From Bacteriovorax sp. MedPE-SWde (GTDB lineage Bacteria; Bdellovibrionota; Bacteriovoracia; Bacteriovoracales; Bacteriovoracaceae): a DNA stretch of 64,000 bases. Shown here piece by piece: positions 1 through 64,000 of this stretch. The notes below the pieces were generated by a model. That model ran no database searches, was not told the DNA's origin, and saw only the letters and a list, made by a program, of their open reading frames with translations. Made by a program: the position numbers and the translations under genes. The stretch is taken from NCBI GenBank assembly GCA_001874305.1, contig MPCU01000005.1, positions 248,001 through 312,000 of the forward strand, read 5' to 3'. Numbering within the stretch: the stretch's first letter is position 1; every line of letters starts with the position of its first letter.

Positions 1-1
1 A

Positions 2-1006
2 GGTATAGCTGGAAGTCATATATATAGCTTTAATAGTTCAGGTGTTGTTGCTGTTAAAGGTAAAGAAATCACACAAGACGATATTGATAGAGTTTTAGAA
101 GCTGCTAAAGCAGTAGTGATGCCTTCAGATAGAGAAATAATACATATTATCCCACAAGAGTTTAGAGTGGATAATACATCAGGAATAAAGAATCCTGTAG
201 GAATGTGTGGAACAAGACTTGAAGCACATGTCCATATCGTAACTGGATCAATTTCATTAATTCAAAATTTAGTAAAATGTGTAGAGCAAACAGGTATTGG
301 TGTTGATCACGTAACACTTCAACCAATTGCTTCTTCTGAATCAGTATTAAGCTCAGAAGAAAAAGAAATGGGAACTCTACTTGTTGATATTGGTGGTGGA
401 ACTACTGATTTAGCTTTCTGGAAAGATGGAAGTTTAATACATACGCAAGTAATTCCTGTTGGTGGAAATCACTTCACAAATGATTTAGCTGTGGCCTTAA
501 AAATTCCTCATGCAGAAGCAGAAAGAATTAAAGTAAACCACGGAAGTGTTCTTGCTGAACAAATGAATCAATCAGCTCACATAACTGTTCAAGGAATAGC
601 TGGAACAAAGCCAAGAGAAGTTCAATTGAGCTTTATTGCAAAGGTTCTTGGAGCAAGAGCAGAAGAGTTATTTACTCTCATTCAAAAAAGTCTTAAAGAG
701 AAGCAACTTTCAACAGATATCACTGGAGGAATTGTTATCACTGGTGGTGGCGCCTTAATTAAGGGAATGCCAGAGTTAGGTGAATACCTTTTAGAAAGAC
801 CACTAAAGCTTGGGTATCCAGTAGCTTTTGGTGGAATGACAAATGTAATGCAAAATCCAAAATTTTCAACGGTTTTGGGACTTCTATTAGATGCTTCTAA
901 TAGAGGAGATAAACAAATAATTATGGAAGATGAAGAAGTTATTCAAGCGGACCTTATTGGTAAACTTGGAGAATCTCTTAAGTCAGTTTTCAAGGAAATA
1001 TTTTAA
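2..1006 (+). CDS. ftsA: Cell division protein FtsA (3' part)
   Basis: FtsA is the actin-fold protein that tethers FtsZ filaments to the inner membrane and recruits the late divisome. The reading frame is open from the first base, so the true start lies upstream; the first visible residues, GIAGSHI, match the 1C-domain region of FtsA. The phosphate-2 and adenosine ATPase motifs are visible as LLVDIGGGTTDLA and ITGGGALIKG. The last residues (GKLGESLKSVFKEIF) form the amphipathic helix that FtsA uses to bind membrane. The gene sits 13 bases before ftsZ, the classic order at the end of a division and cell-wall cluster. Confidence 0.97.
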   Translation, partial: GIAGSHIYSFNSSGVVAVKGKEITQDDIDRVLEAAKAVVMPSDREIIHIIPQEFRVDNTSGIKNPVGMCGTRLEAHVHIVTGSISLIQNLVKCVEQTGIGVDHVTLQPIASSESVLSSEEKEMGTLLVDIGGGTTDLAFWKDGSLIHTQVIPVGGNHFTNDLAVALKIPHAEAERIKVNHGSVLAEQMNQSAHITVQGIAGTKPREVQLSFIAKVLGARAEELFTLIQKSLKEKQLSTDITGGIVITGGGALIKGMPELGEYLLERPLKLGYPVAFGGMTNVMQNPKFSTVLGLLLDASNRGDKQIIMEDEEVIQADLIGKLGESLKSVFKEIF

Positions 1007-1019
1007 ATAAGGGGGAAAC

Positions 1020-2573
1020 ATGTTTGAAATCTCTGAGAATGCAGGATTAAAAGTAGTAGATGGTGCAAAAATTAAAGTTATTGGTGTAGGTGGCGGTGGT
1101 TGTAATGCCGTTAACACAATGATCAAGGCTGGATTAACTGGTGTTGAGTACATTGTAGCAAACACAGACTCACAAGCTTTAAACGCAAACTTAGCACCGA
1201 CTAAGATTCAACTAGGTGTTGAACTTACAAAAGGTCTAGGGGCCGGAGCAAACCCTGAAGTTGGTAGAAAAGCCGCTTTAGATGAATACGAAAAACTAAG
1301 TGAGATTCTTCAAGAGTCTGACATGGTATTTATTACTGCCGGAATGGGTGGTGGAACAGGTACAGGTGCTGCGCCAGTAATTGCTAAACTAGCAAAAGAA
1401 TTAGGAGCATTAACTGTAGGTGTTGTAACTAAGCCATTTATTTTCGAAGGTAAAAAGAGAATGAGACAAGCTTCTGGTGGAATCTCAACTCTAGAGGAAA
1501 ATGTTGATTCACTAATCACAATTCCAAACCAAAGATTATTATACTTAGCAGGTGAAAGTTTATCTTTAGTAGAAACTTTTAAGAGAGCTGATGAAGTTCT
1601 ATTAAATGCTGTTAGAGGTATCTCTGATTTAATTAATACTACAGGACATATCAATGCTGACTTCGCAGATGTTAGTACTGTTATGGCGAATAAAGGACTT
1701 GCTCTTATGGGTACAGGACTTTGTGCAGGACCTGATAGAGCAATTAAAGCTGCAACTGAAGCGATTTCTTCTCCATTACTTGAAGATATCTCTATTGATG
1801 GTGCAACAGGGATTATCATTAACATTACTGGAAATGATTCATTAACTATGCATGAAGTTAACGAAGCGGTTACATTAATTATGGAAGCTGCGGATGATGA
1901 CGCTGAAATCATTTTTGGATCAGTTGTTGATGATACTTTAGAAGATAATATTAAAGTTACTGTTGTTGCGACAGGACTTGGTGGACCAGAAGCAAATCAA
2001 AGAGTTGCTACTCCTGTTCAAGCACCAAGACCACAAGTACAACATGCTGCTCCTCAACCAACTTATAGACAAGAGCCAGTTCAAGCTGCACCTGCAGTAC
2101 AACAAGCTCCTATTCAAGAAAAAGTTATTGAGAGACCAGTTGAGCAAGCTCCAGTATATGAAGCTCCAGTTCAAATGGCACAACCTGAAGTAATTCAGGA
2201 AGTTGTTGAGCCAGTAAGAACTCAAGTTGCACAAGCTGTACAACCACAAACTCAACCTCAACAAGAGGAAAGAGGATTTGATGGTGAGAATGGTGGAAAG
2301 CCATCTCTAGCAGATAGCATTAGAGAAGCTGCTCATAGATATGAGACATCAAAAAAAGAAGTAGATACTTGGGCGACAAACTCTGAGCCAGCAATGGGAC
2401 AGCCAGTTGAAAGACCAGTAGAGAATAAATCAGCAAATAGAACAAGATCTATCGCTGAAAAACTAGGATTCATTAACTTTGATGAAGATGAACTTGATAC
2501 TCCAAGTTACTTAAGACAAGAAGATGAAATGGGAACAACAAATCAAGAGGTTTCTAGATCTTTGGATCTATAA
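1020..2573 (+). CDS. ftsZ: Cell division protein FtsZ
   Basis: Tubulin-like GTPase that polymerises into the Z-ring. The N-terminal GTPase domain carries the signature [10 protein letters not shown] at about residue 110, and the globular part ends near residue 320. An unusually clear linker rich in Gln, Pro, Val and Ala follows (about residues 325-425). The conserved C-terminal peptide that binds FtsA is recognisable as LDTPSYLRQ, but about 17 further residues follow it, so it is not at the extreme end as in Escherichia coli. At 517 residues it is longer than the typical 380-400, mostly because of the linker. The start ATG is preceded by AGGGGG. A rho-independent terminator follows directly. 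Confidence 0.98.
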
Positions 2574-2595
2574 ACTTTCCCCCTGATAAAGAAAG

Positions 2596-2621
2596 CGGCT
2601 CCTTTGGAGCCGTTTTTTTTT
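2596..2621 (+). terminator. Rho-independent terminator after ftsZ
   Basis: Perfect 7-bp GC-rich stem (CGGCTCC / GGAGCCG, 2596-2602 and 2606-2612) with a 3-base loop followed by nine T. It ends the ftsA-ftsZ transcript and separates it from the convergent minus-strand genes, for which the opposite strand offers only a weak T-rich tail. Confidence 0.93.
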
Positions 2622-2628
2622 GTCTTTT

Positions 2629-3021
2629 TTATTGATTAGAGTATTTTTGAATAATTTTTTGAGCGAAAATAGGAAGAAGACTCTGGATATCTTCTTTAAA
2701 TTGAGAAGGTGTTTTAATAAGTATCTTTGAGTTATTGTGAGGAATATTTGTTAGGACAAGTCTGAAGTTATCCCCTTCAATACATTTCCAACCAATAGAA
2801 TATTGCTCCCTAGTAAAGCCACTACCGCCAAAAGACTCAGTTGCTCTTTCTTCATCGAGTTGTGAAATTAAAAGAGAGAAGTCTTCTTTAAACGAAGCTT
2901 GTGTTAACTCTTTTTCTAGTTCTCTTATCGCACGATCAGCCTTGTCATTTAAAATTATAGTTGGCTTATTATCATCCATAATTTTAGAAATTTGGTTTTG
3001 TAGGTCAGTTAATTTATTCAT
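2629..3021 (-). CDS. Hypothetical protein, 130 aa
   Basis: Soluble, charged protein with no signal peptide or membrane segment; I do not recognise the family. The N-terminal 60 residues look helical, followed by a mixed region containing GGSGFTREQYSIGWKCIEG. I chose the ATG at 3021 because AAAGG lies 7 bases upstream; an in-frame TTG at 3042 has its AAGGA directly abutting it. The ATG overlaps the 3' end of the upstream membrane protein gene by 8 bases, so the two are probably co-translated and may act together. It is the last gene of the minus-strand run headed by udk and the RNase J gene. Confidence 0.7.
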   Translation of the reverse strand: MNKLTDLQNQISKIMDDNKPTIILNDKADRAIRELEKELTQASFKEDFSLLISQLDEERATESFGGSGFTREQYSIGWKCIEGDNFRLVLTNIPHNNSKILIKTPSQFKEDIQSLLPIFAQKIIQKYSNQ

Positions 3022-3562
3022 TTGTTGGCCTTTCAAGTTCAATCCTTTTTCCTAATTCTTCTTTTTTATTTTTTACGACATGTAATTGAACATAGGTTTC
3101 AATTTGATTATTCGTTACATCTATTTTGTATTCACATTGAATATAGCATGGCTCTTTTTCTTGGTCCCATAAATCTTTTTTGAAATTATAGATATAGATA
3201 CCTGCTTCAGGTGTTTCTGCAGTCGTTCTCTGATTTGTAATAGGTACCCAAGTATTCTTATTGTAGAAGTCAAAGTGCTCCTTACAAAAATGGAGTTTAT
3301 CAATTTCGTAGTGTGTACTTTCGAGTAGTGACTTTTCACATATAGAGCATAGGCCAACAGTTTTCTCATTCTGCGCCTTAGTTTCTTCTATTAAGTCTTT
3401 GAGATTTACTTTAGGTTCTTGCTTTGTCGCAACTTGAGGCTGAGCAATAGCAGAGTTTTTACTTTGCTGTCTAAAAATATAATAGACAAGACCGCCAACG
3501 AGTAAGAGTAAAAGAACGATTGTTATAAACAACAAAATAACGAGTAATGTATTTGTATCCAT
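3014..3562 (-). CDS. Membrane-anchored protein with a CxxC / CxxH pair
   Basis: 182 residues. Residues about 5-28 form one strongly hydrophobic membrane helix followed by a basic stretch (FRQQSK), so the bulk is probably cytoplasmic. A CSIC pair (about residue 72) and a later C-x3-H (FCKEHF) are spaced like a small treble-clef or LIM-like zinc site. The C-terminal half looks beta-rich. Family unknown. It lies 18 bases downstream of the RNase J gene and overlaps the next gene by 8 bases. Zinc binding is inferred from Cys/His spacing only. Confidence 0.72.
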   Translation of the reverse strand: MDTNTLLVILLFITIVLLLLLVGGLVYYIFRQQSKNSAIAQPQVATKQEPKVNLKDLIEETKAQNEKTVGLCSICEKSLLESTHYEIDKLHFCKEHFDFYNKNTWVPITNQRTTAETPEAGIYIYNFKKDLWDQEKEPCYIQCEYKIDVTNNQIETYVQLHVVKNKKEELGKRIELERPTNE

Positions 3563-3580
3563 AACAATATGATAAATGAC

Positions 3581-5194
3581 TTAACAAATATGGACAATGG
3601 CCAGTGGGCGATATCCTAGTCTTTCATTAAAAAATCTTCTTGTTGCTATGCGTACTTTTTCAGAAGTATCTGAAATAGGTCTTCCTTTATTATCTCTCAT
3701 TATATCTGTTAAGTAAGACTTGAAGTCGTCTATATCTGAATCGGCCTTAACAGGTAAACCGAGAGTAGAAATTTCAATATTTGGTCTGATTTTGTGAGTA
3801 CTTTCTTTAGAGCAACTAACAATAACTGTACCAAGCGTTGCCATTTTTCTTCTTTCAGAAAGCCTTTCTTTTTCAATTAGAATATCACTTCCATGAAATA
3901 TAACAGGTTCTTTAGGATCTTTAACTTTTGAAACTGAAATTTCTTTTCCAATCGTAATACTATCTCCATTGAGAATCATCGTTGCTTCATTTGATAGAGA
4001 GTGCTTTTTTATAAAAGAAATATGTTCTTTAAGAAAAAGGGATTCGCCGTGAATAGGAAATGCATGAGTTGGACTAAAAGCTTCGTAAACTTCTTTTAAA
4101 TCGTCTTTTCCTGGATGTCCAGAAGCGTGAATGAGAAGTTCATTTGACGTTAATAACTGTGCACCTTGTTCGATAATTGTATTATATAAGAGCGATAGTT
4201 TCTTTTCGTTGCCAGGAATTGCTTTACTGCTAAAGATAACTTTATCTTCTGGCTTTAGTTTGAATTTCTTATCTTGTCTTGTGACTACCCTTCTAACTGT
4301 TCCTCGGTGTTCACCTTGAGATCCAGATAAGAGAACGATTTTAGAGCGTTTAATAGACTGATCATCAGCATCTTTAACAACTCCATTATCATCTAACTCC
4401 CCAATCTCTGTCGCTGTGGCCATATATCTAAGCATTGATCTTCCATATGGAATCACTACTCTATTAAGTTCCTTCGCAATATTTAAAATTGTTTGCACTC
4501 TATGAATATTGGACGCAAATGAAGTTATATATGTTGTTCCCGTCGTTGATTCAATTGATTTTTTTAAATTATCATAGAGCTCACTTTCAGAAGGTGTTCT
4601 TCTATTTTTACTCATGATATTTGTAGAATCTAGGAAAGCGAGTCTCCTACTATAATTAACCTTTAGGCCTTCGACAGATTTAAAATCAAATGGCTTTTCA
4701 TAAGGTGTCGTTTTATCAACTTTAAAATCTGAAATGAAAAGCATTGCAGTATCAGTCTTATCATTAGTAATCATAAGTCCCTTAGTGTCAGGAATTGAGT
4801 GATTAACATGAAGTGGACTAATTCTTATGTCTGCTACAGATATTGGATCAGTAAATAAGATGATTTTTTTTGATATCTTTTTAAACTCTAGCTTAGCTTC
4901 AATTAATTTCTTTGCGAAAAGAGGAGCATAAATTTTGGCTTCAGGAAATTTCTCAATATAGTGGTGAATGGCACCTATGTGGTCTTCATGACCGTGTGTA
5001 ATAATTATTGTATTAACCTTGAAATCTATAGAGCTTAGATCTGGAATTAAGTAGTTTAAGTCAAAGAAGTCTTCATATGGAAAAAGGATTCCACAATCTA
5101 TCAAAATATTCTCACCCTTATTTTGAATCAGGGTACAGTTTGATCCAATTTGTCCAACACCACCAAGCGGTGTAATTTTAGTTTCTTCTTTCAC
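3581..5194 (-). CDS. rnj: Ribonuclease J family metallo-beta-lactamase
   Basis: Metallo-beta-lactamase/beta-CASP ribonuclease with 5'-3' exonuclease and endonuclease activity in mRNA decay and rRNA maturation. The zinc motif HGHEDHIGA is at about residue 66; the beta-CASP region includes TSFASN, SGSQGE and ASGHPGKDD, and motif C is FPIHGE. At 537 residues it fits RNase J (about 550) and includes the C-terminal region. It overlaps the end of the upstream uridine kinase gene by 17 bases, so the two share a transcript. Start ATG reads MKEETKITPLGGVGQIG, the expected N-terminus. Confidence 0.93.
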   Translation of the reverse strand: MKEETKITPLGGVGQIGSNCTLIQNKGENILIDCGILFPYEDFFDLNYLIPDLSSIDFKVNTIIITHGHEDHIGAIHHYIEKFPEAKIYAPLFAKKLIEAKLEFKKISKKIILFTDPISVADIRISPLHVNHSIPDTKGLMITNDKTDTAMLFISDFKVDKTTPYEKPFDFKSVEGLKVNYSRRLAFLDSTNIMSKNRRTPSESELYDNLKKSIESTTGTTYITSFASNIHRVQTILNIAKELNRVVIPYGRSMLRYMATATEIGELDDNGVVKDADDQSIKRSKIVLLSGSQGEHRGTVRRVVTRQDKKFKLKPEDKVIFSSKAIPGNEKKLSLLYNTIIEQGAQLLTSNELLIHASGHPGKDDLKEVYEAFSPTHAFPIHGESLFLKEHISFIKKHSLSNEATMILNGDSITIGKEISVSKVKDPKEPVIFHGSDILIEKERLSERRKMATLGTVIVSCSKESTHKIRPNIEISTLGLPVKADSDIDDFKSYLTDIMRDNKGRPISDTSEKVRIATRRFFNERLGYRPLAIVHIC

Positions 5195-5846
5195 TTACAA
5201 TATTTCCTTGCTTACTAATTAGACTTTCAATTGAAATTGAGTTTCCAATATATTCTTTAATTTTAGCAGCTAATATTGATGCTGCTATATCAGTCTCCTC
5301 ACCTACAATAAAATCTGCATATTGCTGCTGTGGGGCCAGAAACTTTTGGTACATAGGCCTGACTGTCTCATAATATTGATTTGTCACGGATTCGAGAGAT
5401 CTTCCTCTTTCTTGTACGTCCCTATTAAGTCTTCTTGTGAATCTTATATCGGCATCAACATGTAGAAAACTCTTAATATCTAAATGTTTTCTAATATCTT
5501 GATCAAATAAAGTAAAAATACCTTCAAATAGAATTACAGGTGTTGGATGTATTGTTGTTGTCTCTTTTTGTCTTAGGCCAGTTTTAAAGTCATAAATAGG
5601 CACTTCAATAGAAACTCCATTTTTAAGACTAGATATATGCTCTCTTAAGAGAACCCAGTCAAAGGCCTTTGGATGGTCAAAGTTAGGCTGACCGGACAGA
5701 GTGAAGTTATCTTCATCTTGATCTTGTAGATAATAAGAATCCATGTGAAGTATATTGATTTTGTCAGAAGGAACCTGAGAAATAACTTTTCTCGCAAATG
5801 TTGTTTTTCCTGATCCTGAACCACCAGCAATACCAATAATTTTCAT
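5178..5846 (-). CDS. udk: Uridine kinase
   Basis: Phosphorylates uridine and cytidine to UMP and CMP in pyrimidine salvage. The P-loop GGSGSGKTTF starts at about residue 8; HMDSYY, a NFDHP motif and the RDVQERGRS lid region match the uridine kinase/phosphoribulokinase superfamily. Length 222 is normal. It is the first gene of the minus-strand run, and its promoter must lie in the 133-base divergent gap with the gene at 5980. Its 3' end overlaps the RNase J gene. Confidence 0.95.
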   Translation of the reverse strand: MKIIGIAGGSGSGKTTFARKVISQVPSDKINILHMDSYYLQDQDEDNFTLSGQPNFDHPKAFDWVLLREHISSLKNGVSIEVPIYDFKTGLRQKETTTIHPTPVILFEGIFTLFDQDIRKHLDIKSFLHVDADIRFTRRLNRDVQERGRSLESVTNQYYETVRPMYQKFLAPQQQYADFIVGEETDIAASILAAKIKEYIGNSISIESLISKQGNIVSERRN

Positions 5847-5979
5847 AATATCCTCAATGTCATTAAATATTAAATTCTTGTATCACACAAAGCGTTCACA
5901 TAAAATAAAGGTGGTGCTAAACTTATAATAATTACAAAGACTTGAATTATTCACATGACGTGATTTCAGAGGTTTAAAT

Positions 5980-7509
5980 ATGAAGTTATTCTCAATACTA
6001 ATGTTACTAGTTCTCTCGAGTGCTTTTGCCAGCAAAGATTCTAAATCCTATAAAGTCGCAATCTCCTCATCTCCGAGTAACTTAAGCCCATTCTTTTCAA
6101 CAGATGCAAACTCACAAAATATAAATAGATTAGTTCATTTGTCTTTAGTGGATTTTGATCTTCAAATGAAGCCCGTATGTAGACTTTGCACAAGTTATGA
6201 AGAGATAAGAAAAGGCGCTAACTACAGTATTAAGTTTAAACTTAGAAAGGATATTAAATTTTGGGATGGAGCTAAGGTTTCAGCTAAGGATATTCTAGCA
6301 TCATGGAAATACTTTACTGAAACAAAGAAGATCAAATCTATTTTCAGGTTTGCCTTTGGAAATATAAAAGAAGTAAAAATCTTAGGGGATCATGAGGTTG
6401 AGCTTGTTTACAAAAGTTATGGTTTGGATCATTTACCTAACTTAGTACTAATGAAAATAATAAAAGTACCTTTGTATGACAAAGTTGAAAAAGTTGTTTT
6501 AAAGCATATTGTTGGAGCAGGTGAGTACAAATATGGCCTAAATGATAGTCTAAACGTTAATCTGATCTCTTTAACTAAAGATTTGAAAGATCTTAACTTT
6601 GTAGTTGTTAAGGATGAAACTACTCTTTCTTTAAAAATACTAAATGGAGAAGTCGACCTGTCTTTAGCAAATATTTCTCCAAGGAAGATTAGTTATCTTG
6701 AAAAAAATGGTAATGTAAGTATTCAGAAAGTTTCAGGAACTAACTATAATTATATTGGTTTAAATCATAAGAAAGAAATATTTAAAGATAAGAACTTTAG
6801 ACGAGGACTTAGCTTACTAATTCCAAGAGAAAAAATAATTAAGTATAAATTTAAAGAGAACGCTACTATATCTACTGGCCTTTTCTCAAAACCTTTTAAA
6901 GAGTTATATTCAAACAAGTATAACGATGACTTTAACCCTAAACTTGCAGAAGAGTTATTTACTAAAGCTGGAATGAAGAAAGTTAAAGGGAAGTGGATAG
7001 ATAAGACTGGTAAACCTATACGACTTCTGTGGAAATGTACGAATAATAAATTTATTTTAGAACTCGTAGCGATCATAAAGAGATCTTATGAGTCAGCAGG
7101 TATAGAAGTGGATCTTGTTGTTCAAGAGTGGGGAACATTTCTACGTGGACTAAAAAGAGGTGAGTATGACCTATTTGTTGGAAAGTGGGTTGGGTTTACA
7201 GGGCCAGATATGCTGAAGTTTGCTTTTCACAGCAAGAATATACCTCCTAAAGGCGCTAATAGAGGTTATTATGTAAATTCTGAGCTTGATCTACTATTAG
7301 ATAGGGCAGAAACAAAGAATGATAGAGATGAGAGAAATGCTATTTATAGAGATGCTATAGATGTTGTAAATAATGACTATGCCTATATAAACTTATGGCA
7401 TCCAAGTGTAATCTGGGTTATGAATAAGTGCTTGAAAGTAGAGGGTATGTACCCGAATGGAAATATGTTAGCCCTAAGGAATATTAAAAATGTCTGTAGA
7501 AGTAGGTGA
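5980..7509 (+). CDS. Extracellular solute-binding protein, family 5 (peptide-type)
   Basis: Periplasmic ligand-binding protein of the DppA/OppA family. A short signal peptide (about residues 1-18, ending SSAFAS) has no lipobox Cys, so the protein is probably soluble in the periplasm. The family-5 core is visible: the N-terminal SPSNLSPFFS region, LRKDIKFWDGAKVSAKDIL, and a C-terminal region with WHPS. Length 509 is typical. No permease or ATPase genes of a peptide transporter are adjacent, so it may serve a remote transporter or act in chemosensing. RBS AGAGG is 7 bases before ATG and a TATAAT lies about 50 bases upstream (5924-5929). Its last 20 bases overlap prmA. Confidence 0.88.
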   Translation: MKLFSILMLLVLSSAFASKDSKSYKVAISSSPSNLSPFFSTDANSQNINRLVHLSLVDFDLQMKPVCRLCTSYEEIRKGANYSIKFKLRKDIKFWDGAKVSAKDILASWKYFTETKKIKSIFRFAFGNIKEVKILGDHEVELVYKSYGLDHLPNLVLMKIIKVPLYDKVEKVVLKHIVGAGEYKYGLNDSLNVNLISLTKDLKDLNFVVVKDETTLSLKILNGEVDLSLANISPRKISYLEKNGNVSIQKVSGTNYNYIGLNHKKEIFKDKNFRRGLSLLIPREKIIKYKFKENATISTGLFSKPFKELYSNKYNDDFNPKLAEELFTKAGMKKVKGKWIDKTGKPIRLLWKCTNNKFILELVAIIKRSYESAGIEVDLVVQEWGTFLRGLKRGEYDLFVGKWVGFTGPDMLKFAFHSKNIPPKGANRGYYVNSELDLLLDRAETKNDRDERNAIYRDAIDVVNNDYAYINLWHPSVIWVMNKCLKVEGMYPNGNMLALRNIKNVCRSR

Positions 7510-8461
7510 GTTTTATATTGTAACTGTTAGCTTTGAAACTGAAGCTAAGGCCGATGAAATTAATGAAATTGCATTAAATTCATTTCACGTTGATGGAATT
7601 GAAGAGTTCTCTCTTAATGAAGAGACTGTTGATGAGATTCTTGGTGAGAGAGCATACTCTGGTGGAGATATTCCGACCGAAGTTATTCACGAAGTTGAAG
7701 ATGTTACAAAAGCAAATGGCGACCTTAGTTATAAGTACTACTTCTTTAATGGTGACCTTAAAAGAGCTGAAGACTTCTCTGCATACTTAGATGAAAATCA
7801 TTCTGAATATAAAAAGACGATTGAGAAAAATGAATTCTCTGACTGGAATGCAGAATGGAGAAAACACTATGCTCCTATCGAAGTTACTGATGAGTTAAGT
7901 GTTGTCCCTGAATGGTTTAAAAAAGAAGATTACAAAGAAAATAAAAATCATATTTATATTAATCCTGGAATGGGATTTGGAACAGGTGAGCATGAGACAA
8001 CATTTCTTTGTCTTAAACTGCTTGAAGGTATTAAGCAAAATATTTCGGAGAAGAGTCTTTGTTTAGACTTTGGTTGTGGTTCTGGAATCTTAGGAATTGG
8101 TGCAATTAAGAAAAAAGATATGCAGGTGGATTTTGTAGATATTGATCCCGCAGCATTAGATAACTGCCATGAAAATTTAAAACTCAACTTCAATCAAGAA
8201 GATCTTAATGGTCATGCCTTGATGAGCAGGGAAAGATACGAATTAGGTGAGAAGTACGACCTAGTTTTTGCTAATATTTTGGAGCATGTTTTAATCTCTG
8301 AGAAACCGGTCATTCTAGATGCCTTAAAGAAAGACTCATATCTTGTTCTTTCAGGAATACTAAACCATCAGGTAGATAATATTATTTCGGAATATTCTAA
8401 TCTTGAAATGGTTAAGACTGAGACAAAAGGTGATTGGTCAGCGATCTTACTGAGAATGTAA
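7490..8461 (+). CDS. prmA: Ribosomal protein L11 methyltransferase PrmA
   Basis: SAM-dependent enzyme that trimethylates ribosomal protein L11. An N-terminal L11-recognition region (about residues 1-110) precedes the Rossmann methyltransferase, with PGMGFGTGEHETT, LDFGCGSGILG (SAM loop) and VFANIL as the post-motif-IV signature. Length 323 is slightly above the usual 295. ATG at 7490 has AAGGA 9 bases upstream, inside the 3' end of the solute-binding protein gene, so translation is coupled. The stop shares one base with the rsmE start. Confidence 0.95.
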   Translation: MSVEVGEFYIVTVSFETEAKADEINEIALNSFHVDGIEEFSLNEETVDEILGERAYSGGDIPTEVIHEVEDVTKANGDLSYKYYFFNGDLKRAEDFSAYLDENHSEYKKTIEKNEFSDWNAEWRKHYAPIEVTDELSVVPEWFKKEDYKENKNHIYINPGMGFGTGEHETTFLCLKLLEGIKQNISEKSLCLDFGCGSGILGIGAIKKKDMQVDFVDIDPAALDNCHENLKLNFNQEDLNGHALMSRERYELGEKYDLVFANILEHVLISEKPVILDALKKDSYLVLSGILNHQVDNIISEYSNLEMVKTETKGDWSAILLRM

Positions 8462-9177
8462 TGAGAGCAATATTTTTAAGAGAAGATTCAAAACCTAGTG
8501 TTGAACAGGTAATTACTTTAAGCGATGATAGAGCGACACATCTCATAAAGGCCACGAGAGTCCGTAAAGCTGACAATGTTCTTATTCTTGATGGTGAGGG
8601 ACGAAGCTATACTAGTGAGGTCTTAAGTGTTTCGAGAAGAGATATCGATTTAAAGATAATATCTATAGAAGAAAAAACTAAAACTCATCATATTGATTTA
8701 TGTCTTGGGCTACCAAAGAAGGATGCCTTCGAGCTAGCTGTAAAGAACTCTGTAGAGCTTGGAGTTAGAAATATTTATCCTTTTGTTGCTCAATATACAC
8801 AATGGGCGATAAAGAATCCTGATAGAGTAAATTCATTAATAGAAAGTGCCTTAATCCAGTCGAATAACTACTTCTTCACTACCTTTCATAAGGTAGAGGA
8901 GTCATTATCCGATCTTCAAGAGATGATTGTTAGTTACGATGTAGTAGTTTTAACTACCTTAAAGCCAGGTAAGAACCTTAATGACTTTGCTGTTGATAAA
9001 TCCAAAAAATATTTAATTATTATTGGTCCAGAAGGTGGACTTAGTGACGAAGAAGAAGATTTAATTTTGTCATTAGATAACACAAAGGCCTTAATGCTTG
9101 ATACTCCAATCCTGAGGACGCCAAACGCTGTTTCGTCGATCATTGGTTATCTCCATGGAAAATTTGCTGCTTTATAA
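8461..9177 (+). CDS. rsmE: 16S rRNA m3U1498 methyltransferase RsmE
   Basis: SPOUT-fold enzyme that methylates U1498 of 16S rRNA at N3. Diagnostic motifs are LGLPKKDAFE, KNSVELGV and the knot motif IIIGPEGGLSDEE, followed by LRTPNAV in the usual LR-ET-A position. I start it at the ATG at 8461, whose product begins MRAIFLRE as RsmE proteins do; an in-frame TTG at 8434 would add nine residues inside prmA. Start and prmA stop overlap in TAATG. The prmA-rsmE pairing is common in bacteria. Confidence 0.95.
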   Translation: MRAIFLREDSKPSVEQVITLSDDRATHLIKATRVRKADNVLILDGEGRSYTSEVLSVSRRDIDLKIISIEEKTKTHHIDLCLGLPKKDAFELAVKNSVELGVRNIYPFVAQYTQWAIKNPDRVNSLIESALIQSNNYFFTTFHKVEESLSDLQEMIVSYDVVVLTTLKPGKNLNDFAVDKSKKYLIIIGPEGGLSDEEEDLILSLDNTKALMLDTPILRTPNAVSSIIGYLHGKFAAL

Positions 9178-9212
9178 AAACTATGTCATTCTTATAATGT
9201 ACGGAGTCATCT

Positions 9213-9914
9213 ATGAACTTAAACCAAAACTCAAATCGTAAAAAACAAATGCCTATTTTTGATGTGGAAGACTTTGAAATAGAAGATATCCCTTTTAGGC
9301 CACTTACTGATGGCCTAGGTTTTAACGATCAATATAGTGATTTTAAGAAACCTAAGACTACGATGAAGTCTAAAAGAGTCCAGGAAAAAGTATACGAACA
9401 AATGAGTAATGTTGAAGTTAAGAAAGATGTTCCAATGGAGCTTGAAGCTTTCTATAATGCTCCAAAGCACCGTTCACCACAAGTTAATAAAGAACTTGAT
9501 TTAAAAGTAAGAGTCGAAAGAAGTGCTCCCTTATTAAATAGATTCCTTGGTTGGTTCATTGATACTGCACTTTGTTTAAGTGTTTTCTCAATTATCACTG
9601 GAATGATGTATATCTCTACTTCAATGAGTCTAAAAGATTTTAACTCACTCATAATGACAGATTATAATTTCGTGTTTCCATTTATATTATTAGTTCTTGT
9701 ATATAATATTTATGGCATATCAATGGGCTTTCAACAGACGATTGGTCAAAAGCTTTTTAAAGTTAAAAATAACTTTGATCATGTTAAAACTGAGGCTGCT
9801 TCATTTCTTATAAAGAGATCATATTTTGAATTATTTTCTATATGTACTTTAGGTATACCTTACTTATTAAATTACGATTATAAAGTTCTTGGAAATAAGG
9901 TAGTTAAGTCATAA
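9213..9914 (+). CDS. RDD family membrane protein
   Basis: 233 residues. The first 100 are charged and probably cytoplasmic. A typical RDD domain follows: the Arg/Asp motif NRFLGWFID (residues 109-117) opens membrane helix 1 (about 111-135), helix 2 is at about 152-170, then GFQQTIGQKLFKVK and a further hydrophobic region near 205-222. RDD proteins are of mixed or unknown function, some with transport or envelope roles. Its stop shares one base with the start of the next gene (TAATG). Confidence 0.85.
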   Translation: MNLNQNSNRKKQMPIFDVEDFEIEDIPFRPLTDGLGFNDQYSDFKKPKTTMKSKRVQEKVYEQMSNVEVKKDVPMELEAFYNAPKHRSPQVNKELDLKVRVERSAPLLNRFLGWFIDTALCLSVFSIITGMMYISTSMSLKDFNSLIMTDYNFVFPFILLVLVYNIYGISMGFQQTIGQKLFKVKNNFDHVKTEAASFLIKRSYFELFSICTLGIPYLLNYDYKVLGNKVVKS

Positions 9915-10360
9915 TGAGCCTCAACGAAATATTAGAAAATAGAGAAGGTAAAACAATTGTATTCACAAATGGGTGCTTTGATATCCTTCATAAAGGCCAT
10001 ATAAGTTACTTAAACGATGCTAAAGACCAGGGTGACATACTAATTGTAGGTGTAAACTCAGACTCAAGCGTAAAAAGACTTAAGGGTGAGGATAGGCCAG
10101 TTAATAAGGAACTTGATCGCCAGTTCATGCTTGAAAACCTTAAGGCGGTAGATGCCGTTGCGATCTTTGAAGAAGATACTCCTTATAATTTAATCAATTC
10201 GATTCAGCCTGATATTCTTGTAAAAGGCGGGGATTGGAAGGTTGAAGATATTGTTGGCCACGATATTGTTACGGCTAAAGGTGGGATCGTAAAAAGTCTT
10301 CGTTTTGAAAATGGTTATTCGACTACGGACTTAATAAATAAAGTTCAAGGCCGCTCTTAA
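9914..10360 (+). CDS. rfaE2: RfaE2/HldE C-terminal type nucleotidyltransferase
   Basis: Stand-alone cytidylyltransferase-fold domain of 148 residues. The HxGH nucleotide motif is present in NGCFDILHKGH, with GVNSDSSVKRLKG and DILVKGGDW as in the adenylyltransferase half of HldE that makes ADP-heptose precursors of lipopolysaccharide. Only the transferase domain is here; no kinase half lies nearby. Glycerol-3-phosphate cytidylyltransferases share the fold, so the substrate is inferred from the closest motif pattern. Translation is coupled to the RDD gene. Confidence 0.85.
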   Translation: MSLNEILENREGKTIVFTNGCFDILHKGHISYLNDAKDQGDILIVGVNSDSSVKRLKGEDRPVNKELDRQFMLENLKAVDAVAIFEEDTPYNLINSIQPDILVKGGDWKVEDIVGHDIVTAKGGIVKSLRFENGYSTTDLINKVQGRS

Positions 10361-10517
10361 TACCCAACGAATTTCCTCTTATTTTTAATCTCTATGATAT
10401 TACAGACTTGTCTGAAAACTGCTTTTTAGTACCTGATTAAATGACTTAAGTACTTGAAAAAAAAGGCAAATTCTTCCACATTTCTCTCAAGTAAATTTCC
10501 GAGTGTCCGTTATGGTT

Positions 10518-10543
10518 ATTACTACTTAGGGGTAAGTAGTAAT
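10518..10543 (+). promoter_or_regulatory. Near-perfect inverted repeat upstream of flagellin 1
   Basis: Arms of 11 bases (ATTACTACTTA at 10518-10528 and TAAGTAGTAAT at 10533-10543) flank a GGGG loop; a further GTTA/TAAC can pair outside with a small bulge. No T-tract follows, so it is not a terminator. It starts 100 bases before the flagellin ATG and could be an mRNA stabilising hairpin, a translational control element or a dyad operator. Confidence 0.7.
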
Positions 10544-10598
10544 TATAACGAGTCGAGACAAGGAGTTTCGTACTTTCAATCACACAAGGAGGGTTTAA

Positions 10599-10616
10599 GT
10601 GAATCGAGGAGATTAG
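10599..10616 (+). CDS. Possible 5-codon leader ORF before flagellin 1
   Basis: An excellent Shine-Dalgarno (AAGGAGGG, 10586-10593) is placed 5 bases before a GTG that opens a five-codon frame (Met-Asn-Arg-Gly-Asp-stop). The stop ends one base before the flagellin ATG at 10618, and the flagellin ribosome site GAGGAG lies inside this mini-ORF. Translation of such a leader could deliver ribosomes to the flagellin start. This is seen in sequence only; the function is inferred. Confidence 0.35.
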   Translation: MNRGD

Positions 10617-10617
10617 T

Positions 10618-11451
10618 ATGGGTATGAGAATTAACACAAACGTAACATCATTAGCAGCACAAAGAAGTTTAGGTGGAGTAAAGAGAGCACAAAACTCTTC
10701 TATGCAAAAACTATCTTCTGGTAGCAGAATTAATAAAGCAGGAGACGATGCAGCAGGACTAGCGATTAGTGAAAAACTAAAAGCTGGAATTAGAGGGACT
10801 CAACAGGCGACAAGAAACGCAGGTGATGGGATCTCAATGGTACAAACAGCAGAAGGTGGTTTAAACGAGGTATCTAATATTCTTGTAAGACTAAGAGAGC
10901 TATCTGTACAAGCAGCATCTGATACAGTTGGTGATCAGGAAAGAAAGTTTACTGATCTAGAGTTTCAATCTTTAGTAAATGAAGTTGATAGAATTGCAGA
11001 ATCAACTAAGTTTAACGGAAAGAATCTTCTAAACGGTGAAGGAGATCAAATGGATTTCCAAATCGGTATCAACAATACTGAAGGACTTGATAGAATAGCT
11101 TTCAATCCTTCTGATACGAGTGCAAAGATAGGTGATATCGGAATTGAAGGTCTTGCAGTATCCTCGAAAGGTGATGCTCAGGGTAACTTAGAAGTTCTTG
11201 ATGAAGCAATCTCTTCTATCTCTGGAAACAGAGCAAACTTAGGGGCATTGCAGAACAGACTTCAATCGACAATTTCTAACCTAGAAGTATCGACTGAAAA
11301 CTTGAGTGAAGCGAATTCAAGAATTAGAGATACTGACATTGCATCTGAATCAGCTGAATTAGCGAGAACTAATATTCTTTCTAACTCTGCAACAGCAGTA
11401 CTTGCTCAGGCTAACCAGTCTAACCAAGGTGCGCTAAGATTAGTTGGTTAA
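10618..11451 (+). CDS. fliC: Flagellin 1
   Basis: Structural subunit of the flagellar filament, secreted by the flagellar type III system. N-terminal D0/D1 begins MGMRINTNVTSLAAQ and includes LSSGSRINKAGDDAAGLAISEKL; C-terminal D1/D0 ends with AQANQSNQGALRLVG. At 277 residues it lacks D2/D3 domains, as usual in short flagellins. ATG at 10618 has GAGGAG 6 bases upstream; the second in-frame ATG at 10624 is less well placed. It has its own terminator and is followed by a second flagellin gene. The central Ser/Thr-rich stretch could carry glycans, in line with the nearby glycosyltransferase-type genes. Confidence 0.97.
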   Translation: MGMRINTNVTSLAAQRSLGGVKRAQNSSMQKLSSGSRINKAGDDAAGLAISEKLKAGIRGTQQATRNAGDGISMVQTAEGGLNEVSNILVRLRELSVQAASDTVGDQERKFTDLEFQSLVNEVDRIAESTKFNGKNLLNGEGDQMDFQIGINNTEGLDRIAFNPSDTSAKIGDIGIEGLAVSSKGDAQGNLEVLDEAISSISGNRANLGALQNRLQSTISNLEVSTENLSEANSRIRDTDIASESAELARTNILSNSATAVLAQANQSNQGALRLVG

Positions 11452-11485
11452 TAACTACTTAAAACAAACACTTAAATACCTGAAG

Positions 11486-11513
11486 GGCCGCTCTATGCGG
11501 CCTTTCTTTTTTC
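11486..11513 (+). terminator. Rho-independent terminator after flagellin 1
   Basis: Perfect 6-bp stem GGCCGC / GCGGCC (11486-11491 and 11497-11502) with a 5-base loop followed by TTTCTTTTTT. It makes the first flagellin gene monocistronic. Confidence 0.9.
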
Positions 11514-11660
11514 TAAACACTCTCTAATTGACTCATTAATAACTTACTTAAATCCATATTCATTACTAAAATCAAAATTAATGCCAAAATAAATTACTGT
11601 ATAACCTATTGAAATAATAGATTAAACTCATGTTTTTACGATAGTACTTGACAAAAAAAC

Positions 11661-11688
11661 TAAAGAAAATAACCAAGCGCAACGATAG
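11661..11688 (+). promoter_or_regulatory. Possible sigma-28-type promoter of flagellin 2
   Basis: TAAAG (11661-11665) and a CGATA core within AACGATAG (11681-11688) resemble the flagellar sigma-28 elements TAAA and GCCGATAA, with spacing one base longer than the usual 15. It lies about 70 bases before the gene. A TTGACA also occurs just upstream (11648-11653) but has no matching -10 element. Assignment is by eye and tentative. Confidence 0.35.
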
Positions 11689-11758
11689 GGTAAGTGTCTG
11701 ACAAAAACTGTCAAACAAAAAATGGAAAAATGGTTAACACTTATTTAAGGAGAAAAAC

Positions 11759-12589
11759 ATGGGCTTACGAATTTCAACTAACGTTGCATCACAAACAGTA
11801 CAAAAGAACCTAAGACAAGTAACAGCAGGTGGGAAAGATTCACTAGAGAAACTATCTAGTGGTAAGAGGATCACAAAGGCCTCTGACGATGCTGCCGGTC
11901 TAGCAATTGCTAAGAACCTAGAAGCGTCGACAAAAGGATTAAGAGCAGCAACTAGAAACGCAAATGATGGTATCTCATTAGTACAAACGGCTGAAGGGGG
12001 TCTAAATGAGACGTCTAACATCCTTACAAGACTAAGAGAGCTAACAGTTCAAGCAGCATCAGATACAATTGGTGACTCAGAAAGAGGATTCTTGGACAAA
12101 GAATATCAACAGTTAACAACAGAAGTAGATAGAATCGCACAATCAACTTCATTTAACGGATCAAATCTTTTAAATGGTGAAGGTGACGAGAAAGACATAC
12201 AAGTTGGAGCAACTGATGGAGAGCAAAATAGAATTACATTCGATGGCTCTCAGACAGACGCAACAGCAGACTCTATTGGAATAGGTGGAACAGGAGTATC
12301 TTCTAAAGATGATGCGCTAAGTTCAATGGCCGAAATCGATAGTGCAATTGAAAATGTATCAGGACAACGTGCCGACCTCGGTTCAATCCAGTCAAGACTA
12401 CAATCGACTGTATCGAACTTAGAGATTCAAACACTAAATCAGGATGCAGCAAGATCAATGATTGAAGATGTAGACGTAGCACAAGAGTCTGCGAAAATGG
12501 CTTCAAACAATGTTATCAAGCAAGCGGGTATTGCAACATTAGCACAAGCTAACAGCATACCAAATGCAGCAATGAGACTAGTAGGATAA
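11759..12589 (+). CDS. Flagellin 2
   Basis: Second flagellin, 276 residues, clearly a paralogue of the first with the same D0/D1-only architecture: MGLRISTNVASQ at the N-terminus, LSSGKRITKASDDAAGLAIAKNL, and a C-terminus ending NSIPNAAMRLVG. The RBS AAGGAG is 6 bases before ATG. Codons and composition match its neighbour, so this is a local duplication that has diverged, allowing a filament of mixed subunits. It is followed by two terminator-like hairpins. Confidence 0.97.
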   Translation: MGLRISTNVASQTVQKNLRQVTAGGKDSLEKLSSGKRITKASDDAAGLAIAKNLEASTKGLRAATRNANDGISLVQTAEGGLNETSNILTRLRELTVQAASDTIGDSERGFLDKEYQQLTTEVDRIAQSTSFNGSNLLNGEGDEKDIQVGATDGEQNRITFDGSQTDATADSIGIGGTGVSSKDDALSSMAEIDSAIENVSGQRADLGSIQSRLQSTVSNLEIQTLNQDAARSMIEDVDVAQESAKMASNNVIKQAGIATLAQANSIPNAAMRLVG

Positions 12590-12643
12590 TCAAAGAAATA
12601 TCAGGTACGGGGGGATAAACTCCTCCCATCCTTTCTTAAGTAC

Positions 12644-12678
12644 GGGATAAGTTTTTACCATGAACTTATACCTTTTTT
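12644..12678 (+). terminator. Terminator after flagellin 2 (first of two)
   Basis: Stem ATAAGTT / AACTTAT (12647-12653 and 12663-12669), extended by a GG/CC pair across one mismatch, with a 9-base loop followed by six T (12673-12678). Confidence 0.75.
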
Positions 12679-12689
12679 GCCCATTTTAT

Positions 12690-12731
12690 TTCCCTGGGCA
12701 GAGATTTTTTATTAATGCCCAGGGAATTTTT
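12690..12731 (+). terminator. Second hairpin between flagellin 2 and the PilZ gene
   Basis: Perfect 10-bp stem TTCCCTGGGC / GCCCAGGGAA (12690-12699 and 12717-12726), 17-base loop, then TTTTT. The T-tract abuts the ribosome site of the next gene (AAAGGA before 12752), so the hairpin can act as backup terminator or as an attenuator in the PilZ gene leader. Confidence 0.75.
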
Positions 12732-12751
12732 GGGGAACTAAAGGAAAGACT

Positions 12752-13441
12752 ATGTTAAAGCAAAAAAAAGATGAGACTAGAGAATTTGAAACTTTGATAC
12801 TAGAAGCTGTAAAGGCTGAATCAAGTGCATTTATCTGGGACATTTGCGGAGACGAAGTTATAAGAGTTCCTGTTGAATTAAAAAACTTTAATAGCTATAA
12901 GAAAAAGATTAATTTTACTCTAGATCATAGAGCAAAGTACTACCTGAAGGATCTTATTAAAGGTCCAGGACTGTTAAAGTTCTACATTCCTAATCAACAA
13001 CTTCTCTTCGTTTCAAAAATAGATCTCTATAGAGGAACACAGTTAGAAGTTTGTTATCCTGATATGTTTAAAAAGCATGATCGTAGAAGAGATGACAGGG
13101 TTGAACCTCTAATTCCAGTATTTTTTAAAAGCGATGGATTAAAGAAAGAATGTTATGACCTTAGTCATGGCGGCTTTTCATTCGTTATGAACAATATGGA
13201 ATATAGAAAAGTTAAGTACAAAATTGATAAAGAACTAGAATGCCAAATTGAATTTCCATTCAAGAAAGTAAAAGTCGCAGTAAAGGTAGTTAATGTTGCA
13301 AACATTAAGCTATTCCAACTAGATAGATTCCCTTATGGTGCTAAGAGAGTTTCATTTCAGATAATAGAAGGTGACTTCTTTAAAGAATCTGTAACGAAAT
13401 TAGCTAAAGGAATGAAAAAACTTCTTATCGATCTTCTCTAG
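12752..13441 (+). CDS. PilZ domain protein
   Basis: 229 residues. The C-terminal part (about residues 105-225) is a PilZ cyclic-di-GMP receptor domain: the RxxxR arm is in RRRDDRVEP (about 110-118) and the second motif is DLSHGGFSF. The N-terminal 100 residues look like a YcgR-type beta-rich accessory domain. Standing behind two flagellin genes, it is a plausible cyclic-di-GMP brake or effector of motility; that role is inferred from position. RBS AAAGGA is 8 bases before the ATG. Confidence 0.85.
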   Translation: MLKQKKDETREFETLILEAVKAESSAFIWDICGDEVIRVPVELKNFNSYKKKINFTLDHRAKYYLKDLIKGPGLLKFYIPNQQLLFVSKIDLYRGTQLEVCYPDMFKKHDRRRDDRVEPLIPVFFKSDGLKKECYDLSHGGFSFVMNNMEYRKVKYKIDKELECQIEFPFKKVKVAVKVVNVANIKLFQLDRFPYGAKRVSFQIIEGDFFKESVTKLAKGMKKLLIDLL

Positions 13442-13458
13442 AAGATATAATATGGCTT

Positions 13459-14181
13459 ATGGCCATTTATGCAATTTCAGATATTCATGTAAAAATTGAC
13501 GGACAAAACTCCGAAGTCTTAAAAAAGTTCATTAGTAATGATTTTAAGAATGACGATATTATATACTTCCTTGGAGATATTTTCGATCTTCTCATTGGTC
13601 CACACTCTCAATACTATTCATTATTTGATTGGTTCTTCCTAAGGCTTGAAGAGTTAATTTCAAAAGGTATTGAAATACATTACTTTGAAGGTAATCACGA
13701 CTTTCATCTTGAAAAGTTACTTGGTAAACTTGGAATAAATGTCCATAAATCACCTGTTGTAAAAGAGTACTATGGAAAGAAGTTTCTCTTTTGTCATGGA
13801 GATGAAATCGAAATAGGAAATCCAAGCTATAAGGCGTATAAGAGCTTTATTACAAGCCGCCCTTTAAATATTATTGCAAACTATGTAATGCCATATTCTG
13901 TTCTAAATCTTATTGGTGAAAACGCTTCAAAAAAGAGTCGAAAGAGAAATAAAAATAGGTATGGAAATCCACAAGAAAATCTAAGAATTAGAGATAGCTT
14001 TAGAGAAGCATCAGCTATAGCTGTTGAGAAATTTAATGCCGAAGTCGTAATCTGTGGACACAGTCACTTTAAGGATGATTTTGAATGGGGTAACCACAGG
14101 TATTTAAATTGTGGCTACCTACCAGTTACGAAAAATTATATTGAAATTGATGAATCAAAAATAAGTTTTATATCTCTATAA
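13459..14181 (+). CDS. lpxH: LpxH-like UDP-2,3-diacylglucosamine hydrolase
   Basis: Calcineurin-type metallophosphoesterase with all metal-ligand blocks: AISDIH, LGDIFDLL, EGNHDFH, LFCHGDE and CGHSHF. Length 240 matches LpxH, which cleaves UDP-diacylglucosamine to lipid X in lipid A synthesis at the inner membrane face. Other metallophosphoesterases share these blocks; the spacing and the HGDE segment favour LpxH or LpxH2. Its 3' end overlaps the convergent recN by 6 bases. Confidence 0.82.
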   Translation: MAIYAISDIHVKIDGQNSEVLKKFISNDFKNDDIIYFLGDIFDLLIGPHSQYYSLFDWFFLRLEELISKGIEIHYFEGNHDFHLEKLLGKLGINVHKSPVVKEYYGKKFLFCHGDEIEIGNPSYKAYKSFITSRPLNIIANYVMPYSVLNLIGENASKKSRKRNKNRYGNPQENLRIRDSFREASAIAVEKFNAEVVICGHSHFKDDFEWGNHRYLNCGYLPVTKNYIEIDESKISFISL

Positions 14182-15789
14182 AACTTGCATTTCTTTTATT
14201 ACAGGTTCCATTTCTTCTTTTGAAACATGTCTCACTTTTGACTCTGTCCTCGTATTGTCGTCAGCTACTATTGGTGACTTATTAACTAAGATCATATGAT
14301 CTGAACAATAAGCAATCTGAGGTAAATGTGTTATTGCAATAACCTGGCTTGATTCGGAAACTTTAGCAAGTGCCTTACCAATAGATAAAGCGGTTTCTCC
14401 ACCGACACCAGTATCGATTTCATCAAAGAGAAAGACACTGATAGATCCAGATTGGCTTAGTACTTGTCTAAGAGCAAGTAAGATTCTTGATAGTTCACCA
14501 CCTGAAGCGATGTTTTTAATTGGGTGATAACCTTCCCCTGGGTTTGTTTGAGCAAAGAAAGAAAGATGAGAAATACCTTTAGCATTTAAATGTTCATTTT
14601 TGCTAATTCTAAGATCTATTACTGCACCTTCCATATTTAAATCATGTATAAGTGCTGTGAGGTTTTTAGAGAGAATAGACGCTTGCTTAAGACGCTCATT
14701 ATGAAGCTCAAGAGCAATACGATGACAAGAATCTGAAGCTTTAGATATATTAAGAATTAACTTTGTAATTTCACTGTCTATAACTTCAATATTATTAAAT
14801 TCATCTTGATACTTTTGTTTTGTTGCGATTAGACCAGACGTATCTGTATTATACTTACGTTTAAGCTTTTGATAAATATCTAAGCGATCTACAACTTCAG
14901 TAATATCACTATCAAGTTCATCCGAGTCTAGGGATTTCGATACCTCAAAAGATATATCTTCAAGCTCTGATTTAATATTTTCGAATCTATCATAAAGTGC
15001 ATCAGTGTTTGTAAGCTGAGATACTTCTCTCTGTGCTTGAGATATTTTATTTAAAAGGCTACCTTCACTTTCAGAAATGATATGAGATAAAGACGAGTAT
15101 ACTTTCTTTCGCTCTTCGAATTCTAAAATAGAGTCCTTTTTCTCTCGTAGTTCTTTTTCGTCAGTCTCGCTTGGATCAAGCTTATTAAGCTCTATCAGTT
15201 GAAATTCTAAGAAGTCCTTTCTCTCTAATGATCTTGATTTCCTTTCCTGGAGGTCTATTAGCTGTGATTCGAAATTCGTTAGTTTGTTAAATTCTTCTTC
15301 ATATTTTTTGAACGTCTTATCAAGGCCTGCGTAATTATCAAGAAGTTTTAATTGATACTCTTCTGACAGAAGTTTTTGATTCTCAAACTGCCCTACGAGA
15401 TCGACAAATTTTCTCGCAACAAGTGAGAGAATGCTGACAGGACAGCTTTGATAATTTAGAAAAGATTTAGACTTTCCTGAGTTATATATAACACGTTTGA
15501 TTACGATATCATCTTCAAATGGATAGCCTATGTCATCAAAGTAGGCTTGAGCTTTTTCTGAGTGGCAAGAAAATACCACTTCAATTGTAGCAAACTCAGC
15601 ATCGCGCCTAACTAGCTTCTTATCGGCACGAGCACCAAAACTCATCTGTAAGGCATCAAGAATTAAACTCTTACCTGATCCTGTTTCACCAACAATAGTG
15701 TTAAAGTTAGTTGAGAAATCTATCGTCTGATTTCTGAAGGTCGCAAAGTTTTGAAGTTTAACTGTCGTGAGATTTAATTTACCATTCAT
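14176..15789 (-). CDS. recN: DNA repair protein RecN
   Basis: SMC-like ATPase that acts at double-strand breaks. Walker A is GETGSGKS near residue 36; a long central coiled coil spans about residues 155-370; the signature IASGGELSRILLAL and Walker B SVFLFDEIDTGVGG lie in the C-terminal lobe. Length 537 is normal. Start ATG shares a base with the nadK stop (TAATG), a pairing (nadK-recN) found in many bacteria. Confidence 0.96.
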   Translation of the reverse strand: MNGKLNLTTVKLQNFATFRNQTIDFSTNFNTIVGETGSGKSLILDALQMSFGARADKKLVRRDAEFATIEVVFSCHSEKAQAYFDDIGYPFEDDIVIKRVIYNSGKSKSFLNYQSCPVSILSLVARKFVDLVGQFENQKLLSEEYQLKLLDNYAGLDKTFKKYEEEFNKLTNFESQLIDLQERKSRSLERKDFLEFQLIELNKLDPSETDEKELREKKDSILEFEERKKVYSSLSHIISESEGSLLNKISQAQREVSQLTNTDALYDRFENIKSELEDISFEVSKSLDSDELDSDITEVVDRLDIYQKLKRKYNTDTSGLIATKQKYQDEFNNIEVIDSEITKLILNISKASDSCHRIALELHNERLKQASILSKNLTALIHDLNMEGAVIDLRISKNEHLNAKGISHLSFFAQTNPGEGYHPIKNIASGGELSRILLALRQVLSQSGSISVFLFDEIDTGVGGETALSIGKALAKVSESSQVIAITHLPQIAYCSDHMILVNKSPIVADDNTRTESKVRHVSKEEMEPVIKEMQVL

Positions 15790-16685
15790 TATCTTCTACC
15801 GTGTCTAAATTTATCTTTTAGTGTTTTGAAGTATAGCCTTTCTTTATTATTAACTAATGAAACATGTTTGCGGGAAGGTTTAGATATTCTTATCTTCTGA
15901 TTTTTCATTACTGTAATGGCCTCTTGACCATCTAGAGTAAGAAAAATTTCATCTTCACCTTTTGGTATTTTAATATAAATTGATTCTGTATCAGGAAGTA
16001 CTAGTGGCCTATGTGTTAGGGCATGTGGACAAATTGGGTTTAATATTATTCCCTTTACACCTGGATGAACGATTGGACCGCCGGCCGCTAAGGAATAAGC
16101 TGTTGAGCCTATTGGACTAGAGACAATAAGTCCGTCCCCTGCAAGGTTATAAATATTTTCTAGTTCAGTATCAAGTGAGATACTAAACATTCTTGAAATT
16201 CCACTCTTTGAGATAACTGCATCATTAACAAAATAACCAGATCTAACAACCTTGTCTTGTTGAAGTATCTCTGCTTTATAAAGTGGAACATTATGAGTCT
16301 CAAAATTACCTTTTAAGACTTGAGCAAGGTCGTCGTGAAATTCATGTTTAGAAAACTCTGTAATAAATCCAAGATTCCCCATGTTAATTCCAAAAATTGG
16401 AGGGGAGTTCTTTTTAGAAGTTCTAGCAACACCAATAAGTGTTCCATCGCCACCTAATGTAACGAGTAGCTGACAAAGAGAATGCATTTCATTCTTTGTG
16501 ACCAGATTAAACTTTATTTTAGTTGTTTGATAAATTTCGTGAAGTCTCTGTGTCTCATCTACAGCAAAAAAGATTTCAATTTTCCTTCTTCTTAACCATT
16601 CTGTTAAGTTAGGAAGAATTGTCATGAAATCATGTATCGCCTTTGGCTTTAATATGATTCCAACGTTTTTAATCTGTTCTGACAT
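15789..16685 (-). CDS. nadK: NAD kinase
   Basis: Phosphorylates NAD to NADP. The GGDGTLIGVAR motif and the downstream NMGNLGFITEF are diagnostic, as are SSPIGSTAYSLAAGGPIVHP and the late LTLDGQ. Length 298. I use ATG at 16685 because AGAGG is 5 bases upstream; a GTG two codons earlier is possible. It overlaps the upstream response regulator gene by 17 bases, so NADP supply sits in the same transcript as a two-component pair. Confidence 0.95.
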   Translation of the reverse strand: MSEQIKNVGIILKPKAIHDFMTILPNLTEWLRRRKIEIFFAVDETQRLHEIYQTTKIKFNLVTKNEMHSLCQLLVTLGGDGTLIGVARTSKKNSPPIFGINMGNLGFITEFSKHEFHDDLAQVLKGNFETHNVPLYKAEILQQDKVVRSGYFVNDAVISKSGISRMFSISLDTELENIYNLAGDGLIVSSPIGSTAYSLAAGGPIVHPGVKGIILNPICPHALTHRPLVLPDTESIYIKIPKGEDEIFLTLDGQEAITVMKNQKIRISKPSRKHVSLVNNKERLYFKTLKDKFRHGRR

Positions 16686-17046
16686 GAGCACCTCTTATGA
16701 TTTCTTCAATAAATACTTTTACATCTGCAAAAGGCTTACTGTAAATACTGCAACCATACAATTTCGCCTTTTCAAGTATTTGCGGTGAACTATAAGCAGT
16801 TATAATGATAAATTTTGTAGATATCTCTTCATTACTTAATACTTTTTTAGACTCTTCGATAATATCGAAGCCAGTTATGTCTTGAAGCATCAAGTCACAA
16901 ATAATTATGTCATATGAGTTATTTAGTATATGTTTTATCGCAGCAGTACCATTATTTGTTGCTTCAACTGTTGCACCCTTTTTCTCAAGGAGTAACTTTA
17001 AAGTTCTTTGAATAAGTGGTTCGTCTTCAATTAATAAAATATTCAT
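16669..17046 (-). CDS. Single-domain response regulator (CheY-like)
   Basis: 125 residues, a receiver domain with no output domain. Acidic pocket ED at residues 7-8, phospho-acceptor Asp51 in IIICDLML, Thr83 in IITAYS and Lys104 in YSKPF. It is 3 bases downstream of the histidine kinase gene and is its likely partner. Without an output domain it must signal through protein-protein contact, for example to the flagellar switch or another kinase. Confidence 0.93.
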   Translation of the reverse strand: MNILLIEDEPLIQRTLKLLLEKKGATVEATNNGTAAIKHILNNSYDIIICDLMLQDITGFDIIEESKKVLSNEEISTKFIIITAYSSPQILEKAKLYGCSIYSKPFADVKVFIEEIIRGAHVRTD

Positions 17047-17049
17047 TCA

Positions 17050-18654
17050 TTATCCATTTCGCATAGGGATCTCTATAACGAAACAAGCACCATCTTGGTA
17101 TTCTCTATTAAGTTGAAGTGACCCATTAATTTTAGAAGCTAGACTCTTGCAAATAGATAGACCTAAGCCTGTACCAGTACTTTTAGTGGTATAAAATGCA
17201 TCAAATATTTGTTCTGCTTGGTTATTTTTTATCCCTGGACCATTATCTGTAATAGTGATTTTGATATGATCTTCAACTAACTTCACCGCTATATTAATAC
17301 TTTTGTTATCTTGATCTATTGTTTTTAGTGCTTGAGAACTATTAATAACGAGATTGAATATGATCTGGCTCAAATAGGTTGGGTTAGTGTGAATTGTTAA
17401 GTTACTTGAATCGTTGCAGTAAGTAACATTCTGTTTGTAATGCTTTGATTCAGACTTTGTTAAAGTTAGAGTTTCTTTAATTAGGGTTTGTATATTTATA
17501 TCTTGAAGTAAGTTTCTATCCCCATATAATCCTGAGAAGTTTTCAATTATACTTTGGCATCTTTCAGAGCTCTTTCCGATCTCTTCAATAGTGTCATTTA
17601 TAATTATATCTTTTTGATGATCGTCACTCAGAAGTAAATTAGTTGAGATATTAATACCGAACAATGGATTACTTAATTCATGCCTAAGAGTATTTAATAA
17701 TTCTCCCATGAGAATCAATCTTTCATGGTGGTAATATTCAGGATCACTTTGATGTTCTTCTAGAGCATCATATTCAATATTGATGTCTTTAAATTTTTTA
17801 CTTATAACTTTAGATGTACGCTTGTGTGAGCTACTTATACTTAAGTCTGCTAAAGTAACTTTTATATAGAAGGGAAAGCTGTATATTAGCTCTCTAAATT
17901 GCTGGTGCTTTTTCTTATGGTGGAACTTATTAACAAGATTAAGAATATTATGTGTCGAAATAGTTAAAAAGTTTTGAAAATATTCTTTCTCTTCATCTGA
18001 AGGACTAAAGAAATCTTCTCTTGATAAAATAAAAATAACTGAATTGTTATCGAAATTAAATTCCTTGGCGAGGAATGAACCAACTATTTTAATATCATCG
18101 GAAAGGATATCTGATTGATCGAACAGTTTGTTCTTACTCTTTTTTATTTTTGTATAAATATTATTAAAACTAGAAACTGTTGTATTCTGAGTTTCTTGAT
18201 AACTATCTCGAGATTTAATTAGTGAGGTTGCGGTAGACTTACCTCTTTCATGAATAAATATTTGTCCACTAGTGTAGTTTTTGAACATTGGCACAGTGCT
18301 AAACTTCATAAGAAATTCAGAGAGGTCAGAGCACCTTTTAAAAAGCTTTTTTTCAGAAGATATGAAATCATCTGTTAAGTTCTCAAGAGTTCTTTTATCT
18401 ATGGCCTTAAATGAAGAACAAAGTAATTTTACACCAAGATCATTTGAAGGAAACTTCGTTAAGGTAGAGGTTCTTAAATCATTAAGAATTAAGAAGTCAT
18501 CTTTGAATGTAATTATTAAATCTGCGAGTGATTTTTTAGTGTGGGAAATAGAAAGGCCGGCGAGTAATGCGCCGGCCTTTTTATCGCAATATATATTTAA
18601 ACTATTTAATCTATTTTGCTCTCTAGCATGAGAGGAATTGCTTTGATTTTCCAC
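17050..18654 (-). CDS. Sensor histidine kinase (start uncertain)
   Basis: Cytoplasmic histidine kinase with no membrane helix. His325 lies in the H-box NTLRHELSNPL; the ATPase domain has DNGPGIKN and TGLGLSICKSL. Residues about 115-250 may be a degenerate GAF-like sensor domain. The start is unsettled: the GTG at 18654 lacks a Shine-Dalgarno and lies 49 bases inside the upstream gene, and a terminator-like hairpin falls over codons 25-35. No ATG, GTG or TTG occurs in frame after the hairpin until the ATG at about residue 116, yet residues 40-115 look like real protein. It pairs with the downstream response regulator. Confidence 0.85.
   Translation of the reverse strand: MENQSNSSHAREQNRLNSLNIYCDKKAGALLAGLSISHTKKSLADLIITFKDDFLILNDLRTSTLTKFPSNDLGVKLLCSSFKAIDKRTLENLTDDFISSEKKLFKRCSDLSEFLMKFSTVPMFKNYTSGQIFIHERGKSTATSLIKSRDSYQETQNTTVSSFNNIYTKIKKSKNKLFDQSDILSDDIKIVGSFLAKEFNFDNNSVIFILSREDFFSPSDEEKEYFQNFLTISTHNILNLVNKFHHKKKHQQFRELIYSFPFYIKVTLADLSISSSHKRTSKVISKKFKDINIEYDALEEHQSDPEYYHHERLILMGELLNTLRHELSNPLFGINISTNLLLSDDHQKDIIINDTIEEIGKSSERCQSIIENFSGLYGDRNLLQDINIQTLIKETLTLTKSESKHYKQNVTYCNDSSNLTIHTNPTYLSQIIFNLVINSSQALKTIDQDNKSINIAVKLVEDHIKITITDNGPGIKNNQAEQIFDAFYTTKSTGTGLGLSICKSLASKINGSLQLNREYQDGACFVIEIPMRNG
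18552..18585 (-). terminator. Terminator-like hairpin inside the 5' part of the kinase ORF
   Basis: Perfect 11-bp stem AAAGGCCGGCG / CGCCGGCCTTT (18552-18562 and 18570-18580) with a 7-base loop. On the minus strand it is followed by TTTCTATTT, and on the plus strand by a T-run as well, so it could stop transcription from either side. It begins 26 bases downstream of the stop of the 206-residue gene, exactly where that operon should end. Confidence 0.75.
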
Positions 18655-19226
18655 TGTGCTAGATTATCGGCTAGTTCGTACTCTAGCAAGTCTGAAAGCA
18701 TGATGATGTCATTTTTCTCTTTAGCTGGGATCAATGCCTTAAGGATTGAAAGTAAGTGAATTTCAAGGTTACGAATAGTGTCATTACTCTTAAAGAAATC
18801 AGGGTTATATGTCTTTACAGTTCTATGAACTTTAGAGATTAACTGGATGAATAAATCAACCAGATCAATTAGTTCAGAGAAGTGTGTATTGGCCATATCA
18901 ACGTCATTTTCACTGTAGTAGCCCACAACTTCAGTTATCTTCGCAGCAATTGTATCAATATACCCATTACTATCTGTAAGTGCTTCAAATGCAATCTCGT
19001 AATTGTTCTTAATTTCAATAAGAGGACTACCTAAATTATCAATATCTTCATCGACTAGCTCACCTAGACTTTCAAGGTTAAACTTCTCTTTACCAATTGT
19101 TATAGCTGTAACTACTTCATTAGGCTGAGTACCCTCTGATTCAATTAGCTCAATAGCTTGACCTAGAGTTAAAGATTCATTTTGGTTAAGGTCTAAAGTT
19201 TCTCTGTTAATGTTTACAGTTATCAT
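18606..19226 (-). CDS. Unknown protein, 206 aa, in flagellin modification cluster
   Basis: No family recognised. Residues 1-75 start MITVNINRETLDLNQ and have the strand-helix-strand pattern of a small beta-grasp-like domain; residues 80-206 are predicted mostly helical. No signal peptide or membrane helix. AAGGA is 6 bases before ATG, and the ATG overlaps the stop of the upstream glycosyltransferase-type gene (ATGA), so the products are made together. It is the last gene before the terminator-like hairpin. A role as adaptor for the glycosyltransferases or flagellin is inference from position only. Confidence 0.75.
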   Translation of the reverse strand: MITVNINRETLDLNQNESLTLGQAIELIESEGTQPNEVVTAITIGKEKFNLESLGELVDEDIDNLGSPLIEIKNNYEIAFEALTDSNGYIDTIAAKITEVVGYYSENDVDMANTHFSELIDLVDLFIQLISKVHRTVKTYNPDFFKSNDTIRNLEIHLLSILKALIPAKEKNDIIMLSDLLEYELADNLAQWKIKAIPLMLESKID

Positions 19227-20920
19227 ATATTTGTCCTTACTGATTTTGTGTTGGCCTCTTTTGAAGAAGTCACCACACCTAATGAGTTCATAAAATCATA
19301 TAAAATACTCGAGACAGTCGAGATTTCTTGATACACGTAGAATGCCGACTCTGTTAATTTAACTATATTGTCTCCGTGAAGGTTAGACTTCGCGACTTTT
19401 GCAAAGTCTACTGCAGGCCCTAGTAGTCCATCTGCTTGTGCAAGAACGTCTAGAAGTCTGTCAATTTCGTCTATCTTCGTTGAATGCTCTTTAATTAAAG
19501 TTAAATTTGGCGAATTATTTGAAATTTCTTCTAATATATAACGCGTATATTTTTTACCAAATTCAGAAAGCTCATATAGAGTTTCAATTGATTTAACAGA
19601 GGCCTTTAATAAAGCAGTTGTTTCGCGATTAAATTTTGGAGTATCTAAATTAAGATCTAATTCACTAAAGTTATATGACCAGATGATTTGATAAAAGTCC
19701 TTAAAGATACTCTTTGCTGACTTTTCATCATCAATAACATTTGAAAATGTTAACTGACCTACTTTATTAACTGTCGTTTTATCAATATTAATAGAATTTA
19801 AGTGAAAAGCACTTATATCCTTTTTCAATATTTCTTTGCTAATAGTATTTGAGCCTAGAAGTTGCGTCGCCATGTTTATAACTGCCTGATATGAAATATC
19901 AGCGTGGCATTGATAAAAATCACACTTTGTATCAGGAAAGCATGGAAAGCATTTCGTCTTTGGGCTTAATACATAGTTATTTAAAGCATAGGGAGCCGTT
20001 TCCTGAGGTCTAACCGTCCCTAAAGAAATCGTGAGACTTTTCACATTTTTAAAACTTAATAAATGAGAAACCATTGAATCATGACCAATAAAAAGAAAAC
20101 TTTCATCAACTTTTTGATAGAGGTCGGATATTGGTAAACCAAGCATTGGGTGAATTTTGTTTTTAAAGTTTTCTAGAATAGGATTGTTGATAATCTTATT
20201 ATAACTCTCTTCATCTTGTCGGCTACCAGCGATATGGATATTCAGATCTTTATTATCTTTAAGCAGCTTAAAGATAACTTCTGTCCATTTACTTTCTTGC
20301 CACATCTTTTTACCTTGTGACGCAAAAGGATGGAGAAGAATATTGTTTTTGTTCTTCTTAGAATACTCTTCCGTTGAAAGGTGAGTGCTTTTCTTATTAA
20401 CACCAACAATATTGCTAAATAAATCAACAAGGTTAAAAGGGTTTAAGTCTCCTCTCATTACAGTAGAGAATAGATACTGAGACCACTTATCTTGGATAAC
20501 CTTGTTATGTCCTTGAGAGTAATAAGGCCCTAGCTTGTGTTCACTCTTAATTAAAGAGTGTAAATATGTTGATGTTTTAGAAAATGATAAATTGATACTT
20601 GCAGAAATTGGGTGTGCATTTATCTTTTCAACTTGAGCTAAAATATTTTTAACTGAACCTTTAACACCGTCAGTAAGATTGATTGTAGATTTGAAATCAA
20701 GTTCAATCACTTTATCGAAAGTTTGATCAACTATAAATCTTATGGGTTCTACAAATTGCTTTCTAGCAACTAGTAATGTCTCAAATTCAGGATGATTAAT
20801 TTTAAGAAGTCTTGCAGCATGACAAGTTTGTAGGATATCCCCAATTCTTGTTATTTGAATAATTGCCACTGTCTTTTTTGCAATCTCTGGTGGGTTCGAC
20901 TCTAGTTTTATAGCTGTCAT
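19223..20920 (-). CDS. GT9-type (heptosyltransferase-like) glycosyltransferase with extra C-terminal domain
   Basis: 565 residues. The N-terminal 350 or so follow the ADP-heptose:LPS heptosyltransferase (GT9, GT-B fold) pattern: QITRIGDILQT near the N-terminus, LLHPFASQ at the interdomain position and IGHDSMVSHLLS in the nucleotide-sugar half, followed by a four-Cys stretch typical of some GT9 proteins. The remaining 200 residues are mostly helical and match nothing I know. Its ATG directly abuts the stop of the 48-residue gene, and its RBS (GAGGAGG) is inside that gene. Placement behind fliD-fliS suggests flagellin rather than LPS as acceptor. Confidence 0.82.
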   Translation of the reverse strand: MTAIKLESNPPEIAKKTVAIIQITRIGDILQTCHAARLLKINHPEFETLLVARKQFVEPIRFIVDQTFDKVIELDFKSTINLTDGVKGSVKNILAQVEKINAHPISASINLSFSKTSTYLHSLIKSEHKLGPYYSQGHNKVIQDKWSQYLFSTVMRGDLNPFNLVDLFSNIVGVNKKSTHLSTEEYSKKNKNNILLHPFASQGKKMWQESKWTEVIFKLLKDNKDLNIHIAGSRQDEESYNKIINNPILENFKNKIHPMLGLPISDLYQKVDESFLFIGHDSMVSHLLSFKNVKSLTISLGTVRPQETAPYALNNYVLSPKTKCFPCFPDTKCDFYQCHADISYQAVINMATQLLGSNTISKEILKKDISAFHLNSINIDKTTVNKVGQLTFSNVIDDEKSAKSIFKDFYQIIWSYNFSELDLNLDTPKFNRETTALLKASVKSIETLYELSEFGKKYTRYILEEISNNSPNLTLIKEHSTKIDEIDRLLDVLAQADGLLGPAVDFAKVAKSNLHGDNIVKLTESAFYVYQEISTVSSILYDFMNSLGVVTSSKEANTKSVRTNI

Positions 20921-21067
20921 CTAACCCTCCTCTTCTAAGATAGAACTCATTAAAAGTAGAGCAAAGTCTTCTTCTGTTAATAGTCCCTTCTCATTTAGAC
21001 TTTTTTGAACTGTATTTAAGTCCTTTAAAAGGTCATTCTTAAAAGCTTCTGTATTATCTGAGTTCAT
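20921..21067 (-). CDS. Small protein, 48 aa, between the two GT9-type genes
   Basis: ATG at 21067 with GAGGG 9 bases upstream, TAG at 20921. The product is acidic and helical (begins MNSDNTEAFKND, ends SSILEEEG). It overlaps the 3' end of the preceding gene by 14 bases and its stop is immediately followed by the ATG of the next gene, leaving no gap. The tight fit at both ends and the internal Shine-Dalgarno for the next gene support real translation. Function unknown; it may be a small partner of the flanking enzymes. Confidence 0.68.
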   Translation of the reverse strand: MNSDNTEAFKNDLLKDLNTVQKSLNEKGLLTEEDFALLLMSSILEEEG

Positions 21068-22739
21068 TTGAAACTTCCCTCGAGCTATTTGCTCGCAGTT
21101 GTTCTTTAGTACTTCTAATCTTGTCTTGAGTAATTTTGATTATATCAACCTGATGTTGAATATCAGATTTAACTTCATATAGTAAGCTTTCAACTTCTCT
21201 CGAAGATGCCATGAAGTCTGAAGTATCAAGTGCTTCAAGACGTGCACGGAATCTTATCAGAGGGATCTTCATAAATTGTGATTCAGAATCACAGAAACTA
21301 CAAAGTTCTGTTAAGTTAGCTACAAAAGTTTTTGTTTTATTTATATTTCCATCTAGTTGTAGAAGAGATCTTAAAGTTGCGAGAAGGTTCTTTGATATGT
21401 CTGTCACATCTTCTTTACATGCTTCGAGCCAAGTCTTAGCATAGTTATGATCTAAACTAACCATGTCATCATATAGGTCTGTATCATCCTGACCTATTAA
21501 CTTCTTCATAATAAGTAATCGAGAAGACAGTCTTTCTATTTCGGCATTAACATCAAAGTCACCGGCCAAGTATAAGTACTTAGTTCCTAGGGCATCTTTC
21601 TTTGGTCTATAAACTGTTATATTGTCTTGAAAACTGTGTGTAGATATGTCTTCTTGAAACATTAAATAACTTGCTAATGCAATTAGATCATTAGCTCTAA
21701 TTAGAATGTTTTGATTTTGTAGTTCTAGAGAGTTTTCTACTTCTGATTTTGAAAAAGATCTTTTATTAACTAGTGGAGTTATTACGACACTATTTGGATT
21801 AACTGTACCTTGTTTGAATAATGGACTTTCGCCTAATGAGTATTCAATTGTTGGAATATCAGATAAGTCTGCAAGGTGTTTAATTGATGTGTCTGGCGTA
21901 ATAAGTAGGTCTAAGTTTAATAAGACTGAATTCATTGCAAGAAAATCTGATTCAATTGAAACTAGTGAGTTATTAAATTCAGAATTTACTAAGCTTGCTA
22001 ATCTTCGCTCTTCATTAGTTGGAGCAACAAGTAGTACAGGAAAGAAATTTGGATGCATATAGAGTTCATCTATAAGCTTAATTAATTCTTCGTGTACTAA
22101 CATTTTGTTAGGAGATGATGCTGTTAGCTGTACTCCGATAATTTTAATATCTTTATCTGTTGATTCAATATTTCTAATTTCTTCAAAGTTCTTGTGAGCA
22201 GAAAGGTTATATTCTTCTTTGGTCTTTAAAGCATAATTACTAGCATTATTCTCTAGGGATAACATGTTGTGATATGTGTCTACAAAGTTAACTGGTGAGT
22301 AATTAATTTCAGTTAAAACATCATTAAAAAGAATACTCCATTCATTACTAAACTCTATATCACAAGTGTCGTTAAATCTTATCCCAACATGCTTAGTTGA
22401 AGTTGGCTTAAGAAGAGACGTAATATGAGTAGATACTCTATCATTAGAATAATTTACAACAGAGTCCCAGCTTCTTTGTACAACTGGAGCAAGATCTTTT
22501 TGAAATTGTTCTAAGGCGAAACCATCAGAGAATATTCTATTTTTCTTATATGTAAGAACTTTCTTTCTATCAATCGTATGGATTCGACTTACTCCGTGAA
22601 GTACTTCAGCGGCTTTTTTAAACTCTTCTAGAACGAGTAGGGTAACATTTGTATCTTGCGCCATAAGACTTCTTACAAGATGCCCCATTGCAAAAATATC
22701 ACCATTTCTTTTTAAATTTATTATTAATACTTCTTTCAT
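21054..22739 (-). CDS. Second GT9-like glycosyltransferase with extra C-terminal domain
   Basis: 561 residues, organised like the other large protein of this locus. The N-terminal half has heptosyltransferase-like features: IINLKRNGDIFAMGHL at the start, QLTASSPNK mid-way and TPDTSIKHLADL in the nucleotide-binding half. The C-terminal 180 residues are helical. Motifs are more degenerate than in the downstream paralogue, so catalytic competence is unsure. It begins one base after the stop of the Maf-like gene, within one operon. Confidence 0.75.
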   Translation of the reverse strand: MKEVLIINLKRNGDIFAMGHLVRSLMAQDTNVTLLVLEEFKKAAEVLHGVSRIHTIDRKKVLTYKKNRIFSDGFALEQFQKDLAPVVQRSWDSVVNYSNDRVSTHITSLLKPTSTKHVGIRFNDTCDIEFSNEWSILFNDVLTEINYSPVNFVDTYHNMLSLENNASNYALKTKEEYNLSAHKNFEEIRNIESTDKDIKIIGVQLTASSPNKMLVHEELIKLIDELYMHPNFFPVLLVAPTNEERRLASLVNSEFNNSLVSIESDFLAMNSVLLNLDLLITPDTSIKHLADLSDIPTIEYSLGESPLFKQGTVNPNSVVITPLVNKRSFSKSEVENSLELQNQNILIRANDLIALASYLMFQEDISTHSFQDNITVYRPKKDALGTKYLYLAGDFDVNAEIERLSSRLLIMKKLIGQDDTDLYDDMVSLDHNYAKTWLEACKEDVTDISKNLLATLRSLLQLDGNINKTKTFVANLTELCSFCDSESQFMKIPLIRFRARLEALDTSDFMASSREVESLLYEVKSDIQHQVDIIKITQDKIRSTKEQLRANSSREVSNELR

Positions 22740-22740
22740 T

Positions 22741-23448
22741 CTAGAAGTCTCCGTTACTTAAGTGTGTAAACGCTAAGAGCATATGATCTAATTTATTGTT
22801 GAATGATTCTTTAGCTAAAACATTATTATGAATAAAGTCATCTAGGTTAGCCGATTCATTGTCTGAATATAGATATGACTTTAACTCTCTATTACTTACA
22901 AATTTGGTAATTGAAGATAGCTCTTTATTAGCAGTAAATTCCAAGAATGATTTGAAGTAAGCTTGATAGAGTCCGAAAGATGCTGGATGACTAACAACAG
23001 CAGGTTTTTCTATTAGGAACTTAACAAGATTAATTTCGCTATAAATTGCTTGTAAATTTTCACCAGAATAAACTTCAATATTTTTATTTGGAAAGAGATG
23101 GTTTGAAACACAGTCTCTATATACTTGTTCATTCGGTTCAATGACAACGACCTTATAATCATTTCCATGATAAGATTCTAATTTTCTGCATATTTCATAC
23201 ACATGGTAAGCAAAACCTAATCCTAAAACTAATACAGTGTTCTTTGATTGAAGAACGCTGTCATGTTTAGAAACGATCGCCTGTGCTTCTTTAGCAGGGT
23301 TATACATTGAATGAAGATGTACATCATTAACAACTGGTACTTTTAAGTTGTTCTTCGATGTCTTAACTTCATACGAGTTAACATTGATACTCTTCATATG
23401 AAGAGCTTTTTCATTTTCATTAATTACTGAACTATTGAGTGTACGCAT
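22741..23448 (-). CDS. Truncated Maf-like (motility accessory factor) protein
   Basis: 235 residues. Central motif VLVLGLGFAYHVYEI followed by VVVIEPNEQVYRDCV resembles the N-terminal Rossmann-type region of Maf/DUF115 flagellin nonulosonic-acid transferases, which are usually 600 residues or more. The catalytic middle of Maf is absent and there is no sign of a broken frame downstream, so this looks like a genuinely short form. A plain SAM-methyltransferase-like fold is an alternative. RBS AAGGATGAGG precedes ATG; a 120-base gap separates it from the FliT-like gene. Confidence 0.7.
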   Translation of the reverse strand: MRTLNSSVINENEKALHMKSINVNSYEVKTSKNNLKVPVVNDVHLHSMYNPAKEAQAIVSKHDSVLQSKNTVLVLGLGFAYHVYEICRKLESYHGNDYKVVVIEPNEQVYRDCVSNHLFPNKNIEVYSGENLQAIYSEINLVKFLIEKPAVVSHPASFGLYQAYFKSFLEFTANKELSSITKFVSNRELKSYLYSDNESANLDDFIHNNVLAKESFNNKLDHMLLAFTHLSNGDF

Positions 23449-23487
23449 ATTTCCTCATCCTTAAGGTCTTTATGTGTAATAAAAGGC

Positions 23488-23513
23488 GGGAACCACTTCC
23501 TTGATTCCCTTTT
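23488..23513 (-). terminator. Weak hairpin between the FliT-like and Maf-like genes
   Basis: GGGAACCA / TGATTCCC (23488-23495 and 23502-23509) pair over 8 positions with one G-T wobble and a 6-base loop. On the minus strand it is followed by GCCTTTTATT, a weak terminator; on the plus strand by TTTT. It may separate or attenuate transcription between fliD-fliS-fliT and the modification genes. Confidence 0.4.
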
Positions 23514-23569
23514 GACAATATATCTTACCTTATAATCTGCTGTTCGTGCAATGAAGAATTTTTATGGAG

Positions 23570-23971
23570 TTACTTTTTTACAGAAGAAAGGTTGTAACCT
23601 TTAACTGATTGACGATTTTTAAATACTGAAGCGATTTCTTGAGTAGTTTGGTCTTTTTGATCAGAGAGGGCTTCTAGCACTTCTGTATCTAGGTTATCAT
23701 TGTGTAGTACAATTTGATTAACCTCTTGAGACCATGTTTTTAGAATTTCTATTTCAGCTCTAGTTACATCACCAGCTTTTAAATTTGTTACATCTTCTTC
23801 AATACCTGATTGAAAAGTTTTAATAATACTTATTAACCTTTCTCTATTGTCAGTTATTTGTTCAATAAGATCTATCCTACCATTTTTAGCTGCGGCCAAT
23901 AAACCGTTACTAGCGTCTGTCAGACCACCAAGCAGATCCATATGCTGCATAATTCTTTCAAAGATATTCAT
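23570..23971 (-). CDS. FliT/FlgN-like flagellar chaperone candidate
   Basis: 133 residues, all helical, acidic, no signal peptide. Position directly after fliD and fliS is that of fliT, the chaperone for the filament cap, and the size fits FliT or FlgN-type helical-bundle chaperones, but sequence identity is not recognisable by eye. I prefer ATG at 23971 (GGAG 6 bases upstream) over ATG at 23983, which overlaps the fliS stop but has no ribosome site. Confidence 0.65.
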   Translation of the reverse strand: MNIFERIMQHMDLLGGLTDASNGLLAAAKNGRIDLIEQITDNRERLISIIKTFQSGIEEDVTNLKAGDVTRAEIEILKTWSQEVNQIVLHNDNLDTEVLEALSDQKDQTTQEIASVFKNRQSVKGYNLSSVKK

Positions 23972-23982
23972 ATTTTTCTCCA

Positions 23983-24372
23983 TTATTTAGCCATTTCTTG
24001 TCTTTTTAATGTTTTGATAGCTTCTTGCCATCCATCATAAAGAGTAGTTAATACATTTAAACATCCATCAAGTGGTTCTTTGTCCATTTTGATATTAGCC
24101 TGTGTACTAGAAAATAAAATAAAGTCGTAAAGTGATGAAAGCTCTTTGGCCACATCTCCACCTACTTCAAAATCTAAACTACTGTTGAGCTCAATTACAA
24201 TGTCTTGTAATTTTCCGATGTATTCACCTTTTTGAGCAATCTCTTTTGCTTCAATTGCACCGATAGCTTTTTTGCAGTTTTTAATTGCTGCTTGATAGAG
24301 CATTAATAAAATTTGCTCTTTACTAGCGGTATTCACTGAAGTTTTTTTGTAAGCTCCAAGACCGTAACTCAT
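23983..24372 (-). CDS. fliS: Flagellin export chaperone FliS
   Basis: Cytoplasmic chaperone that binds the C-terminus of flagellin and keeps it unpolymerised until export. 129 residues, the usual size, starting MSYGLGAYKKTSVNTASKEQILLMLY with the conserved Y-x-A...S-x-E-Q/L-LLMLY pattern (residues 8-26), and containing DFILFSSTQAN and LYDGWQEA near the end. It lies 13 bases after fliD, the standard pairing. Confidence 0.94.
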   Translation of the reverse strand: MSYGLGAYKKTSVNTASKEQILLMLYQAAIKNCKKAIGAIEAKEIAQKGEYIGKLQDIVIELNSSLDFEVGGDVAKELSSLYDFILFSSTQANIKMDKEPLDGCLNVLTTLYDGWQEAIKTLKRQEMAK

Positions 24373-24385
24373 TACTTCCTCCTAA

Positions 24386-25774
24386 TTAACCCAGCTGTGC
24401 GACCTGAGGGGCGGCTCCGCCCATACTCTGGATCCCAGCACCTTGGGCCTTAATTCTTGATATTGTTCCTTCTAATCGTGCAAATTTATTTTTTAAATTC
24501 TTTTCTTTTTGCTCCAGCATGCTTTCTCTTTGCTTTATTCTTCTATCTACTGCAGCAATGTTATTTTCTAAACTTCTTTTTCTTGATGCTAATAAACCAT
24601 CTGGAAACCTGAGTGTTTGTCCTATAACTTTATTCATATTGTCGATGAATCCATCACTTTTAGTTCCATCTTTCTTGAAAGTTCCAGTAAGAATTTCGGC
24701 GATATTTTGATAGTCTTTTTTAAGTTCACTTCCAAATTTTTCTTGATCAAACTTAAGATTACCTTCTCTTGTGAAGCTAAGTCCTACGTCACCAATTCTA
24801 AAGTTACCTTTCTTTGTTTCAATATTTTTGAATATTGCACTTCTTAAACGTCCTTCAAGGGACTGAAGCATAATATCCCCACCAAGAGTTCTTGATGTAT
24901 CTGATTTTTCATCTAGTGTATTTTGATCTTTAATGAAGGCAAAAACAGCATTGATCTGATCAACGATTCCATTAACTTTTTCTCCAACGGCCATAGTATC
25001 TTCAGCTACGTTGAGAGCAAATTCTTCACCTGGCTTAGCTTTTTTCAAGTCAATTGTTAGACCTGGAATAAGATCACTAGTTTTATTTTCACCAAGTTCA
25101 ATTTCAAATCCATCAAGAGCAACAACAGCATCTTGAGCTTCTCTTTCAAACTCTAGGTAAAGATCATCTTCACCATCTACAAAGTAAAAATATGGAAATT
25201 CAGCCTTGTTAACATCACCAGTTTCTTTAAGACTTAGAATTAGTCTCCATGGTGTATCTGATGCTGAACCATCATTGATAACACTTGCTCTTAGACCGCT
25301 ATCTGAGTCTTTATTAATTAATTTGGCGATACTCTTAAGACTTGAGTTTTCCGAATCAACGTATATTTCTTTGCTATCACCATTTGGAAGTGTGTATTGA
25401 ATAAATCCAACACCAACGTAACTGTCGTCAGCATCTTCAAAGCCACTACTCATGGCCGAAGATTTCTGAGCAAGTTGTTTAACTTCCATTTGGTAGCTGG
25501 CAGGTTCTGCAATATTCTTATCTGCAGTTACACCAATAATTTTTTCATCAGTATCAATTGATAATTCTCGAAGGGAACGGGCACTACCGTTTTTTAGAAT
25601 TGAGCCTTTGAGTCCTTCCACTAATTGAATAAGTTCGCCAACAAGACCTTTCTTGTCCTCAATCTTACTCTTACGTTTCTCCATATTCGTAATTGGAATT
25701 CTTTCAGCTTTCATGATCTGCTGAACGATATCCTTTGGGAGACCCGTGTTAATGGAACCAAATGCTAAACCCAA
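24386..25774 (-). CDS. fliD: Flagellar filament cap protein FliD
   Basis: Caps the growing filament and folds exported flagellin. N-terminal region GLPKDIVQQIMKAERIPI matches the FliD_N motif, with a beta-rich middle and a C-terminal coiled coil (about residues 400-455, RRIKQRESMLEQKEKNL). The start is a TTG at 25774: a perfect AGGAGG lies 5 bases upstream and the product then begins with LGLAFGSINTGLP; an in-frame start 48 bases earlier would carry that ribosome site inside the gene. 462 residues, typical. Confidence 0.95.
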   Translation of the reverse strand: MGLAFGSINTGLPKDIVQQIMKAERIPITNMEKRKSKIEDKKGLVGELIQLVEGLKGSILKNGSARSLRELSIDTDEKIIGVTADKNIAEPASYQMEVKQLAQKSSAMSSGFEDADDSYVGVGFIQYTLPNGDSKEIYVDSENSSLKSIAKLINKDSDSGLRASVINDGSASDTPWRLILSLKETGDVNKAEFPYFYFVDGEDDLYLEFEREAQDAVVALDGFEIELGENKTSDLIPGLTIDLKKAKPGEEFALNVAEDTMAVGEKVNGIVDQINAVFAFIKDQNTLDEKSDTSRTLGGDIMLQSLEGRLRSAIFKNIETKKGNFRIGDVGLSFTREGNLKFDQEKFGSELKKDYQNIAEILTGTFKKDGTKSDGFIDNMNKVIGQTLRFPDGLLASRKRSLENNIAAVDRRIKQRESMLEQKEKNLKNKFARLEGTISRIKAQGAGIQSMGGAAPQVAQLG

Positions 25775-25882
25775 CGTTTCCTCCTGAAACTTCTTAGCGC
25801 GCATCCTGCACACCAAGGGCATTCTCTGTTAGATTAGCATACTGAGTAGAATATTCAATGTAGTGCGTAAAATGGGTAGTTT

Positions 25883-26080
25883 TTGCTTGTTTATAATAGG
25901 CCTTTGTTCAGTTTGGCAGGGAGTGTTGAGCGGGTGTATCATGTAAGGACTTGTTTTCTTGTGAGCTTAGCTTTGGCTAGTTTTGCGGAGATTGTAATAC
26001 TTGCTTTTTGGCCGTCGTGGCCTTGCAAGTATACATTGCGTCGTGCAAATAAAAGGCCCGCTGGGTAGGCGGGCCGTCGA
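25883..26080. ncRNA. Structured intergenic region, possible noncoding RNA
   Basis: The 361-base gap between the fliD start and 26136 holds no convincing protein gene. It is visibly richer in G+C than its surroundings and has consecutive inverted repeats: ATACTTGC / GCAAGTAT (25997-26004 and 26025-26032) enclosing GGCC / GGCC, TTGC / GCAA (about 26036-26049) and GGCCCGC / GCGGGCC (26055-26061 and 26069-26075). The last is followed on the minus strand by TTTTATTT, a terminator shape. A perfect TATAAT (plus) is at 25892-25897 without a clear -35. Strand and identity cannot be settled. Confidence 0.35.
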
Positions 26081-26135
26081 GGTAGTAAATAGGTAATGGG
26101 TTTGTTTTGTTGTACTAAATTTATCGGGTATTCTT

Positions 26136-27635
26136 GTGAAAACTTTAGAAAATAAGTCAGGTATTATATATCAAAAGTCGAAATTCTTTTTAATTCGGTC
26201 ACTTACGTACTTTGCATTCTTATTAATTCCTATTTGGATGCAGAAAACACTATTACTTTCAACTGGTGCACAGATGATTGTAATGGTTCTTTATTGTATG
26301 TTCATAATGAGCCAGTGGTTTCTCCTAGGTAAGGAGATCGATTATAGATTGAAAATTTACTTCAGGGTTAACTCATCAATAGATCGGGTTGTTTATCGTC
26401 TATTTATGGGAATGTTTTTTATGGCGATATACTTCAACGCCTTAAGCTTATTACCTGGTAAATGGGTTTATAATATATTTTGGGCCACTTGGGTAACTTT
26501 GGGCCTTTTCTATTCCTGGCCCACTCGTGGAAAAATCATACAAGAGTCGGTAACTACAAATTTCCACGAATACAAATATTTGGATAGATTTGAAAAAACA
26601 GTTCTCTTTCTAATAGTCGCGATGCTAGCGGTATCCATTCCAGAGTTACCGAGCCTTGATAGTTCAAGGGCCCTGAAGTTATTCTTCGATCCAAGTGAAA
26701 GAATATCTGGTGCTTTCTGGAACTTTTTGACCGTTAACTACTATCCTTTTAAGAAGTACCCTAAGTTACTTAAGTTAGCTTGGTGCGTACATTTTTATTT
26801 TTTAGTCGTATCTATGTATCTCATGAGTTTCTACGCAATTCTTAGATACTTTGTTTCGAGGAGACTGGCCGTACTTGGTGTATTCGCGCTGATTTCATCT
26901 TGGTCATTTTCTAAGATCATGGCCTTCAACTTTGGTAGTACTCTCTTAACTTCATATTCAATGCTATGGCTGTGGGCACTTCTGTGGTGTACAAAGAGTT
27001 CAACCTACAGGTCGGGGCTCTTTATGGGCCTAGTTGGAGCGTGGGGAGTCATGATTGATAAATCTAACTTTCTACTATTTGCAATACAAACACTTTCTAT
27101 TCACTATCTCTTCTTAAAGGATAAAACCTTTTGGTATAAGAGACAGTTCTTTAAGTATAATTTACTTGGGATTTTTCTAGGCATATTTGTATTTATCTTG
27201 AGTACGAGCACATTTGATTTTGGACTTAGTGATAATTTTTCATTGGTTTTTACAGATCTTTCAAGATTGATTGAGAGGAAGGCATTCTTCATAATCTCAA
27301 TTTTTGGACTTGGCGTCTTCTTATTGAAAATGTTTATGCCAAAGAAGAAGAACTTTGATTTGGTCGGTATACAGACAGAGAAGCTTAATCAGTTTGGATT
27401 CGCATTGGGAGTGTTATTTCTAGGTGGTCTTCTATTTAATACACGATACTTTAAAGACTTTACTTTGTTGTGGGTATTAGCTTTCTATAGTGTCCTACCA
27501 ATTGAGTTGGTCTTTCAGAAGATTAGGAGATTAAGATCGAGTAGGAATATGATTTATCTAATTTATATACTTATTTGTTTATTAGACTCTCACTTTGAGG
27601 GACGTGTAAAAATACTATTAAGACTCTTTAACTAA
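26136..27635 (+). CDS. Polytopic membrane protein, possibly GT-C-like
   Basis: 499 residues with roughly ten to twelve hydrophobic membrane segments from residue 17 to the end. Family not recognised. A luminal-type loop after the early helices (about residues 165-210, SIPELPSLDSS) and the alternating helix pattern recall GT-C-fold integral membrane glycosyltransferases, but no catalytic motif is clear. Start is GTG at 26136 with a poor ribosome site. It is divergent from the fliD cluster, so a link to glycosylation is only suggestive. Confidence 0.7.
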   Translation: MKTLENKSGIIYQKSKFFLIRSLTYFAFLLIPIWMQKTLLLSTGAQMIVMVLYCMFIMSQWFLLGKEIDYRLKIYFRVNSSIDRVVYRLFMGMFFMAIYFNALSLLPGKWVYNIFWATWVTLGLFYSWPTRGKIIQESVTTNFHEYKYLDRFEKTVLFLIVAMLAVSIPELPSLDSSRALKLFFDPSERISGAFWNFLTVNYYPFKKYPKLLKLAWCVHFYFLVVSMYLMSFYAILRYFVSRRLAVLGVFALISSWSFSKIMAFNFGSTLLTSYSMLWLWALLWCTKSSTYRSGLFMGLVGAWGVMIDKSNFLLFAIQTLSIHYLFLKDKTFWYKRQFFKYNLLGIFLGIFVFILSTSTFDFGLSDNFSLVFTDLSRLIERKAFFIISIFGLGVFLLKMFMPKKKNFDLVGIQTEKLNQFGFALGVLFLGGLLFNTRYFKDFTLLWVLAFYSVLPIELVFQKIRRLRSSRNMIYLIYILICLLDSHFEGRVKILLRLFN

Positions 27636-27686
27636 ATTAGAATTCTGATATACTAAATGTACTGTTACTGATGAAAAGGATTTCAT

Positions 27687-27911
27687 TTGTTTAAGTCACA
27701 TATCACGCAAGACCTCTATGACGAATTTCTAGACTCTTTTGAATTGAAAAAGAAAGAGTTCACACCCTCTCCATTTGTATTTGTTGACCCAACAGACGGC
27801 TTTATAAGAGTTGTTGCGGGTTCATATATGAATGAAGATGGAAAAGGTTACACGACAGTTTCTGTTGGTGCTCCTGGTGAACTTGAGTATATTTCGACAG
27901 CAGAAAGTTAA
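27687..27911 (+). CDS. Small hypothetical protein, 74 aa
   Basis: Starts at TTG 27687 with AAGGA 6 bases upstream. The product is acidic, soluble and beta-rich in its second half (VFVDPTDGFIRVVAG). Not recognised. Good ribosome site and native codon use support it as real despite its size. It is the last gene before a 486-base gene-free region. Confidence 0.6.
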   Translation: MFKSHITQDLYDEFLDSFELKKKEFTPSPFVFVDPTDGFIRVVAGSYMNEDGKGYTTVSVGAPGELEYISTAES

Positions 27912-28049
27912 GTTTAGCTAATTCTAAATCTAAGTAATATTAGGGAGATTTATCTTCTCGGTGTCTTTTAGACTCCAATATAAACAAAACCTTAAGAGAC
28001 CTTGTTAATGTAAGATAATTTAAAGATGCACTGTGACTAACTGTCAATA

Positions 28050-28310
28050 TGTTGATAACTCCGTGGATAATGTTAACAATCAAAATGACATCCTGTCACA
28101 AACTTACATTCCCTCTAATGCAACAAGCTAAGTTACTGAAAAAACAGTTGATATTAAGTTGATTAAATAGTTTAGGTTAATTAAGTATTTTTCATCGAGT
28201 TTGTGGATAACTTGTGGAAAAATGTGGACAAAATATACGAGTCAAGAAATTAATCACACTTTTTTGTAAAAAAATTAGTTATCAACACTCTTTTTGCGTC
28301 GCGCGCCTGT
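28050..28310. other. DnaA-box cluster, oriC-like region
   Basis: The 486-base gap 27912-28397 has no gene. Sites matching or nearly matching the DnaA box TTWTNCACA (all but the last on the minus strand): TGTTGATAA 28050-28058, CGTGGATAA 28062-28070, TGTGGATAA 28202-28210 (perfect), TGTGGAAAA 28213-28221 (perfect), TGTGGACAA 28223-28231, and TTATCAACA 28279-28287. The three at 28202-28231 are phased at 11 and 10 bp. AT-rich sequence with AGTTGAT direct repeats 11 bp apart (28146 and 28157) lies beside them, and a GC-rich GCGTCGCGCGCC follows. No dnaA, dnaN or gidA gene is in the window, so origin function is unproven. Confidence 0.5.
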
Positions 28311-28397
28311 AAGAATTACTTCTCCTTCTTACATATAGTAGTCATTTAGGCCTAGATAGGATAAGTAGAGGGTAAAAATATTTTCAGGTAAGGTTTT

Positions 28398-29003
28398 ATG
28401 TCATTTAGAGTTCAGGATCACTATTTCAAAAAGGCCAAAAAAGATAACTTTTTGGCAAGAAGCGTATATAAGCTCGAAGAGATTGATCAGAAATTTAAGG
28501 TTATCTCTCAAGGCGAGACAGTCTTGGATTTAGGTTACCACCCTGGCTCATGGATACAATATACTTCTAGAAAAGTTGGGGACAGCGGTCATGTTGTAGG
28601 AATTGATATCCGTGACATAAATAAAAAGCTATTGAATATTAAAAATGTAACAGTATTTGAAAAAGATATTTTTGATGTAACTGATTTATCAACACTTGGC
28701 GTAGATAAGCCATTTGATACAGTTGTTTCGGATATGGCCCCTAATACTACGGGTATTAGATCTGTTGATCAACAAAGAAGCTTTAACTTAATTGAACAAG
28801 TCTTCTATCACCTTCCAGTATTTCTAAAAGATGGTGGAAATTTCGTTATTAAAGTATTTGATGGCCATGAGGCACAAGTCTTTCTAAAATCTCAGAAAAG
28901 TATTTTCAAAGAGTTTCACTTTCTAAAACCTAAATCAACAAGATCGGTAAGTAAGGAGTTCTTTGTTATTGGAAAAGGTTTTAAGAAGAATGAGGTTCAG
29001 TAA
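28398..29003 (+). CDS. rlmE: 23S rRNA 2'-O-methyltransferase RlmE (FtsJ/RrmJ)
   Basis: Methylates the ribose of U2552 in the ribosomal A-loop. The K-D-K-E tetrad is visible: Lys in FLARSVYKLEEI, Asp in VVSDMAPNTTG, Lys in FVIKVFDG and Glu in VSKEFFVIG; the SAM loop is VLDLGYHPGSW. In place of the usual LGAAPGGW this reads LGYHPGSW, a modest variant. Length 201 is normal. AGGTAAGG precedes the ATG. Its last 14 bases overlap the next gene. Confidence 0.95.
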   Translation: MSFRVQDHYFKKAKKDNFLARSVYKLEEIDQKFKVISQGETVLDLGYHPGSWIQYTSRKVGDSGHVVGIDIRDINKKLLNIKNVTVFEKDIFDVTDLSTLGVDKPFDTVVSDMAPNTTGIRSVDQQRSFNLIEQVFYHLPVFLKDGGNFVIKVFDGHEAQVFLKSQKSIFKEFHFLKPKSTRSVSKEFFVIGKGFKKNEVQ

Positions 29004-30201
29004 AAAATTAATAGGTCCAATTGCCCTACTATCAATAATCGGCCTCACAGGCATCTATCTTGCTCAGAAAGAGAGTAAGATAGAGCAAAAGAACTTTGCT
29101 ATACAGAAATTAAAGGGTCACTTAAATCAACAGTTAAGGGCCAATAATGGTTTTAATGCATCTCAGCTCAGTATCGATGGTGAAAACTTTGATATTGATT
29201 ATTCAATAGATAATAAACTCCAGAAATTTATAAAGCGTCGCTTAAGATACTATCGTCCAGATAAAGCAGCGGTTGTTGTTATCCAAAATGATACGGGTAA
29301 TATTTTGGCCTCAATAGGTTATGATAGAAAGTCTAAATCTTTCGATCATATCTTACCATTTACTGGGACACACCCATCAGCGTCTATCTTTAAGATCGTA
29401 ACAACGACTGAGCTTATAGAAGATGGTGAAGTAAAAGCTAACTCGAAGTTTAAATATAGAGGTAAGGGAACCACTCTTTATAAGTATCAACTGAAAGAAA
29501 AGAAGAGTCGTTGGAATAGAAATACTTCTTTTGAAAAGGCCTTTGCTTTTTCAAACAATGTTATTTTTGGAAAAGTTGCAATTGAAAATACAACGCCCTT
29601 TGAAATTACAGAAATGGCGGAAAGGCTAGGTTTTAACACTGATTTAATGTCTGAGATAAGTTTATCAAAATCTACATTTATTATGCCTACGGCCGGTTAT
29701 AACTTAGCGGAGATAGCATCGGGCTTTAACAAGAAAACACAAATGAGTCCTGTTCATTGTGCAGTTCTTTCTGGGATTATCGCGAATAAGGGAAATCTCG
29801 TTTATCCCAGACTTGTTCTTGAAATAAAAGATAAAGAAAAGGCCACTGCATGGAAGAATGAAGTAGTCATGAAGAATGTTATAAAGCCTGAAGTTGCATC
29901 AGATGTAAAAGACCTTATGAAAGTAACAGTTTCACGTGGGACTGCCAGAAGACAATTTCGATATCTAAGGCGTTCAATAAAAAATAAATTAGAAATTGGT
30001 GGTAAAACGGGCTCTATTACAGGTGGTTTCCCACATGGAAAGAGAGATTGGTTTACAGCTTTTGCTTATCCAAAAGATGAAACACGAAGTGGGATATCAC
30101 TTTGCGTAATGAATATAAACTTCAGTAAGTGGTATGTGAAATCTACAAAAGTAGCTCAAGAGATAATCCAATATTATTATTCTAATATTGATAAGTTATA
30201 A
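28990..30201 (+). CDS. Penicillin-binding protein, transpeptidase type
   Basis: Membrane-anchored peptidoglycan transpeptidase. One N-terminal membrane helix (about residues 6-23) and a penicillin-binding domain with all three motifs: Ser132-x-x-Lys in ASIFK, Ser188-Asn-Asn in FSNN, and Lys339-Thr-Gly in GGKTGS. At 403 residues it lacks the large N-terminal dimerisation domain of class B PBPs such as FtsI, so it is a short form related to PbpA/FtsI-type domains. ATG at 28990 overlaps rlmE by 14 bases; a TTG at 28963 is less likely. Confidence 0.88.
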   Translation: MRFSKKLIGPIALLSIIGLTGIYLAQKESKIEQKNFAIQKLKGHLNQQLRANNGFNASQLSIDGENFDIDYSIDNKLQKFIKRRLRYYRPDKAAVVVIQNDTGNILASIGYDRKSKSFDHILPFTGTHPSASIFKIVTTTELIEDGEVKANSKFKYRGKGTTLYKYQLKEKKSRWNRNTSFEKAFAFSNNVIFGKVAIENTTPFEITEMAERLGFNTDLMSEISLSKSTFIMPTAGYNLAEIASGFNKKTQMSPVHCAVLSGIIANKGNLVYPRLVLEIKDKEKATAWKNEVVMKNVIKPEVASDVKDLMKVTVSRGTARRQFRYLRRSIKNKLEIGGKTGSITGGFPHGKRDWFTAFAYPKDETRSGISLCVMNINFSKWYVKSTKVAQEIIQYYYSNIDKL

Positions 30202-30269
30202 ATTTTGCTTATTGCTGCAAGTTCTTTACTACTATAAGATGGCAGATAAGACTTAATCAGAAAGAGCAT

Positions 30270-31019
30270 ATGAATACAGAAGAAATAATTGATAAGAGAA
30301 AGAAAAATCTAAAAAAAGATATAGGTTTAATAACACTTATCATTTTCACATTCCTTATATTCCGATCAGTATTATTTGAACCATATAGAATTCCATCTGG
30401 ATCGATGCTTCCAACACTTAAAATTGGTGATTTCATCCTAGTTAAGAAATATTCTTATGGGTTTAAAGTGCCGTTTAGTGATCTTGCTATCTTTGATCTG
30501 AATCTTAATCCTGTCTATTTATTTGGAAAGAAAAATCCTGAAAGAGGTGATGTCGTTGTTTTCAAATTTCCAAATGATACATCAATAAACTATATAAAAA
30601 GAATAGTTGGAGTTCCTGGTGATGTTCTCGAAATCAAAGACAAGATTGTCTATATTAATGATAAAGCTGTAAAGGTTGAAGAAGTCGATGGCTCAGAATA
30701 CCTTAAAGATATGGATGAAAGGTATAAAGGTAATAACCTTAAATTCTTTAAAACCAAAGTAGATAAGCATGATTTTGTAATACAACAGGATGTCGATAAT
30801 ATTTATACAAGTCACTTAGATAAAACGATAATCCCTAAGGGTAAATTCTTTGTCATGGGAGACAATAGGGATTACTCGTCTGATTCGAGGTTTTGGGGGT
30901 TTGTACCTCACGAATATATTCGAGGAGAAGCAATACTTGTCTGGTTTTCAGTAAGTATGCCTAATCAAAATACACAACCAAATATAAGAACTGAGCGAAT
31001 ACTAAAGTCTATTGATTAA
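30270..31019 (+). CDS. lepB: Signal peptidase I
   Basis: Inner-membrane serine protease that removes signal peptides from exported proteins. One N-terminal membrane helix (about residues 18-36); catalytic Ser45 in IPSGSMLPTL and Lys110 in YIKRIVG; the later box MGDNRDYSSDSR is the S26 signature. Length 249. Overlaps the convergent mutS2 by 11 bases, with no terminator seen between them. Confidence 0.96.
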   Translation: MNTEEIIDKRKKNLKKDIGLITLIIFTFLIFRSVLFEPYRIPSGSMLPTLKIGDFILVKKYSYGFKVPFSDLAIFDLNLNPVYLFGKKNPERGDVVVFKFPNDTSINYIKRIVGVPGDVLEIKDKIVYINDKAVKVEEVDGSEYLKDMDERYKGNNLKFFKTKVDKHDFVIQQDVDNIYTSHLDKTIIPKGKFFVMGDNRDYSSDSRFWGFVPHEYIRGEAILVWFSVSMPNQNTQPNIRTERILKSID

Positions 31020-33348
31020 GATCGATTCTAGTACAACCATCATTACCTTCTTCTGGTGTCCACTTAAAGTCTTTATCTTTATTAATATGACCTCTTAACC
31101 ACTTTTTTAAGATACCTTCACCGTGACCATGAACAACTAAAAGGTGAGGAATGTCTCCATTTAGTAATGCGTCCAGGCTCGATAGAATTTGGCTTTGGAA
31201 CATATCAAGTCTCATTCCTCTTGCTTGTATTGTGATATCATTCTTAACAGTTCTGAAAACATTTATTTTAACTTTCTCTTGTTTAGCATGGCCTTTCTCT
31301 TGTGAGCGATCGGTTTGAAAAAGAGTGTTACTTGGAACCTGAATAGTTTTTCCTTTTACTTTTACACTTGCCTTATTTCTACTATTTGTAACTAGCTCAC
31401 AGTTTTGCTTAAGTAGTTCACAATAGTATGTCTGTCCAACGACAAGCTCTTTTGCAGCTTCTCTAGTCACTGGTGCTTTCTTTTCTTCTTTGTTAGGAGA
31501 ATCTTTTAAAAAGGAAGATTTGTAATTTGATGCTTGTTTTTGCATCTGTTTTGGAGACATGTCAGAACGTCTTAAAGTATTGATCTTATCCAACTGCTTA
31601 TCGAGTTTATTTCGATATACTTCAAATAATGCCTGTTTCTCAAGATAGAGAACACCTTCCATTGATTTCTTTTGATTCTTAAGATTTGAGTTCAAATCAC
31701 GGTTTTCTGTTAGTAACTTATCCAGGTCAGACTTCTTATGCGATAAATCCTGGAGAAGCTTTTCATAAGTCATATATTTTTGATCTAAAATACCTTTCGC
31801 ATTATCAATAATTGATGAATCAATATTGAATTGAGCTGCAAGTTTTTCAAAAATCGTTAACGCCATTGAACTACCAGGTGTACCAACGATTAGTTTATAG
31901 TTTGGTTTATTTGTTTCAAAGTTATATCCAACGTGAGCAGAAATAAATTTAGGGTCAGTCTGCATTTTCGTTTTTAGCAATTGATGGTGTGTCGATATGA
32001 GTACTTTTGAATCTTTAATTTCTGTTAAATAAGAAATGATAGAAATAGCTAATGAAGAAGCTTCATCAGATGAAGTAGAGTTAAAAATCTCATCAGCAGC
32101 AATTAAGGAGTTATCCTCAATGTTAGCAAGCATTTCTAATATGGCAGTTGTCTCTCCTGCAAATGAGCTTAGTCCATGGGATAGGTCTTGATAATCGCTA
32201 TCAAAGTAAAATATGTCATTTAAAAGTGGGATAGTTGCTTGTGTCGCAGGAATGAAAAAACCAAGTTTTAAAAACACATGACACAGAATTATTGATTTAA
32301 TTGAAACAGTTTTTCCTCCAGTGTTTGGACCAGAGATAATTAACCCATGTCTATCAGAAGAAATGGTTATATCGTTAATCACACATTCATCAATTAAAGG
32401 ATGAAAGAAGGATTGCAGTATAATTGATTTATCTGAGCTAACAGTTGGCTTAATCAAGTTCTTTTCAAGAGCATATTTAGCCTGAGTCAGATTGTAGTCA
32501 TAGTCTAATATAAGGTTATATAGCTCCGTAATGTATTCACTATTTTCTGACAATAACTTCGAGTAACCAAGACAGATTTCATTAATAATTCCATCGATCT
32601 CTGCAATTATTTTCATGCGCTTATTACAAAGTTCTCTTACTTCTGTTGGTTCAACGAATAATGTATGTCCAGTACTTGATCTGGATATTATAAGACCGAT
32701 TTTAGCAGCATAGGAGTCACTACGAATGGGAATAACATAGCGATCGTTAATAACATCATAGCCTTGGAATTGTAAGCGATTAGCTAATTCATCATGTTTA
32801 ATAAGAGACATGACTTTTTCTCTTATTTTAGTTTCAAGCGTATTTCTTTCAGATATTTTTTGAGAAAGTTTTGGATGTCTCTCAAGATAAGCAGAACCAT
32901 TTCTTTCTACAAAAGATCTGAGTGGTTTTATAAATTTACTTCTGAGTCTTTGACCATTGTTAATATGTTCAAGAATGACATCCTTCAATTGACCAGAAGG
33001 AAGTGAATTCTTAAGATTAAATATATTTTCAATAATACAGCAGACAAAATTAAGCTGTTTAAAGTCTGCTACTATGCCCTTATCAAGGTTGCTGATAAAA
33101 GTGTGGTTTTCATCAGCATCACTAAGGCAATCAAAAAGAATTTGGTCAAAGTTAATCCCTTCATCAACCAAGCTCATAATTGTGTTAGTATTATAAAGAT
33201 GGTCTTCTATATTATCTTGTGTAAAGATACGTGGATTATTAAGAAAAATATTTTTGGTTTTATCAAAATATGAATGAAATGATATTTGGCCAGCGATTTG
33301 CTTCCAGTCAATATTATTCAATGTTTGGAATAGAATATTAGTTGTCAT
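31009..33348 (-). CDS. mutS2: MutS2 family protein (Smr endonuclease domain)
   Basis: ABC-type ATPase with a C-terminal Smr domain; MutS2 proteins suppress recombination or split collided ribosomes. Walker A is GPNTGGKTVS, Walker B region LIAADEIFNSTSSDE, and the Smr core is LVVHGHGEGILKKWLRGH near the C-terminus. 779 residues from ATG 33348 (MTTNILFQTLNNIDW, the expected MutS2 N-terminus); an in-frame TTG at 33432 would add 28 residues and run into the divergent gene. The ATG overlaps the ATG of the plus-strand NFACT gene (CATG). Confidence 0.92.
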   Translation of the reverse strand: MTTNILFQTLNNIDWKQIAGQISFHSYFDKTKNIFLNNPRIFTQDNIEDHLYNTNTIMSLVDEGINFDQILFDCLSDADENHTFISNLDKGIVADFKQLNFVCCIIENIFNLKNSLPSGQLKDVILEHINNGQRLRSKFIKPLRSFVERNGSAYLERHPKLSQKISERNTLETKIREKVMSLIKHDELANRLQFQGYDVINDRYVIPIRSDSYAAKIGLIISRSSTGHTLFVEPTEVRELCNKRMKIIAEIDGIINEICLGYSKLLSENSEYITELYNLILDYDYNLTQAKYALEKNLIKPTVSSDKSIILQSFFHPLIDECVINDITISSDRHGLIISGPNTGGKTVSIKSIILCHVFLKLGFFIPATQATIPLLNDIFYFDSDYQDLSHGLSSFAGETTAILEMLANIEDNSLIAADEIFNSTSSDEASSLAISIISYLTEIKDSKVLISTHHQLLKTKMQTDPKFISAHVGYNFETNKPNYKLIVGTPGSSMALTIFEKLAAQFNIDSSIIDNAKGILDQKYMTYEKLLQDLSHKKSDLDKLLTENRDLNSNLKNQKKSMEGVLYLEKQALFEVYRNKLDKQLDKINTLRRSDMSPKQMQKQASNYKSSFLKDSPNKEEKKAPVTREAAKELVVGQTYYCELLKQNCELVTNSRNKASVKVKGKTIQVPSNTLFQTDRSQEKGHAKQEKVKINVFRTVKNDITIQARGMRLDMFQSQILSSLDALLNGDIPHLLVVHGHGEGILKKWLRGHINKDKDFKWTPEEGNDGCTRIDLNQ

Positions 33349-34657
33349 GAATTTAAATTTCTCTGAGTTACATAGTTCTTGTGAATATCTAAGAAGTCTC
33401 TTTATTTTGAATGAGTCTTGGAGATTTGGCAAGATTCAAAAGATCTTTAGCAGTGCTAAAATAATCGTTTTAAATATTCGTGTTCCTGGAAAAACAATAT
33501 ACCTTGGGATTGGAAGAGGAAATGACTTTTGTGGCACCTGGGCGTTGGAGAAGAATATCCCTTCGACGCATCGAATTGTTAAAGACCGCCTTCTAGAGTA
33601 TTTAAGAAGTAATGTTTCTGGAAAAAATGTAATAGATCTTAGTTGTGATGAAAAAGACAGATGTATAAAGATCACAATGCACGACAAGTCTGAGCTTCTC
33701 TTCTTTTGGAAAGGTAGAAGACTTCACTTCTCTCACACATATTATAAAGATGGTATTCAGTATTCATTTTCTCCTTGGGAGAACCTAAGTGTTGGAGAGG
33801 CGATAGAGTCTGGATTCGACATATTTGATAAAATAGATAGAAAGGAACTTGAGCTTAAGCAGTGCCGTGAGGACTTCTTGACTCCAGACTATGAAAAGCT
33901 ATTTGCCAAAGGTAAATTAAGCTCTAAGAAGATCAAGAAATCTGAAAGAAAGATACAGCTTATAGAGGGAGATCTAGCTCGATGTAGACTCTGGAAGGAG
34001 CTTCAAGCCGATGCTATAGAAGATAAGCTAGATCTTTCAAATAAAACTCTTAAATGGAAAAGCTTTAAAGTGAAGTTTGATCCTTCGCTTACTCACTTTC
34101 AAAGAAGAGACCTTGTCTTTTTCAAGATAAAGAAACTTAAAAAAGGTGAGAGTATTCTTGCAAATAGATTAGAAGAGGCTAAAACTGAATTGTTAAGTCA
34201 AACTCCTTCAGACAGTAAAGTTGAAGAAGCAATTGTATTTCCAATATGGTCAGAGCAAAAGAAGATCCGCGAAAAAACTGCTACGAGAAAAGAAGGATCA
34301 GTTTTCTATGAGTGGAATGATATTAAAATTGCAATTGGAACAACGGCTCAGGCAAATGATGACTTACGGAAGTCATGGTCTAAGAAAGATGATTATTGGT
34401 TCCATCTCGATGGGTATAAAAGTGCACATCTCTTTGTTAAGGGAGATGAACAATTGTCATATGAAAACATACAAGTATTTTCTTCTATCCTAGCAAATCA
34501 CTCGGGCTTTGAAGCAGAGATGATTCCAGTCATTTATACGAAAGTAGGTAATCTTAAAGGAATTAAAGGTATCGCAGGTACAGTTAACTACAAAAAAGAA
34601 AAACATCTACTTGTACAGAGAGTCAACTGGAAGGAAATAATTTCAACTAGTTGGTAA
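33347..34657 (+). CDS. NFACT/RqcH-like protein (fibronectin-binding A family)
   Basis: 436 residues. The N-terminal region (about 1-150) matches the NFACT-N pattern (SELHSSCEYLRSLF, then a beta-rich segment with YLGIG). The C-terminal 120 residues are the NFACT-R domain (YEWNDIKIAIGTTAQAN, DDYWFHLDGYKSAHLFVKG). Such proteins detect obstructed 50S subunits and help add Ala tails (RqcH), although the protein is shorter than the usual 550-570. Its divergent neighbour encodes MutS2, another ribosome-rescue-linked family, so the pair may share a stalled-ribosome theme. No Shine-Dalgarno is visible before ATG 33347. Confidence 0.85.
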   Translation: MNLNFSELHSSCEYLRSLFILNESWRFGKIQKIFSSAKIIVLNIRVPGKTIYLGIGRGNDFCGTWALEKNIPSTHRIVKDRLLEYLRSNVSGKNVIDLSCDEKDRCIKITMHDKSELLFFWKGRRLHFSHTYYKDGIQYSFSPWENLSVGEAIESGFDIFDKIDRKELELKQCREDFLTPDYEKLFAKGKLSSKKIKKSERKIQLIEGDLARCRLWKELQADAIEDKLDLSNKTLKWKSFKVKFDPSLTHFQRRDLVFFKIKKLKKGESILANRLEEAKTELLSQTPSDSKVEEAIVFPIWSEQKKIREKTATRKEGSVFYEWNDIKIAIGTTAQANDDLRKSWSKKDDYWFHLDGYKSAHLFVKGDEQLSYENIQVFSSILANHSGFEAEMIPVIYTKVGNLKGIKGIAGTVNYKKEKHLLVQRVNWKEIISTSW

Positions 34658-34699
34658 GAGAGTGAAGGGCATTTAAAATAGATCCAAAGAGGATTTATT

Positions 34700-35488
34700 A
34701 TGATGAAATACTTGTTTGCACTATTACTTGTAATTAGCTTTGCCTTTAACCAGGCCTTATCCAGTTCCCAAAATATCTTTGAGGACCACAAACTACAAAC
34801 ATACTCGCCACTAAAAGCAGGAGTGAAAGATTTACTCTTTGATATTAGAATGGATGGTCTGTTAGACAGTGTTAAGAAGACAACGTCATTAACAAGCTTA
34901 GAGGATTTGTATTTTAGAGTTTATTGGGCGTATCCAGGTCAGTATCGCATTGATGTGGAGGGGCTTCCTAAAGGCTTTAAGATGCTACGAAAGAATTTAA
35001 AATCTACTATCAAACCAATTGTTGATATTATTTTTTCTGATGACTTTGTAAGACAATTTGAAAGAGTTCCATTTATTAAGAATAGTAATAAGAAAAGAAC
35101 TTATGTGAAAAAGAAGCAGGCGGGCGAAGTTTCTAATATATCCGTGGAGTTTAATAAACGAGGAATTTTAAAAACTATAAATTCATCATCACCATATTCA
35201 AAATTTGAAACAACTTTTAACCATAAGTTAAGATCTTGGTCAAAAGGTAAGTATGTTATGGATAAAATAACAATTGCTGAAATGACTAATGGACTTGTTA
35301 GTACGAAGGTGTTTGATGTTGAAAGAGAACTACAGACAGGTGTCGGACTTCCTAAGAAAGTAACCATTGAACAGAGTCTTAAAAGAAAAGAAAAAGTAAT
35401 AAACTCGACAACTCAAAACTTTCACTTTACAAACTTTCATGTGAATACAGGTAAAGCTATAAGTATTATGAAAGGAAATAAGAGATAG
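34700..35488 (+). CDS. Secreted protein of unknown function, 262 aa
   Basis: Signal peptide at residues 1-21 (LLVISFAFNQALSS), no lipobox Cys, so periplasmic or outer-membrane associated. The mature part looks beta-rich, with RVYWAYPGQYRIDVEGLPKGF early and repeated strand patterns later, reminiscent in feel of LolA/LolB-type lipid-binding folds, but no family is recognised. AGAGG is 7 bases before ATG. It lies 2 bases before rlmI. Confidence 0.75.
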   Translation: MMKYLFALLLVISFAFNQALSSSQNIFEDHKLQTYSPLKAGVKDLLFDIRMDGLLDSVKKTTSLTSLEDLYFRVYWAYPGQYRIDVEGLPKGFKMLRKNLKSTIKPIVDIIFSDDFVRQFERVPFIKNSNKKRTYVKKKQAGEVSNISVEFNKRGILKTINSSSPYSKFETTFNHKLRSWSKGKYVMDKITIAEMTNGLVSTKVFDVERELQTGVGLPKKVTIEQSLKRKEKVINSTTQNFHFTNFHVNTGKAISIMKGNKR

Positions 35489-35490
35489 GT

Positions 35491-36660
35491 ATGAGAGAGT
35501 TTACACTAGATCCTAAAAAACAATCATTCATCGATAGAGGAGAATGTTTCTTCTATGAGAGAGACTTTGCAGAGTCTATAAAGTCATGTACGCCAGGTGA
35601 ATGGGCATTCATTAAATTAAAAGATAGAAAAATATTGGGTTTTATAAATCCATTTATTCTTGATGGGACATCTGTAACAGTCGTTGATACTGGTATAACT
35701 GATCCTGAACAATTTTTAAAAGTACAGATTAAGAAAACTGTAGAGAAGAGAAAGTTATTTGGATATGGAACGGGATCTCGAATTATCTATGGATTTGAAG
35801 ATAATCTTCCAGGAATAATCGCAGATATGTACTCAGAAGTAGTTCTTGTCCAGATTAATAATGCTGGTATGGATAGATATCGAGAGTTAATAAAAGATAC
35901 CCTTAAAGATCAATTAGAAAAAGAAATCATATTCTTAGATAATCAAAAGTATAGAGAGAAAGAAGGATTACCAGCCTTTGACAAAGAAAGTTTACCTGAG
36001 ATTATGAAAATTGAAGAATGTAACCTTAAGTATGAAGTGCCATCAGCTGTTATGCAAAAAGTTGGTTATTATTATGACCATAGAGAAAACCGCTTAAAGC
36101 TTGAAGGACTACTGAATCGATTTAATAGAGACTTCTCAAAAGGTGTAGACCTCTTTTGTTACATTGGTTCTTGGGGAATGCATGCTCTAAGGTCTGGTGT
36201 TGACCATGTTGAGTTTGTTGATCAAGGAAATATGGACTCTGTTGTCATGAATAATGTTGCGTTGAATGATTTCGATGTTAAGAGAGCAAAGTTCACGAGA
36301 CAGGATGTATTTAAATTCTTAGATGATTCAATAGAACAAGGAAAAGAGTTTGATCTTGTCGTCTGTGATCCTCCAGCTTTTACAAAGAATGCAAAGAACA
36401 AGAATAAGGCCTTGGCCGGATATGAAAAATTATATAATAAGATATTCAAATTGATGGAGCCTAATAGCATATTAGCTGCCGCATCATGTACTCAGAATAT
36501 TTCATTAGAAGAGCTTGATTTGGCGGTTGTTAAAACAGCACAAAAGAATGGCCGAAAAGTCCAAGTTTTGGATCTTGGTATTCAAGGGTGGGACCACCCT
36601 GTAAAAACCTTAAAATCAAAATCAAATTATATTAAATATCTATGTTATATAGTGGAGTAA
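35491..36660 (+). CDS. rlmI: 23S rRNA m5C methyltransferase RlmI-like
   Basis: Class I SAM-dependent methyltransferase with an N-terminal PUA-like domain (about residues 1-80) and a catalytic domain with VDLFCYIGSWGMHAL as motif I, VVCDPPAFTK as motif IV and AAASCTQNIS containing the second conserved Cys. This arrangement is that of RlmI, which makes m5C1962 of 23S rRNA. Length 389 fits. The Cys in SCTQ is a likely catalytic nucleophile. Confidence 0.9.
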   Translation: MREFTLDPKKQSFIDRGECFFYERDFAESIKSCTPGEWAFIKLKDRKILGFINPFILDGTSVTVVDTGITDPEQFLKVQIKKTVEKRKLFGYGTGSRIIYGFEDNLPGIIADMYSEVVLVQINNAGMDRYRELIKDTLKDQLEKEIIFLDNQKYREKEGLPAFDKESLPEIMKIEECNLKYEVPSAVMQKVGYYYDHRENRLKLEGLLNRFNRDFSKGVDLFCYIGSWGMHALRSGVDHVEFVDQGNMDSVVMNNVALNDFDVKRAKFTRQDVFKFLDDSIEQGKEFDLVVCDPPAFTKNAKNKNKALAGYEKLYNKIFKLMEPNSILAAASCTQNISLEELDLAVVKTAQKNGRKVQVLDLGIQGWDHPVKTLKSKSNYIKYLCYIVE

Positions 36661-36663
36661 AAA

Positions 36664-37614
36664 ATGGAAGAAAACCTAAGAGAAAAAGTAAGTAGTTTAT
36701 TAGAACAGGCAAAGAAAGTAGTTTTTGGGCAAGATTATCTACTCGACTCGATTATTGCAGCACTTGTATGTGAAGGACACTTACTAATTGAAGGTATGCC
36801 TGGTTTAGGGAAAACTCTGAGTGTATCTACGATGAGTAAATTATGTGATCTATCATTTAAAAGAGTTCAGTTTACACCAGATCTACTTCCATCTGACCTT
36901 GTTGGTACTATGGTTTATAGTCAACAAAGAGAGGAGTTCTCTACAAAGTTTGGACCAATTTTCACTCAATTGTTACTTGCCGATGAAATCAATAGATCAC
37001 CTGCAAAAGTTCAGTCTGCTTTACTTGAAGCGATGGCCGAAAAACAGGTTACTATTGGAGATAATACACATAAATTATCCAGCCCATTCGTTGTTTTAGC
37101 GACTCAAAACCCTATTGAGCAGGAAGGTACTTATCCTCTTCCTGAAGCTCAACTTGACCGTTTTATGATGAAAGTGAGTGTAGAGTATCCAGACTTTGAA
37201 GCTGAGAAAAGTATTTTAGATCTAAAAGATACAGACAAAGTCGATATATCATCGATGCTATCTACAGACGATATTCTTGAGATTAGAGATGAAGTAGATA
37301 AAGTATATGTTGATGAAAAAATGAAAGATCTAATTGTTAGAATCGTAAGAGGTACAAGACCTGGGGACAAGTACTTCAGCCCTGATTTTGAAGGACTTGT
37401 TCAAGCTGGTGCATCCCCAAGGGCCGCAATCTGGCTACAGAAACTAGGGAAATTTTATGCATTCATCGAGGGGCGTGATTATGTTTCTCCTGACGATATT
37501 ATGAAAGTTGTTCCATCTGTATTAGGACATAGATTAATCTTAACTTATGAAGCTTCCATTGATGGAGTTAATGCAAGAGATCTGTCTTTGCGTATTGCTC
37601 AGGGACTAGTGTAG
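36664..37614 (+). CDS. MoxR family AAA+ ATPase
   Basis: 316 residues. Walker A is EGMPGLGKTL, Walker B is LLLADEINRSPAKVQ, with sensor LATQNPIEQEGTYPLPEAQLDRF. MoxR ATPases act as chaperones for metal-cofactor or VWA-domain proteins. It opens the operon of DUF58 and VWA genes here, so its partners are the BatA and BatB-type proteins. The next gene starts 3 bases downstream. Confidence 0.95.
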   Translation: MEENLREKVSSLLEQAKKVVFGQDYLLDSIIAALVCEGHLLIEGMPGLGKTLSVSTMSKLCDLSFKRVQFTPDLLPSDLVGTMVYSQQREEFSTKFGPIFTQLLLADEINRSPAKVQSALLEAMAEKQVTIGDNTHKLSSPFVVLATQNPIEQEGTYPLPEAQLDRFMMKVSVEYPDFEAEKSILDLKDTDKVDISSMLSTDDILEIRDEVDKVYVDEKMKDLIVRIVRGTRPGDKYFSPDFEGLVQAGASPRAAIWLQKLGKFYAFIEGRDYVSPDDIMKVVPSVLGHRLILTYEASIDGVNARDLSLRIAQGLV

Positions 37615-37617
37615 AAA

Positions 37618-38463
37618 ATGAATACTAAAGAAGTCCATAAAATAGTCGCGGGTATAAAAACGAGTTTGTTTAAAAACTCTAACTCATTTTCTATTGGTAT
37701 GCTTAAATCACACTTTAAGGGTACTGGGCTTAAATTTAAAGAACACCAGGTTTATACACATGGTGATGATGTTCGTTTCATTGATTGGAAAATGCTTGCG
37801 AAGACTAACACTCCTTATGTGAAAACGTTTGAAGAAGAGAGAAATGTAGAAATAACAATTATCCTAGATTGTTCTCGTGGAATGTTCATGGGGTATGAAG
37901 GCAAGAGTAAGGTTGAAGCAGCTATTGAGGTTGTTTCTCTCCTTTATCTTCTTTCTGGTATGACTAAAGACTTCGTGCAAACAGTAATTTGTACAGGAAC
38001 TAAAATTATTAGAGTACAAAAGAAGAATGGAGATGCTGGAATAGTAGCATTTGTAAATTGCTTAAAAAGTGAAGGGATAATTAACGACGAAGGTAGAATT
38101 AATTATTCTTATATCTCAGAAGCAGGAAGTCGTGAAGAATATGAGCAACAGATAGTACGAGAGTTTTATAGAAAGAGAGAACTAGTGATATTAAGTGACT
38201 TCTATGATTTCCTAGAAGTCGAAAGCTTAAGGAAGCTAGTTTCTAGAAAACATGTACATGCATTTCGCTTATTAACACCCCTAGACTATGCTGAAAACTT
38301 CAAATATTCAATCAAGGGGGAGTCCTTTGATGGAAAGAAATCAGGTGTTGTTGACGTAAAGCTTTTATCAAAAGATATCTTATCAAAGAATCCAATACTA
38401 AGAGTTAAAGACCTCTTTCTTGAAAAGAGATACCTTGAGGATTTTGTTAAGGAGATGCTGTAA
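37618..38463 (+). CDS. DUF58 protein
   Basis: 281 residues, cytoplasmic, a VWA-related fold. The DUF58 signature is seen in YTHGDDVRFIDWKMLAKTNTPYVK and in ITIILDCSRGMFMG, where D-x-S-x-x-M replaces the classical MIDAS DxSxS. In Bat operons this partner sits between MoxR and the membrane VWA proteins. Stop and next start overlap by one base (TAATG). Confidence 0.92.
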   Translation: MNTKEVHKIVAGIKTSLFKNSNSFSIGMLKSHFKGTGLKFKEHQVYTHGDDVRFIDWKMLAKTNTPYVKTFEEERNVEITIILDCSRGMFMGYEGKSKVEAAIEVVSLLYLLSGMTKDFVQTVICTGTKIIRVQKKNGDAGIVAFVNCLKSEGIINDEGRINYSYISEAGSREEYEQQIVREFYRKRELVILSDFYDFLEVESLRKLVSRKHVHAFRLLTPLDYAENFKYSIKGESFDGKKSGVVDVKLLSKDILSKNPILRVKDLFLEKRYLEDFVKEML

Positions 38464-39239
38464 TGAATACTTTGCGCATAATAATATTCTTGGTTCTATC
38501 TCTTAACAGTTTAGCTTATGAAATAAACTCTAAGTTAGAGTTAGTTGAAGGAAGTGCAAAGTGGACTGAAGGTGAAACTCGTAAAGCTAAATTAACAATT
38601 TGGCCAATTGAAGAAATTGATTCAGACTATATAAATAAAGAACTATTGGGTAAGGATCTTGTCGATCACTTCTTTGTTTCAAAAGTAATATCAAGTAGCT
38701 TCTCTAAGAATAATCCTACCGCCTATGAAATGGTAATGAATATTACTTTGAAAAATTATTTCAATCAAAGAAAACCTCTGTTGTTAAGTTACAAAGCTTT
38801 AAATATTCCAGTCACATTAAGTGGAATAGAAATCTTTGAAGATAAGAACCGAATCAAAGAGTATCTTGTGATTGACGCAAACTCTGGTGCACTAGTTGAA
38901 GGTATTAAGATTAATTGGATGATCGTTTTTGTTACCTTGCTAGTCCTATTACCTCTTGGTTACTTTGGTATAAAGCAATTTAGGAAGATAAAGGCCAAGA
39001 AGATTGAATTACAAAATAAACAAAGATGGAAAGACGTAATAGTAAAAACAAATAGTAGAGAAGAAGTAGAAGATCTCTACAAAATGAGAGATGAGTGGAT
39101 GCCAGTCTATGGTGGAAATAATCCACAATTCCAGAATTTATTAAATATTATTGATAAACATCAATATAAGAAAGAATGGAATACAGAAATAAATAGTGAG
39201 ATAGATTTTATTCTAGAAGAAATTAAGGATTCGCTATAA
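38463..39239 (+). CDS. Membrane protein in Bat operon (DUF4381 position)
   Basis: 258 residues. Signal-like N-terminus (residues 1-18), an exported region to about residue 140, one membrane helix (about 150-172, IVFVTLLVLLPLGYFG) and a charged cytoplasmic tail. No sequence family recognised by eye, but the gene occupies the place of the DUF4381 gene found in MoxR-DUF58-BatA operons and is probably its divergent counterpart. Overlaps both neighbours by one base. Confidence 0.72.
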   Translation: MNTLRIIIFLVLSLNSLAYEINSKLELVEGSAKWTEGETRKAKLTIWPIEEIDSDYINKELLGKDLVDHFFVSKVISSSFSKNNPTAYEMVMNITLKNYFNQRKPLLLSYKALNIPVTLSGIEIFEDKNRIKEYLVIDANSGALVEGIKINWMIVFVTLLVLLPLGYFGIKQFRKIKAKKIELQNKQRWKDVIVKTNSREEVEDLYKMRDEWMPVYGGNNPQFQNLLNIIDKHQYKKEWNTEINSEIDFILEEIKDSL

Positions 39240-40231
39240 TGACTTCAGATTGGACATTACTAGATCCATATCAAGGGCTATGGGCCATTGCTGGTCTACT
39301 TTTTTGGGTGATCGACTACTTTAGAATTGGTAAGAAGGTTGAATTAGTTTTACCTCCCTCATTTGATAAATCGTTAGGTAGATTTTCTTTTAAGAAAGTT
39401 CCTGTTCTTTTAATTGCTGTCATTGCTTGGACCTTTATTGGATTTGCATTAATGGGACCAAGAAAGCCAATAGGAAGATCAAATGCACAAAAAGAAATTA
39501 ACGACATTTATTTTGTAGTCGATGTTTCACGCTCAATGCTAGCAGAGGACTTTCCTCCTAATAGGCTAGAAGCAGCTAAAAATAATATTAGAAAGTTTAT
39601 AGAGTTAAGTCCTGTTGATAGAATTGGGATAGTTATGTTCGCTGATAAGGTTTTTACTCTAATGCCTGCGACTCCAGATTTAGAACTAGTAAAGCAGTCA
39701 GTTGATCAAATAAGAATTGGTTTTTTAGGGTCAGGTACTAATATTGGAGATGCTCTTGGCTTAGCAATTGCTCGTTCAAAATCAAGTATTGCTGAAAATA
39801 AAAGTATTGTTTTACTGACTGATGGCGCCAGTAATGTGGGATTGATCTCACCACAGGAGGCGGCGCAAAAAGCAAAAGATAATGGAATTAAAATCCACAC
39901 TATTGGTATCGGTGGTGATCCTAATGCAAAACTACCAAATGGTAGAAATGTATTTGGAAGAAAAAGGTATGTGAAAATACCTGGTGGAAGCATGGACTTT
40001 AAGGCCCTTGAAGAATTATCAGAAATCTCTGGTGGAGAAAGCTTTGTAGCTGGTAATTCAGATGCCTTGAATGAAGTACTTGATGCCATAAATAAACTAG
40101 AGCGTAAGAAAGTCGAAATTACAGGACGTATTGTATATAAAGAGTTGTACTTACTATACCTCAGTATAGGAATTGGACTCCTCGTAATTGTGGAGATATT
40201 TCGCAAGCTCCTTCTTAGGGAGGCCCAGTAA
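39239..40231 (+). CDS. batA: BatA-like VWA membrane protein
   Basis: 330 residues. Membrane helices near 14-30, 60-77 and 305-325 flank a VWA domain (about 90-295) with an intact MIDAS in FVVDVSRSM (DxSxS), the Thr in SGTNIGDAL and the Asp in LLTDGASN. BatA is an inner-membrane protein of the aerotolerance operon, with the VWA domain facing the periplasm. Stop and the next start overlap by one base. Confidence 0.92.
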   Translation: MTSDWTLLDPYQGLWAIAGLLFWVIDYFRIGKKVELVLPPSFDKSLGRFSFKKVPVLLIAVIAWTFIGFALMGPRKPIGRSNAQKEINDIYFVVDVSRSMLAEDFPPNRLEAAKNNIRKFIELSPVDRIGIVMFADKVFTLMPATPDLELVKQSVDQIRIGFLGSGTNIGDALGLAIARSKSSIAENKSIVLLTDGASNVGLISPQEAAQKAKDNGIKIHTIGIGGDPNAKLPNGRNVFGRKRYVKIPGGSMDFKALEELSEISGGESFVAGNSDALNEVLDAINKLERKKVEITGRIVYKELYLLYLSIGIGLLVIVEIFRKLLLREAQ

Positions 40232-41979
40232 TGAGTTTTATAAATTATCCAATGATGTTTTCAGGACTACTCATTATCATAATAATGATGGTGTTGATTC
40301 AACGCTATGAGAAATCATTTTTTAATAAAGTTAAAATGTACTGGTTTATGGATATGAGTAAATCTCGTAAAATATCCTTTGCTCTATTCCTACTTTCATT
40401 TGTGACTTTTGCAATTTCTTTGGGAGATCTAAGAGGGAAGGAAATTCTTGTAGAGTCTAATGTTCCACTACAAAAAACAGTGGTTCTCATCGATAGTTCA
40501 GCAAGTATGTTAGTTGAAGATGTAAGACCAAATCGAATTAAGAAAGCTGGGCTTATAGCACGACACTTTATAAGAAACTCATTTGGCCACCAAGTTTCAC
40601 TATCTGTTTTTTCGGATATCCAAAAGAAGATTGTTCCATTTACTGATGATATAGAAATTTTAGAGGCAAGGCTTCAGACTTTAATGGATAGTCAGCCAAA
40701 AGGAAGCTCCAACTTATCTCTTGCAATCAAAGAAGCTTCTCAATACTTCAAAGGTAAAGACGGTTATGGAGCTGGAAATATTCTGCTTATAACGGATGGT
40801 GAAGAGCATAGCTCGGTTAAAATTGAGTTACCAAAAGAAATTAATTTGGCAATTGTAGGTATAGGATCTGAAAAAGGTGGCAGAATTCCTCTTCGTCGTA
40901 GAGATGGAAGTTTTGCTCGATATAAGAAGTTTGGAAAAACTGAAGTTATCTCAAAGTTAAATAAATCCTTTTTTACTAATCTCCTTAGTGAGGTGGCAAG
41001 CGGTAAGATTTGGTATGTGCAGTCATATAGTCTTCCTACTGAGCAAATTTTGAAGTTCTTTTCTACAAAACATAAAGAATCTTTTAGTAAGGGCTCTTTT
41101 AGGCAGCGACCAGTCTCTGGATATTGGCTAATTAAGCTTGCAGTTGTTTTCTTTGTACTCTCAGTAGTGTTTTCTCGATTTAAAAGCTTTGTTCCCGTAA
41201 TGCTTATTTGTCTGATTTCATTTAACTCTTTTGGCTCAGGTGAAAAGGAAGCACTGTTAAATAAGTTTAAAGTGGGAAATATAAGTAAGAAAGAAAAGCT
41301 GCGACTTGCTGAGATTTTTTCTAGGACAAAAGGAGAAGAAAAAAAGAGTGTACTTCTTTATCAAAATGCTCTGAAGGATATAGATAGAGAAGGAACAGAA
41401 GATCTCTTTAATTTCGGAACTTCTTTATTAAAAACAGGGAATGTTAAAGACGGTATAGAACTTTATAAATACTTAGATGATAATAGATCACTTAGTCCTG
41501 AAATGTCTGAAGTAGTTAAGAAACATATTCAACTGGCCTTTAATAAGCAGAAAAAGAAAAAAGGTGGCAAAGGTAAGGACGATAAGAAGAAGCAAGATAA
41601 AAAAGATAAGAAGGATAAGAAAGAAAACAAAGAAGATAAGAAGAGTAGTAAAGGTAAGCCTCAAAAAGATAACAAGAAGAATAAAGAAGATAAAAAAGAC
41701 AAAAACAAGAAAAAGAAGGATGGCAAATCCGGAAAAGACGATAAAGACAAAGAAGATAAAGATAAAAAAGATAAAAAGAAAGACGAAGGTAATAAAGATA
41801 AGAAGAAAAAAAATAAAAAAAAGAAGTGGGATGACGTAAAGAAACAAGTCGAAAAGAAGAAGAAAACATCTACAGTTAAAGGTGTATTAAAACAAATAAT
41901 GAATGATGATGGGAACTTACAACGTAAATTCTTAGATACTTCGTCTGAAAATAAGAAAAATGGTATGAAGGATTGGTAG
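40231..41979 (+). CDS. batB: BatB-BatC fusion: VWA protein with TPR-like and lysine-rich tail
   Basis: 582 residues. Two N-terminal helices (about 5-22 and 45-62), then a VWA domain (about 88-270) with MIDAS DSSAS and LITDGEE. Helices near 295-330 are followed by a TPR-like stretch (about 345-430, with YQNALKDIDREGTEDLFNFG) that resembles BatC, and then a 110-residue low-complexity tail dominated by Lys and Asp. BatB and BatC are usually separate genes; here they seem joined. The tail is encoded by an A-rich tract at 41546-41880. Confidence 0.85.
   Translation: MSFINYPMMFSGLLIIIIMMVLIQRYEKSFFNKVKMYWFMDMSKSRKISFALFLLSFVTFAISLGDLRGKEILVESNVPLQKTVVLIDSSASMLVEDVRPNRIKKAGLIARHFIRNSFGHQVSLSVFSDIQKKIVPFTDDIEILEARLQTLMDSQPKGSSNLSLAIKEASQYFKGKDGYGAGNILLITDGEEHSSVKIELPKEINLAIVGIGSEKGGRIPLRRRDGSFARYKKFGKTEVISKLNKSFFTNLLSEVASGKIWYVQSYSLPTEQILKFFSTKHKESFSKGSFRQRPVSGYWLIKLAVVFFVLSVVFSRFKSFVPVMLICLISFNSFGSGEKEALLNKFKVGNISKKEKLRLAEIFSRTKGEEKKSVLLYQNALKDIDREGTEDLFNFGTSLLKTGNVKDGIELYKYLDDNRSLSPEMSEVVKKHIQLAFNKQKKKKGGKGKDDKKKQDKKDKKDKKENKEDKKSSKGKPQKDNKKNKEDKKDKNKKKKDGKSGKDDKDKEDKDKKDKKKDEGNKDKKKKNKKKKWDDVKKQVEKKKKTSTVKGVLKQIMNDDGNLQRKFLDTSSENKKNGMKDW
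41546..41880 (+). repeat. A-rich low-complexity coding repeat (Lys/Asp tail)
   Basis: About 330 bases made almost only of AAA, AAG, GAT, GAA and GAC codons. It includes runs of eight A at 41806-41813 and 41815-41822, prone to replication or transcription slippage. The plus strand is strongly purine-biased. It encodes the highly charged tail of the BatB/BatC protein. Confidence 0.85.
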
Positions 41980-43619
41980 TGAATATAATAAAATATGTAT
42001 TGTTTTTTATAGTCTCCTTTGGTGTTTTAGCAAACAATGTGAGTGTTAAGATTGGTCAAAAAGAAGTTGTTCTAGGATCGACCTTCACTGTGGAAATAAA
42101 GTTTGAACACAATGGGTCTGAAGACCCTTATGTAAGCTTTGATCCTAAGAATGCTGAAGTTATCGAAGACAATAGTGGAGATAACTCACGTGTTCAGATT
42201 CAAGGATACTTTGCTGGCGGTAAAATTGTTCAAAAGAAGGTCTTTGTGTATCGCTATACTCTTCAGCCTGTGAAGGCAGGACATGCACATATTCGAAATA
42301 TTCGTATTGATTTGGGATCAAAAGTTATAAGACATAAGTCGATACAGGTAAAAGTACTTTCTAAGGCAAGAAGGTTACAGCCATTTATATTTAGAGCAGA
42401 GGTTGATAAGACTACTGCGTTTGTTGGTGAAGCAATTAATTTAAATTATTATCTCTATTTTCAAAAGGATATAGCAACTCAACCAGACGTTAGAAAATTT
42501 CCGAAACTTAAAAACTTCTTAAAGCGTTTTGAGTTACCAAAGGGAGGTGTTGAGCGTGTAAGTATCCAAGGTAAAATATTTAAGAGAATACTGATCTATA
42601 AAGCACGAATCTATCCTCAAAAAGTAGGTAAACTAAAAATAGACCCTATAACAATCTCTTTTCAATATCCTGATAGGGTCTCAAGAAACAGAGATGTCTT
42701 TGGTATGTCTATGACATTTTCATCGGGAAGATATAAGAGTAAAACGTTAAATAGTAAACGTGTAACAATTGAAACTCTTGCTCTACCAACAGTTGGTATG
42801 CCAAAGAATTTTACAGGACTTGTTGGTAATCATGACTTTAAACTTTCCTTCACAAGAGAAAAGGTACTTGTTAACGATATTATAGAGGCCCGACTTGAAG
42901 TAACTGGCGAGGGAGCATTAGAAACACTAGATGCCCCAAAGATAATTGAAAATGAAAACTTTGAAGAATTTGAAGCAAAGACAGAAATCGTAGAACTTGG
43001 AAGTTTAAGTAATAAAAAAGTAATTGATTACACATACCTTGGTAAGCGATCTACTAAAATTGATAAGAAAGAAATTTCTCTTAGTATTTTCGACCCAGTA
43101 AGCAGAAAATATATTGAAAAGAAACTTGAGGTTCCTGCGATTCAAATATTTGGCTCTGGTACTTCATCAGAAGTAGTTAACAAGTCAGGTAAAAAAGAAG
43201 TCATAAAAGAAGATCCTAAGTCGCAATCTAGCGATAGTGGAATATCTTTGGTTGCTCCAATATTTGTTGAATCAGTAAAAACGAGAGTCTTCTCGATAGC
43301 AAATGTAAATATTGCTCTCTTCTTGTTGATTATTATTGTCATAGTTAGTGGGTTCTCCTTTAAGTTTGGAAAAGTTACAAGTGGTAGTCTAAACGAAGTT
43401 AAAAAAGAGTTAAGTTACCAAACAGTACATAGATTTATCATTTCTCACTGTCGTGATGGTGATAATGTTAGAGAGAAAATAGCTCTGGCTTCTATTTCAA
43501 ATGATGCTAAAGGTTATTTTAATGAATTACTTGATAAGGCCGAAAAGAATGAATATAAGGGAAAGAGCTTCAAACTAGATTTTAATAAGAAATTCTTTTT
43601 AGAAGTACTAGGATCATAA
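41979..43619 (+). CDS. batD: BatD-like exported membrane protein
   Basis: 546 residues. Signal peptide (about 1-20), a long immunoglobulin-like beta-rich periplasmic region typical of BatD (begins NNVSVKIGQKEVVLGSTF, includes FVYRYTLQPVKAGH), and a single C-terminal membrane helix near 430-450 (IALFLLIIIVIVSGF). I start it at GTG 41979, which has AAGGA 6 bases upstream and overlaps the preceding stop by one base; the TTG at 41973 is abutted by that ribosome site. Last gene of the Bat operon. Confidence 0.88.
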   Translation: MNIIKYVLFFIVSFGVLANNVSVKIGQKEVVLGSTFTVEIKFEHNGSEDPYVSFDPKNAEVIEDNSGDNSRVQIQGYFAGGKIVQKKVFVYRYTLQPVKAGHAHIRNIRIDLGSKVIRHKSIQVKVLSKARRLQPFIFRAEVDKTTAFVGEAINLNYYLYFQKDIATQPDVRKFPKLKNFLKRFELPKGGVERVSIQGKIFKRILIYKARIYPQKVGKLKIDPITISFQYPDRVSRNRDVFGMSMTFSSGRYKSKTLNSKRVTIETLALPTVGMPKNFTGLVGNHDFKLSFTREKVLVNDIIEARLEVTGEGALETLDAPKIIENENFEEFEAKTEIVELGSLSNKKVIDYTYLGKRSTKIDKKEISLSIFDPVSRKYIEKKLEVPAIQIFGSGTSSEVVNKSGKKEVIKEDPKSQSSDSGISLVAPIFVESVKTRVFSIANVNIALFLLIIIVIVSGFSFKFGKVTSGSLNEVKKELSYQTVHRFIISHCRDGDNVREKIALASISNDAKGYFNELLDKAEKNEYKGKSFKLDFNKKFFLEVLGS

Positions 43620-44542
43620 TGAGAATTATAAAGTCACTTTCAGATATTTCAGACAAAAAAATTGCTATTACGATCGGTAATTTTGATGGTGTCCATTGTG
43701 GGCATAGAGAGATCTTAAAGCGAGTAAAATCAGAGTGCGACAATAAAAATCTAACACTAGTTGTAATTACATTTGTTCCTCACCCAATTCAGATATTGGC
43801 ACCAAGGTCTAACTTCTTATTAAATACATATGACGAAAGAAGAGAATTGTTTAAGGAGATTGGAATTGAAGTACTTCTTGAATTAGAGTTTAGTCGAGAC
43901 TTCAGTACTATGCAGCCCGATAGCTTCATGGATAAATATATCTTACAAGCCAATAATGTAGAAATATTCTATATCGGTCATGACTTTGCTTTTGGTGCAA
44001 ATAAAAAAGGAAACCATGAGTTTATAAAAAGCTTTTGTGATGGTCGCAATGTCGCTGTCACTGTCTTAGATAAATACTTAGATTCTAATCAAGATGTATC
44101 TTCAAGTTGTGTAAGAGAAGCGCTGGACTCAGGAGATATAGAAAAAGCTAATTCTTTCTTAGGACGTAACTTCTTTGTTACAGGTAGAGTAATAAAAGGA
44201 GAAGGGCGTGGAAGGCAAATCGGTGTTCCTACTGCAAACCTTGATTACCCCGAAGCGCGCAAAATACCAACGAAAGGTGTATATGTTAGTAAATGTACTG
44301 TTGGTAAAAATATATGGCATTCCATTACTAATGTAGGAAATAATCCAACATTTAATGACACGAGGAAACTCTTTGTTGAGACTCATATCTTCGATTTTGA
44401 TAATGATATTTACGGAGAAGAAATTAAAGTTGAGTTTCTTCACAAGCTGCGAGATGAAGCTAAGTTCTCTGGTGTTAATGAACTAATAAAACAAATAAAA
44501 TCTGATATTAATGAAGCTAAAGAGTTCTTTAATAATGCTTAA
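43619..44542 (+). CDS. ribF: Bifunctional riboflavin kinase / FAD synthetase
   Basis: Makes FMN and then FAD from riboflavin. N-terminal adenylyltransferase domain (about 1-175) with TIGNFDGVHCGH, YIGHDFAFG and SSCVREALDSG; C-terminal kinase domain (about 185-305) with GRGRQIGVPTANLDYPE and KGVYVSK. Length 307 is normal. Shares one base with the batD stop; the downstream aroE start overlaps it by 8 bases. Confidence 0.96.
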   Translation: MRIIKSLSDISDKKIAITIGNFDGVHCGHREILKRVKSECDNKNLTLVVITFVPHPIQILAPRSNFLLNTYDERRELFKEIGIEVLLELEFSRDFSTMQPDSFMDKYILQANNVEIFYIGHDFAFGANKKGNHEFIKSFCDGRNVAVTVLDKYLDSNQDVSSSCVREALDSGDIEKANSFLGRNFFVTGRVIKGEGRGRQIGVPTANLDYPEARKIPTKGVYVSKCTVGKNIWHSITNVGNNPTFNDTRKLFVETHIFDFDNDIYGEEIKVEFLHKLRDEAKFSGVNELIKQIKSDINEAKEFFNNA

Positions 44543-45218
44543 GCTAGGACTTCTTGGAAGAGATATACAGCATTCAAAGTCAAAGTCTATGTATGAAAAA
44601 ATATATGCACAGAGTGTAGATTACGAACTATTAGACTACGCGACAGATGTAAGTATACCTTCACTCTCTGAAATATTTTCTAAATTACAAGGCTTAAGCA
44701 TAACCGCTCCTTATAAGAAACACTTTCTTAAAGAGTTGGTAATGGCCGAAGATATTAGAAAACTTGATGCTGTGAACTGTATTAGAGTAGAGAGTGAGCA
44801 ATTCTATGGAACAAATACAGACTACTCAGCGTTGTCTGAAATATTTCTTGAATCACGATACCAAGATTACGAAATTATAATACTTGGATCTGGATCAATG
44901 GCAAATATAACAGAAGTATTTCTAAACTCTAAAAGACTTGATTATCAAAAAGTTTCACGTAAAACTCATGGCGATATTTCTAAGGTAAATATCTCTTTAA
45001 TAAAAAAATCTGACAAGAAAACTCTTGTAATAAATGCATGTGCTAGATCTTATTTATTTGAAGGTGAGTTACCTCTAGATTCAGTGTTTTGGGATTATAA
45101 TTATTCCCATGAAGGCAATAGGTCTTATGTGTCGAAGATAGCTAAATACATTGATGGTACAGAGCTTCTTTATAGACAAGCTGTTCATGCAACAAAGTTC
45201 TGGAACCTAATACCCTAA
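44535..45218 (+). CDS. aroE: Shikimate dehydrogenase
   Basis: NADP-dependent reduction of 3-dehydroshikimate in aromatic amino-acid synthesis. Substrate site LGRDIQHSKSKSMYEK, catalytic Lys in SITAPYKK and Asp in GTNTDYSAL; nucleotide loop IILGSGSMA; late RQAVHATKFW. With ATG at 44535 it has 227 residues, shorter than the usual 270, mainly through a compact nucleotide-binding domain. A start further upstream inside ribF would only add residues not expected at the AroE N-terminus. aroQ is also in this window. Confidence 0.88.
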   Translation: MLKLGLLGRDIQHSKSKSMYEKIYAQSVDYELLDYATDVSIPSLSEIFSKLQGLSITAPYKKHFLKELVMAEDIRKLDAVNCIRVESEQFYGTNTDYSALSEIFLESRYQDYEIIILGSGSMANITEVFLNSKRLDYQKVSRKTHGDISKVNISLIKKSDKKTLVINACARSYLFEGELPLDSVFWDYNYSHEGNRSYVSKIAKYIDGTELLYRQAVHATKFWNLIP

Positions 45219-45238
45219 CATTTTCCGCTATTTACGCT

Positions 45239-45254
45239 CAATATTTAAATATTG
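45239..45254. promoter_or_regulatory. 16-bp perfect palindrome before the pilus operon
   Basis: CAATATTTAAATATTG is perfectly self-complementary and sits 56 bases before the pilB start codon in a 92-base intergenic gap. It could be a dimeric regulator site; AT-richness makes chance occurrence possible. Confidence 0.4.
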
Positions 45255-45310
45255 CATCCGAAAAGTAATAAAAGAATCTTAATTATATTTCTATACTCAT
45301 GGGAGAATAG

Positions 45311-46984
45311 GTGTTTAGAAAAGAGTTTTCAGATGTTATTAGCCAGACAGGTATGGTTCCTTTAAAGGATCTACGCCCATTACTATTGGAGAAAGATAAA
45401 TCCAAGGTGTCTGAGTTAGGTCTGCTTACTTTTGATTTCTTTGATGATGTAAAGTTTGCTAAACAAGTCGCGGACAATGCAAAACTAACTTATATCGATC
45501 TCACGAAGGCCAACGTGCCGGACAAAATACTAAAGCTTGTAAAGAAAGCTGATGTAATTAAGTACAGGTCAATTCCAATTCAAAAAACTGGTAAAGCGGT
45601 AAGTATCGCAATATATGATCCTTCTATAAAAGAACTTCAAGCAGAGCTGCAAACACTCTTTCAGCATCCTGTTGAATTTATCATGACAAGCATCTCGGCT
45701 TGGGCGAAGATTTACGAAAATGTCGAAGCTTCAATTGATGAAATACTAGAAACAGTTAAAGAGATTAGATCTGATACGACTAACGAAGAAACTGTTGCAG
45801 AAGAAGATATTGGCGATGACGTTATTCGCTACGTTAATAGAATTCTTGCGGATGCATTTCTTAAAAAAGTCAGTGATATTCATATTGAACCGTATGAAAA
45901 CAATTTTAGAATTAGATTTCGTCAAGATGGATCTCTCGTCGAAGTATCTCAGCCACCAAAGGCCTTGATGTTACCAATAATTTCAAGGCTTAAGATCTTG
46001 GCTCAATTAGATATATCTGAAAGAAGAAAGCCACAAGATGGGCGTATTAAGCTATCTGTTGGTGGTAAACCAATTGATTATCGTGTCTCGTCATTACCAA
46101 CTCTTTTTGGAGAAAAAGTTGTTCTACGATTATTAGATCAATCTAACTTACAGCTCGATATGACTAAACTTGGTTTTGAGCCTGATCAAATTAAGGTTTT
46201 TCAGGAAGGGATACATCAACCTTATGGAATGTGTCTTGTTACAGGACCTACCGGTTCAGGTAAGACAACAACACTTTACTCTGCTCTAGCAGAACTTAAT
46301 AAGGTCGATAAAAATATTTCTACCGCAGAAGATCCATGTGAATTCAACTTAGAAGGTATTAATCAAGTTAACGTTAAAAAGGAAGTTGGTCTTACTTTTG
46401 GTGTAGCGCTTAAGGCCTTCTTAAGACAGGATCCTGACATTATCATGGTTGGAGAGATTAGGGACTTTGAAGTAGGTGAGATCGCAGTTGAAGCCGCTCT
46501 TACTGGACACATGGTTTTATCAACTCTACATACAAATGATGCTCCTTCAACAATTACAAGATTACTTAATATGGGTATTGAGCCTTTTCTAGTAACAGGT
46601 TCTTTAAATGTTGTTGTTGCTCAGAGACTTTGCAGAAAAATTTGTGAAAGCTGTAAAGAGGAAGATAAGAAAACTACAAAAGAAGAGCTTGTTGCATGTG
46701 GAATAGCGCCTGTCTCAGCAGAGAACCTTACAGTTTATAAGGGTGCAGGTTGTGATCATTGTAATGGAACTGGTTATAAGGGAAGAGTTGCAATCTATGA
46801 AGTACTTGCAGTTAGTCCGGCCATTAAAGAATTAATTCTTAAGCATGCAAGTTCAGATGAAATAAAGAGACAGGCTATTCTTGATGGAATGAAAACATTG
46901 AGAATGGCAGCGCTAACAAAGGTTGCAGAGGGCTCGACTACAGTAGTTGAAGCCTTAAATAACTCGAGTGCGGATAAATTTTAG
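45311..46984 (+). CDS. pilB: Type IV pilus extension ATPase PilB
   Basis: Hexameric GspE-family ATPase powering pilin polymerisation at the inner membrane. N-terminal MshEN-like domain (about 1-140), catalytic core with Walker A GPTGSGKTTTL at about residue 312, Asp box and Walker B region PDIIMVGEIRD, and the zinc tetra-Cys pairs (CRKICESC and CDHCNGTG). 557 residues. Start is GTG at 45311, with GGGAGA upstream. First gene of the pilus locus. Confidence 0.96.
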   Translation: MFRKEFSDVISQTGMVPLKDLRPLLLEKDKSKVSELGLLTFDFFDDVKFAKQVADNAKLTYIDLTKANVPDKILKLVKKADVIKYRSIPIQKTGKAVSIAIYDPSIKELQAELQTLFQHPVEFIMTSISAWAKIYENVEASIDEILETVKEIRSDTTNEETVAEEDIGDDVIRYVNRILADAFLKKVSDIHIEPYENNFRIRFRQDGSLVEVSQPPKALMLPIISRLKILAQLDISERRKPQDGRIKLSVGGKPIDYRVSSLPTLFGEKVVLRLLDQSNLQLDMTKLGFEPDQIKVFQEGIHQPYGMCLVTGPTGSGKTTTLYSALAELNKVDKNISTAEDPCEFNLEGINQVNVKKEVGLTFGVALKAFLRQDPDIIMVGEIRDFEVGEIAVEAALTGHMVLSTLHTNDAPSTITRLLNMGIEPFLVTGSLNVVVAQRLCRKICESCKEEDKKTTKEELVACGIAPVSAENLTVYKGAGCDHCNGTGYKGRVAIYEVLAVSPAIKELILKHASSDEIKRQAILDGMKTLRMAALTKVAEGSTTVVEALNNSSADKF

Positions 46985-46993
46985 GGATGATTT

Positions 46994-48106
46994 ATGAGTG
47001 ACAACACAAAAACACAGAAACTTGGTTCAGGTGAGGCAATAAAGATTCAGCAGTTATTTAAATTGATGACTGATAATGGCGGATCGGATTTACATATTTC
47101 TCCAGGTACGTCACCGGCAATGAGAGTTAACGGTGAAGTCGTTAGGGTAAAAGTACCGGCCTTAAATCCTGTAACATCTAAGGAACTTGTTTATCAGGTT
47201 TTAACAGAAGAGCAAAAAAACGAATTTGAAAAAAATCTTGATTTAGATTTTTCTTTTGGAATAAAGGGACTAGCAAGATTTAGAGGAAATGTTTTCTACT
47301 CTAAAGGTGGTGTGGCCGCGGTATTTAGATTAATTCCTAGTATCGTTCCAGATTTTAAATCTCTAAACTTACCAAATATATTAGTAGAAATGTCTGATGT
47401 ATCAAACGGACTAATCTTAGTTACTGGGCCAACAGGTTCAGGTAAGTCAACGACGCTAGCGGCACTAATTGACAGACTAAATGAACAAGAAGCAGGTCAT
47501 ATTATGACTTTAGAAGATCCGGTGGAATTCGTTCATCCTCATAAAACAAGTGTCGTTAACCAAAGAGAAATTGGCCGTGATTCACTGTCGTTTGAAAATG
47601 CTCTTAAAGCACTTCTTAGACAGGATCCAGATATTGTACTAGTTGGAGAAATGCGTGATGTTGAAACCATCGAAGCAGCATTAACGATTGCTGAAACAGG
47701 ACACCTTGTGTTTGGAACGCTTCACACAAACTCATGTATTCAAACTATAAATAGAATCGTAAACGTATTCTCGTCTGATCAGCAAGATCAGATAAGAACA
47801 TTACTATCGTTCGTTTTAAGAGGGGTAATTTCTCAGCAACTCTTGCCCAAATCTTTTGAGCCAGGGCGAGCTTTAGCGATGGAAATTTTAGTAACAACTC
47901 CTGCAATAAAAAACCTCATTAGAGAGGATAAAATTCACCAGGTTTACTCTCAGATGCAAATCGGTCAAGATAAAACAGGTATGGTTACAATGAATCAGAG
48001 TATTCGTAAGCATGTGGACTCAGGAGCAATTGATGTCGAGACTGCAATGTCATTCTCTACTAATCCCGAAGAACTTGGGCCACAGTTAGGTGTAAAAGAT
48101 AGGTAG
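46994..48106 (+). CDS. pilT: Type IV pilus retraction ATPase PilT
   Basis: Powers pilin depolymerisation and so twitching. N-terminal PAS-like domain including SDLHISPGTSPAMRVNG; Walker A GPTGSGKSTTLAAL at about residue 145, PDIVLVGEMRD, and the retraction-ATPase AIRNLIREDK-like motif (here AIKNLIREDKIHQVYSQMQ). 370 residues. 9 bases after pilB. Confidence 0.97.
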   Translation: MSDNTKTQKLGSGEAIKIQQLFKLMTDNGGSDLHISPGTSPAMRVNGEVVRVKVPALNPVTSKELVYQVLTEEQKNEFEKNLDLDFSFGIKGLARFRGNVFYSKGGVAAVFRLIPSIVPDFKSLNLPNILVEMSDVSNGLILVTGPTGSGKSTTLAALIDRLNEQEAGHIMTLEDPVEFVHPHKTSVVNQREIGRDSLSFENALKALLRQDPDIVLVGEMRDVETIEAALTIAETGHLVFGTLHTNSCIQTINRIVNVFSSDQQDQIRTLLSFVLRGVISQQLLPKSFEPGRALAMEILVTTPAIKNLIREDKIHQVYSQMQIGQDKTGMVTMNQSIRKHVDSGAIDVETAMSFSTNPEELGPQLGVKDR

Positions 48107-48113
48107 ATAAATT

Positions 48114-49331
48114 ATGGGTATGTGGAGCTGGGAAGGCTTAGATAAAAATGGACGTAGATCTGCAGGGCAGATTGAAGCAAATAGCGAGAAAGAAGTTAGA
48201 AGACTTCTTAGAGGGCAAGGTGCGCGTGTAAAAAAGATTACTCCACCTTCTCTTTTAGAGTTCGATTTAGGTGAATGGATGGTTGAGAAGGGTTTTGCTA
48301 AATCCTTTGGAACCAAAGAGCTTAGTACATTCACTAAGCAAATGGCGATTATGATTAATGCAGGTGTTCCAATAATGATGGCACTTGAAATTTTATATAA
48401 ATCAGAAAAAAACCCTTCTTTAAAAAAAGCCGTTAAAGAGATAGCCCGCGATGTATCAGAAGGTAAGACTCTTGCTGAAGGTATGGGAAAGCAAAATGGC
48501 TTCACACGCCTATATTGTAACCTTGTTAAAGCAGGCGAGGTTGGAGGTATTTTAGATACCATCTTAGATAAGTTATCTGTTCACTTAGAAAAACAAGAAA
48601 AGACTAAATCACAAATCAAGTCTGCGATGAGTTATCCGCTTATTGTAAGTTTAATTGGAGCTGCTGTTGTATGGGCACTAATTACTTTTGTTGTTCCACA
48701 GTTTGTAGGGATGCTTATCGAAACAGGACAAGAGCTACCAGCAATTACTCAGTTTGTTATTGATGTGAGTGATTTCTGTGGTGCTTATTCAATGTACTTC
48801 GTTCCTGGCTTTGTTGTTGTTATGATGGGAATTTCAAGCTGGGGTAAAACACCAGTAGGTAAAATTGCTATCGATAATATAATGATGAGAATGCCAGCGT
48901 TTGGAACGATTGTTATTAAAGGAAACTTAAGCTCATTTTCTAGAACACTTGCTACGCTCTTAGGAGCAGGTGTTTCGCTAATAGATGCCCTTGAGATCTG
49001 TGTCGAGACAATTGATAACGCAGTTATTGCCAGAGATATTGAAGATGTAAAAAAGAAGGTTATTGAAGGTAAGACTTTTACCGAGCCTCTTTTAAAGATT
49101 GAATACTTCCCAGAGATGGTAGGGCAAATGATTAAGGTTGGTGAGCAAACAGGATCAATAGATAATATGCTTGATAAGATTGCTAATGTTTTTGAGGATG
49201 AAGTTGATGAGGCCATAAATGCTGCTACAAAGCTAATGGAGCCGATTATTATCGTAGTCCTTGGTGGGATTATAGCCACTATACTTGTAGCAATTTACTT
49301 GCCAATGTTCATGGCCGGTGGAGGTGCTTAG
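48114..49331 (+). CDS. pilC: Type IV pilus inner-membrane platform protein PilC
   Basis: GspF-family platform protein that couples PilB/PilT to the pilus. Two GspF domains: the first about 70-190 (FTKQMAIMINAGVPIMMALEIL), the second about 270-395 (FSRTLATLLGAGVSLIDALEIC); three membrane helices near 170-190, 220-240 and 375-398. 405 residues, standard length. 7 bases after pilT. Confidence 0.96.
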   Translation: MGMWSWEGLDKNGRRSAGQIEANSEKEVRRLLRGQGARVKKITPPSLLEFDLGEWMVEKGFAKSFGTKELSTFTKQMAIMINAGVPIMMALEILYKSEKNPSLKKAVKEIARDVSEGKTLAEGMGKQNGFTRLYCNLVKAGEVGGILDTILDKLSVHLEKQEKTKSQIKSAMSYPLIVSLIGAAVVWALITFVVPQFVGMLIETGQELPAITQFVIDVSDFCGAYSMYFVPGFVVVMMGISSWGKTPVGKIAIDNIMMRMPAFGTIVIKGNLSSFSRTLATLLGAGVSLIDALEICVETIDNAVIARDIEDVKKKVIEGKTFTEPLLKIEYFPEMVGQMIKVGEQTGSIDNMLDKIANVFEDEVDEAINAATKLMEPIIIVVLGGIIATILVAIYLPMFMAGGGA

Positions 49332-49499
49332 TTTGATAGCTGCCATGAATAATGGTCATTATGAGAGAAAAATATTCCATATAAACAGCTAAATATGGTG
49401 TATTTGCATCAAACTGAGAGTGAATTTAAAATGTGAATACGATTACACAATATATGAATCTTAATTTCGTATTGAGTTTGGTCGTGAAACTTAATAACT

Positions 49500-49524
49500 T
49501 TTAAGTCATCTTAATTGACTTAAA
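49500..49524 (+). promoter_or_regulatory. Inverted repeat in the pilA leader
   Basis: TTTAAGTCA (49500-49508) and TGACTTAAA (49516-49524) are a perfect 9-bp dyad with a 7-base spacer, ending a few bases before the pilA ribosome site (AAGGGG) and 14 bases before ATG 49539. No T-tract follows. It may control pilA translation or mRNA stability, or be an operator. Confidence 0.5.
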
Positions 49525-49538
49525 CAAGGGGATTAAAA

Positions 49539-50147
49539 ATGAAGAAAATTACTTCTACTGAGGGTTTTACCCTGGTGGAGCTAATGGTCGTTGTTGCGAT
49601 TATTGGTATTCTGTCAGCGGTTGCAATTCCAAACTTTAAAAAGTATCAAGCAAAGTCTAAAACGTCTGAAGCCAAGCTTCAACTTGCATCGATTTACTCT
49701 GCTGAAACAGCACTTCAAACCGACTTCGATTCATTTGGAACATGTTTAGGTGATGCTGGTTATGTTTCACCAACAGGAACATGGGATGCGGGTGTTCCAG
49801 CTCAAGGTTCTACTTATTACGCAATAGGATTCGCAGCAACAAATGGTACTGCTAATCAAATTATTATTGATAACGGTGGTGTATGTGATGCTAATGAATA
49901 TGGTGCCGGAGCATTTAAGAAAGTTGGTGGTACAAGAATGACTGTCGCTAATATTGCATCAATTAACCCTTCTCCTAGAAATATGGGAGATGGAGCTCAA
50001 ACTGCTCCAGGTGTAGATAACTTAGGTGGTTTCTTTGTTGCCGGTGCAATTGGTGTTCTTGATTCAACTAAAATTACTGCGGCATTAGCTGACCAATGGG
50101 CGATTGATCAAGATAAGCAACTTTATCAAATTAATGTAGGTTACTAA
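49539..50147 (+). CDS. pilA: Type IV major pilin PilA
   Basis: Class III prepilin with a short leader ending in Gly before FTLVELMVVVAIIGILSAVAI; PilD cleaves after that Gly and Glu5 of the mature helix is present. 202 residues. Two Cys (about residues 69 and 119) may form the D-region disulfide. The gene has its own 207-base leader region and a terminator, so it is probably transcribed separately from pilBTC and at high level. Confidence 0.97.
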   Translation: MKKITSTEGFTLVELMVVVAIIGILSAVAIPNFKKYQAKSKTSEAKLQLASIYSAETALQTDFDSFGTCLGDAGYVSPTGTWDAGVPAQGSTYYAIGFAATNGTANQIIIDNGGVCDANEYGAGAFKKVGGTRMTVANIASINPSPRNMGDGAQTAPGVDNLGGFFVAGAIGVLDSTKITAALADQWAIDQDKQLYQINVGY

Positions 50148-50158
50148 TTCAATATAAT

Positions 50159-50194
50159 GGGGGCTTCTTTAAGAGAAGCTCCCTTTATTTCTTT
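50159..50194 (+). terminator. Rho-independent terminator after pilA
   Basis: Stem GGGGGCTTCT / AGAAGCTCCC (50159-50168 and 50174-50183, one G-T pair), 5-base loop, then TTTATTTCTTTA. It closes the pilA transcript against the convergent gene. Confidence 0.9.
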
Positions 50195-50967
50195 ATTCTA
50201 TAAATACCATTATCAAGAATATAGTCGTTTCCAAAAAAGTCCCTTCTAGCACAAGCCTTACTTCCCGAATTCAGACAAGCTAAATCTATCTCAGCTTTTA
50301 AAAAGAACAGTGATTGTGACGTTCTTTCTTTGACAATACCTTTAGTCATAAGTTGGTATGACTTGAATAAGAGATTAAAAGCTAGTTTGGGATCTCTTTC
50401 TTTATTTTTCAATTTTAATATGAGTTTAGGAAGTATTTTAAAGTGTGATTTTGCATATGGATGTTCTTTTAAAAGCATATATTTTTCGAGAGCTTTTGCT
50501 GCATTATTCATTTCATAGAAGTAGTTAAAAGCAGTGTTGTACAGAAGCTGGTAATCAGTTGGGTATTGAATTAATCCCTTCTCATATAATGCCGCAGCTC
50601 CGATGAGATCATTCTTTATAATAGAGAGATATATTCCTCCAAAAAGATAGTTTTCAAAAAAGTATGGGTCCAGCTCGGAAATAGTGTCAAACTTATAATA
50701 CATCCATGATCGCTCAGATGTTTTAGTATGAGTTGTATCAGACTCAAGTAACGTCTTTGTCCACAAGACTGAAGAAACTAGCCTTCTATTTCCAAGTGTA
50801 AAAAGCTTTAATACATTTTGATTAAATGTATATGAGCTTTCTTGTGTTGATATATCTAATTTGGGCTTTTTAAAGGTCGAGTTTAAGATGTTCGTTGTAA
50901 CAAATAGTATTATGACCAAAGAGATTACAGGTAAATGTTTGAAAGATATATATTTAGAAAGTACCAT
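50185..50967 (-). CDS. Membrane-anchored TPR-like protein in pilus locus (PilG position)
   Basis: 260 residues. N-terminal membrane helix (about 12-30, PVISLVIILFVTTNIL) followed by a periplasmic helical repeat region (about 90-190) with TPR-like units such as AAALYEKGLIQYP and AAKALEKYMLL. It sits, inverted, between pilA and the ABC pair, the place where Myxococcus xanthus has pilG of the PilGHI pilus ABC system. Identity with PilG is inferred from position only. The only minus-strand gene in the pilus locus. Confidence 0.75.
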   Translation of the reverse strand: MVLSKYISFKHLPVISLVIILFVTTNILNSTFKKPKLDISTQESSYTFNQNVLKLFTLGNRRLVSSVLWTKTLLESDTTHTKTSERSWMYYKFDTISELDPYFFENYLFGGIYLSIIKNDLIGAAALYEKGLIQYPTDYQLLYNTAFNYFYEMNNAAKALEKYMLLKEHPYAKSHFKILPKLILKLKNKERDPKLAFNLLFKSYQLMTKGIVKERTSQSLFFLKAEIDLACLNSGSKACARRDFFGNDYILDNGIYRIKK

Positions 50968-51007
50968 ATAGAAGTATTTTAGTAGAAATAGTTATTGGTG
51001 AAAAGAA

Positions 51008-51922
51008 GTGTTTAAAGTAAATAATGTTTCAAAGAAATTTCGTAATGATTTTTGGGAAAAAGATTTCTTCGCGTTGGAGGATGTCTCATTTGAGATAAAC
51101 CCAGGTGAAATAGTCGGTTTTCTTGGTGCAAATGGTGCGGGCAAGACAACTTTCTTAAAAATTCTTCTACGCTTTATTAGTACGACGAGTGGAGAAGTTG
51201 AATTTTCAAAGGATTTAGGTGAAGGAAATGATGTCTTCGCTAATCTAGGTTATATGCCTGAGAGGCCTTACTATTATCCACATTTATCGGGTCGAGAATT
51301 CTTAGATTATTGTGGACGCTTACAAGACCTCGATAGTGAGACGATTAAAGAAAAATCGATATATTGGGCGAAAGAGTTAAAAATTGATTTTGCTCTGGAT
51401 CGTTTAATCAAGTCCTATTCTAAGGGAATGCTTCAGCGGCTTGGCTTTGTAAGTACTCTAATTCATGATCCTAAATTAATAATCTTAGACGAGCCTCTTT
51501 CTGGTTTAGATCCATTAGGAAGAAAGGAATTTAAGGACATTCTAGTAAGACTACATAAAGAAGGAAAAACAGTATTCTTTAGTTCTCATATTGTATCTGA
51601 TGTAGAAGAAATATGTCAGCGAGTAGTTGTCCTTGAAAAGGGGAAGCTAATGTATACAGGTGCCATTGATAACCTGATCCTGGATAATATAAAACCAGTA
51701 TATAATATATCTATAGTTAAAAATGTGTCCGTTCAAGAGAAGTACTCAAATGAGTATACCCATTCTAATGATGAATTATCATTTTTCGAAATCCCAATTA
51801 ATCAAAAAAATAGTTTCCTAGAAAAGCTTTTTCAAGATGGTGTTGAAATAGCGGGCGTAGAAAAGAGTAAAGTATCTCTTGAAAGTGTTATTTATAATCT
51901 ACAAGGAGAAGCTAAGTTATGA
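51008..51922 (+). CDS. ABC transporter ATP-binding protein (pilH position)
   Basis: 304 residues. Walker A GANGAGKTTFL, signature YSKGMLQR, Walker B LIILDEPLSGLDPLG and a His switch in FFSSHI; C-terminal 90 residues follow the ABC-2 exporter ATPase style. Start GTG 51008. Overlaps the permease gene by 4 bases. In Myxococcus the equivalent place holds pilH, an ATPase needed for pilus assembly; the role here is inferred from order. Confidence 0.93.
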   Translation: MFKVNNVSKKFRNDFWEKDFFALEDVSFEINPGEIVGFLGANGAGKTTFLKILLRFISTTSGEVEFSKDLGEGNDVFANLGYMPERPYYYPHLSGREFLDYCGRLQDLDSETIKEKSIYWAKELKIDFALDRLIKSYSKGMLQRLGFVSTLIHDPKLIILDEPLSGLDPLGRKEFKDILVRLHKEGKTVFFSSHIVSDVEEICQRVVVLEKGKLMYTGAIDNLILDNIKPVYNISIVKNVSVQEKYSNEYTHSNDELSFFEIPINQKNSFLEKLFQDGVEIAGVEKSKVSLESVIYNLQGEAKL

Positions 51923-52683
51923 AATTTCTTGTAGTAGCAAAGTATACATATAAAGAGTTAATAAAGAGTAAGGTTATGGTTATATCCGCTTGGGCCTCTC
52001 TATTATTATTAATATCGGTTTATGTAACTTCAGAGTTCTCTTATGGTAATCCCCAAAAGATAGCATTGGACTTCGGTCTAGGGGCTTCTTCAGTCCTGTC
52101 TGCAATTATTGCAATTTTTCTGGGGGGGAGTCTTATAAGTAAAGAGGTTGAAAGCCGAACGATATATATCGCCTTATCTCGACCTATTGATAGGGTAAAT
52201 TTCTTAATAGGTAAAATATTAGGGATGTCTTTAATTCTTGGCTTAAATATTTTGTTGATAAATACAGTATCGATAGCAGTTTATTTCTATTATGGTGGAG
52301 TCTTTGATTCTATAATTCTATTCTCTGTTGTATTTTCATTTTTAGAATCTTTAATAATTTTAATGATTGTCACAATGTTTAGTTTGTTTACGAATCAGAC
52401 AATTAGTATTGTAAACACTGTTATAATATATTTTTTAGGTCACGCAATACCAAGAAGTTTTGATGTTCATTTTTTAAATGCTCGTCCTCTATTACTAAAA
52501 TTTGTTAAGGCCTATTCATATGTCTTTCCAAATTTAGATAAAATTAATATTCGCGACTTTGTTATTTATAAGAGAGGGATACCTACAGACTTTATAATGG
52601 GGGCCTTTGTATACGCTGTCTCATACTGTATTATTCTCTTAATTATAAATAGCTATATATTTAGTAAAAAAGAATTGGAATAA
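51919..52683 (+). CDS. ABC-2 type permease (pilI position)
   Basis: 254 residues with about six membrane helices (near 20-38, 55-75, 100-125, 135-160, 165-185, 230-250), matching an ABC-2 permease partnered with the preceding ATPase. A conserved-looking GGSLISKEVESRTIYIALSRP loop links helices 2 and 3, as in this family. Corresponds by position to Myxococcus pilI. The substrate is unknown. Confidence 0.9.
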   Translation: MKFLVVAKYTYKELIKSKVMVISAWASLLLLISVYVTSEFSYGNPQKIALDFGLGASSVLSAIIAIFLGGSLISKEVESRTIYIALSRPIDRVNFLIGKILGMSLILGLNILLINTVSIAVYFYYGGVFDSIILFSVVFSFLESLIILMIVTMFSLFTNQTISIVNTVIIYFLGHAIPRSFDVHFLNARPLLLKFVKAYSYVFPNLDKINIRDFVIYKRGIPTDFIMGAFVYAVSYCIILLIINSYIFSKKELE

Positions 52684-52686
52684 TAT

Positions 52687-53460
52687 ATGGAGTATAACTT
52701 CTATTTAGCGTTTGCGACGATCTTTGGTCTTTTGGTGGGGAGTTTTCTTAATGTCCTCATTTATAGAATACCTCTTAAGAAGAACTTTGTTAATGATCGT
52801 TCTCACTGTACATCTTGCGACAAATTAATTTATTGGTATGAGAATATACCTGTCATCAGTTGGCTATTTTTGAAAGGGAAGTGTTCAAAATGTGGCGCTT
52901 CGATAAGTCCCCTATATCCAACTATAGAGTTAATAGTCGGTCTTATAGCATTTCTTCTTTTTCCAAAGCTAATTTCACTACAATCACTCACATCATTTAT
53001 ATTCTTCTTTTCTGTTGCATGTGCTTTCTTGGTTCATTTTGTAATTGATCTTAAACATAAAATACTACCGAATGGGATAAATATATATCTCGCTATTCTC
53101 TTTCTTGTTCATTCCATTTTTACTTATTCATACACATATTGGTTATTTGGCTTTCTTTTAGGCTTTGGATTTCCAGCTGGAGTAACTTGGCTTTTCTGGG
53201 TACTAAGAAAAAAAGAAGGACTGGGTGGTGGAGATATCAAACTATGGGCCGTACTTGGGATTATACTTGGTCCGTTTGGTGTGCTGCATAATATATTTCT
53301 AAGTTGTATGTTGGGTTCATTGATTGGACTCCCATTAATTGGTCTTAAGGTAATTAGTCGAAATACTCGCATACCGTTTGGACCATTTATTTTGATCATT
53401 GCATCTTTTCAAATATTTTTTCCTGATATCTTTAAATCATTTATTAGGTTGATCTTATAA
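52687..53460 (+). CDS. pilD: Prepilin peptidase PilD
   Basis: Aspartic membrane protease that cleaves and N-methylates prepilins. The N-terminal zinc pairs CTSC and CSKCG (about residues 38-70) are the methylase-domain signature; catalytic Asps are at HFVIDLKH and GGGDIKLW. 257 residues with about seven membrane helices. 3 bases after the permease gene. Confidence 0.95.
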   Translation: MEYNFYLAFATIFGLLVGSFLNVLIYRIPLKKNFVNDRSHCTSCDKLIYWYENIPVISWLFLKGKCSKCGASISPLYPTIELIVGLIAFLLFPKLISLQSLTSFIFFFSVACAFLVHFVIDLKHKILPNGINIYLAILFLVHSIFTYSYTYWLFGFLLGFGFPAGVTWLFWVLRKKEGLGGGDIKLWAVLGIILGPFGVLHNIFLSCMLGSLIGLPLIGLKVISRNTRIPFGPFILIIASFQIFFPDIFKSFIRLIL

Positions 53461-53533
53461 AAAAACCAATAACTTCTTGAAATGCTGATACGATGCAAGG
53501 TATAATTTTTTAATAAGTACCAATCTCAATGGA

Positions 53534-54667
53534 ATGAACATGGACTTGAAGTCATTAAAACCACAGGACGTAGTTGATGGAGTAAAGGATCTCTTAGGTC
53601 TTTCCAGTAATAAAGTTGTGGGCGTTGATATAGGTTTAAGTTCAATTAAAGTAGCCGAAATGTCCAAGTCGGGAGACAGCTACAAGCTAACAAATTACGC
53701 ATCTATTGCCCTACCAGAGGGCGTACTCATAGAAGATGAAGTTCAAAAAGAAGATGAGTTAGTTGAAGCAATGACAACTGTCTTTGAAGAAATAGGTATA
53801 AAGGGAAAGAATATCTGCCTAGGTCTTTTTGGACCGAATACTGTTATGCGTAAGCTTCAGTTGGCCGGTGGTGATGCAGATGAAATTGAGGATCAAGTTC
53901 TTTGGGAAGCAGAGCAGTACCTACCGTTTCCCGTAGAGGAAAGTAATCTCGATCATTACGTTGTTGGTGAAAATAGCGGTGGTGGTGTAGATGTGATCGT
54001 TGCTGGCGTGAGAAGAGACGTCCTACTTACCTTTAAAGAAATAACTGAAAAAGCACAAGGTAAAGTCAAGATTATTGATCTTACTCCATTGGCCATTAGT
54101 AATATTTTTGAGCATGTCATGCTAGATGAAATCTATTCAGATGAAAATGAAGAAGGTGGAGACAGGTCTTGGCTCCTACTAGATGTAGGTGCACAAAAAA
54201 CGGAATGTATAATTTATAAAGATAGTATGCCAATTTTTACCAAAGAAATACCAATTGGTGGTTCGATGGTAACGGAAGAAATACAAAGACAATTAGGTGT
54301 TAACTTTGAAGAAGCTGAAGATCTTAAAGTTACAACAGATGAAAATGGAAACCTACCTGAAGAAGTCGCTCAGATTGTTAAAGAAATAAATGAATCGTTT
54401 TTCAACGAGATCAAGAAAACAATAGACTTCTATTCAAGTTCGACTTCAGATGATTCTCTAGTCGAGTGTTATGTAACAGGTGGAAGTGTCCAATTACCAG
54501 GAATTTTAGAAGGGCTAACAGATGCACTAGGTATAGATGTTTCTGTATTTAATCCTTTTCGAGCTATTGACTACGATACAAAGAATATTGATGAAGATGA
54601 ACTCAATGAAATTGCCTATAAGGGAGTTGTTGCTCTTGGGTTAGGAATGAGGGAGCTTTCGTCATGA
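53534..54667 (+). CDS. pilM: Type IV pilus assembly protein PilM
   Basis: Cytoplasmic actin-like protein that binds the N-terminus of PilN and links it to the motor ATPases. Actin-fold motifs: VVGVDIGLSSIKVAE near residue 26 and LLLDVGAQKTECI, then VTGGSVQLPGI. 377 residues. The start (ATG 53534 or 53540) lacks a strong ribosome site. Overlaps pilN by 4 bases. Confidence 0.95.
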   Translation: MNMDLKSLKPQDVVDGVKDLLGLSSNKVVGVDIGLSSIKVAEMSKSGDSYKLTNYASIALPEGVLIEDEVQKEDELVEAMTTVFEEIGIKGKNICLGLFGPNTVMRKLQLAGGDADEIEDQVLWEAEQYLPFPVEESNLDHYVVGENSGGGVDVIVAGVRRDVLLTFKEITEKAQGKVKIIDLTPLAISNIFEHVMLDEIYSDENEEGGDRSWLLLDVGAQKTECIIYKDSMPIFTKEIPIGGSMVTEEIQRQLGVNFEEAEDLKVTTDENGNLPEEVAQIVKEINESFFNEIKKTIDFYSSSTSDDSLVECYVTGGSVQLPGILEGLTDALGIDVSVFNPFRAIDYDTKNIDEDELNEIAYKGVVALGLGMRELSS

Positions 54668-55281
54668 TTGAAATTAACTTATTGGAGAAGAAGAAGCCTA
54701 TCCGCTTACCGGTTGTTGTCGGTATTGATTTAAATGAAGTTAGTATCAAGCCTCTTGTTTTCGCTTATATATTTAAGTTATGTGTGGATTGGTTTGTGAC
54801 TCCTAGTATTGGATCAGATGTAGCTGACCTTGAAATTAAGCAAAAGGGCTTACAGCAACAAGCAAGAAAAATACAAAAGGCCTTAAAAAAGAATAAGAGT
54901 TTGAATAAGAAGCTTGAACTCTTTGAAAGACAAATCCTAAAACTTAAGCAAAGAGAAGCTCAGGTCGAACAAGTTTTAAAACAAAAAACGAATCCGAAAA
55001 ATATTGTAACGGCCCTATCAAAAATCGTTCCTGATGATTTATGGTTCAACGAAGTTACTATCAATAAACAGCAGAGGCTAAAGATTGATGGAGGGGCCAT
55101 ATCATATAGAAGTGTAGGAGAGTTAATTAGTAAGGCCAATGAACTTGAGTTCTTTGGTGGCTCTATTATTATCAAAGATTCTCAAACAGAAGAAGAGAAG
55201 GTCTTTGGAGACACCTACAGATTACAAAAGTTTAAAATCGAAGGTGATATCTCTTCATATGGTGTTTTAGCAGATGATTAA
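54664..55281 (+). CDS. pilN: Type IV pilus assembly protein PilN
   Basis: Inner-membrane bitopic protein; the first residues MIEINLLEKK are the conserved INLL peptide that docks in PilM. One membrane helix (about 30-46), a coiled coil (about 58-105) and a ferredoxin-like periplasmic domain after it. 205 residues. 8-base overlap with pilO. Confidence 0.93.
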   Translation: MIEINLLEKKKPIRLPVVVGIDLNEVSIKPLVFAYIFKLCVDWFVTPSIGSDVADLEIKQKGLQQQARKIQKALKKNKSLNKKLELFERQILKLKQREAQVEQVLKQKTNPKNIVTALSKIVPDDLWFNEVTINKQQRLKIDGGAISYRSVGELISKANELEFFGGSIIIKDSQTEEEKVFGDTYRLQKFKIEGDISSYGVLADD

Positions 55282-55930
55282 ATTAATTAATAAGCTCTAT
55301 TTATTTATCTTTTTGTGGGCCGGATTTGGAGTCTACGAAGCCTATGAATTTAGTACTACGGAAAGAGAGCGTATTGAAAGCTCAATTCAAAGCTTAGAAG
55401 TTAAGATAAGAAAAGGTAGAAAAGAAAAAAAGAAGATTGGTAAGTACTTAAAAAATATTACCCAAAAGAAAAAAGAAATTGAACAAGTTGCGCTACAGAT
55501 TGAAAAGATACAAAAGAAGCTGCCAAGTAAGGTTGCCGATTCTGAAAATATAAAGTTTGTTAGGGATATATCGAACTCTCTTAAAATTAGAAAAGTAAAT
55601 ATTGTTCCAGGTAAAGATGTCGATAATGGCTTCTATATTACAAAGTCCTATAACTTTGAAGGTGTAGGAACATACCTCCAGTTCCTACTTTTAGTTGAGA
55701 AAATAGCAGAGTCGGAAAGAATATTAAATGTAAGAAATATTAACTTAAAGAGAATACCTTCTAAGAAGCGTGGCCGATATGAATTGGTCACTCTAAAAGC
55801 GGGAATAGAAAGTTATAGATATAATGCTGCTCATAAAGAAGATCGCGGTATTCAAAATATTGAAAAAGACTTTCTGGAAAGTCAGAAAAAGAAAAAACCT
55901 AAAAAGAGAAGAAGAAGGAAGAAGAGATAG
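55274..55930 (+). CDS. pilO: Type IV pilus assembly protein PilO
   Basis: Partner of PilN. One N-terminal membrane helix (about 5-22), coiled coil (about 30-80, with KVRKGRKEKKK-type charged heptads) and a PilO-like periplasmic fold (ENIKFVRDISNSLKIRKVNIVPG). 218 residues; the last 20 are an unusual string of Lys and Arg. Directly abuts pilP. Confidence 0.92.
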   Translation: MIKLINKLYLFIFLWAGFGVYEAYEFSTTERERIESSIQSLEVKIRKGRKEKKKIGKYLKNITQKKKEIEQVALQIEKIQKKLPSKVADSENIKFVRDISNSLKIRKVNIVPGKDVDNGFYITKSYNFEGVGTYLQFLLLVEKIAESERILNVRNINLKRIPSKKRGRYELVTLKAGIESYRYNAAHKEDRGIQNIEKDFLESQKKKKPKKRRRRKKR

Positions 55931-56365
55931 ATGATGAAGAAAATTATTCTATTTACATTCATTATGGCCTCAAGTCCTTCCTATTCTTCGACGCTATCTC
56001 TGAAGTCTCGATTAAAGAATTTTAGAGACCCATTTAAGAGAAATATCTTAAAGAGAACGAAAAAGGGTAGAAACAAGAAAGTTGTACAAACTTACTTTAG
56101 TAATAAAATTAGTATTGAGAACGTTGCGATAGAAGATTTAAAGATCGTAGGTGTATATCTTGGTAAGGAAAGACGAGCAATTGGTCTTCAAATATCAAAG
56201 GCCGAAAAGGCCGAGCCATTTATCATAAAAGAAGGGATGAAGGTCGGTCCAGATGCTGTTGAGGTTAAAGCAATACTTCCAGGTGGAATTGTATTAGTTG
56301 AAAAGGTCGTTAATGTTTATGACGAAGAAGAATATCTCGAAACTATTATTCCTGTATCCGAGTAA
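55931..56365 (+). CDS. pilP: Type IV pilus assembly protein PilP
   Basis: Periplasmic protein bridging PilN/PilO to the PilQ secretin. The C-terminal HR-type beta domain is seen from about residue 60 (LKIVGVYLGKERRAIGLQI, then FIIKEGMKVGPDAVEVKAI). 144 residues, with an N-terminal signal peptide (about 1-19) ending YSS. Unlike typical PilP it has no lipobox Cys, so it is probably not a lipoprotein. The start codon follows the pilO stop directly. Confidence 0.88.
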   Translation: MMKKIILFTFIMASSPSYSSTLSLKSRLKNFRDPFKRNILKRTKKGRNKKVVQTYFSNKISIENVAIEDLKIVGVYLGKERRAIGLQISKAEKAEPFIIKEGMKVGPDAVEVKAILPGGIVLVEKVVNVYDEEEYLETIIPVSE

Positions 56366-56451
56366 TTTTCTTTAGTTTAAAAATATATGCATAGTTTAAA
56401 GCTATGATACAATAAATATGTGTAATTAATGCATTTACTTATGGAAGAGTA

Positions 56452-58266
56452 ATGATGAAGAAAGGATTTCTGGTATTAGCACTACTAATCTCTAGTGCTA
56501 CCACATTTGCAACAAACCTACTTGCTATAAACTTTCAACAAAAAGATGAAGTTAGTCATTTAGATTTCTTGTTTGATAAACAACAAGTAAATATTAAGCG
56601 ATTTCATGTTGTTGATGATAAGCAAATTATCGTTGATATACCTGATGTTGAAGCGAGTGAGCGTGTTATGCGAGCATTTGATACTTCAGAGTTTTCAGGA
56701 AGTATCGTCTTTGTTTCGGCATATAAGAAACCAGGATCTTCTGGAGACATTAGAGTCGTTCTACAATTAAGAGATAACGTAAGATCTAAAATTGAAGTGA
56801 TCGGTAAGAGAGCAGTCCTTAAGGTTGAGAATAGATTTGGTGTTTTTTCAAAGAGAGATCTTAAACAAGATGTTGTCTTAAAGAAAAAATCAAAAGCAAA
56901 GAAGTTCGCATCAAAGATTAATATTCCAAAATCTCTTTCAGTTGAAGATATCCTTGAAAATATCACAATGTCAGGAAAGAAGAAGTATGTTGGTAAGAAG
57001 ATTACATTAAATGTTAAAAATATGGCCGTATCAACAGTAATTGAAATGATAGCTGATGCTTCCGGTTTCAATATCATTCAGTCTGACGATATTAATAAAT
57101 TAAAAACATTATCATTAAATCTCGTTAATATCCCATGGGATCAGGTACTTGATACAGTTTTAAACTTAAATGATCTTGTTGCTGAAAAAAATGGTTCAAT
57201 TCTTACTATAAAGACACTGAGTCAAGCAACTGATGAGCGTAAAGCTAAAGAGAGAGCATCAGCTCTTAAAACAAAAGCAGAACCATTAGTTACAAAGATA
57301 TTTCCAGTGAGTTATGCCAAGTCAAAAGACTTAGAGAAAATCTTTAAGGATTATCTAACTAAAGAGAGAGGGGCAATCTCAAGAGATGAGAGAACGAACT
57401 CAATCATCGTCAAAGATACCCAGGGAACAGTCGATAAGATTGAAAAAATCTTAAAGCTACTAGATACACAAACACCACAGGTTTTAATCCAGTCAAAAAT
57501 TGTAGAAGTATTTGAAGACTATGCCAGAGAAGTCGGGTTAACTTCTGGGTTAAACTTTGGTTATGATCCAATTGGAGTTCAATCAGATTCTTCATCTGTA
57601 GTTGGAGCTACTCCAGGTACTACTGAGAATGGTGGTCCAGGTTTTAGTTTTTCTTCTGCACCATCTACCGGTACAAACGCTAGAAACTTATTTGGAATGA
57701 CTATTGGAAGGTTTGGAAGACTCTTCAATCTTAACTTTCAACTTCAATTATTAGAAAGTGAATCAAAAGGAAAAATTATAGCTTCTCCTAGAGTTGTTAC
57801 TAAGCACAATGTAAAAGCACAGCTTTCTTCATCTGATGAAACATCATACGTAGAAAGGGAAGGGACTGGAGAAGATGCAACGGTAACCTTTAAGAACAAG
57901 GAAGCTAAGTTAGACCTCATCGTTACGCCTCTTGTGACAAATGATGGTGCGATTGATCTAGTAATTGAACTTGTAAAGGAACAGTTTGGTAACCGTCCAA
58001 GTGCTGATGCTCCACCAAATATTCAAAAGAGAAAGATTAGTACGAGTGTTCTTGTTGATAATGGTTCAACCATTGTACTCGGTGGTTTGTATAACTTTGA
58101 AAAAAGAGAATCACACTCTGGTGTGCCTTTCTTAAAAGATATTCCACTTGTTGGTTGGTTATTTAGAACACCTCATAATCCTCAAACAACTAAGCAAGAG
58201 CTTGTTATTTTTATTACTCCAAGAATTGTGAATCAGGAAAAAGCTGGTTTAGTAAATAGTATTTAA
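56452..58266 (+). CDS. pilQ: Type IV pilus secretin PilQ
   Basis: Outer-membrane multimeric channel for the pilus. Signal peptide (1-20), an AMIN domain (about 25-125, binds peptidoglycan), N0/N1 domains (about 165-345, including VIEMIADASGFNIIQSDDINKLKTL), and the secretin core (about 360-595) with VLIQSKIVEVFEDY and the late VPFLKDIPLVGWLFR box. 604 residues. Last of the pilMNOPQ run. Confidence 0.96.
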   Translation: MMKKGFLVLALLISSATTFATNLLAINFQQKDEVSHLDFLFDKQQVNIKRFHVVDDKQIIVDIPDVEASERVMRAFDTSEFSGSIVFVSAYKKPGSSGDIRVVLQLRDNVRSKIEVIGKRAVLKVENRFGVFSKRDLKQDVVLKKKSKAKKFASKINIPKSLSVEDILENITMSGKKKYVGKKITLNVKNMAVSTVIEMIADASGFNIIQSDDINKLKTLSLNLVNIPWDQVLDTVLNLNDLVAEKNGSILTIKTLSQATDERKAKERASALKTKAEPLVTKIFPVSYAKSKDLEKIFKDYLTKERGAISRDERTNSIIVKDTQGTVDKIEKILKLLDTQTPQVLIQSKIVEVFEDYAREVGLTSGLNFGYDPIGVQSDSSSVVGATPGTTENGGPGFSFSSAPSTGTNARNLFGMTIGRFGRLFNLNFQLQLLESESKGKIIASPRVVTKHNVKAQLSSSDETSYVEREGTGEDATVTFKNKEAKLDLIVTPLVTNDGAIDLVIELVKEQFGNRPSADAPPNIQKRKISTSVLVDNGSTIVLGGLYNFEKRESHSGVPFLKDIPLVGWLFRTPHNPQTTKQELVIFITPRIVNQEKAGLVNSI

Positions 58267-58267
58267 T

Positions 58268-59140
58268 ATGTCAGACTACTCTAATTTGATTGAAAAATAT
58301 TCTGAAAAGTTAAGCAAAGACCCTCTTTCAAAGGTCTTTGCTCCACTTGGTGAAATATATAGAAAATTAGGTATGTATGAAAGAGCTCTCAGTGTCTATG
58401 ATATGGGACTCAAGCACAATCCTGACTATACTCTCGGGCAAGTTGGTCTATCTCAATGTTATTATGATCTGGAACAATACCAAAGAGCATATAACGTCTT
58501 AAAGCCACATTTTAAATACAATGCAGATAATATAAAGTACCTTAAGCTCTTTGCTAAGGTCTGTGATCGATTAAATCTACTTGATGAGACTGTAAATATT
58601 CAAAAGGCGATTCTGTTCCTTGCTCCTAAAGATGCTGAGGCAGCAAATTACCTTATGGAGTACGAAGATAAGGCGACTTCGATAGTTGAAATGAGTGATA
58701 CAAAGTCATTTGATGTTGAAAAACTAGATGATGGTCTTAATGGCTGGACACAATTAAGTCTGGTAGAAAAAGAAACACAAGAAGAGGTCATCCTCGAAAA
58801 AAAACTTGTTGTGACAGAGGACACATCTGCACCAGTATTTAGTCATACATTGGTAGATTTATATCTGAAGCAAGGTGCTAAAGAAAAAGCTATAGCTCTT
58901 CTTGAAAAAGCCATTGAGGTAAATCCAAAAGATTCTAAAGTCATTGAAAGACTCTCAACGCTGAGATCTGAAACAGAAGAAGCGAGAAGTACTGGACATG
59001 ACGATCTCATGAAGGCATTTGATAGTAGATCAGAACAAATAAATAAGAGTGATGAAGACCAGTTAGAAAAAGTTACAATGGCCTTTAATCTATTTATGAA
59101 ACAAATTGAATTAAGAAGAGATACGGTATTAGGTCTATGA
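58268..59140 (+). CDS. TPR-repeat protein downstream of pilQ
   Basis: 290 residues, no signal peptide or membrane helix, so cytoplasmic. Several TPR units: KVFAPLGEIYRKLGMYERALSVYDMGLKHNP (about 20-50, first half shown by LGEIYRKLG), GLSQCYYDLEQYQRAYNVL (about 57-78) and LVDLYLKQGAKEKAIALLEKAI (about 197-218). It starts one base after the pilQ stop codon and may assist pilus assembly, but it is not a lipoprotein like the Tgl pilotin. Overlaps aroQ by 4 bases. Confidence 0.85.
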   Translation: MSDYSNLIEKYSEKLSKDPLSKVFAPLGEIYRKLGMYERALSVYDMGLKHNPDYTLGQVGLSQCYYDLEQYQRAYNVLKPHFKYNADNIKYLKLFAKVCDRLNLLDETVNIQKAILFLAPKDAEAANYLMEYEDKATSIVEMSDTKSFDVEKLDDGLNGWTQLSLVEKETQEEVILEKKLVVTEDTSAPVFSHTLVDLYLKQGAKEKAIALLEKAIEVNPKDSKVIERLSTLRSETEEARSTGHDDLMKAFDSRSEQINKSDEDQLEKVTMAFNLFMKQIELRRDTVLGL

Positions 59141-59574
59141 AAAAATTCTTTGTCATTAACGGACCAAACCTCAATATGTTGGGTACCAGAGAAATTGAAA
59201 TATATGGAAAAATGGGCCTTTCTGAAATAGAAGAATATACCAAAAAGACCATTGCGTCTCATGACAAAACTATTGAACAGACTTGGTTTCAAAGTAATAG
59301 TGAAGAAGAAATCATTAATAAAATTCACGAGTTAACTAAAGAAAATATCGAAGCGCTGATCATTAATCCAGCAGCATTCTCTCATACCAGCGTGGCAATT
59401 CTTGACGCGTTGAGTATTTTGAGCTGTCCTATTATTGAAGTACACTTATCTAACACGAATAGAAGGGAAGAGTTTAGGCAGAGAAAAATTACTGCCAAAT
59501 CATCAACCGCTGTGATAGAAGGGATGGGATATAAGGTCTATGCATTGGCCATATTATCTCAAATACTGAAATAA
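59137..59574 (+). CDS. aroQ: Type II 3-dehydroquinate dehydratase
   Basis: Dehydrates 3-dehydroquinate in the shikimate pathway, upstream of AroE, also in this window. Motifs NGPNLNMLGTREIEIYG (catalytic Tyr), NPAAFSHTSVAI, EVHLSNTNRREEFRQ. 145 residues, normal for the dodecameric type II enzyme. The ATG overlaps the TPR gene stop by 4 bases. Confidence 0.95.
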   Translation: MKKFFVINGPNLNMLGTREIEIYGKMGLSEIEEYTKKTIASHDKTIEQTWFQSNSEEEIINKIHELTKENIEALIINPAAFSHTSVAILDALSILSCPIIEVHLSNTNRREEFRQRKITAKSSTAVIEGMGYKVYALAILSQILK

Positions 59575-59584
59575 GGACGATTTA

Positions 59585-60157
59585 ATGGAATTTCAAACTA
59601 CAGATTTTAGAAAAAACCTTAAAGTTGAGGTTGATAATAAGCCATACCTCATGATTAAGTGTGATTTTACTAACCCTGGAAAAGGTTCAGCTTTCTATAA
59701 AGTTAAGCTTAAAAACCTTGAATCAGGAACTGTAATTGAAAGAACATATAAGTCAGGTGTTTCAACAGGTGTAATGAAGCCAGACCTTGTAGAAAAAGAA
59801 GTGGAGTATATGTATTCAGATCCAGATGGATTTAACTTCATGGATCAAAGTAACTATGAGTCTATTCACGTAAGAACTGATCAAGTAGGCGATTCAGCTA
59901 ATTACCTCCAAGAAGGTATTAAATTAGAACTATTATATTACAAAGGTAACCCAATCTCTATTGAACTACCTAACTTTGTAGAACTTGTTGTGACACAAAC
60001 TGATCCAGGTCTAAAAGGTGATACAGCATCAGGTGGTCTTAAGAAAGCAGTAATGGAAACTGGTTTACAGGTTAATGTTCCTCTATTTATTAAAGAAGAA
60101 GAACTATTAAGAATAGATACGAGAACTGGTGAATATGTAGAGCGTGTAAACAAATAA
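59585..60157 (+). CDS. efp: Elongation factor P
   Basis: Helps ribosomes past polyproline stalls. KOW-like domain I carries Lys33 in NPGKGSAF (the residue modified in many bacteria), and the S1/OB-like C-terminal end includes GEYVERV. 190 residues. AGGA lies upstream of ATG 59585. The aroQ-efp pairing is common. A strong terminator follows. Confidence 0.96.
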   Translation: MEFQTTDFRKNLKVEVDNKPYLMIKCDFTNPGKGSAFYKVKLKNLESGTVIERTYKSGVSTGVMKPDLVEKEVEYMYSDPDGFNFMDQSNYESIHVRTDQVGDSANYLQEGIKLELLYYKGNPISIELPNFVELVVTQTDPGLKGDTASGGLKKAVMETGLQVNVPLFIKEEELLRIDTRTGEYVERVNK

Positions 60158-60187
60158 TAAGTAATTTAAGAAATATAATTTTTGAAG

Positions 60188-60218
60188 AAAGGGCCTTTTT
60201 ATAGGGCCCTTTTTTTTT
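60188..60218 (+). terminator. Rho-independent terminator after efp
   Basis: Stem AAAGGGCC / GGCCCTTT (60188-60195 and 60205-60212) with a 9-base loop and a T-run to 60218. Ends the run that started at pilM or earlier. Confidence 0.94.
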
Positions 60219-60318
60219 GTGTTTTCAGTAGGCAAATCTGCCTCAAGGCCTTCAGTTAAAGGAGTATGGTCTATAATAATATAGCGTACTTATGTCCAAA
60301 TTTTGTATTGGAGTGACT

Positions 60319-61386
60319 TTGACAGGTATAGGAAATATCTTTGAAAATGAACTAGATTCATACCTTAAAGATAAATACATTTATTATAAAAAAAATGAAA
60401 GGGCACAGGCCTTAATTCAGTCTATCTCTTCTTTGAGTGATGTTGAAAAAAACCAAGCAATAATAAATCTAAAAGTATACTTAGAGTCAGATAAATATGA
60501 CTTCTATTTAAATTCACTGTTGATAATTACACTTTATAAGTTAGGAAAAATTAGAGAAGTACGAACAAGGTTTAACTCAATAGCACTCTATCTAGTTAAA
60601 ACAAAAAAACTTCATAAGTTGAAAGAACTGATTCTTATTCTACAGGAAACGAAAGTCATTATTAATGAACTAAAAACCTTCGAAAGAATTTACGACTTAA
60701 GAATTGGAAACGTTGAATCTATTGGTAGTGAAAAAACTATTCTCTCTTTTTTAGAGTTTAATGACGTGAAAATGAACTCTAGTGTCTACTTTAAAAATAC
60801 CTTTGTTTTAAAACAGTTCGTAGAATCAATTGAGATCTATCCTGTTTTGGATATTATTGAAGCAATCCTAAAAGCAGTACCTATAATCCCTATCGACAAT
60901 CATTTCATAAAATCATTAGAAAAGATCTCATACGAAAGTGGATCAATTGCAGTAAGTAAATCAATCGTTGATGTTGTTTCTAAACTTGGTCAAAGTTTTG
61001 GAGTTAATATTGATAAACTTAATAATGTTACAAGGCCTAAGGACACAGAAGATAAAGGTACTACAAGTAGTTACGAGTATAGAATACCAATACAAATTGA
61101 ACAAAATAAGATATTAGATTCAATTAAAGATAAAGATCTTATCACGATGGCGATCGCAGCTAGAAATAATAAAGATTTTCTTTTGGCGATAGCCTTATAT
61201 CGAGAAGTTCTCTTTGAGCAATCATTAGATGAAGAAAGTTATCTGAATTGTGTTTATGAAATTGCTATGTGTTATGAATCAAGAGGTGATCTTGATAGGG
61301 CGAATAAGTTATATTCATTTATTTGCATGTATAGACCTTCATATAGAAGGGCCAAGGAAAGGTTAAGTAACTTTGAGCAGAATTAA
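60319..61386 (+). CDS. Hypothetical TPR-containing protein
   Basis: Helical, soluble protein of 355 residues; residues about 290-345 form TPR-like repeats (AIALYREVLFEQSLDEESYLNCV-type, then DLDRANKLYSFICMY). Family otherwise unknown. Two starts compete: ATG 60292 has no Shine-Dalgarno, whereas TTG 60319 has GGAG 5 bases upstream and a leader of about 33 bases from a TATAAT at 60272-60277; I prefer the TTG. Its last 14 bases overlap the large envelope protein gene. Confidence 0.65.
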   Translation: MTGIGNIFENELDSYLKDKYIYYKKNERAQALIQSISSLSDVEKNQAIINLKVYLESDKYDFYLNSLLIITLYKLGKIREVRTRFNSIALYLVKTKKLHKLKELILILQETKVIINELKTFERIYDLRIGNVESIGSEKTILSFLEFNDVKMNSSVYFKNTFVLKQFVESIEIYPVLDIIEAILKAVPIIPIDNHFIKSLEKISYESGSIAVSKSIVDVVSKLGQSFGVNIDKLNNVTRPKDTEDKGTTSSYEYRIPIQIEQNKILDSIKDKDLITMAIAARNNKDFLLAIALYREVLFEQSLDEESYLNCVYEIAMCYESRGDLDRANKLYSFICMYRPSYRRAKERLSNFEQN

Positions 61387-64000
61387 TAAAATTCTTATCA
61401 TATTTTTAATGCTAGTTTCCGCCCTTGTTTTTGGGCTATGGAGAGCTTTACAAAGTCCTTACTTTGCAGGTCTCATTGCTAATCATATTAATGAAAGAAT
61501 TGTATCAAAGGTTGATGCGGAAGTTAAAATAGGGAATATAGAGTTTTCAATACTTCCCCCTGCAACACATCTAAATAATGTACTGATAAAGAAAAAGAAT
61601 CTTCTAGAGATCTATCAAAAAAGAATGTCTCTAACATTTTCAATTTGGGATTTTTTAAGATCGGAGTTAAGAATATCTGAATTTGAAATTGAAAACGGAT
61701 ATGTAGATATAAAGAAACTACCTAAAGGTGAAAAAAGTAAGAAGCAAATCAATGTATTTAACTTAATTAAGAAAGAAGTATTAGGGAAACTACCAATTGC
61801 TGTTGGAGAGTTAGCCTTTAAAAATGTAGACATCATATTGGATAAGAAAATTTACGGCATAGATTATTTTAGGTTACGTCCGTATAAATATAGTATTGAT
61901 CTAGAACTAGGTGTTAAGTCTCTTAAGTACGGTGAATATGATATTGATGGAGGAGAATTTAAGTTTGAGATACTCAAAGATAAAATTAGAATAATTGAGT
62001 CTGAGATTCAAAAAAATAAAACAAAGATTAAGCTCTCTGGAGCATTTGATAATGTGAAAGACTCAAAAATCGATATTAATTATAAAGGACGAATAGAAGA
62101 GTTTCTACCTCTAAGTGTTCAAGAGAACCTTGCTTTGTCGGGAGATTGCGAATGTAATATTTCCTTTCGAGGGAATATCTATCGAAACCCTAAGATCAAA
62201 ATCGATGCAAAGTTAAGTGATGTTGAATCAAGTTATGTAGTCTTCGAAGAAGCGGACTTAATTATAAATGCTACAGAAAAATCCATTATATTATCTAAAG
62301 CAATAATCAGAACTAATAAAGGTAAAGGGCAGATTCTAAAACCTGTTGAGTTTAATACTAAGAAAGAAACTGATATCACAATCTCTGCCCAAATGGAAAA
62401 TCTGTTACTACACGATATTCTTTATTTCCTAGGTCCGAACTTTAAAATAATGAATGGCCGTGTAACTGGTCATGCAAATATTAATGTTCAGGGTGCTAAT
62501 ATCAATGTTGATGTTAAAGACGGTACAAATATTTCAGAATTCACATTAGGACAAAGTGATAATATCTTAGCTCCTAGTGAAGTACTTGTCAGTGGTATGA
62601 GCTTTAATATGTCAGATAAACTTCATTTAAAGGGAAATATTGAAGTTGAGTCGGAAAAGTTATCGTATGAGGGAATAATATCTGATAGTGGAATTGATAT
62701 TGATCTTGATAGTGATAAATTCGAACTGCAAAACCTCGGTGGTGAAATTGGAAAAATTTTATCTGGATCAGGGTCTATTGATGCCAAGTTTATAGGACCT
62801 TTTGAAGATGTATTATTAAACCTCACTTCTCAAGAAATAAAGAACTTAAAAGTATTTAATTACTCTATTCCTGGACGAAGTAAAGCGGACGTATCAATGA
62901 ACTTAAGTAAGTTAAAGCTTATGATTAATGAAGTTCAGACTCTTGATAAGAATAAATTAGCAGCTAGTGGAGAGATAGACTTTATAAGTAATCAGATTAA
63001 GCTTGGTCTGAACATTGATAGAGTTTTCTTTGGAGCACTCCCTGAAAGTATTGCTCCTATTTGGAATGAGACAAAACCATTTCTAAAAGATTTTGAGGGG
63101 GAGATTGGTGGAAGTTTAAATATTGATGGAAGCTTTGACAGTTTAAGAGTTCAGTCAAGTTTATCTTCGAATAAGGTGAGTATCTATAAAGAACCTTTCT
63201 CTAAATTTAATGCTGCTTTCTATGTAGATAATGATGGCCTATTTATAGATCGAGTAGTTGGTCGAAAAGGTAAGGCACACTTTGATATGTCTCTAGATTA
63301 TTTGTTCAAAGAGGGACTGAAGCTTGGTAAGTTCAATATATATGGATTGAAACTTAATGACTTAAATATTTATAGGCAGCTTGGATTAGGTTACGATGGA
63401 ACATTAAATATCAGATCAAAGTTTGCTAACTCTAATGGAAGAAAAGCCAATGTTAATATTTCAATGTTAAAGTCTAGCGTTGGTAGAAAGAAGTTAAAGC
63501 CTTCTAATATAAACATCAGTATTGATAAAGATAAACTATCTTTAAGCAGTTCATTACTTGGTGGAAAAGCAAATGTTAATGGAAAGGTATTTATTGGAAA
63601 TAAAAAGAATGAACTTTCCGAGATAACATCGTCGATAAATGTTCCAGATTTGAAAACAATTTTAGGAATAGTTTCGCTACACAACATCTATGATACTGAT
63701 CTCTCAGGAGAGTTTGCCGGTAACTTTAGTTCAAGCTTTAGAGTTGGAAACCTTAACGAAATTGATTTTAATCTTGTAACAAAGAAGTTCCGTCTTCAAA
63801 AATTGAATAAATTTTTAGCATTGACCTCACAAGGCGAGATTAATGTAAGAAAGTCTAAAATCAATAAGATGTCCGTGAGTGTTAGAGGAACGGGTGGAAG
63901 TTACGCTCTTAACGGTAAAGGTGATTTTAATGAAGGTGTAAAGCTAGATCAAAGCTTTAACGTTGATCTCGCTTTTGCTCAACTCATTTCTCCTTATATT
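61373..64000 (+). CDS. Large AsmA/TamB-like envelope protein (5' part)
   Basis: Open to the end of the window, 876 codons visible. N-terminal signal anchor (about residues 8-24, IIFLMLVSALVFGLW) and then a long repetitive beta-rich region with recurring patterns such as VNGKV-, FSGAFDN- and SLNIDGSF-like strands, the look of AsmA/TamB-type lipid-transport bridges between the membranes. Start is TTG 61373, overlapping the preceding gene by 14 bases; an ATG at 61409 would remove half the membrane helix. The assignment rests on overall pattern, not a specific motif. Confidence 0.7.
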   Translation, partial: MSRINKILIIFLMLVSALVFGLWRALQSPYFAGLIANHINERIVSKVDAEVKIGNIEFSILPPATHLNNVLIKKKNLLEIYQKRMSLTFSIWDFLRSELRISEFEIENGYVDIKKLPKGEKSKKQINVFNLIKKEVLGKLPIAVGELAFKNVDIILDKKIYGIDYFRLRPYKYSIDLELGVKSLKYGEYDIDGGEFKFEILKDKIRIIESEIQKNKTKIKLSGAFDNVKDSKIDINYKGRIEEFLPLSVQENLALSGDCECNISFRGNIYRNPKIKIDAKLSDVESSYVVFEEADLIINATEKSIILSKAIIRTNKGKGQILKPVEFNTKKETDITISAQMENLLLHDILYFLGPNFKIMNGRVTGHANINVQGANINVDVKDGTNISEFTLGQSDNILAPSEVLVSGMSFNMSDKLHLKGNIEVESEKLSYEGIISDSGIDIDLDSDKFELQNLGGEIGKILSGSGSIDAKFIGPFEDVLLNLTSQEIKNLKVFNYSIPGRSKADVSMNLSKLKLMINEVQTLDKNKLAASGEIDFISNQIKLGLNIDRVFFGALPESIAPIWNETKPFLKDFEGEIGGSLNIDGSFDSLRVQSSLSSNKVSIYKEPFSKFNAAFYVDNDGLFIDRVVGRKGKAHFDMSLDYLFKEGLKLGKFNIYGLKLNDLNIYRQLGLGYDGTLNIRSKFANSNGRKANVNISMLKSSVGRKKLKPSNINISIDKDKLSLSSSLLGGKANVNGKVFIGNKKNELSEITSSINVPDLKTILGIVSLHNIYDTDLSGEFAGNFSSSFRVGNLNEIDFNLVTKKFRLQKLNKFLALTSQGEINVRKSKINKMSVSVRGTGGSYALNGKGDFNEGVKLDQSFNVDLAFAQLISPYI

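Follow-up and report, generated by a model that had tools for sequence, protein, structure and literature searches.

A flagellar gene module of Bdellovibrionota with a free-standing Maf N-terminal domain and a GT9 pair, probably acting in flagellin glycosylation

Ordinary Maf proteins are single chains in which the catalytic domain, of sialyltransferase-like type, stands between a Rossmann-like N-terminal domain and a helical C-terminal one, which is reported to be FliS-like. The glycosylation of flagellin by Maf is reported to precede the binding of the chaperone (PMC4065374). FlmG of Caulobacter, which uses pseudaminic acid, is one chain without a Maf part (PMC7591256), with TPRs fused to a GT-B enzyme. 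Among the autotransporter heptosyltransferases (BAHT), which include TibC and AAH, the GT9-like enzyme TibC heptosylates a protein (PMC4358343). TibC has an N-terminal β-barrel and a β-hairpin thumb, and acts on autotransporters.

The locus described here lies in a window of Bacteriovorax sp. MedPE-SWde, the window being the whole stretch of 64,000 nucleotides that was analysed. With Maf (MAF_flag10, structure 5mu5), it shares a Maf_flag10_N domain, the location of the genes beside those of flagellin, cap and chaperone, and an expected cytoplasmic action on flagellin prior to export. It differs in that the N-terminal domain is free, the sialyltransferase-like domain is absent, its place probably being taken by a pair of GT9-type proteins (GTA and GTB), and the genome lacks NeuB. 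With FlmG, it would share a GT-B enzyme acting on flagellin and a recognition part distinct from it, and a TPR gene is found in other families of the phylum; here, however, the TPR gene is separate, or absent as in the family of the window (f1). The fold, the catalytic Asp and the Asp/His motif are common to the LPS enzymes WaaC and WaaF (GT9), from which GTA and GTB differ by an extra C-terminal region, their flagellar linkage and clades of their own. GT9-like heptosylation of a protein would be shared with the BAHT enzymes, and one member of each GT9 pair has a four-cysteine motif that may be comparable to theirs, but in its model GTB starts with the GT9 fold at about residue 15, has no N-terminal β-barrel, and ends with a helical bundle. 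No record of such a flagellin modification system was found in the open literature searched, and heptose is, to our knowledge, a sugar class not usual on flagellin.

The gene run behind fliD, fliS and fliT

All genes of the run are on the minus strand, at the positions given by an earlier reading of the letters alone (the sequence-only reading). The genes of FliD, the filament cap (24386–25822; PF07195, 6.8e-39; PF02465, 2.5e-14), and FliS, the flagellin export chaperone (23983–24372; PF02561, 2.9e-39), are both above the Pfam cut-offs. The next gene (23570–23983) encodes a FliT-like protein of 137 residues, weak on its own (PF05400, E = 0.0043, under the cut-off), and its position after FliS is conserved. 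Then come MafS (22741–23448, 235 residues), GTA (21054–22739, 561 residues), a 48-residue protein (20921–21067), GTB (19223–20920, 565 residues) and ORF206 (18606–19226, 206 residues), spaced by +1, −14, 0 and −4 bases. The tight run noticed by the sequence-only reading is real and not due to chance, as dozens of species have their genes in this order. The minus-strand run continues past ORF206 with four genes that had been omitted: a histidine kinase that overlaps ORF206 (17050–18654; PF02518, PF00512), a stand-alone receiver domain protein (16669–17046; PF00072, 7.5e-18), NadK and RecN.

The probable acceptors, flagellins FlaA (10618–11451, 277 residues) and FlaB (11759–12589, 276 residues), both above the cut-off of PF00669, are encoded on the plus strand. 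HldE2 (9914–10360, plus strand; TIGR02199, 209 bits for a cut-off of 181.5) adjoins their genes. An LpxH-like gene is also present near the locus.

ORF206 is a helical protein with the motif DLLEYEL.DNL.QWK, and it matched no Pfam family. A search with an alignment of the closer subset, the full membership being too diverse, yielded 54 loci, whose record titles name Bacteriovoracales/Bdellovibrionota or agree with an origin there; more distant forms occur in other families. The 48-residue protein is conserved family-wide, as a similar open reading frame is present in 67 of the 69 GTA-GTB gaps of relatives, and no known family was matched.

MafS and the GT9 pair

PF20157 (Maf_flag10_N) was matched by 17 of 30 MafS orthologues (best 1.1e-6), and the MafS of the window itself matched no Pfam family above threshold. 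The AF2 model of MafS (pLDDT 89) has a degenerate Rossmann fold, the best VIA-align match of which is the N-terminal domain only of the Maf crystal structure 5mu5 from M. magneticum (residues 33–227; Z 10.3, rmsd 4.0, 137 aligned residues). The fold is nearly as similar to methyltransferases (Z 9.5 vs 10.3), which come first with spermidine synthases in the top rows of Foldseek, where 5mu5 is not listed. A PDB search with the MafS sequence profile gave no match. MafS would thus be linked to Maf by a weak family match and a predicted fold that is close to methyltransferases too. No PF01973 (MAF_flag10) catalytic domain was found by profile searches in MafS, GTA or GTB. The label "Maf-like" given to MafS is therefore suitable for an N-terminal domain and for nothing more, and the "truncated Maf" enzyme that had been proposed is better described as a free-standing Maf N-terminal domain. 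As MafS is devoid of the catalytic domain, either the GT9 pair or a protein encoded elsewhere must provide the catalytic activity. No canonical one-piece Maf was found in this genome. Within the phylum sample, one-piece Mafs (about 610–710 residues) are restricted to family f9, and one of these clearly shows the PF01973 domain. A PF20157 match in a 548-residue frame of genome G059 was rejected as the MafS of that genome, since the true one adjoins FliS on another contig.

Both GTA and GTB exceed the PF01075 (GT9) cut-off of 22 bits, with 26.2 and 41.3 bits, respectively, as anticipated by the sequence-only reading. Asp14, Lys212, Asp283 and His288 are present in GTA of the window, and are kept in 57, 52, 51 and 51 of 67 orthologues, respectively. 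By its Pfam match and these catalytic residues, GTA is assigned to GT9. At least one catalytic residue is missing from about one fifth of the orthologues, and in certain species GTA could serve as a scaffold only. In GTB, Asp28, Lys205, Asp281 and His286 are kept in 61–63 of 65 orthologues. The AF2 model of GTB (pLDDT 90, pTM 0.88) consists of a GT9 domain (residues ~15–360) and a C-terminal helical bundle (~402–546). It matches 3tov and WaaC (2h1h) with Z 25–28 in VIA-align (27.6 and 25.8, respectively), and is less close to TibC (Z 17.6). GTB is therefore, as modelled, a protein of GT9 (GT-B) fold with conserved catalytic residues. The extra helical domains previously suggested for the two proteins are seen in the GTB model, and the C-terminal region of GTA is predicted to be helical by analogy.

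For GTA, GTB and ORF206, the C-terminal regions were compared with FliS and FliT using hhalign, and with one-piece Mafs using hmmsearch; no similarity to the chaperones or to the Maf C-terminal regions was detected. FliS-like C-terminal regions in these three proteins are thus unsupported by sequence. A protein search of genome contigs with GTA alone gave no match.

A Cys4 knuckle is found in GTB (C324-x2-C-x5-C-x4-C338), the pattern being present in 64 of 65 GTB. Its spacing is unlike that of the four-cysteine iron finger of TibC (Cys 339, 342, 358 and 370; PMC4358343). In each sampled genome, the knuckle is kept by exactly one member of the pair, GTB in the family of the window and GTA elsewhere, as if a single metal site were shared by the two proteins. 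The motif was discarded as proof of BAHT membership, as a similar one occurs in L239, a further GT9 protein encoded by this genome.

In a phylogenetic tree, GTA of f1 and the first GT9 of other families form one clade, and GTB of f1 and the second GT9 of other families form another, both with a support of 100. Three LPS-type GT9s of this genome were included, and the two clades are apart from them. GTA and GTB form two ancient paralogue lineages.

Conservation across the Bdellovibrionota

The order FliD-FliS-FliT-(TPR)-MafS-GTA-GTB-ORF206 recurs in at least eight families and in two chromosomal contexts, so that the combination, unfamiliar to the sequence-only reading, is not peculiar to this genome. 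The order, continued by the histidine kinase and the receiver, is kept in f1, where the cassette adjoins NadK/RecN, and with small variations in f6, f11, f18, f21, f23, f26, f27 and f28, next to other genes (in f18 and f26, FliS was not in the stretch read). The separate TPR gene lies between fliT and mafS in other families and is absent from the f1 cassettes. The histidine kinase follows ORF206 phylum-wide and is a conserved partner of the module. Of the 291 genomes of the phylum that were searched, 120 have MafS, and all but one of these 120 (119) have FliS as well, a co-occurrence that is not corrected for shared ancestry. When MafS and FliS are on the same contig, they are at most 3 kb apart in 66 of 68 pairs. 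This is the opposite of a set of LPS-type genes dispersed from the flagellar genes in relatives: the set is locked to fliD-fliS-fliT throughout the phylum.

One genus (g36, four genomes read) lacks MafS, GTA, GTB and ORF206 as a block, FliT-TPR being followed there by the kinase-receiver pair, which offers a natural comparison. In three f1 genomes and in G058, a GTB-like gene and ORF206 are kept without MafS and GTA. Genomes that have the module and genomes that lack it showed no clear difference in the D1 loops of their flagellins.

A model for the module and its alternatives

We propose, with a probability of about 0.7, that the module encodes a complex of Bdellovibrionota for the O-glycosylation of flagellin in the cytoplasm, in which the GT9 pair takes the place of the Maf catalytic domain. 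Glycosylation by a reduced Maf together with two GT9 enzymes is also what the sequence-only reading had put forward, and it is the best-supported reading; the choice of flagellin as acceptor, over the sheath or the LPS of the sheath, is what we infer. The Maf N-terminal domain would be provided as a separate protein, MafS, and catalysis by two GT-B enzymes of the heptosyltransferase type, with ORF206 as a further subunit of the complex. MafS and the helical parts would bind flagellin before it is passed on to FliS, or while this takes place. One of the GT9s would transfer the first sugar to Ser/Thr of the flagellin D1 loop, with the other either attaching a second sugar or being an obligate partner of the first. 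Flagellin would be exported after its glycosylation. That the architecture, with the Maf N-terminal domain as an adaptor and an obligate GT9 pair heptosylating flagellin, is new and ancestral in Bdellovibrionota is given even odds.

As the LPS core is the usual product of GT9 enzymes (NCBIfam heptosyltransferase models), the pair could instead build a special core for the membrane sheath of the flagellum, the linkage to fliD-fliS reflecting co-expression with the flagellum. The flagella of Bdellovibrio and Bacteriovorax are indeed sheathed, the sheath LPS of B. bacteriovorus is reported to differ from that of the outer membrane (PMC7175336), and the LpxH-like gene is nearby. Nevertheless, this is considered unlikely: the genes stand behind the flagellin chaperone in every family where the stretch was read, GTA and GTB are phylogenetically apart from the three other GT9s, and the Maf N-terminal domain belongs to flagellin-modifying enzymes. 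We know of no role of this domain in LPS.

The absence of catalytic residues from some GTA orthologues, the large helical region of GTB, the additional protein ORF206, and the kinase and receiver that are next in the run would fit a chaperone-like complex for flagellin assembly or quality control, with GT9 domains kept for binding only. Such a role is improbable in view of the conservation of the four GTB residues in 61–63 of 65 orthologues, and of the GTA set in most. It is very doubtful that MafS and a separate MAF_flag10-like catalytic protein make up a genuine split Maf with CMP-Kdo or a similar donor, the GT9s only extending the glycan. A stand-alone MptE-like protein of 201 residues on contig C9 does exceed the PF01973 cut-off, and Kdo is reported to be usable by CbMaf (PMC11339370), but the C9 gene shows no linkage to flagellar genes and NeuB is absent.

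If the proposed glycosylation complex exists, predatory bacteria, including Bdellovibrio-like genomes, gain a flagellin modification system with heptose, and the recruitment of GT9 enzymes of LPS synthesis for protein modification is seen in a further case. The roles of the Maf parts would be separated naturally here, as the N-terminal domain is an independent protein, open to deletion and assay.

As the donor, ADP-heptose is the most likely candidate. NeuB gave no match in this genome, which argues against a nonulosonic acid donor; a match, weak in some cases, was obtained for 12 of the 15 genomes searched. The presence of gmhA, of an HldE1-like kinase gene adjoining a GT9, and of HldE2 beside the flagellins points to ADP-heptose. 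The donor may differ in three Bdellovibrio-like genomes, because gmhA was not found there. HldE2 is the only copy above the TIGR02199 cut-off in this genome, and it is a neighbour of the flagellins in many relatives too.

Organization and conservation of the locus

The window (contig C11, 248001-312000) comes from a 3.76 Mb genome. Its minus strand carries fliD, fliS and a FliT-like gene and, behind them, the genes of MafS (a free-standing Maf N-terminal-domain protein of 235 residues), a first GT9 protein (GTA), a 48-residue protein, a second GT9 protein (GTB), ORF206 (206 residues), a histidine kinase, a receiver, NadK and RecN, the last two assigned by eye. From MafS through ORF206, neighbouring genes abut or overlap. 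The 121-base fliT-mafS spacer contains a minus-strand terminator-like hairpin of 8 pairs (23488-23509), possibly an attenuator setting expression of the module. ORF206 and the 48-residue protein matched no known family, but a counterpart of the latter sits in 67 of 69 GTA-GTB gaps; the relatives retrieved with ORF206 are Bacteriovoracaceae/Halobacteriovorax-type genomes.

This order, from FliD to RecN, is kept in most genera read in the window's family (f1); the far end of the locus carries flagellins and HldE2, encoded on the opposite strand. A 499-residue, apparently hydrophobic protein, divergent from fliD (26136-27635), also keeps its position across the family; it gave no match in Pfam and NCBIfam. 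Families f6, f11, f18, f21, f23, f26, f27 and f28 have, with minor variations, the order FliD-FliS-FliT-TPR-MafS-GT9-GT9-ORF206-kinase-receiver, followed by other genes, among them RsmD-like, CoaD-like and aminotransferase-like ones (called by eye from the sequences). That the same block occurs in two differing downstream contexts argues that it is the block itself that is held together.

MafS is present in 120 of 291 genomes. FliS is found in 119 of these 120, the exception being a fragment at a contig start, versus 139 of the 171 genomes without MafS (Fisher p 2e-7, a statistic that ignores shared ancestry). When both lie on the same contig, they are within 3 kb in 66 of 68 pairs. The complete set (MafS, two GT9s, ORF206 and kinase) occurs in 73 of the 85 loci carrying FliS plus the kinase or NadK, and most of the remaining loci miss one part. 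Four genomes of genus g36 (L248, L253, L254, L256) lack MafS, both GT9s and ORF206 as a block and retain FliT, the next (TPR-like) gene, the kinase and the receiver, a natural knockout. Three f1 loci and genome G058 retain a single GTB-like gene and ORF206, with MafS and GTA absent.

MafS and the GT9 pair

The window's MafS on its own had no Pfam match; Maf_flag10_N was matched by 17 of 30 orthologues (best 1.1e-6). The AF2 model (pLDDT 89) has a Rossmann-type fold, which agrees with a published description of the Maf N domain as a degenerate Rossmann fold (PMC11339370). Foldseek ranked methyltransferase-type folds first; with VIA-align the best match was the Maf structure 5mu5, limited to residues 33-227 (Z 10.3, rmsd 4.0, 137 aligned), followed by a second at Z 9.5. 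The catalytic domain of Maf is absent from MafS. Elsewhere in the genome, a stand-alone MptE/MAF_flag10-like protein of 201 residues lies away from flagellar genes (contig C9, L134 8786-9391). A second MafS-GTA pair, in genome G033 (contig C7, L127, 9202-11462), adjoins a GspE/PilB-like ATPase, a PilC-like gene and several prepilin-like genes, and the stretch read contains no FliS. MafS-GTA could be a portable unit serving other exported subunits, for example pilins.

GTA and GTB both passed the GT9 cut-off, and many orthologues also gave matches to GT9. The GTB model (pLDDT 90, pTM 0.88) superimposes over residues 15-360 approximately onto 3tov (Z 27.6), WaaC with ADP-fluoroheptose (25.8), WaaF (24.8) and TibC (17.6), and this region is followed by a helical bundle. 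Residues aligned with the catalytic Asp, Lys and Asp/His of WaaC are conserved in 61-63 of 65 GTB and 51-57 of 67 GTA sequences. The two GT9 domains are homologous (hhalign E 9.8e-36); the C regions share weak similarity. A maximum-likelihood tree built from 61 GT9 domains unites f1 GTA with the GT9 encoded first in other families and f1 GTB with the one encoded second, each with support 100, apart from the three other GT9s of the window genome (six GT9 matches in total) included in the tree. GTA and GTB are two ancient paralogues. A Cys4 motif is found in f1 in GTB (17/17 sampled, 64/65 in the full set) and not in GTA (0/17 and 0/67), whereas in the other families sampled it is in the first GT9 (12/12) and not the second (0/12). 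Each sampled genome thus has one knuckle per GT9 pair, which may mean that the two proteins act jointly and require one knuckle between them.

Donor sugar and proposed mechanism

The window genome gave no NeuB match, and ADP-heptose is indicated as donor by gmhA, an HldE1-like kinase adjoining a GT9 (L243, judged by eye) and the only over-cut-off copy of HldE2, beside the flagellins. However, relatives often carry NeuB, HldE2 serves LPS too, and three Bdellovibrio-like genomes gave no gmhA match. The odds for heptose are about even.

Glycosylation of flagellin by Maf comes before chaperone binding (PMC4065374). In a scheme modelled on this order of events, MafS together with the helical parts would hold on to cytoplasmic flagellin while one GT9 starts the glycan and the other extends it or assists; flagellin would afterwards pass to FliS for export. 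What is shown is confined to protein identities, residues, gene order and linkage; the steps of the scheme are proposed.

No such system was described in the titles and abstracts listed for open-access literature on Bdellovibrio and heptosyltransferases, on Bacteriovorax, flagellin and glycosyltransferases, or on flagellin and heptosyltransferases in general. PMC12546842 names Bd0604 and Bd0606 as flagellins of B. bacteriovorus, and the module is expected directly downstream of Bd0606 in strain HD100. The window genome has seven Flagellin_N matches at several loci (contigs C11, C8 and C3), and a PilZ-domain protein conserved in many relatives adjoins the flagellin genes in the window (12752-13441).
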